Shown here piece after piece: positions 1 through 23,648 of a DNA stretch of 23,648 nucleotides (positions within the stretch are counted from its first letter, which is position 1; every line of letters starts with the position of its first letter). Origin of the DNA: a virus; IMG/VR virus record IMGVR_UViG_3300042344_000007, positions 1-23,648 of that record; one strand, written 5' to 3'. A model generated the notes under the pieces. The model searched no databases. It saw only the letters and a list, made by a program, of their open reading frames with translations, and was not told where the DNA came from. Both the position numbers and the translations under genes were made by a program.

Positions 1-95
1 TGGCGATGGATTGCATACTGATCGCAGCCATACCCAACATGACGCCTAAAGACATCATGCGAGTGATTAAGGACCGCTATGACCTCCCGACTTAG
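1..95 (+). CDS. 3' end of a small plus-strand gene, product unknown (partial)
   Basis: A frame open from the left edge (first whole codon at 3) ends with TAG at 93-95. The visible residues include an ATG at 6-8 and read as a hydrophobic start followed by a basic helical segment (MTPKDIMRVIKDRYDLPT at the end). It may be the C-terminus of a longer protein cut by the window, or a 29-residue peptide if the ATG at 6 is used. Its stop overlaps the ATG of the next plus-strand ORF by 17 bases, which is typical of tightly packed phage genes. I do not recognise a family. Reading on the plus strand, it belongs to a transcription unit opposed to the late operon. Confidence 0.4.
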   Translation, partial: AMDCILIAAIPNMTPKDIMRVIKDRYDLPT

Positions 96-291
96 TTTAT
101 GGCAGACTAAACTTAAAGCCGCTAAAGCCGAGCAGCATCAGCACGAGAAGATGTTGCGGCAGCAGTACCGCGCACTTGAGCGCATACAAAAGCAGATTAC
201 CGAACTGGAGAACAAAATTGAGTATGAACTGGCGAAAGCTCAACAAAGAACTGGCGCTTATGACCGAGGATCAGGTGTTGAGTTTGCTTAA
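79..291 (+). CDS. Small coiled-coil protein, function unknown
   Basis: A 70-residue reading frame starts at an ATG with an AAGGA ribosome-binding site five bases upstream (69-73). It is rich in Lys, Gln and Glu and reads as one long amphipathic helix from about residue 8 to 55 (for example the stretch LERIQKQITELENKIEYEL). It has no signal peptide, membrane segment or cysteines. The last 15 residues lose helical character (GAYDRGSGVEFA). It overlaps the preceding gene's stop by 17 bases and the following ORF by 32 bases. The family is not recognised. It may be an early or regulatory helical protein, but nothing in the sequence fixes a role. Confidence 0.5.
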   Translation: MTSRLSLWQTKLKAAKAEQHQHEKMLRQQYRALERIQKQITELENKIEYELAKAQQRTGAYDRGSGVEFA

Positions 292-409
292 TGAGGAGCG
301 AGCAGGCGCCAGGCGCATCTCGATACTAGAGCGGCTGCACCAGCGCTACACGGCGCTGCGTACGGCACGCGAGCGGATGGAGTTGCTGAGAGAAGCAAGG
401 GCGCTCTAG
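260..409 (+). CDS. Small helical, Arg/Leu/Glu-rich protein, function unknown
   Basis: This 49-residue frame starts at an ATG at 260 and ends with TAG at 407-409. A longer version from a TTG at 176 is possible but would overlap the previous gene over 116 bases, so the ATG is preferred although its ribosome-binding site is weak. The product is a single charged helix (MTEDQVLSLLNEERAGARR, then a Leu/Arg/Glu heptad-like region). It ends inside the last codons of the convergent holin gene, a 4-base tail-to-tail overlap. In the +1 frame it continues the helical character of the previous ORF, so a frameshifted single protein is an alternative reading. No family recognised. Confidence 0.4.
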   Translation: MTEDQVLSLLNEERAGARRISILERLHQRYTALRTARERMELLREARAL

Positions 410-771
410 CGTTTCTTTGAGTAGAACAGCGTCCGGTCGCCAAAGAGATAGAACCCTACGGCGGCTGCGAAGTTATCAACCGACTCTGATGACTGACCGT
501 TGAGCTTAAGCGTCGCCCACGTCGTAAGGACAATGAGTGCCACGCCTGGTCGCATCAGCCGTACGATCGCCTCGACCCACGGGTAGGACGGGTTAGCGCC
601 GCCTGCGTCGTTCATGGCCTTGAACATGTTTAAATCAAGTTCGCGCATCCGCACGTACTCAGTGATGTTGGTGGGTTTGTAACCGTCTGTCTGTATAAAC
701 CGACCGATCAAGGACTTACCAAGATCGACTGCCAGTGGGCCAAACGCGGCGAGGATCGTTAGCGGGTCCAT
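406..771 (-). CDS. Putative holin of the 3-TM (GTA-holin-like) type
   Basis: The 121-residue product starts at MDPLTILAAFGPLAVDLG. The ATG at 771 shares one base with the TAA of the endolysin gene (TAATG), the usual sign of coupled re-initiation, so I prefer it to an in-frame start at 840 that would sit inside the endolysin gene. Hydrophobic stretches lie at about residues 3-22, 70-87 (RPGVALIVLTTWATLKL) and 100-111. The ending, AAVGFYLFGDRTLFYSKKR, with the RP before the second segment and the aromatic FGDRT motif, resembles the holins named for gene-transfer-agent release (GTA_holin_3TM). Such proteins make the inner-membrane holes that let endolysin reach the wall. The adjacent endolysin supports the call. 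Family assignment is by eye. Confidence 0.7.
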   Translation of the reverse strand: MDPLTILAAFGPLAVDLGKSLIGRFIQTDGYKPTNITEYVRMRELDLNMFKAMNDAGGANPSYPWVEAIVRLMRPGVALIVLTTWATLKLNGQSSESVDNFAAAVGFYLFGDRTLFYSKKR

Positions 772-1151
772 TACGGGTAGTACCTGCGGTCTAACTCGAA
801 GTGCGGGCCGTCCTTGAACGTGCGCCAATCGCCGCCCCACACGATAGAGACGCCTAACTCGTTAGCGGCAGCTTTCATGGCGTTGGCGATCTTGGCGTAC
901 AACGGCCATGACCAATCAACTTGATTGTCTACCCATGCGCCAAGATCGACCGCATGGCCTGTGATGTGGCGACTGTTAAGTGTCTGGCTAGCACCAGATG
1001 CTACTAAAGTTTGTTGACGCTCAGGCGAGCGCAAGCCCTCAAGGACCGTGAAGTCTACCGTTGTCAGATCAATCGCACGCTCAACAACGCGCACAAGATC
1101 AGGGTGAACGCCTTGCAGACGTTCGATCGATCGTTTGCCTAGCTTAAACAC
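771..1151 (-). CDS. Endolysin, M15-family zinc L-alanyl-D-glutamate endopeptidase
   Basis: This 126-residue single-domain enzyme should cut the peptide bridge of peptidoglycan to release progeny. The metal site is visible: SRHITGHAVDL places the ligands at His62 and Asp69, and DGPHFEL gives the catalytic Asp114 and third ligand His117, the H-x6-D ... D-x2-H arrangement known from phage T5 endolysin. The start is GTG at 1151, giving the family-typical N-terminus MFKLGKRSIERLQGVHPDLV; the ribosome-binding site is weak, and an 8-base overlap with the upstream gene suggests coupled translation. There is no signal peptide or N-terminal anchor, so export must rely on a holin. No separate cell-wall-binding domain is present, as usual for M15 endolysins of phages of Gram-negative bacteria. 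Confidence 0.9.
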   Translation of the reverse strand: MFKLGKRSIERLQGVHPDLVRVVERAIDLTTVDFTVLEGLRSPERQQTLVASGASQTLNSRHITGHAVDLGAWVDNQVDWSWPLYAKIANAMKAAANELGVSIVWGGDWRTFKDGPHFELDRRYYP

Positions 1152-1362
1152 CTAACAGTTTCTTAAAAAAAATGGCAGCAGCGCCAGGACCAAGGAGCAC
1201 GGCCACCATGACGGCGTACATCAGGTACTCAAGTTTCTTCATCTTTTGCGAACCGTCGTCAAATCGCTCTTCAACGCGACTGAACGATTGCTCGATAGAC
1301 TTGTAACGCTCTGCGCACACGGCCTCATGAACAGACAAACGCGTTTCCACTTCTTGCTCCAT
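1144..1362 (-). CDS. Coiled-coil protein with C-terminal membrane anchor (XhlA-like topology), probable lysis accessory
   Basis: The 72-residue product begins MEQEVETRLSVHEAVCAERY. It has a charged helical first half (about residues 1-42), one hydrophobic segment (LMYAVMVAVLLGPGAAAIFF, about 46-66) and the short basic tail KKLLGV. This topology resembles XhlA/haemolysin-type proteins that assist lysis in other phages. A GTG at 1374 could add four residues, but the AGGTGA at 1371-1376 sits 8 bases before the ATG at 1362 and contains that GTG, so the ATG is preferred. It overlaps the endolysin start by 8 bases and lies just after the largest ejection protein gene. It could be an antiholin, pinholin-like helper or envelope anchor; the sequence cannot decide. 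Confidence 0.65.
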   Translation of the reverse strand: MEQEVETRLSVHEAVCAERYKSIEQSFSRVEERFDDGSQKMKKLEYLMYAVMVAVLLGPGAAAIFFKKLLGV

Positions 1363-1370
1363 GATGTTTT

Positions 1371-1376
1371 TCACCT
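1371..1376 (-). promoter_or_regulatory. Ribosome-binding site AGGTGA that selects the ATG at 1362
   Basis: AGGTGA lies 8 bases before the ATG at 1362 and immediately after the TAA of the upstream gene. It includes the competing GTG codon at 1372-1374, which would have no ribosome-binding site of its own. Confidence 0.5.
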
Positions 1377-1377
1377 G

Positions 1378-3555
1378 TTAATCAATTAACGCATTTTCGC
1401 TAGGCTCAGATGCTAGCGCATTGATCGAGGTTGTGGTTGCGCCGCTTCGCATAAATTCCGCAGCACGCTGTGCAGCCCTGCCTTTAAACGACGAAGGGTT
1501 GCTAATGATACGCAGTACGTTACTGCGCTCTTGCGCGGGTAATTTCTCAAGCAAGTTCTTAGCTGTCTGAGGCGACTGCATAGCCTCACCTAAGATTTTC
1601 ATGGTCTTAGAACCTACCGCTTTTTCTAATTCACTAATTGTTCGGTTAGTGGCTGTAGCCCAAAAATTAAGCAACGATGGCAAACGAAACTTAGATGTGT
1701 TTTCTTCTAGTAAAGTCACCAGCGCTTTTTGGCCGTCTGATGCCTGTTTACTAGAAGCAAGTTCATTGATGCGCTTAGACGCTAGCGACTGCAATGTCGA
1801 GATCGTGTTCTCGCTTAGTTCAGTGGCGATGTTGTAGTTGCCTGGGCCAAGAAATTTTTCCACCACATCAGGCGCTTCGTTTTGCACCAAGCGCACAAAC
1901 GCGTCCTTATCTGTTTTCCATAGCCTAGCGGCTTCGCCGGTCAGCTTAGTCTCAGCAATTTTTTGCATACCTTTAGAAAACTCATCAAGGTACTCACGGT
2001 AGCCTTTGCCGCCCGCCGCTTCAATTGCGCTAATCAATGTGGGTTTTAATTCTGACGTTACTTTAGCTGCTAAGTTGCGCTGCGTCGTAGCGTCTACGCC
2101 TGGGCGCAATTGTTGCACCGCAGCGTTAATCGAGTTTTTACGAATAGCATCTAACGCTCTAGCGTCGATGATGCCGCCATTCTTAGTCCATTGAGCAATA
2201 TCGTTAGCGACGTTCTTAGCCGCGCCACTAAGCAGATCATTACCTGCAAACTCAGGATTGTTTAACACACCGCGAATCTGGCTTACTATCTCGTCACCCT
2301 TAAGTGGTTTGATGCCCGCCTGCCGTAAACTGTCCGCAGCCGACTGAGCAAATCTCGCGCCTTGACCTAGATCGAGCGACGCCTCTGCTGCCCTCGACGC
2401 CCATTCATCAGACATTTGCGCTAGCTTGCCGGGGTAAGTAAACGTCGCGGCCCAAGTGTTTGAATAACCTGGCTGCACCTTAGCAGGCGCAAAACGTGAC
2501 CCTGCCGGTACGCCCGCTTTGATCTCTTGCAGCCGCGCTGCTGCTGCCGCATGATCACCAAGATCAATCAGTCGGCGCACCTCTTGCACTTTAGCCGCCG
2601 CCTCAGCGCTTAACTTACCGGCCTCAGCCTCGTACTGCGCAACCTGCTGACCAAGATTGGCACGGTTTAACGCCGCTTGACGCGCAGGGCTTGTAATGTC
2701 ACGTAGCGTCTGCTTCATCACATCAGTGGTAGCGCGGACGTCTGTTGCTGTCATACCGCCCGCAAGTTTCGCTAATTCATTAACGCCTTCATCATGGCTC
2801 ATCGTGGCAAATTTATTCAGGTACTGAGCGCCTGACGGACTTTTCTCTAATGCGTTACGTACAAACGCTTGCCACGTTGGGTTTTGAATCTTCGCCGTTA
2901 CCTCAGCCACACTAGCGTTAGGTGGCGCATTGCGAAGGATACTTAAGGTTTGCTCAAGATCGTTACCTAACGATGCACGCGCTAATGATGCAGCTTTGTT
3001 TTGCGCTACGTTTTTAAAGTCAACAAACTTACCAATAGTCTTACCAAGTAACGGCGCAACCACACGCCCGCCTGCTTCATAAGTTGCACCTTCAAGGACG
3101 TTTTTAACAGGCTCTGTTGCAATAGCTGGGCCTTGGCGTGGCTCTTTACCGCCTAGATAGACGTCGCCTAACTCAAGCGCCTCTTTAGCAAGCCCATAAC
3201 CTAAACCGGCACCACCTACAACACCGGGAGGTCCAAGCGGCGCCCCTAACAAAGCACCGCCTGCTGATCCTAGCGCCTCAATCGTAGGTGCTACGTAAGG
3301 CCTAATACTTTGGTACATACGCTGCCCTGCGGTCAACTCCTGACGAGGTGCCGTGGGCATCCCTTCGCTGCGCGGCTCGGGTGCAGGTGCAGGCGCAGGT
3401 GCAGGTGCTGGAGCCGCTTGTAGGCCAACTTTAGCGTCAAACTCTGCGCGAGGCATGTCTGAATAGAATTTTTTGTACAGCGCGTCTGCAAGCGCCGCGT
3501 CAGACATATCCGAGTATTGTGGGTACTTAGCGCGAATTTCAGCGATCGTAGCCAT
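1378..3555 (-). CDS. Large internal virion (DNA ejection) protein, third of three
   Basis: The product has 725 residues. Residues 1-45 (IRAKYPQYSDMSDAALADAL, then YKKFYSDMPRAEFDAKVG) form an N-terminal module I recognise from many phage internal or DNA-transfer proteins. An Ala-Pro tract follows (about 47-60), then a Gly/Ala/Pro hydrophobic stretch (about 93-125) that could insert into a membrane, and a long Ala/Leu/Lys-rich helical body to the C-terminus. No lysozyme or transglycosylase motif is visible. By position (last structural gene before lysis, after two other internal-protein genes) and composition it is the counterpart of P22 gp16, which is ejected to help DNA cross the cytoplasmic membrane. 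Its ATG shares one base with the previous stop (TAATG). Sequence identity to P22 gp16 is not evident by eye. Confidence 0.65.
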   Translation of the reverse strand: MATIAEIRAKYPQYSDMSDAALADALYKKFYSDMPRAEFDAKVGLQAAPAPAPAPAPAPEPRSEGMPTAPRQELTAGQRMYQSIRPYVAPTIEALGSAGGALLGAPLGPPGVVGGAGLGYGLAKEALELGDVYLGGKEPRQGPAIATEPVKNVLEGATYEAGGRVVAPLLGKTIGKFVDFKNVAQNKAASLARASLGNDLEQTLSILRNAPPNASVAEVTAKIQNPTWQAFVRNALEKSPSGAQYLNKFATMSHDEGVNELAKLAGGMTATDVRATTDVMKQTLRDITSPARQAALNRANLGQQVAQYEAEAGKLSAEAAAKVQEVRRLIDLGDHAAAAARLQEIKAGVPAGSRFAPAKVQPGYSNTWAATFTYPGKLAQMSDEWASRAAEASLDLGQGARFAQSAADSLRQAGIKPLKGDEIVSQIRGVLNNPEFAGNDLLSGAAKNVANDIAQWTKNGGIIDARALDAIRKNSINAAVQQLRPGVDATTQRNLAAKVTSELKPTLISAIEAAGGKGYREYLDEFSKGMQKIAETKLTGEAARLWKTDKDAFVRLVQNEAPDVVEKFLGPGNYNIATELSENTISTLQSLASKRINELASSKQASDGQKALVTLLEENTSKFRLPSLLNFWATATNRTISELEKAVGSKTMKILGEAMQSPQTAKNLLEKLPAQERSNVLRIISNPSSFKGRAAQRAAEFMRSGATTTSINALASEPSENALID
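3379..3410 (-). repeat. GCACCT/GCGCCT hexanucleotide tract encoding (Ala-Pro)n
   Basis: A run of near-identical six-base units encodes the Ala-Pro linker (about residues 48-59) between the N-terminal module and the body of the large ejection protein. Such tracts change length easily by slippage. Confidence 0.7.
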
Positions 3556-5051
3556 TATCGGATACCTAATGGGTCTTCTTTAGCGCCTTTGCTGCTTTTA
3601 GGTGCTGAGGAAGGTCGTGCAGGGGTAGGTGCGGCGCTCGGCGCAGCGCTTGGTGCTGGCGTTTCATCCTTCTTAGTATTGTTAGCAATGAATCGTCTCA
3701 TGTTGCTAAGAATAGCCCTGTTAGCTTCAATAGACCTTGTTGGGTCAGACAGCGCCTCAAGCCAAGACCTAAATTCAACGTTAGAGTTAAGCTGTTGCGC
3801 GGACATACCAGTAGCATTTTTAACCGCGTTTAGCAACTGATTTCTTGAACTTTGAATAATGTCGCGCTGTGTTTGCGCTTCAGTACCTACAACACGTCCC
3901 GCTATCTGACCGGCACCTGTGCCAGCGACATAAGCTAATATGTTAGAGCCTGCACTGCGACGCTCGCTTGGTACTGCTTTCATTCTATCTAAGTCGTTGT
4001 ATGCTGTCTCTAGTGTGTCGAGTATGTCGCCTGCTTGCTGTTGCCCTTCTTCGCGTTTGTTTGCCGCAGCAGTTGCCGCAGGCGTTTTTCCTGCTAGACC
4101 TATAACACCAACCGATCCTACACCACCGCCTTTATATTGACGAACATCAACCACAATCATTTGATTGGGGTTAGTGGGGTCTTGAATAGTTTGAGTTACT
4201 GGTGCGGGTGGATTTCTATCTGGCCCCAAATTTAGTAGTTGAACCGCAGGCGACGTAAGCGGTGTTTGTCCTACAGCGCTTGCAGGGTCAACATACGTAG
4301 GACGTCCACCAGGACCAATAACGGCGATAGGATTACGTGGCTGTTGAGGTGGTCGTTGGGCGGTTTGATATGCTTGATAACCTTCAGGCGTAATTTGATA
4401 CCCAAGCGCAATCATTGTGCGGATAGTATCGGGCGGCAATTGAGCACGCATAGCGCTTTCAATCTGTTTCAACAGTAACTGAGCTTCAGCTTTAGCGGCT
4501 GGTGTATTGATACTAGATACCACTCTAAAACGTTTTTCTAACTCTTGAACTGAGGGGGCAGTAGTCGTAGTCGTCTTAGGCGCAGCAGCAGGTGCAGCAG
4601 CAGGTGCAGCGGTGGAAGACGCTAAAGCATTTGCAGGTGCAGCGGTGGGAGACACTAAAGCATTTGCAGGTGCAGGTGCTTCTGCTGGTGCTTCTGCTGC
4701 GGCAGGGGCGGCGGCTGCTAATGCGTTCGTAGGCGCGCCACCAGTGATACTTTTTATGTACTCATTCCATTTATCTTGTTCTTCTACTTTTCTTAGTATC
4801 TCAAGGCCTGACGTTACGAAATTTTGCCGACCTGTCTGTATCATTGCTTGCGCAGCTTTTCTTAAGTCAAGCGGACCACCGTTAGCCGCAATAGTTGATT
4901 GAATTTGCTTTAATGCGTCGCGCTCACGCATCAAATCTTCTATCTTAAGCGCGTTAAACTGCGCAGCAGACGCCTTGCTGTACTGCTCCAACGGGTCTTG
5001 CAATTGGACGCCCTTGTACGACAGTGCGATGTTCGGGTCAACGAGGGCCAT
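3555..5051 (-). CDS. Internal virion (DNA ejection) protein, second of three
   Basis: The 498-residue product starts MALVDPNIALSYKGVQLQDP, with a GGAGG ribosome-binding site six bases upstream. Residues 1-100 are helical and charged. About 105-170 is an Ala/Pro/Thr low-complexity linker with an internal repeat. A Pro/Gly-rich middle follows (about 225-300), then a helical C-terminal half containing GAGQIAGRVVG and a segment ending in NATGMSAQQLNSNVEFRSWL and SDPTRSIEANRAILSNM, a pattern I associate with phage internal-core proteins. The end is a Ser/Pro/Ala/Lys tail. Between the gp7-like and gp16-like genes it occupies the place of P22 gp20. It likely sits inside the capsid and is ejected with the DNA. 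This rests on gene order and composition, not on clear identity. Confidence 0.6.
   Translation of the reverse strand: MALVDPNIALSYKGVQLQDPLEQYSKASAAQFNALKIEDLMRERDALKQIQSTIAANGGPLDLRKAAQAMIQTGRQNFVTSGLEILRKVEEQDKWNEYIKSITGGAPTNALAAAAPAAAEAPAEAPAPANALVSPTAAPANALASSTAAPAAAPAAAPKTTTTTAPSVQELEKRFRVVSSINTPAAKAEAQLLLKQIESAMRAQLPPDTIRTMIALGYQITPEGYQAYQTAQRPPQQPRNPIAVIGPGGRPTYVDPASAVGQTPLTSPAVQLLNLGPDRNPPAPVTQTIQDPTNPNQMIVVDVRQYKGGGVGSVGVIGLAGKTPAATAAANKREEGQQQAGDILDTLETAYNDLDRMKAVPSERRSAGSNILAYVAGTGAGQIAGRVVGTEAQTQRDIIQSSRNQLLNAVKNATGMSAQQLNSNVEFRSWLEALSDPTRSIEANRAILSNMRRFIANNTKKDETPAPSAAPSAAPTPARPSSAPKSSKGAKEDPLGIR
4603..4668 (-). repeat. Two tandem 33-base units in the Ala/Pro linker
   Basis: Units 4603-4635 and 4636-4668 are identical except for two positions. 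Each encodes an 11-residue block of the type (S/P)TAAPANAL(A/V)S. This is a recent in-frame duplication in a flexible linker. Confidence 0.85.
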
Positions 5052-5053
5052 GA

Positions 5054-5761
5054 TTAGCCTCCAAAACCTTGAGAATAATACCCACCTTCATAGATAGGCG
5101 CAGGTGTTGCTGCTTCCTGTGGACGCAAGGCGTTCAAAAAGTTTTGACCTTGTGAGTAATTCAAATACGTACCAAGACCTTGTGACAATGCGTTCGCGCC
5201 ACCTACGTACCCCGACGCCCGCGCTTGGGCGGCAGCGCCTAGCGCTTGACCGACGTTGCCTGCCATCGTCTGCCCTGCTTGGCCTAGTTGGTTGGTCGCC
5301 GTCTGGCCTACGCCTGCAAGCGATTGCAGCGGATTAAGACGAGCGTTACGTTCAGCCTGATAGCGGTTAAACGCGTTCATATACTCTTGCGACGCTAGAC
5401 CTTGACCGTACTGTTGCGCGCCTTTTAACATGCCACCTGACAACAAGCCACCTCGCGCGGCTGCCGAGCGTTCTAAGGCTTTCATGCCTTCTTGCATACG
5501 GAACGCATAGCCTGGGTCTTGCTGAAACTGATCCATCCCAAAGGGTGTGTACTCAGTCGCAAGCGGCGTCAGTTTGTTAAGCGCGGTAATACCTGCTTGG
5601 CGCCAAGGCTCTTGCAGTTCAACTTGTCGCTCAAACTGCTGCATCTGCAAGTCTGCGGCGCGGTTAGCCGCGTCAGCTTGCGTGCTAGCGGCTTTCTTAG
5701 CTGAACTAGAACCGAAGAGTGCGCTACCTATAATTGCTGCGGGTAACATCCAAGCAGCCAT
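5054..5761 (-). CDS. Internal virion / DNA transfer protein, P22 gp7-like
   Basis: The 235-residue product has a hydrophobic N-terminus (MAAWMLPAAIIGSALFGSSS), followed by an Ala/Gln-rich helix and the conserved-looking core QQDPGYAFRMQEGMKALERS, then AAARGGLLSGGMLKGAQQYG and SQEYMNAFNRYQAERNARL. I recognise this core from phage DNA-injection proteins of the gp7 type, where the N-terminal leader may be cleaved during assembly. The C-terminal third is Gly/Ala/Gln-rich and ends in Tyr/Gly repeats (YEGGYYSQGFGG). AGGAG lies seven bases before the ATG. It is the first of three consecutive internal-protein genes, the same order as gp7-gp20-gp16 in P22. Confidence 0.75.
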   Translation of the reverse strand: MAAWMLPAAIIGSALFGSSSAKKAASTQADAANRAADLQMQQFERQVELQEPWRQAGITALNKLTPLATEYTPFGMDQFQQDPGYAFRMQEGMKALERSAAARGGLLSGGMLKGAQQYGQGLASQEYMNAFNRYQAERNARLNPLQSLAGVGQTATNQLGQAGQTMAGNVGQALGAAAQARASGYVGGANALSQGLGTYLNYSQGQNFLNALRPQEAATPAPIYEGGYYSQGFGG

Positions 5762-5802
5762 AATAATTCTCCTTTATACGCCTGCGCCGAAGTGATGATG
5801 AA

Positions 5803-6138
5803 TCATGTGATCTCACGCCCGCTCATGCGCAGGTTAACGCCGGTGTTGCTGCTGGCAATCGCTGACACGTAATCGCCTGGGCTAAGAATCTGGCCCACAA
5901 CCTCAGGCCAAATATACGTTTCCTTAGCTGCTAGCGTTTGTTTGCCGATATAGTACGCGTCGCCCACCGAACCACCAGACGCTACGATACTGATAGAAAT
6001 TTCACGGGCAACCGAATCATAGTTAGCGGTAGTCAACTTATCAATGATAGTCGTCACAGCTAATGGCGCGGTATAAATCGTCGTATTTGAGTTAGGAATA
6101 ATCTGACCTTCAGCCAGTGTTTTTGCAGTTACAGTCAT
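5803..6138 (-). CDS. Small beta-sandwich-like structural protein, function unknown
   Basis: The 111-residue product begins MTVTAKTLAEGQIIPNSNTT with AGGAG eight bases upstream. It has alternating hydrophobic strands without helices, an SGGSVGDAYYIGK loop, a TYIWPEVVGQILSPGD segment and the ending NLRMSGREIT. This layout recurs in small phage virion proteins that I take to be decoration or tail-accessory subunits. It lies between the tailspike and the ejection genes. A domain of similar strand pattern occurs at the start of the fibre gene at 18168-19256. The family name is not known to me, and a structural role is inferred from position and fold type. Confidence 0.6.
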   Translation of the reverse strand: MTVTAKTLAEGQIIPNSNTTIYTAPLAVTTIIDKLTTANYDSVAREISISIVASGGSVGDAYYIGKQTLAAKETYIWPEVVGQILSPGDYVSAIASSNTGVNLRMSGREIT

Positions 6139-6157
6139 TTTTTAAACTCCTATATGT

Positions 6158-8023
6158 TTAGTTCCACGCAGGAATGTAGTAAGTTCCTGAACCTACTGAG
6201 TCTGGACCTGTACCAACATACATGATACGCGCGCCTAATAAGATCATAGGGTCTGTGTTTGTGTCAGACGCATTTGTGCCTAGCCGCGTAATTTGTAAGA
6301 AAATGTTATCGTATTTAGTGAAACTTAGCGCAGACCCCCCAAAAGTAAACGTGTAGGTTGTTGGGGTGTACTGAGCGCCCGCAGCTAACGTTTGAGTCTC
6401 AGTTTTTTCGGGCGTTACAACAATAGCTGAAGAATTACCTGTTGATAAACTTACATTAATGACGTAGTTCCCAGCACTTGTCCCGTTAGACCCGACTAAA
6501 ACTTCAATACTTTGAATACTTCCATTGTTTAACCAATAGGGTGAAGGTATGATACAACTTGCTTTTTGATCTGCGGAAGCGCTGTAGGCTGGACCATTCC
6601 ATTGCAAACCAAAAGCAACAATAGACATTCCTGAATCCGCAACAAAATCACCCGCTTTTACGCTGATTTTGTCACGAAGCGCCCACTTATGAGACAGGTA
6701 ACGATCCCCAGTGACGTAATCTATTAGATCGCCGTCCCACGTAGATGACCCAGCTAATTGAGCAATACCCCCGCCTTCGCTGTTGTAGTCAAGAAGCATG
6801 GTGCCAATCACACCGTTATCTTGTTTGATGGGTCCAACACAATAGTTGATAAGCGTATGGTTAGAAGGTTGAAAGCCAACATTTAAAATTTTCATCGAGC
6901 AACCTGAGCCGCCCGCCTGCACAACACCATGAACCGATTGAAATTGACAGTTATCTGTAGCGGCAATCTGAACTAAAGCGCCGTTGTATACCAATCCAGA
7001 TACGTTGCCAATAAACTGCTGCGTACTTGGTATGGTCCCAATCGCGCCGTTTCCATCTAAAAGTAAACCATTCGCTGGTTGGCATGGAGCGGCTACACCC
7101 CATATAAATTCTAGCGATTCAATATTATTTTTCATAGAAAAATTAGATACTGAACCTGACGTAGAATCGACAATGACGCCCGCGTATTGAACGTTACGGA
7201 CTTTTCCGTTGAATGTGGCGTATTTCGTATTGTCAAGCCAAACAGCACACGCGGCCAAGGTTGCGCCGTCCCATTCAATATTCACTGCACCCCCACCCCA
7301 AACGCAGTCGCCTACGTTTGCGGGTTGAATACGGTACATTGTTTCGTTAGCGACGCCGCCCCAAACAATAATTGGCTTTGCGGCAGCTAAACCACTGCCG
7401 TTCGTATTTGATGATATGTCTGTTCGGACTAAGCCATTAAGTAAAACACCCGTGTTGGCGGTCAAACGTGAGGTAATTAAATATCTACCCATGTCAAATA
7501 TAACTTCACCGCCGCCACGAGTTGATACTTGATTGATAGCCGATTGAATAGCAACAGTGTCATCAGCGACACCGTTCCCAACAGCCCCGAAGTCTTTAAC
7601 ATTAACAATTTCTCTATTTTTACTTTGCACCGTACGCGCTACAGCGTTTGCGCCTGCTTGTAAAAAACCAACTAAAGAAGACCCTGAAGACGCTGCAACG
7701 CTATTGATGTAGTTTGTAAGATTTGTCTGTACCGCGTTAGCTAGACCTTGGGCAGACGTAATGTTATCGACCGTCCAGATCGATACGTCGTTGCTATCCT
7801 TAAGAACAAATTTGTACGCTGACGTACCTAACCAGACGTTCGCTTCACCACGGACGTCTAAAATAATCGGGTTGGTGTTAGACGTCGTACCCGTCGAATC
7901 GGTGTAGGTCGCTAGCGGTGTGGTTGTACCAGCTTGATAGGTGTATAGTTTGCCGCCTACCAGCAACTCCCCGCTTGATGAGAAGAATTGCAGCTTGGGA
8001 TTAGGGGATAAATCAGTTGGCAT
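6158..8023 (-). CDS. Tailspike with pectate-lyase-type beta-helix
   Basis: The 621-residue product starts MPTDLSPNPKLQFF. An in-frame ATG further upstream at 8116 would run inside the preceding fibre gene; the ATG at 8023 has AAGGA five bases before it and a typical N-terminus, so I use it. Residues 1-90 form a virion-attachment-type domain (GGKLYTYQAGTTTPLATYTD, then NPIILDVRGEANVWL and YKFVLKDSNDVSIWTVDNI). About 91-135 is a helical linker. Residues 140-185 carry the signature VNVKDFGAVGNGVADDTVAI, then EVIFDMGRYLI, of the pectate_lyase_3/GH28-like right-handed beta-helix. The rest is strand-rich, and the C-terminal about 130 residues form a separate beta domain. It likely binds and possibly cleaves surface polysaccharide. 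Catalytic residues cannot be assigned by eye. Confidence 0.85.
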   Translation of the reverse strand: MPTDLSPNPKLQFFSSSGELLVGGKLYTYQAGTTTPLATYTDSTGTTSNTNPIILDVRGEANVWLGTSAYKFVLKDSNDVSIWTVDNITSAQGLANAVQTNLTNYINSVAASSGSSLVGFLQAGANAVARTVQSKNREIVNVKDFGAVGNGVADDTVAIQSAINQVSTRGGGEVIFDMGRYLITSRLTANTGVLLNGLVRTDISSNTNGSGLAAAKPIIVWGGVANETMYRIQPANVGDCVWGGGAVNIEWDGATLAACAVWLDNTKYATFNGKVRNVQYAGVIVDSTSGSVSNFSMKNNIESLEFIWGVAAPCQPANGLLLDGNGAIGTIPSTQQFIGNVSGLVYNGALVQIAATDNCQFQSVHGVVQAGGSGCSMKILNVGFQPSNHTLINYCVGPIKQDNGVIGTMLLDYNSEGGGIAQLAGSSTWDGDLIDYVTGDRYLSHKWALRDKISVKAGDFVADSGMSIVAFGLQWNGPAYSASADQKASCIIPSPYWLNNGSIQSIEVLVGSNGTSAGNYVINVSLSTGNSSAIVVTPEKTETQTLAAGAQYTPTTYTFTFGGSALSFTKYDNIFLQITRLGTNASDTNTDPMILLGARIMYVGTGPDSVGSGTYYIPAWN

Positions 8024-8028
8024 GATAT

Positions 8029-8033
8029 TCCTT
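8029..8033 (-). promoter_or_regulatory. AAGGA ribosome-binding site that sets the tailspike start
   Basis: AAGGA overlaps the TAA stop of the S74 fibre gene (TAAGGA) and lies five bases before the ATG at 8023. The longer in-frame extension to 8116 would place the start inside the fibre gene. Confidence 0.65.
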
Positions 8034-10158
8034 AAAGTGCGGCAATAATAAAGGCTAACAACTCGCTGTATCGCACACCTAAACGCGTTTGTGAAGAGCC
8101 GTCTGAGGTAGTCCATGTATCACTGCAAAACAAACCGTATTTTGACGCATCTAAGCCTTCTGCGGCAAATGCTTCTTGAACTTCTTGCGCGATAACACCA
8201 AAATGAATCCGCGCCTCATCACCTTTGGTCTCAACAGCGTCGTTCCACTTAAACGCCCGTATGAGTTTTTTGACTCGTTGGGCTGTGCGCTGCTCGGCGT
8301 CTGACAAATCTCTGATCTGCTGCTTTTGATTTGCGTCTGACGTATTGATCGTACCTGTGGTTGCGTAGACCACGGTGTATCTAAACAATCCCGTGCCTAG
8401 CGCGCGGACGTTATCGTTGGCGGGGCGCCAAGTATTACTATCCCCTACAAAAATTGATGAGCCAGGATAAGTAGCACCACTAGCCAACACAACACCGTTG
8501 GCGCCACCTAGAACAGCATACGCCCCGCTTTCACCAAGATAAGCGTTGCTAGAGGAAGAACCATTAGATGTAGCGTAAGTTGTAGCTAAAAACGTGTTTG
8601 TGTAGCTAGTAAAATTCTTTTGACCACTGATGGTTTGAGTGCCGGTTGTTGTGACGATACCCGCACCCGTGAGCGACGACGCGCCTGTGCCACCGTTAGC
8701 TACAGCAAGCGTGCCGCCAAGCGTCAACGTTCCCGATGTAGTGATGGGGCCGCCGGTAAGTGTTAAGCCTGTTGAGCCGCCGCTACCGTCAACGCTAGTT
8801 ACTGTTCCGTTGTTGGTGGCATTAATAGTAATGGAACCGGAGCCGTTAGAAATACTGACGCCGGTACCAGCCGTTAAAGTAGTGCGAGTAAAACCACTAC
8901 CATTACCAATATCAAGCTGCCCATTGCTTGGCGTGCTAGTTAAACCTGTACCACCATTAGCGACGTTTAACGTACCCCCAAGCGTAATCGTGCCAGACGA
9001 CGTAATAGGACCGCCAGACGTCGTTAATCCTGTCGTACCGCCTGAAACATCAACTGAACTTACGCCCGTAGACCCCGACGCGCTTATCGTGATTGATCCT
9101 GCGCCGTTCGATATAGAGATGTTAGAACCAGCAGTCAATGTGGCTAACGAATAGCCAGAACCGTTGCCAATCAACAGTTGACCATTAGACGGCGTTGATG
9201 TGACACCTGTACCACCATAACCGGTTGTTATGGTTGAGCCATTCCATGTGCCACTTGTAATTCTGTTACTTACTGATAAATCATACGTAGCTACATTACT
9301 CCAACGCCAAGATACGTTTCCACAACTATATGTGTTATCAATAAAAGGACGTATACCTGTTGTATCTACAACAAGACGGCCAAATCCTGGGTAAGTTGTC
9401 CCTGAACCTAGCACGACACCATTAACGCCAGCTACAACTCCATAAGCGCTGTTTTCACCAAAGTAAGCGTTAGAACTTGTACCGCCGTCTGACGTGGCAT
9501 AGGTGGTGCCAAGAAACGTGTTGGTATAGCTAGTAAAGTTCTTTTGACCGCTGATGGTCTGCGTGCCGGTCTTAGTTACGATGCCAGCGCCGTCTAGCGT
9601 TGTTGACCCCGTACCGCCGTTAGCTACAGCAAGCGTACCCGACATCGTGATGGTGCCGGAAGACGTGATAGGCCCACCTGTAAACGTCATGCCTGTCGTG
9701 CCGCCAGACACATCAACGCTAGTCACAGTGCCGCTAGACGTTGGTCCTGGTGGGATAATCGGCGGCGATAAATTAGCGTAGTTATCAACGAATATTTGCA
9801 TAGCCGCAGGCAGCAGCGCTTGGCTATCGTCGGCAGACGGCACAACAAAAGGCGGCGAAACTGCTTGGCTATCATCAAACGATTGTTGAGCAAACGGTGG
9901 CAGCAACGCTTGATTGTCTGCCACTGACATAGGTGTGACGGCAGGCGGCGCTAGATCAGTAGCGCTACCCGCTACTAATATGTTGATGTTTTGCGCGGGC
10001 GGTCCAACTTGAAGATCATCAAGACTCGTCTGGTTGTTGCCCTGCCCCACCAACGTAAACAGATTCAAAAAGAACCGATACCATTCGCGTGAGATAAGAC
10101 CCGTCTTTTCGTCAATAATATTGACGCGGGGTGCGGGTATGTTAGTGATGTTAAGCAT
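8032..10158 (-). CDS. Tail fibre with C-terminal S74 self-cleaving chaperone domain
   Basis: The 708-residue product has several zones. Residues 1-40 contain LISREWYRFFLNLFTL, a motif common at the virion end of phage fibres. About 79-138 has four Asp/Gln/Pro repeats. About 143-600 is a Gly/Ser/Thr beta-rich shaft with repeats such as GTVTSVDVSGG...LAVANGGTG. About 603-708 is an intramolecular chaperone (Peptidase S74). The expected self-cleavage pair is present: INTSDANQK places Ser607 five residues before Lys612, as in endosialidase, followed by FKW and IHFGVIAQEVQEAFAAEGLD. The chaperone would drive trimer folding and then be released. The gene overlaps the gp10-like gene by 8 bases and lies directly before the tailspike, so both attach to the same tail hub. 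Confidence 0.88.
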   Translation of the reverse strand: MLNITNIPAPRVNIIDEKTGLISREWYRFFLNLFTLVGQGNNQTSLDDLQVGPPAQNINILVAGSATDLAPPAVTPMSVADNQALLPPFAQQSFDDSQAVSPPFVVPSADDSQALLPAAMQIFVDNYANLSPPIIPPGPTSSGTVTSVDVSGGTTGMTFTGGPITSSGTITMSGTLAVANGGTGSTTLDGAGIVTKTGTQTISGQKNFTSYTNTFLGTTYATSDGGTSSNAYFGENSAYGVVAGVNGVVLGSGTTYPGFGRLVVDTTGIRPFIDNTYSCGNVSWRWSNVATYDLSVSNRITSGTWNGSTITTGYGGTGVTSTPSNGQLLIGNGSGYSLATLTAGSNISISNGAGSITISASGSTGVSSVDVSGGTTGLTTSGGPITSSGTITLGGTLNVANGGTGLTSTPSNGQLDIGNGSGFTRTTLTAGTGVSISNGSGSITINATNNGTVTSVDGSGGSTGLTLTGGPITTSGTLTLGGTLAVANGGTGASSLTGAGIVTTTGTQTISGQKNFTSYTNTFLATTYATSNGSSSSNAYLGESGAYAVLGGANGVVLASGATYPGSSIFVGDSNTWRPANDNVRALGTGLFRYTVVYATTGTINTSDANQKQQIRDLSDAEQRTAQRVKKLIRAFKWNDAVETKGDEARIHFGVIAQEVQEAFAAEGLDASKYGLFCSDTWTTSDGSSQTRLGVRYSELLAFIIAAL
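8461..8808 (-). repeat. Fibre shaft duplication, copy 2
   Basis: Residues 451-566 of the S74 fibre align without any gap to residues 143-258 (constant offset of 308 residues, 924 bases). Both run from GTVTSVD to TYPG and both contain TQTISGQKNFTSYTNTF. Confidence 0.85.
9385..9732 (-). repeat. Fibre shaft duplication, copy 1
   Basis: Partner of the copy at 8461-8808, same length and phase. A third, half-length copy of the first segment (SSVDVSGGTTGLTTSGGPIT ... NGGTG) lies between them at about 8944-9066. Confidence 0.85.
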
Positions 10159-11692
10159 TGGTCGGCGTTATGAGAAGTTCCGCGCCCATAATCGCTGTCT
10201 TTACAGGGTCGGTCATTGACAACTCATAGACCCTATCGCGCAACTTCATGGTCATCCCTAGACGCCTAAACCAAACGCGGTGGCCGTACTCACCAATTTT
10301 TCCAACCGAGGATGTACGGTAGTTAGACCATGTGTGACCGCCATCATCAGACCAACGTAGCATGACCTCAGGGTCAGCGCCTTGCGTGCCTGGAAGCTGT
10401 TGCTCTTCAATGAAGTAGTCACCTGTTTCTGTCACTAAATAGTTGCCGCCCGTTTCAGTGATGAAATAAACGTTCTCGGTGCGTGGATAGCCGTTTAAAC
10501 CAACGCCAGACTCAATGTCGATCTGCATCGAATACTGCGCGGTACGTTTGAGATTGTTTTGGCCGGTCGGCAACGCCCGCCACGAGCGCAGCCACTTTTG
10601 TATCTGACCGTTGTCAGCGTAGGTGTCAAGGTCGAACGCGTAAATATTGCCGTTTTGATAGTCGCCCACAATAATTTTATTGTTGAACGCCATCTGACAA
10701 TTGCTGCGGTGCCGCGTAAACGATCCGTTATTCCACCCCGCGCGCTCATGCCATGCGCCTGTCGCAACGTCATAGACCCAGGTTGTATTGGCGCTGGGGA
10801 AAATAAGCACGTAAAAGCTATGGCCGTCTTGCTGGTAGGTGTATGCAAGCGCGTCAGTAAGATTGCCGTACTGTTGAATTTGCCACTCAACCGCGTGGGT
10901 ACTGATGCGTTGGCCGGTGTAACCGTTAGCGCGGTAGACAATACCTTGGCCTCTAGCGTCAGCGCCCAACCAAAACAGACCGTTATCCATCTTAGCGATG
11001 GTGTACGCTGATATACAGCCAATCTCATTAAACGCGCCTTGGATGCGCTGTAACGGAAAATCAGGCGTACCAGCGTCGTACCAAACTTCAACGGTACTTG
11101 TGCCGTACACCCAAACTTCACGATGATCAACAATAAGGCCCACCACACCGTCAGGCGATCCTTCAGCGCTTGCAAAGTCAAGCGGATCAATAGACGTACC
11201 GTCAAGCAGTTGCGTAACCCAAATACGTTGGCTGTTAGGCTCATTAAAAACAAAGTAGCCGTCGATATAGCCAACCGTTACCGCACCAGGAAAATCAGGG
11301 TCTATGATCTGACCAAAGTCGCCGGTGTCAACGTTGTAGATGTAGCTAGGACCGTTGCAGGCAATGAATAACTGTATGCCGTTGTCAGCCATGCTGACAG
11401 GGCCAGTGCCAGGAATAGAGCCGATAAGCGTAGCGGCGTAGCTGGTGTTGATTCGGTACAGTTCGTTACCGGATACAACAAACGCGGTACTGTTATCAGA
11501 CGAAAATGTCCATAGCCCTCTGATGGGGCCGCTGCCGATCGTAGCAAGGTTTAATAGGCCAGGACAGCGCTGAAGAAACGCAGGTTCTTTGCCGCCTTCC
11601 GGCACTACCTCTGGAAATAAATTGACCATCCTCGCATCGGCTGCGTTGACGGAACGGGCAACGTAAGTCGAGCCAAGGATCGGCGTTTTCAT
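10151..11692 (-). CDS. Packaged-DNA stabilisation / tail hub protein, P22 gp10-like
   Basis: The 513-residue product is of P22 gp10 type (P22 gp10 is about 470). It starts MKTPILGSTYVARSVNAADA, followed by RMVNLFPE and EPAFLQRCPGL, the characteristic opening of the Phage_stabilise family. The body is a series of beta repeats with many Trp/Tyr/Gly positions, as expected for a propeller-like hub. An Asp-box-like SDDGGHTWS lies at 448-456. Residues 409-430 hold a curious nine-residue microrepeat around TETG. The ATG shares a base with the gp4-like stop (TAATG). In P22 this protein joins gp4 to plug the portal after packaging and holds the tailspikes. Gene order agrees with that role. Confidence 0.88.
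   Translation of the reverse strand: MKTPILGSTYVARSVNAADARMVNLFPEVVPEGGKEPAFLQRCPGLLNLATIGSGPIRGLWTFSSDNSTAFVVSGNELYRINTSYAATLIGSIPGTGPVSMADNGIQLFIACNGPSYIYNVDTGDFGQIIDPDFPGAVTVGYIDGYFVFNEPNSQRIWVTQLLDGTSIDPLDFASAEGSPDGVVGLIVDHREVWVYGTSTVEVWYDAGTPDFPLQRIQGAFNEIGCISAYTIAKMDNGLFWLGADARGQGIVYRANGYTGQRISTHAVEWQIQQYGNLTDALAYTYQQDGHSFYVLIFPSANTTWVYDVATGAWHERAGWNNGSFTRHRSNCQMAFNNKIIVGDYQNGNIYAFDLDTYADNGQIQKWLRSWRALPTGQNNLKRTAQYSMQIDIESGVGLNGYPRTENVYFITETGGNYLVTETGDYFIEEQQLPGTQGADPEVMLRWSDDGGHTWSNYRTSSVGKIGEYGHRVWFRRLGMTMKLRDRVYELSMTDPVKTAIMGAELLITPTNA
10403..10468 (-). repeat. TETG microrepeat inside the gp10-like protein
   Basis: Three successive strand units, YFITETGGN, YLVTETGDY and FIEE, repeat with a nine-residue period at residues 409-430. 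The DNA repeats with the same 27-base period. Confidence 0.75.
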
Positions 11693-12402
11693 TAGAAGTT
11701 ATTGGCGTAAATGTTGTACCGTTGACGCGTCGCAACAATTGGATAAGGTATCGCCATAAGATCGCCAGGAAAGTTAATGCGCTTGATGTTGCGCTTACTT
11801 GACATGGCAATACGCTGTACCTGCGGCGAAGGTTCTACACCAAACTCAGGCGCTAACTCGCACGCTAGGTTGTAGCGAAACGCGCGTAAATAGCCTGGTG
11901 GAAAGTACATGTCTGTAGCGACGCTTGACACTTCATTGAGCGTTTCTACCGAAATAATGTGCCACTCTAAGGCTTTAATAGGTACAGGGTAAATGGTCAT
12001 CTCAATATCAGGAAAGGTATTGTTGACCCATAAAACCTGCGGATAGGTGGACGTAACCGTTTTAAACGCGATGCCGTCGTACTGCTGCTGATTGATAAGT
12101 TTGACGCCAAACGACAACCCTGATGAAGGGTCTTTAAAATAAGTTGCGTCGTCAACTTCGATAGGACGATTGCCAACAAAATCACCAGTAGGCCCAAGCG
12201 TGCGGGACATGGTGTAAGCAGGCCATGTAAACACCTGATCTTGCGTGCTAAACACCGACAGGCGCTCGGTATCCCATGACTGAATCATTTGATTCATCGC
12301 CATGATGGAATCTTGCATCACAGCAACCGAGGGCTGTTCACCTTCGGCCAACACGCCAAGAAGTCTAAGCGACCCTTCAATCAATTCAGCGGCAGTTGTC
12401 AT
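11692..12402 (-). CDS. Tail accessory / head-completion protein, P22 gp4-like
   Basis: The 236-residue product starts MTTAAELIEGSLRLLGVLAE and has the family hallmarks: an N-terminal helical bundle with MAMNQMIQSWDTERLSVFS, then a beta region (FTWPAYTMSRTLGPTGDF and NRPIEVDDATYF), and a helical C-terminus (FPPGYLRAFRYNLACELAPE). It is somewhat longer than P22 gp4 (about 166), as in many environmental relatives. P22 gp4 binds the portal first after packaging and seats gp10. AGGAG lies eight bases upstream of the ATG, which overlaps the stop of the 62-residue gene by four bases (ATGA). Confidence 0.85.
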   Translation of the reverse strand: MTTAAELIEGSLRLLGVLAEGEQPSVAVMQDSIMAMNQMIQSWDTERLSVFSTQDQVFTWPAYTMSRTLGPTGDFVGNRPIEVDDATYFKDPSSGLSFGVKLINQQQYDGIAFKTVTSTYPQVLWVNNTFPDIEMTIYPVPIKALEWHIISVETLNEVSSVATDMYFPPGYLRAFRYNLACELAPEFGVEPSPQVQRIAMSSKRNIKRINFPGDLMAIPYPIVATRQRYNIYANNF

Positions 12403-12587
12403 GACTCAATCTCCTGAGGTCTGCGACTGCGACGACGTGGTTGAAGTTCGTTAACAGTCTCATGCTCATCCGTTACGGCATTAGGATCATACGCTTCCCA
12501 GCCATTTTGTCTGTCATGTTCAGCTTCCATGTCAGATATAGCAACTTTAGCACCATGCGTAGGGTGGCGAAGATAGATGACGGCCAT
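12399..12587 (-). CDS. Small 62-residue protein of the head-tail region, function unknown
   Basis: The product begins MAVIYLRHPTHGAKVAISDM and then EAEHDRQNGWEAYDP. The pattern 'LRHPxHGxKVAxS...E...NGWexy' is one I have seen in short phage proteins placed before the gp4-type gene. The C-terminal third is Arg/Glu-rich and probably disordered (RRRSRRPQE). The ATG has no recognisable ribosome-binding site (TTTAAAATT precedes it) and follows a GGGGG/CCCCC hairpin. It overlaps gp4 by four bases. A neck or head-tail accessory role is possible but not shown. Confidence 0.6.
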   Translation of the reverse strand: MAVIYLRHPTHGAKVAISDMEAEHDRQNGWEAYDPNAVTDEHETVNELQPRRRSRRPQEIES

Positions 12588-12597
12588 AATTTTAAAT

Positions 12598-12614
12598 GGG
12601 GGTAGTTAGCCCCC
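12598..12614 (-). terminator. GGGGG/CCCCC hairpin after the 136-residue gene (weak terminator or attenuator)
   Basis: A five-pair G:C stem with a seven-base loop, followed on the minus strand by ATTTAAAATT. It lies in the 33-base gap between two genes. It lacks a real T run, so partial attenuation or 3'-end protection is more likely than full termination. Confidence 0.45.
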
Positions 12615-12620
12615 GCGCCT

Positions 12621-13031
12621 TTACACGCAATGAATTACAGCAAAATTAATAACAACTGCTTCAGACAGCGAGCCGCCTGAGATGTTACGCACGGTAATTG
12701 ACGCAGAACCTGCGCTTATACCGGAAACCCAGCAGTTATACGCGCCAGCCGTAGCACCACCGCTTACGTTCAGAATCAAGATGTCGTTAGTAGAAATAAG
12801 CGAGTTGTTTAACGTAAAAGTTACGTTGGTTACGCTCGCCAAAGCTGCGTTATTCATCGTGATCTGACCGGCGGCTTTGTTAAGCGTTACAGCGGTCGAT
12901 TTGCTAGTAGCCTGAGTTACCGTACCTTGAGCGTTTGCTGTGTAACCAAACTGTTCATCAGACAATATGTACTGCGCGCCGATGATGTCTTGGTCAGTGA
13001 AAGCAACGCCGATTGGCTTAGTGTTTGACAT
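12621..13031 (-). CDS. Small beta-rich capsid-region protein, possible decoration protein
   Basis: The product has 136 residues. After an N-terminal segment (MSNTKPIGVAFTDQDIIGAQ) it is a beta-rich domain (about 35-136) with the pattern TNVTFTLNNSLISTNDILIL, SGGATAGAYNCWVSGISAGS, then SITVRNISGGSLSEAVVINF. This module recurs in phage structural proteins next to coat genes. AAGGA precedes the ATG. It lies between two hairpins, downstream of coat. It may be a capsid decoration or head-fibre subunit; position and fold type are the only grounds. Confidence 0.6.
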   Translation of the reverse strand: MSNTKPIGVAFTDQDIIGAQYILSDEQFGYTANAQGTVTQATSKSTAVTLNKAAGQITMNNAALASVTNVTFTLNNSLISTNDILILNVSGGATAGAYNCWVSGISAGSASITVRNISGGSLSEAVVINFAVIHCV

Positions 13032-13048
13032 AGCTAATCCTTTTAAAA

Positions 13049-13068
13049 ATAGGGGGCGAACCCCCTAT
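13049..13068 (-). terminator. Rho-independent-type hairpin with UUCG loop after the 131-residue gene
   Basis: ATAGGGGG and CCCCCTAT form a perfect eight-pair stem. The loop on the transcribed minus strand is TTCG, and TTTT follows directly. It lies two bases after the upstream stop codon. The next gene's AAGGA is just downstream, so it is likely a partial terminator or RNA-processing/stability element within the late operon. Confidence 0.65.
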
Positions 13069-13071
13069 CGA

Positions 13072-13467
13072 TTACGCAATCCGATAAGCCGTCCAAGTGC
13101 CAACGCCGGTCTTGCGAGCCAGCCATTGCGACGATGTACCTGCCGATACCGCAGCCGTGCCAACAAGCGTCCAGCCCGTGCCTGCCGTTACGGTTACTGC
13201 ATCTGTACTGTCGATGTTAACCACCGCAAACGTAAACGCTGCGTTGACCTTAGCTGCCGAAGAAATTTCAGCTTCAAGCAACGCAACCGTAGGCAGCGTC
13301 ATTGCGCCAGCAGTGCCGTCAAACGTAAACAGACCGTTTGCCAATTCAGCCGCTGTGATTGTAGCTGCGCCAGTAAGCGCGGTAGGAGCACCTTGAACAA
13401 ACAACAAAGCCTCGCCGGTATTACCGTCGTTGTACTGATAGCCACCAGCACCGTTAGGAATTGCCAT
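13072..13467 (-). CDS. Small beta-rich capsid-region protein, possible decoration protein
   Basis: The 131-residue product starts MAIPNGAGGYQYNDGNTGEA. The ATG at 13467 has AAGGA six bases upstream and is preferred to an in-frame start five codons earlier, which would include that site. The C-terminal about 85 residues follow a common phage module: FTFDGTAGAMTLPT, then VNIDSTDAVTVTAGTGWTLV, GTSSQWLARKTG and the ending WTAYRIA. It lies directly after the coat gene, bounded by two hairpins. A decoration or head-fibre role is likely from position; no enzymatic motif is present. Confidence 0.6.
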   Translation of the reverse strand: MAIPNGAGGYQYNDGNTGEALLFVQGAPTALTGAATITAAELANGLFTFDGTAGAMTLPTVALLEAEISSAAKVNAAFTFAVVNIDSTDAVTVTAGTGWTLVGTAAVSAGTSSQWLARKTGVGTWTAYRIA

Positions 13468-13473
13468 GATAAA

Positions 13474-13478
13474 TCCTT
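13474..13478 (-). promoter_or_regulatory. AAGGA ribosome-binding site that sets the start at 13467
   Basis: AAGGA lies six bases before the ATG at 13467, and the alternative upstream start at 13482 would place this site inside the coding sequence. Confidence 0.55.
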
Positions 13479-13496
13479 TCAAAAAATAATTCGGTA

Positions 13497-13514
13497 AGGG
13501 GGCCGAAGCCCCCT
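13497..13514 (-). terminator. GC-rich hairpin with C(UUCG)G loop after the coat gene
   Basis: AGGGGGC and GCCCCCT form a seven-pair stem. On the transcribed strand the loop is C(UUCG)G, the classic extra-stable tetraloop. A T-rich stretch (ATTATTTTTT) begins about seven bases after the stem. It lies seven bases after the coat stop codon. Likely a leaky terminator or a 3' stabilising structure that raises coat mRNA relative to downstream genes. Confidence 0.6.
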
Positions 13515-13521
13515 AGATTAA

Positions 13522-14730
13522 TTAACCCCAGAGACGAACAGCCATTTGCGGACGAATCACGCTGTAGCCGTACAGCACGTCAATACGGCAGGGCATACGG
13601 TCATTGTTGATGTCGTACTGACGAACAATACGCATCGAGATGCCGTTATGAACCTGACGCGATGCCATGTCAACGCCTTGCGGCATCATCAAATCGGCAG
13701 TAGCGAACGTGATGGCGTCTTTGTGGTAGACGAGGTTTTGTGGGTACTGCGACGAAGCAGCGCCGACAAACACGACAGCTTTGCTGGTGGCTGGAAGGCT
13801 AGCCACGGTTGCAAGCGCGTTGCTGGCCGAGTACATCGGAGCAACCGTCAAATTACCTGCGCCAGAACCGTTAAGCGTCACATCAACCGTTACAACGAAC
13901 TGGAACAGCGAACCAGTTGATTCACGGGTCTGTGGGTTAACAGCGTAGCAGTCAGCCACGGTGAACACGTCGCCAGCCTTAACCGTTGCGTTAGCGCCTG
14001 CGCCAGTGATGGCGATGGTGGTTGCGCCTTCGCTGGTAACAGCCGCAGAAGTCGTGCCGCCGGTAGCCGTACGCGAGCCGGTCGTAAACTGCTTAATCGA
14101 CTGAGACATATTGATCTCATCAAACCCAAGCACGCCGACGCCCATCATGCCGTTCTTGAACTGACGGCTGATCGTGTCGGTGGGGTTGAAAAGACCTTTC
14201 ATGCCTTCAACCAAACCAGCGTTAGCAGCGGGGTTGACTGTGGCGTAACGGGGCGACATAACAGCAGCGTTCTCGTTCAGTTTCTGTTGAGCTTGCAACA
14301 GAACCAACGACGTGCCAGGTGTCGTGCCAGGCGTACCAACTGTGTTACCGATGTTCTGGTAAGAGTTAGCAACGTCTGCATCGATGCTAGCGGCAAGCTG
14401 GCTAATACGAGGCTTGAGCACGCGCTCTGCGAAGTCATCCAACTGCAAGGTCAATTCAGCAGAGGTGAAGTTAACGCCGATGTGCTTTTGCGAAGCCACG
14501 GTCAACGTGGTGTACTGCTCGTTGTCGCTTTGAACTTGGAGTGCTGCACCGTCGGTTACAAGTGCGCGGTCCGGTAAGCGGATACGCAAGGTCGAACCAA
14601 TTTTGGCGCCTTCAACAGCAAAGCTATCGTCGTACTGACGGTTAACGTTGCGGGTTAAGACAAGATTATTCTCAAGGATTTCAAGCGCCTTGCGAGTAAT
14701 CATGTCGATGGTAAGTAGACTATTTGCCAT
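13522..14730 (-). CDS. Major capsid (coat) protein, P22 gp5-like
   Basis: The 402-residue product (P22 coat is 430) is of the HK97-fold P22 coat family. The N-terminal arm reads MANSLLTIDMITRKALEILE, then NLVLTRNVNRQYDDSFAVEG and KIGSTLRIRLP, a pattern typical of this family. LTVASQKHIGVNFTSAEL and the helix DFAERVLKPRISQLAASIDA match its spine region. A Thr/Ala/Gly-rich beta stretch in the middle (about 220-300, SRTATGGTTSAAVTS onwards) sits where P22 coat has its inserted I-domain. The C-terminus reads RIDVLYGYSVIRPQMAVRLWG. AAGGA lies six bases before the ATG. It follows the scaffold gene by 20 bases, as in P22. Confidence 0.9.
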   Translation of the reverse strand: MANSLLTIDMITRKALEILENNLVLTRNVNRQYDDSFAVEGAKIGSTLRIRLPDRALVTDGAALQVQSDNEQYTTLTVASQKHIGVNFTSAELTLQLDDFAERVLKPRISQLAASIDADVANSYQNIGNTVGTPGTTPGTSLVLLQAQQKLNENAAVMSPRYATVNPAANAGLVEGMKGLFNPTDTISRQFKNGMMGVGVLGFDEINMSQSIKQFTTGSRTATGGTTSAAVTSEGATTIAITGAGANATVKAGDVFTVADCYAVNPQTRESTGSLFQFVVTVDVTLNGSGAGNLTVAPMYSASNALATVASLPATSKAVVFVGAASSQYPQNLVYHKDAITFATADLMMPQGVDMASRQVHNGISMRIVRQYDINNDRMPCRIDVLYGYSVIRPQMAVRLWG

Positions 14731-14750
14731 GACAATTCCTTATCAAAAAG

Positions 14751-15542
14751 TTAGCGGACTCGGTTTTGAGCTTCCCATTTCTTAATCTGCCGTTGACGCT
14801 CGGCTTCAATCCACTCTGACGTTGACATTTCCTTAATCGAACGCGGGTCAGTCGTGTCTAAAACTCTTGCGTTGCCACCCCGAGGAGTGACAGGCTGAAT
14901 CGGCGCGGGAGCGCTCGTTGATTTCTTAACAGGAGGATTTTCGCTCAACTTCGCTTCAATCTTCCCAATTTCTTTGGCCTGCAAAAAAGGCGACAACTTG
15001 GCAATACGATCGGCTTCTTTCGGATTAGAACCAAGGTAGTAAGCCACCTCGGGGCCAACATCAGACGCTTGAATCGTTTCAGCCATCACTGACGTAATTG
15101 GAAGACGAGGGTTGTACGCGACCTGTTCAAAATCTTCGTACTTAGTTCGTGCTTCTTCTTCGCGCTCGTGATAGACCTCAAGAATTTCGGCTCGCTGTCT
15201 TTCTGCATCCCGTCGAGCAAGTAGTTCAGCAGCTTTTCGTTCGGTTAACGCTTCCGCGTATTCCTCAGTCGAAGCAAAACTATCTTGCGCTGGTAATTCA
15301 CTAGACAGCATTTCAGGCGTTGAAGCCCTCAGCTTTTGTTCCCGTTCCCACTTGCGTTGCTCTCTTGCAAGTCGTTTGCTGATCATCGCGTCAAGTTCAG
15401 CCTGGGTAAATCGCTTTTCCTCAGTCTGCTCTGGCGCTTGTTCAGCGACCTCCGGCGCATTTTGTGCAATTTCCGTGGTGGCCGTCACCTCGGTTGCTGG
15501 CGCGGATTCAACTTCCGCTAAGTTTTGACTTTCGTCGCTCAT
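14751..15542 (-). CDS. Scaffolding protein
   Basis: The 263-residue product is acidic and disordered at the N-terminus (about 1-40, Glu/Ala/Thr/Pro). It then has KRFTQAELDAMISKRLAREQ and RKWEREQ, a motif seen in many phage scaffolds, a long charged coiled coil (about 85-145), a Pro/Ser linker, and a basic C-terminal helix (EWIEAERQRQIKKWEAQNR) like the coat-binding end of P22 gp8. It lies directly upstream of coat. It would direct procapsid assembly and exit before or during packaging. The start follows a weak GAGTG site after a 64-base gap. P22 gp8 is 303 residues. Confidence 0.85.
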   Translation of the reverse strand: MSDESQNLAEVESAPATEVTATTEIAQNAPEVAEQAPEQTEEKRFTQAELDAMISKRLAREQRKWEREQKLRASTPEMLSSELPAQDSFASTEEYAEALTERKAAELLARRDAERQRAEILEVYHEREEEARTKYEDFEQVAYNPRLPITSVMAETIQASDVGPEVAYYLGSNPKEADRIAKLSPFLQAKEIGKIEAKLSENPPVKKSTSAPAPIQPVTPRGGNARVLDTTDPRSIKEMSTSEWIEAERQRQIKKWEAQNRVR

Positions 15543-15606
15543 GATTCACTCGTTAGAGTCTCGGTCTACTGGGCCGATACAGTTAAAACATCATATATTA
15601 CGGGGC
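15543..15606. other. Longest intergenic gap (64 bases), upstream of scaffold
   Basis: This is the longest gene-free stretch in the window. It separates the fibre cassette from the scaffold-coat block and holds an AT-rich GTAATATATGATG element on the minus strand but no convincing -35/-10 pair. A short TCGG/CCGA inverted repeat is present and weak. Confidence 0.35.
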
Positions 15607-15936
15607 TTACTGTGGCAATACAAGTTGCGATGTTGTTAGGTTGGCTACCTGTGAAGAGCTAAAAAAGGTTATGTCGATGGTCGTTAAAGGCTGAATAGGC
15701 TCTACAACCTCCACAGTCCCCCACGATCCTTCTACCCAGCTTCGTGTATCGTGCTGCCAATTCCACTGGTAGCCTGCTCTGTCTGCTGGCTTAGGGTCAC
15801 GGATAATCCATTCCCAGTTTAGCCAAACAAGTTCCTTGCCTTCAGGAATCTCTGTAGGAGGTGATGGAGCCTGTTGCCAGCCCTCTGTGCCGTCTGTCTC
15901 TTGTGATGGGATAGACCCGTTCTTAGTCCAGTACAT
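15607..15936 (-). CDS. Small protein after the LamG fibre, possible fibre-associated or assembly factor
   Basis: The 109-residue product starts MYWTKNGSIPSQETDGTEGW with AAGGA five bases upstream. It is rich in Trp and Pro: VWLNWEWIIRDPKPADRAGY, then WNWQHDTRSWVEGSW, a pattern seen in small phage proteins encoded after tail fibres. It ends in a hydrophobic TFFSSSQVANLTTSQLVLPQ. It lies nine bases downstream of the LamG fibre gene and upstream of scaffold. A fibre chaperone is one guess from position; family not recognised. Confidence 0.5.
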   Translation of the reverse strand: MYWTKNGSIPSQETDGTEGWQQAPSPPTEIPEGKELVWLNWEWIIRDPKPADRAGYQWNWQHDTRSWVEGSWGTVEVVEPIQPLTTIDITFFSSSQVANLTTSQLVLPQ

Positions 15937-15945
15937 ATCTATCCT

Positions 15946-18168
15946 TTATAACGTTGGAAACGCTGCTGTTGGAGAGGCAGTAATGGTTCTTGCGTAGCGA
16001 GTAATGCGGACATCTTGTATATAGCCGTTTAATACATCTGTATTACTATAATTGGAGCCAATTCTATATACGCATCCCGTATAGCTATTTGTATCAGAAG
16101 CGGATGAACCCGTTTGGGAACCATTAAGATATAACCTTGACGTACCAGAACTACGAACAAGGGCTATGTAATACCACGTTGATGTTGATAAAGATGAGCC
16201 AGTAATAAGCGCAGCCCCGCCAACCGAATAACTTAATGCGCCACCAGCAGGAAAATAAATAATAGGATACGTTCCACTCCCTGGGCGTAAATCAACAATA
16301 TTCGCCTGACTTGCCGTTGAATTTACATATAACCAAAACTCAATTGTAAAGTCGCCTGTGCCAAAATCGCATACGGGCGATGTTCGTGCAAATAAAGAAT
16401 CCCCCGTCCCATCAAACGCCATACAGCCACTGCCCCACTTAGCAGAGATCGCCGTACTGATCTTCGCACCGTCCACCGTCTCCAGATCATTCTTGCTAGT
16501 AGCATCGTAAATACCAGCGTTAGTGTAGTTTAGGAGGAGGGAGGTGTTGGTGATGTTGGTGAGAGGTGCTGTAGGAGGTGTGAAAGCTGCGGTGTATACA
16601 GCAGTGCCTTTGACTACACGGACATCGCTTATGTAACCCGGCCAAAACTGATTAGATGCAAATGAATCTTGTCCGATATATGTTGTGTTGTTACCAAAAC
16701 TTGTTGTTTGCGTTGATGAGCCAGCAACATTTCCATTTAAGAAAAATTTAACTGCATTGCTTTGTCTGGATAAAGCAATATGAGTCCACGTATTAGCGGT
16801 TAGACTAACACCTGTAAACCAATTTGTCGTACCGCTTACCGCAACATTGATTGTTGACCCATTAGTATAAAACGCAATACCAGTGCCACCTCCTCTGCTA
16901 TCAAATGGAACATAAACACTTGATAATGTAGTCGGATATATCCAAAACTCAATATTAAAATCTCCTGTCCCAAAAGCCACGGCAGAAGATGTTGGAACCG
17001 TCAAATAATCCCCACTCCCATCGAAATACCCTGACCCACCATTAGTCGCAGCAGACCACGATGCAGTGGGGTTGAATGGAGAGAAGGCTTGTACGGAGGG
17101 GGAGCCGGAGGTGTTTAACCCGATTGCATTACTACTAATATCTCTAAAACGATTTGAATTTGCAATCAAAAAAGAGGTGTTTGTAACCGCTGTTAGGGTT
17201 GAAGTCGGTATCGTAATCGTTGATCCTGAATATAACGATGTACCTTTAACCACACGGAAATTTGATAGGTAGCCTTTGAGTCCATAAGTATTGTTGTAGA
17301 CCGTACCAATAACGCAGTACGTCATCGTGTAATTGGTTGTATCAGTTATAGCACTTAAACCAGCTACTATGGAACCATTCCAGTAGACAGAAGTAACTCC
17401 AGACGTTCTTACAATTGCAAAATGCCGCCACTGACCAATATCAGCGGAAGTTACCAATACATTAGTCGAGGCTAAAGCAGAATTAGCAGCATAAATTTCT
17501 AGTTTACCAGTTGATCCTATATAAAAGGCTGTTGTGTTTGAAGTTGATTGGTTGTAACCTGTAGATGCGGTAGACATCTGAAAGATCATATTGTCATTTA
17601 TACTATTTAGGTTTACAAAACCTTCAATAGTAAAGTCTCCAACATTGCTTGCACCGCCAGTGCCAAATGAAAACGCACTGTTGGAAGTTGCAGTAGTTAA
17701 ACGATCTGATGTGGTTCCTAAATAATTCCCCCACCCCGTCTGCGAGAACGGTGAGAAAGTGCCTTGTGTCGTATTGCCGTTACGGGTGATTGGGAAACCG
17801 TTAGAGGTAATCGTTGTGCTAGCAACAGTCTGTGATTGATTGACTGTATAAGTACCTGTGCCGCCTGTACCAGTGCCTAATGCTGTGATCGTTGTCTGAG
17901 GCGAAGCTGTAATGCCACTGCCGCTAATCCACTGACCAACCTTGATAGTTCCAGACGCAACCGCAGTAACCGTAAGCGTTGTGCCTGAAATAGAACCAGT
18001 GAACTCAGCAGGATTGCCAGAGTCTAAGAACGTGTTGTTTTGTGCGCCGTTGGTTCCGTTGCCTGGGAGTAATAGCGTGGTGTATTCGTAGTAAGGATCA
18101 GACGTTACTGGAGGTGCAGCGCTCCCAGAGAACGCCGCAGCAATCATCGCCGTTAAGTTACCAGCCAT
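15946..18168 (-). CDS. Large fibre-like protein with three LamG / concanavalin A-like domains
   Basis: The 740-residue product starts [20 protein letters not shown]. The ATG at 18168 has AGGAG seven bases upstream and shares a base with the previous stop, so a start further upstream at 18222 is rejected. Three LamG-type (jelly-roll lectin) domains are visible by repeated markers GTGDF(T/N)IEFW, W..(I)ALVR.S......LNG and GYI.D(V)R(V/I)..: about residues 165-310, 385-525 and 585-730. They are joined by linkers such as [20 protein letters not shown]. The first linker (about 53-122) carries an inserted beta module ([20 protein letters not shown]). LamG domains bind glycans, so a receptor or surface-binding role is likely. 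No collagen repeat, enzyme motif or chaperone is seen. Confidence 0.8.
17803..18012 (-). repeat. Inserted beta module in the first LamG linker
   Basis: About 70 residues (53-122) of the type [20 protein letters not shown]...[18 protein letters not shown] separate [20 protein letters not shown] from [20 protein letters not shown]. In related LamG fibres I recall those two parts as continuous. It is a single-copy module here, labelled repeat only because it recurs in other phage fibres. Confidence 0.5.
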
Positions 18169-19256
18169 TAGGTCACTCCTGCACCAGAGACATACCACGT
18201 ATCCGTAGCCGTTTTCAGACAAGTCGCTAAACCTTTAGTCGCCACTGTCCTGTTACCTGTAGCACCGTTAGCTAACTGAAAGGTAACACCAGCACCAGAA
18301 ATCGTAAGGTTGCCTGAATTGTCATTCACCACGAGAATCGTTGTTCCAATGGGAAACGCTACAGACGAATTAGTTGGCACAGTCAGCGTAGCCGTAGACC
18401 CGCCTGTAAAGATAACGTGCTTGCCTGAGTCTGTAAGCACTAACGTATAAGCGGAAGCGCCTCCAGAAGTCTGTGGTGCAGTCCTAAAGCCTACTGTATT
18501 AGTACCGTCTACCGTACAGTTACTTAGGGTTCCTGATGTAGGTGTACCCAGCACAGGTGTTACAAGCGTTGGTGATGTGGCAAAAACTAACGAGCCTGAG
18601 CCTGTCTCATCAGTCACCGCTGCCGCTAGGTTAGATGATGATGGTGTGGCTAGGAAGGTAGCTACATTAGAACCTAGACCCGATACACCTGTACTTACTG
18701 GTAAGCCTGTACAGTTTGTAAGCGTTCCTGAACTAGGAGTTCCTAAAGCACCATTTAAAGGTACTGCACCGATGGTGTTGTAACTAATAGTTCTTGCCGA
18801 AGAGCCATTGTAGGTTGTGCCAGAGGCATCTCCTGCACCACCATTATTCATGGTCAGCGCGTTAGCTACCGTAGCAGTCGATGTAGTCTTAAGATTACCG
18901 GCTGAATCAAACGTACCGTCAGTTGTCCATGTGTCGTTAACCGCTAACGTAACTTTTGCAATCTGACGGGATGTCGAACCGCTAGAGTTGGCATAAGCAA
19001 TCGTGACCGTAACGGGGGCCGTGTCTTTATTTTGGATCGTGATCCACTTAATGACGCGTCTTGTTGATGCCCCAGGTGCAGAAACGATTGTTACTAGCGA
19101 AGTGCCGTTTAATGCTCCATCACCTGCACCTTCAGTCAAACTTGACGAAGTGCTATCGGCATAAGCGACCGTATATTCAGGGTTGTTGGTAGCCGCAGCA
19201 CCAGACATCACCGCAGTGATTGTCTTTGTCGTTGCGTCAAGAACTAAAGTTGACAT
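18168..19256 (-). CDS. Tail-fibre-like structural protein
   Basis: The 362-residue product starts [20 protein letters not shown] with AAGGA upstream. Residues 60-115 form a beta domain ([20 protein letters not shown], then [13 protein letters not shown]) like that of small virion proteins. The middle (about 130-250) has fibre repeats ([59 protein letters not shown]) shared with the next fibre upstream. Residues 275-362 form a C-terminal beta domain ([20 protein letters not shown], then [18 protein letters not shown]). A receptor-binding or fibre-shaft role is likely. It is coupled to the LamG gene by a one-base overlap. Confidence 0.7.
18176..18180 (-). promoter_or_regulatory. AGGAG ribosome-binding site that sets the LamG fibre start
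   Basis: AGGAG lies seven bases before the ATG at 18168, inside the last codons of the upstream fibre gene. Confidence 0.6.
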
Positions 19257-19265
19257 TTTTGATCC

Positions 19266-21047
19266 TTATGACAAAAACCAAGCAAAGTTTTGCGCAGTGC
19301 TACTACCCCCACCACCACCGCCAGAAATCGTTACTGTTACGTCGTTGCCTACTGCTGTAGCTGTTACACCTGAACCTACAAAGTTAAAGCTCGAAACCGC
19401 AGCGGTAATTTGAGAGCCTTCATCAGATACTGCAATACTGGCTGATGCAGAAGGTGTAGCCCACGTCCCATCGCCTCTCCAGAACGTCGAAGACGATGCG
19501 CCTGTTCCTGAGTTTAGGTTCGTAACCGGAAGGTTGCCGATAACGCCCCCTGCTAAAGGAAGCCCCGTGGCGTTGGTAAGAGTTAAGGTAGTAGGTGTAC
19601 CTAAATTGGGTGTTACTAGTGTGGGGGATGTGGCTAAAACATTGTTACCTGAACCCGTATTGGTAACACTAACAACATTTTTACTTGCATCTAAAGCAAG
19701 CGCTGTACTAGCCGTTAAACCAGAAAAAGTAGTTGTAGAGGACGCTGAAAGTGTCGTGAAAGCGCCAGTTGTCGGTGTGGTCGCACCTACCGTACCATTA
19801 ATATTGATTGATGCTGTACCAGTAAGGTTTGTTACCGTACCGCTTGATGGTGTACCTAAAGCACCACCATTAACGACAAATGCACCAGAAGAACCTGTGT
19901 TAACACCAAGTGCTGTAACAACACCTGTGCCTGTCGTAAGGTTTGTAAAGCCACCTGAGCCGTTACTTGCAAGCAACTGGTTTGCAGAACCCGTTGTAGC
20001 GGCTGCGTAATCTGTTCCTGCCGTAGCCGCAGCAATAACACCGGACGAGGCTTTTAACAATCCAGTTGTAGTGGCTGCTTTAATCAGCTTGCCTGTTGTG
20101 CTGTCAAACAAAGCAATCTGGCTATCGACCGCGCTTGATGGGCCAACAACATCACCAGAACCAGACGGTGTACTCCACACAAAAGCAGTACCATTCCATT
20201 TAAGGAAGGTGTCTGTAACCGTTGGTGCGGTAACAAAAGATGTTGTGCTTGAGCCGGTTTGATATACAAGCCTATTTGTGCCGCCACCAGAAATGGCAGC
20301 CGCTATACCGGCTGCACCAGTAATATCAATACCCCATGTGCCTGTCGCATTAGCACCTGTTATTGATGGTGAGCCAATGGTGTTGTAACTAATGGTCTGT
20401 GCAACGGAGCCATCAAAAACAGTACCTGACGCTGCACCAGAACCTGAATTGTTCATGGTTAGAGGGTATGTTGTCGTACCCCCGCCGCCACCACCACCGC
20501 CAGCAGCCCAAACAAAAGCAGCCCCATCCCATTGCAGATAGGTTGATGCGGTAGTAGGAGCCGTAACAAACGATGTGGTACTAGCACCTGTCTGATAAGC
20601 AATTCTATTAGCCGCGCCGCCCGCTAAATTAGTGCTAGTTGTAGCCGTTGTTGCTGTCGTAGCGGTCGTTGCCGTTGTTGCTGTCGTAGCACTTGTTGCT
20701 GTCGTAGCTGTTGTTGCGGTCGTAGCACTTGTTGCTGTTGCTGCGTTACCTTTAATACTTATGTCCCATGTACCAGAAGCATTAGTCCCTGTAATACTAG
20801 GCGCACCGATGGTGTTGTAGCTTATAGTCCTCGCTACCGACCCATTAAATGTAGTTCCGGAAGCTGCACCGGACCCTGAATTGTCAAATGTAGCGGCATA
20901 CGTAGTTGTGCCGCCGCCACCACCTGCTAAAGCTGCAATACTGCCAGCGGTAACCTTGTAGTTAGCGCCGCTGCGAGCAATAGGTATTTCATCGCCAGAT
21001 TGCGCTGGATTACCGCTGGTTAACCCTGAAATCTTGACGTCTGCCAT
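19266..21047 (-). CDS. Repetitive Gly/Ala/Thr tail-fibre-like protein
   Basis: The 593-residue product starts [20 protein letters not shown], an N-terminus common to phage fibres, with GGAG seven bases upstream. Residues 46-181 and 191-292 are two copies of one block (TTTY.., [15 protein letters not shown], TISYNTIG, then [15 protein letters not shown]). Copy 1 carries an extra Ala-Thr-Thr tract. Poly-Gly runs (42-46, 183-190, near the C-terminus) act as hinges. About 340-560 has fibre repeats ([44 protein letters not shown]). The ending is QNFAWFLS. No enzyme or chaperone domain is seen. It is probably a fibre or fibre-base subunit of the receptor-binding cassette. Confidence 0.75.
20172..20477 (-). 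repeat. Fibre block duplication, copy 2 (without the Ala-Thr-Thr tract)
   Basis: Residues 191-292, running from [14 protein letters not shown] to TAFVWS, are aligned with copy 1 at 20505-20912. Confidence 0.8.
20505..20912 (-). repeat. Fibre block duplication, copy 1 (with the Ala-Thr-Thr tract)
   Basis: Residues 46-181, running from [14 protein letters not shown] to AAFVWA. It is about 34 residues longer than copy 2, almost exactly the length of the Ala-Thr-Thr tract. Confidence 0.8.
20634..20744 (-). repeat. Ala-Thr-Thr/Ser microrepeat tract
   Basis: Twelve near-perfect nine-base units (of the type GCXACXACX) encode (Ala-Thr-Thr/Ser)n at residues 102-138 of the fibre. The third positions vary, so the tract is kept at protein level as well as expanded by slippage. 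Confidence 0.85.
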
Positions 21048-21081
21048 GGTTACTCCAACTTAAGACAAAAAGCTCAAGTGT

Positions 21082-21390
21082 CTATTCTTTGTTAATCGGC
21101 TTACAGTACGCAATACCGCTTGTTGACCCAATACGCAACACGCTGACACGCCAAGGAGCGCCTGAAGTGTTCAAAGGCACGACGAAATGGAAGGGGGTAT
21201 TAGCAGGAATGGGTGTACTAGCCGTCGTAGCTGTCGCATCCACACCAACCTCAACATAAGAAGCTACATCTGCCCATACAAGAACACCTTGTGGGCCTGC
21301 GCCCCAAGCAGTTGTATTGCCTGCGGTAGCCCCAGAGGTCGCTGTGTACGCGGGGTAATCCGTCTTACTCATCGGGTTAAGAAGTTGCAT
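21082..21390 (-). CDS. Small beta-rich structural protein, function unknown
   Basis: The 102-residue product starts MQLLNPMSKTDYPAYTATSG with AAGGA seven bases upstream. The core reads GAGPQGVLVWADVASYVEVG, then ATTASTPIPANTPFHFVVPL and WRVSVLRIGSTSG, a small beta-sandwich pattern that recurs in phage genes near portal or tail genes. It lies between the Dps-like gene and the fibre cassette. It could be a decoration or a fibre-attachment subunit. No motif decides this. Confidence 0.55.
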   Translation of the reverse strand: MQLLNPMSKTDYPAYTATSGATAGNTTAWGAGPQGVLVWADVASYVEVGVDATATTASTPIPANTPFHFVVPLNTSGAPWRVSVLRIGSTSGIAYCKPINKE

Positions 21391-21399
21391 CGTAATTCC

Positions 21400-21762
21400 T
21401 TATGCGAGAAACTTAAGTTTGTAGATTGTACTTAAGTACAACCCGATAATTTCATCAATGATGTTTTGAAGCGGTGTTTCAGCCTTATCACAGACTTCAT
21501 ACCTAATTTTTTCGATCTGATCAACCTGATCTTGCATGAAAGCTAAAATATTAGAGGTTTTACCGGCACTCATCAATGATATGGGGCCGATCAAACCATG
21601 TCTACCTTGGTAGGCTTCAGCAAATTTGTCCGCTAGATCGATAACTTCGTCGTAAAACTTACCTAATGCTTTGTGTTTGCTGTAACTACGGGTGTTTAGA
21701 TGGACAGAATGGGCAACATCACGGGCTAAAAACAACATACCTACAAAATCAGCGCATTTCAT
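21400..21762 (-). CDS. Small all-helical protein with a Dps/ferritin-like metal-site pattern (DUF5856-like)
   Basis: The 120-residue product starts MKCADFVGMLFLARDVAHSV, then HLNTRSYSKHKALGKFYDEV and IDLADKFAEAYQG. It is predicted all-helical. I recall similar small proteins (AH..HL.T.SY..H.ALG.FY) in many phages, grouped as DUF5856. Counting residues, His30, Tyr37, Glu39, Asp45 and Glu49 keep the spacing of the second half of the Dps ferroxidase site (H, Y+7, E+9, D+15, AE+19), and His18 or His21 could supply the other ligand. A ferritin-like role is inference. The start overlaps the portal stop by four bases (ATGA), so the two are co-translated. No signal peptide or membrane segment is present. 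Confidence 0.65.
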   Translation of the reverse strand: MKCADFVGMLFLARDVAHSVHLNTRSYSKHKALGKFYDEVIDLADKFAEAYQGRHGLIGPISLMSAGKTSNILAFMQDQVDQIEKIRYEVCDKAETPLQNIIDEIIGLYLSTIYKLKFLA

Positions 21763-23648
21763 GCTTGGCCCTCCTGCGGTACGACGTTAGGCATGGGCCT
21801 AGCTTGTTGAGCCTCTTCCTGACGGGCCATAATACCTTCTTCACGGCCCATCTCATCTGATTCCGGCATGATTGGACCTTGCATTTGCTGAGGTGGCACT
21901 AAATCACCAGCATCGTGCGCCGCAGCAATCGTACCCATCACAATATCTTGAATTTGCTCCATCGTCATGCCAGGCATTGTGGCTGAAATACGCTTAGTTT
22001 CGGCGTCAAATGCCTTGATTTTAGCCTCAAACTCACGTACTTGAACGTCTCTAGCCTCAATTGACTGATTGACGTTCATAAGCATATCGTGCATTTGTTG
22101 CATTTCAGCGCCCATGGCTTCAATTTGCTTCTGAGCAGCCTGTAGCGCAGGATCGTTGTCTTGATCAGCAAGCAATTGCGGGTCAATCGTCTTACGAAGA
22201 CGTGCGGCCATCTCTTGAGCACCAGGCCAATCCATGTTCTTAACAAACAAGTCGCCTGCAACAGCCCATAAATTGGGGTTGCCTTGCAAGATTTGCGCCA
22301 TAGCGTCCATAGCTTCTTGGCGCTTGGTCATGTAGCTTGGGCCTGTGGTCACCACAACATCGTAGCGGCCAACTGAGGGGTTGTAAATCTTATCGATTAC
22401 CACGCCTGTTTGATCCATGATCTTTTTGACCGGCTCTTGCTGCGTGGGGTCGATCTTGACCATGTTGGTTTCGCCATCAATACCAACAATCCGAGCAATC
22501 CGTTGCGTGTCGTAGATTTTTGGTATCAAATCAACCAATTGACGGGTTACATACCGCACGGCACGGGCTAAATTGTCTACATAGTGGTACGTACCGTTAT
22601 CAGACTCTTTTTGCCTTGCCAAAATAGCACGGCCAGAACGCTCATTAGACACTTGACCAAGGCTTGCGTCGTACTGGCCGGTTGTTGATTTGATGTCTTC
22701 TGACGCGCCCATCTTGGCTTGAATAAGCCCTGTTTGCGGCAGTGGTGGTGCTGCACGCTGTGGCAGCGGCAGTATGGACCCCGCACCGTCGGTAACGTCA
22801 GGGTTGACCTCAAGGTAAGGCCAATTTTGCGTATTAGCGGTCTTCCACTGGTACTCATACCCCTCAAACTGACCACCGTAACCAATAAATGGTGCTTTAG
22901 GCGCAAGCGCTAACATCTCAGCTTCTTGGCTGGTCCAGTAGTTGTACATGCGCTGGGCGTCTTTAGCGTTACGGACAATCCCTGAGATGAAAATACGTCC
23001 GTCAACCTGAAATTCGTTGCCCACAACCCGTACAACCGGAATCCAATTACCTGCCCATTCGCGTTCTTCAAGCACTTCAAAGCCATTGGTTTTCATCCAC
23101 ATGACTTTTTTGCGGTCTACACGACGCTCGCGTATAGGCGTAAGCCCCATATCCCTCAGTTGCTGGTCTTCCGTGGAGCCTTTAAACACGGATTGATTAC
23201 CTGGGTAGAGGTACAACGTGTCTTGTTTATGCGCAATATAGAAGTATTCAGCGATACGGATCGTATCTTCCGTGATCCACTGGCTTATGTCTTGATCACC
23301 AATACCTTGCGCCATGATCGAAGACAGCGGTGCAGCGTTGGGGTACATACGCTGGTAGTCTTCCTTGAGCATGTCTTCCGTAATAAAACACCACTCAGCG
23401 TCTGCGCCGCATGGGTCTTGGATTAGCGGGTCCATGTAAACACTGAAACTATTGCGTACGCGCGCGATCTTAATGTCTTGATCGAAGCTATCTTCGTAGC
23501 AATACTCGGTTAAAATGCGTATATAGCCTTCACCGTAGGTTACTTGGTTCTCGCACGCGGTGTCGTACGCTACGTCAGCGTCTGACATGTACTCAATATG
23601 TCGCACGATGCCGTCGAGCACCTCTGCGACCTCGACGTCGGCTTGATC
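21759..23648 (-). CDS. Portal protein, P22 gp1-like (5' end beyond the window)
   Basis: The frame stays open to the right edge, giving 629 residues of the C-terminal part; P22 portal has 725, so about 100 N-terminal residues are missing. Markers of the P22 portal family include YDTACENQVTYGEGYIRILT, EWCFITEDMLKEDYQRMYPN, the wing-type beta region with GNWIPVVRVVGNEF, then ISGIVRNAKDAQRMYNYWTS and DIKSTTGQYDASLGQVSNER. A long Gln/Met-rich helix (about residues 500-590) corresponds to the barrel/coiled-coil region. The tail is Pro/Gln-rich. The portal forms the dodecameric DNA channel and the site where terminase and later gp4 dock. The terminase genes should lie immediately beyond the right edge. 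Confidence 0.9.
   Translation of the reverse strand, partial: DQADVEVAEVLDGIVRHIEYMSDADVAYDTACENQVTYGEGYIRILTEYCYEDSFDQDIKIARVRNSFSVYMDPLIQDPCGADAEWCFITEDMLKEDYQRMYPNAAPLSSIMAQGIGDQDISQWITEDTIRIAEYFYIAHKQDTLYLYPGNQSVFKGSTEDQQLRDMGLTPIRERRVDRKKVMWMKTNGFEVLEEREWAGNWIPVVRVVGNEFQVDGRIFISGIVRNAKDAQRMYNYWTSQEAEMLALAPKAPFIGYGGQFEGYEYQWKTANTQNWPYLEVNPDVTDGAGSILPLPQRAAPPLPQTGLIQAKMGASEDIKSTTGQYDASLGQVSNERSGRAILARQKESDNGTYHYVDNLARAVRYVTRQLVDLIPKIYDTQRIARIVGIDGETNMVKIDPTQQEPVKKIMDQTGVVIDKIYNPSVGRYDVVVTTGPSYMTKRQEAMDAMAQILQGNPNLWAVAGDLFVKNMDWPGAQEMAARLRKTIDPQLLADQDNDPALQAAQKQIEAMGAEMQQMHDMLMNVNQSIEARDVQVREFEAKIKAFDAETKRISATMPGMTMEQIQDIVMGTIAAAHDAGDLVPPQQMQGPIMPESDEMGREEGIMARQEEAQQARPMPNVVPQEGQA

Follow-up and report, generated by a model that had tools for sequence, protein, structure and literature searches.

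A fibre-gene cassette between portal and scaffold of a P22-like podovirus probably fills a hypervariable host-recognition slot

In tailed phages, the genes for host range are usually sought next to the tail genes. The window (the whole stretch of 23,648 nt analysed here, which is the sole contig of its source record) carries structural genes of a P22-like podovirus in one minus-strand block, from a cut portal gene to ejection-type and lysis-type genes, and five genes that include fibre-type and lectin-like products lie within its head gene block. Why are these genes there, and do their products belong to the head or to the tail? The coding features that bear on this are:

21759..23621, minus strand: P22-type portal protein, N-terminus cut by the window end
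21400..21762, minus strand: DUF5856 gene, flanking the slot on its 5' side (Pfam, E 8.8e-23)
21082..21390, minus strand: g102, a small slot gene of family a102 with a predicted beta protein as product
19266..21047, minus strand: 593-aa Gly/Ala/Thr fibre with an N-terminal KIS domain (20898-21047)
18168..19256, minus strand: 362-aa fibre-type protein, from its ORF
15946..18168, minus strand: 740-aa protein with three LamG lectin-like domains (Pfam Laminin_G_3, E 1.3e-48)
15607..15936, minus strand: g109, small protein gene 3' of the LamG gene, from its ORF
14751..15542, minus strand: scaffold, 3' neighbour of the slot (phrog_8865, E 2.4e-30)
13522..14730, minus strand: P22-type coat protein (Pfam P22_CoatProtein, E 1.7e-37)
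8032..10158, minus strand: tail-block fibre with a C-terminal S74 chaperone (Pfam Peptidase_S74, E 9.3e-12)
6158..8026, minus strand: tailspike, comprising a head-binding domain (7733-8023) and a part that resembles pectate lyase (Pfam Pect-lyase, E 2.1e-11)

The original prediction placed a receptor-binding cassette of five same-strand genes between the portal group and the scaffold, and the five minus-strand genes at 15607-21390 bear this out, including the receptor-binding type of the cassette and its position inside the head gene block. The block resembles that of P22 in having a P22-type portal (Pfam P22_portal, E 2.3e-145, starting at profile position 85), scaffold and coat, then gp4-, gp10- and gp7-type tail and ejection genes (phrog_637, E 5.1e-9; phrog_578, E 4.3e-130; phrog_598, E 1.4e-43), and a tailspike with a head-binding domain. 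The scaffold is identified by its PHROG match, and the Pfam P22 scaffold model scores below its cut-off. The direct P22-style passage from portal to scaffold is not seen in the window, where the DUF5856 gene and 5.8 kb lie between the two. Within the block, the DUF5856 gene separates portal from cassette. The predicted coupling of starts holds inside the cassette, with gaps of 9, 34 and 9 nt, a TAATG overlap at the LamG start and a further 9 nt, but does not extend to the scaffold, which is preceded by 64 nt that hold a promoter-like site and a structured leader. A clear shift of composition, which the original prediction proposed as a check, is not apparent at the cassette edges (GC 0.46-0.50); GC drops to 0.42-0.44 inside the LamG gene.

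The LamG ORF was listed from a TTG at 18222, and the ATG at 18168 gives the 740-aa protein, which reaches a Laminin_G_3 score of 165.4 bits over three stretches (curated cut-off 27.6). It matches proteins in 365 phage records, mostly from cyanophages; some of the matching PHROGs and phage proteins are named virion structural or baseplate wedge, others hypothetical. PDB sequence searches with g102, the 593-aa fibre and the LamG protein gave no useful match. For g109 there is no accepted Pfam or NCBIfam match, and as a guess it could be a fibre accessory.

To compare relatives, the slot was defined as the interval from DUF5856 to scaffold. Scans with coat, portal, g102, scaffold, gp10 and gp4 (at most 80 loci from each), plus four named phages, gave an earlier set of 121 distinct slots (149 loci) and a later one of 138 that includes Rhodoferax P26218 (137 without it). 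DUF5856 is the left flank in 136/138 slots, and the other two, Rhodoferax P26218 and L296, were measured from the portal. The 137 related slots range from 325 to 8034 nt: 126 have at least 933 nt, and the other 11 are minimal slots of less than 400 nt that each hold a gene of the small family b88, with no other ORF of at least 40 aa on that strand in those inspected. A filled slot is thus the rule in this clade, so that the order is stable and the genes in the slot are not. Fibre-free versions, as sought by the original prediction, do exist. Portal leads directly to scaffold in the distant relatives Rhodoferax P26218 (77 nt between the two, no DUF5856 match) and PBR31. The same order holds in Vibrio 1.183.O if the gene in scaffold position directly after its portal, annotated only as coiled-coil, is the scaffold, and PAE2 has a single 333-nt ORF between portal and scaffold.

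The contents of the slot change faster than its flanks. Among 309 slot pairs with scaffolds at least 90% identical, a median of 1% of the longer slot aligns (at 85% identity or more), and in 292 the alignment covers less than half of it. Of the window's own cassette, the N-terminus of the 362-aa fibre is common to 8/121 slots and the g109 family occurs in 5/121. Near-identical relatives locate the breakpoints. L083 and L086 are 97.5% and 95.1% identical to the window from its end to about 17720, have a patchy LamG match beyond, and regain full identity at 15972; the LamG gene thus keeps its N-terminus, with the break about 150 aa in, and has its C-terminal part replaced. L171 follows this pattern up to 15618 and then continues for at least 2.5 kb without a scaffold, so its slot is longer. 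In L084 and L167 the identity ends at about 20766, just past the KIS domain and about 94 aa into the 593-aa fibre, and resumes at 15620, with scattered repeat matches only in between; it also resumes at 15620 in L302, L137 and L175. The third breakpoint, 15618-15620, is the end of the slot. In the available part of the PhiGT1 paper, tail fibre N-termini are described as seldom replaced, presumably from binding to the tail hub (PMC10386132). Conserved N-termini with exchanged tips are the pattern expected of receptor-binding proteins. By sequence comparison, the slot is a fixed site with hypervariable contents.

Clustering of N-termini revealed one type common to slots and tail blocks. Its profile matches a solved tailspike head-binding domain, PDB 7eeq (E 6.5e-16), and the tail spike chains of 9vyg and 9vyh (E 1e-11 to 1e-13). 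This domain was counted by stop-to-stop profile searches, which include the window tailspike despite an ORF overlap of about 85 nt. The head-binding domain was found in 84/138 slots (Rhodoferax counted) and 35/124 tail blocks. Both blocks are visible in 44 genomes, of which 23 have the domain in the slot only, 18 in the tail block only, three in neither and none in both. A search of whole records, leaving out Rhodoferax, found exactly one head-binding domain in all 43, most of them fragments, so that the count refers to the sequence available for each record. It lies in the slot in 23, in the gp10-gp7 tail block in 18 (the window included) and elsewhere in two. Since there is one match per record, these two, L015 and L299, bear the domain outside both blocks: in L299 it follows right after a gp16-type match, and in L015 it lies about 1.8 kb past one. 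The sole match in the window is that at 7733-8023 in the tail block (profile A4, E 5.1e-42); a profile search of the whole window found no head-binding domain in the cassette proteins, which carry no anchor of proven location. The N-terminal cluster of the S74 fibre comprises 51 tail-block ORFs and no slot ORF.

The placement of the anchor appears to have shifted repeatedly. The best tree built from coat, gp4 and scaffold requires eight changes between slot and tail placement, and supported branches alone force six (tail label) to eight (slot label). The window, with its anchor in the tail block, groups with L376, L380 and L377, which have it in the slot (100% SH-aLRT), and is identical to L376 at 90% of the tree residues. 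The slot label is not spread at random over the tree but clustered, with 10 changes where shuffles give 15.0 (3/500 shuffles are as low), so the 44 genomes are not independent, and the tree-corrected pair test is borderline (eight pairs, never the same way, median p 0.0625). With the window's anchor in the tail block and that of its near kin in the slot, the plainest reading would be that the slot serves the tail. The pattern favours tail-bound over head-bound slot proteins, as far as sequences can tell.

The KIS domain of the 593-aa fibre appears to be a second N-terminal type, characteristic of the slot. A first KIS profile also matched tail blocks, its seeds having been over-merged with pectate-lyase-like starts, and was replaced by a strict profile. 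The latter hits 102/138 slots and 0/124 tail blocks, with KIS in 81 of the 84 slots that have the spike anchor versus 21 of the 54 that lack it. It also matches the tail fibre gp22 of PDB 7qoj at residues 25-55, weakly (E 2e-4, 31 residues aligned). In the accessible text of the crAss001 paper, which has 7QOJ among its depositions, residues 1-26 of gp22 lie in the tail hub (PMC10172136). crAss001 is a distant phage, and the 31 aligned residues lie just after the docked stretch; the likeness is weak, and its direction is again towards the tail. From the relatives together with this weak match, we infer that the three fibres of the window may be attached to the tail.

Besides fibres, the slot almost always encodes one small protein. 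Exactly one of three families of 88-105 aa occurs in 136/138 slots (E <1e-10): a102 in 82, c101 in 29 and b88 in 25. The exceptions are Rhodoferax and L416, and in the latter a different ORF, about 113 aa long, appears similar on inspection by eye. No slot has two families below E 1e-10, and a weak second match appears in 13/121 slots at E 1e-3 without composition correction. These counts are partly biased, since one scan used g102 as query; the 106 slots not found solely through g102 divide into 51 a102, 29 c101, 25 b88 and one with none. The family switches at least 18 times on the tree. A common origin of the three was considered and dropped, as profile comparison gave probabilities of only 0.1-0.3% and their relatedness is therefore not evident at this level. 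Minimal slots keep b88 without fibres, and the small protein thus likely has a role of its own.

AlphaFold models of g102 (mean pLDDT 85.7, pTM 0.77) and of b88 (mean pLDDT 85.7) are compact beta proteins of fair model confidence. g102 has no PDB match at E 0.001. The best structure match is PirA, at Z 7.2, and values below 8 may reflect a mere common arrangement; others are 3j4u_H of a Bordetella phage (Z 5.6) and the HFTV1 turret (Z 5.4 and 6.2). Small virion beta proteins are thus some among many unrelated matches, and the results for a102 and b88 are mixed and not diagnostic. None of the BFVD matches listed for the small-protein models is annotated with a function. The sections available of papers on phage L Dec and other cement proteins (PMC6449081, PMC9698820) do not decide the role of g102. 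g102 might be a virion component in its own right, and a role in capsid decoration is a guess.

The original prediction suggested that the cassette proteins could be head-bound. In that case they would be fibres or decorations made beside scaffold and coat, perhaps with g102 as adaptor, and their position within the head block would be natural. The start of the small gene lies no more than 20 nt from DUF5856 in 90/100 a102 or b88 slots (1/21 c101 slots), the a102 and b88 models resemble small virion beta proteins among the many others, and head fibres are real in crAss001, according to the part of that paper at hand (PMC10172136). Against this, the only anchor of known placement found in slots is the tailspike head-binding domain, the KIS domain weakly resembles part of a tail fibre, and the minimal slots indicate that the small protein is not there merely as a fibre holder. 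Head attachment of the cassette fibres is thus disfavoured and seems unlikely, and g102 could still be a head protein.

Two further readings were considered. The cassette genes could be accessory morons whose products, enzymes or lectins, work inside the infected cell and are not part of the virion, and genes of 2OG-Fe(II) oxygenase type do occur in 11/121 slots. Conserved N-termini with replaced C-terminal parts and a head-binding domain in most slots fit receptor binding instead, and among the proteins matched by LamG some are named virion structural or baseplate wedge, others hypothetical, which makes the moron reading quite improbable. The least probable is that the cassette is an ordinary fixed core of its clade that looks inserted only next to P22. 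The 126 filled slots would agree with it, and the original prediction named a stable core order with these genes as the result that would speak against insertion. The site and order are indeed stable, but the contents of close relatives are almost wholly different, 11 slots lack fibres, and P26218 and PBR31 pass directly from portal to scaffold. For the genes this reading is refuted; what is fixed is the site only.

The reading that we consider likely is that a host-recognition slot with hypervariable contents has a fixed place between DUF5856 and scaffold, that the cassette is what fills it at present in this phage, and that the slot serves the tail. Its basis in sequence is that the flanks are fixed, with contents swapped wholesale or behind conserved N-terminal domains, and that the slot contents of most relatives include the record's one tailspike head-binding domain. 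Fibre, LamG and spike proteins would be mounted on the short tail, where they would bind or cleave polysaccharide of the host surface. In the phage of the window, the tail block would house the anchored tailspike, and the slot the KIS-type and LamG fibres. Recombination could swap the slot without harm to head assembly, possibly because scaffold and coat have their own promoter and structured leader. It is less certain that g102 would be a separate part of the virion.

Scaffold output has long been studied in P22 assembly, where the scaffold regulates its own synthesis. The leader upstream of the scaffold is common to most slots and in the window has three candidate elements:

15590..15618, minus strand: sigma-70-like promoter candidate TTGCCA-17-TATGAT before the scaffold
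15561..15584, minus strand: candidate RNA pseudoknot of the scaffold leader, from covariation in 84 sequences
15548..15559, minus strand: candidate hairpin just 5' of the scaffold start, with covarying pairs

Promoter-like sites are not significant alone in the window region (8 found, 12.6 expected), and sigma-70-like sites occur upstream of the scaffold in 53/137 slots versus 9.9% of letter shuffles. The leader alignment was made from sequence only, with L153 and L402 excluded as they lack a clear scaffold start, and its 135 sequences were thinned to 84; rows L163, L398, L400 and L417, misaligned by eye, were kept. Pseudoknot and hairpin together show a covariation of 0.398 (0.199 shuffled, at most 0.130 slid) over the 84 leaders, and pair in 80.8% of cells (68.8% shuffled, at most 50.4% slid). 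The pseudoknot helix alone gives 0.291 versus 0.137 shuffled, and one example pair of the hairpin is UA in 35, AU in 22 and CG in 10 leaders. Two of five covariation measures do not clearly beat shuffles; double-change pairs number 13 versus 11.1 (71/500) and pair types 28 versus 28.4 (345/500). RNAalifold predicts no pairs on this alignment, possibly because pseudoknots are not modelled and the stems are short. A nested-stem model matches in 40/43 clade sources, all except L163, L398 and L400. It has a single weak match at a further place (L040, E 0.27) and none in six more distant loci. All 40 matches end at the scaffold start (38 tallied by script, plus the window and L162), and 27 of them were in the training set. 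Rfam has no match in the window at the gathering score and none at E up to 10 in 15400-15800. Scaffold and coat may thus be expressed independently of the slot. The 5' RNA pseudoknot of the T4 gene 32 operator, as described in the part of the source available, also stands ahead of a phage gene (PMC535899); the candidate scaffold leader differs from it in gene, sequence and layout.

A more specific scheme joins several of these elements. Recognition would be a two-part system in which each genome is allowed exactly one tailspike anchor, whose gene would move repeatedly among at least three sites (the slot, the gp10-gp7 block and past gp16), and the KIS-anchored fibre family would stay in the slot. 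The pseudoknot leader would be a translational operator for the scaffold that, with the promoter, insulates it, so that whole cassettes are exchangeable within the head operon, and one of the three interchangeable small beta-protein families would be an obligate capsid or neck part. As a joint proposal this is possible, though on the whole doubtful.

A modular receptor-binding locus is of a known kind, and it is the place that is unusual here. Compared with P22, the clade of the window has a variable fibre slot between portal and scaffold, and most relatives encode the tailspike anchor there. Cyanophage Pam1 is similar in its short tail with a spike, and the best PDB match of the anchor, 7eeq, is presumably a Pam1 structure (7eel carries Pam1 in its title). 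The annotated Pam1 proteins are portal, scaffolding, capsid, cement, adaptor, needle head, spike and needle, and the text available names no slot after the portal for this phage (PMC9382816). The same slot between portal/DUF5856 and scaffold, with different contents, is present in DSL-LC05 (OR003940) and ctNMl277 (MW202483); in DSL-LC05, a metagenome assembly, it holds genes annotated as tailspike and pectate lyase. The paper on DSL-LC05 proposes the family Luchaoviridae, and its available text has no 'tailspike' and has 'portal' once, in a list (PMC10611076). Within the open-licence literature the family name occurs in that paper only, and titles and abstract starts in the same literature on this gene arrangement contain no description of a slot between portal and scaffold.

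If many host-range genes lie in the head block, they could be overlooked or assigned to the wrong place in annotation and host prediction. The pattern of one anchor each would make the tailspike easy to locate in genomes of this kind, and the covarying leader is a testable lead on how scaffold output is set. The podovirus group is plentiful in the viral contig collection, with at least about 600 matching stretches in each of five of the six scans.

The slot is bordered on the portal side by a DUF5856 gene (21400-21762 of the window), which separates it from portal. This gene is assigned by sequence to PHROG 858, whose name would make its product a starvation-inducible transcriptional regulator. 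At the scaffold side, in the stretch 15543-15620 (minus strand), an RNA pseudoknot and hairpin lie after a promoter-like site and before the scaffold start. The structure is covarying and is also found at the equivalent position in relatives. Rfam gave no match to it, either in the whole window at gathering score or in 15400-15800 at E up to 10.

The fibre slots of relatives contain other genes as well. 2OG-Fe(II) oxygenase-type genes are present in the slot of 11 of 121 relatives (for example L163, L175 and L090), and a 121-aa family is encoded close by them. In slots with the small protein c101, the protein encoded next is usually coiled-coil-like and about 165 aa long.

The record of relative L015 has 53,613 bases, versus 37.6-38.8 kb in the complete phages DSL-LC05 (OR003940) and ctNMl277 (MW202483), and the extra length could reflect a provirus or an assembly artefact.

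In the more distantly related L433 (MW202674), the genes annotated from coat to the stabilization protein include, between these two, tail fibre and baseplate-wedge types. The annotation also splits the L433 coat gene into two pieces with a small ORF between them. The stretches concerned are:
6570-8085, region of MW202674
9295-16280, region of MW202674
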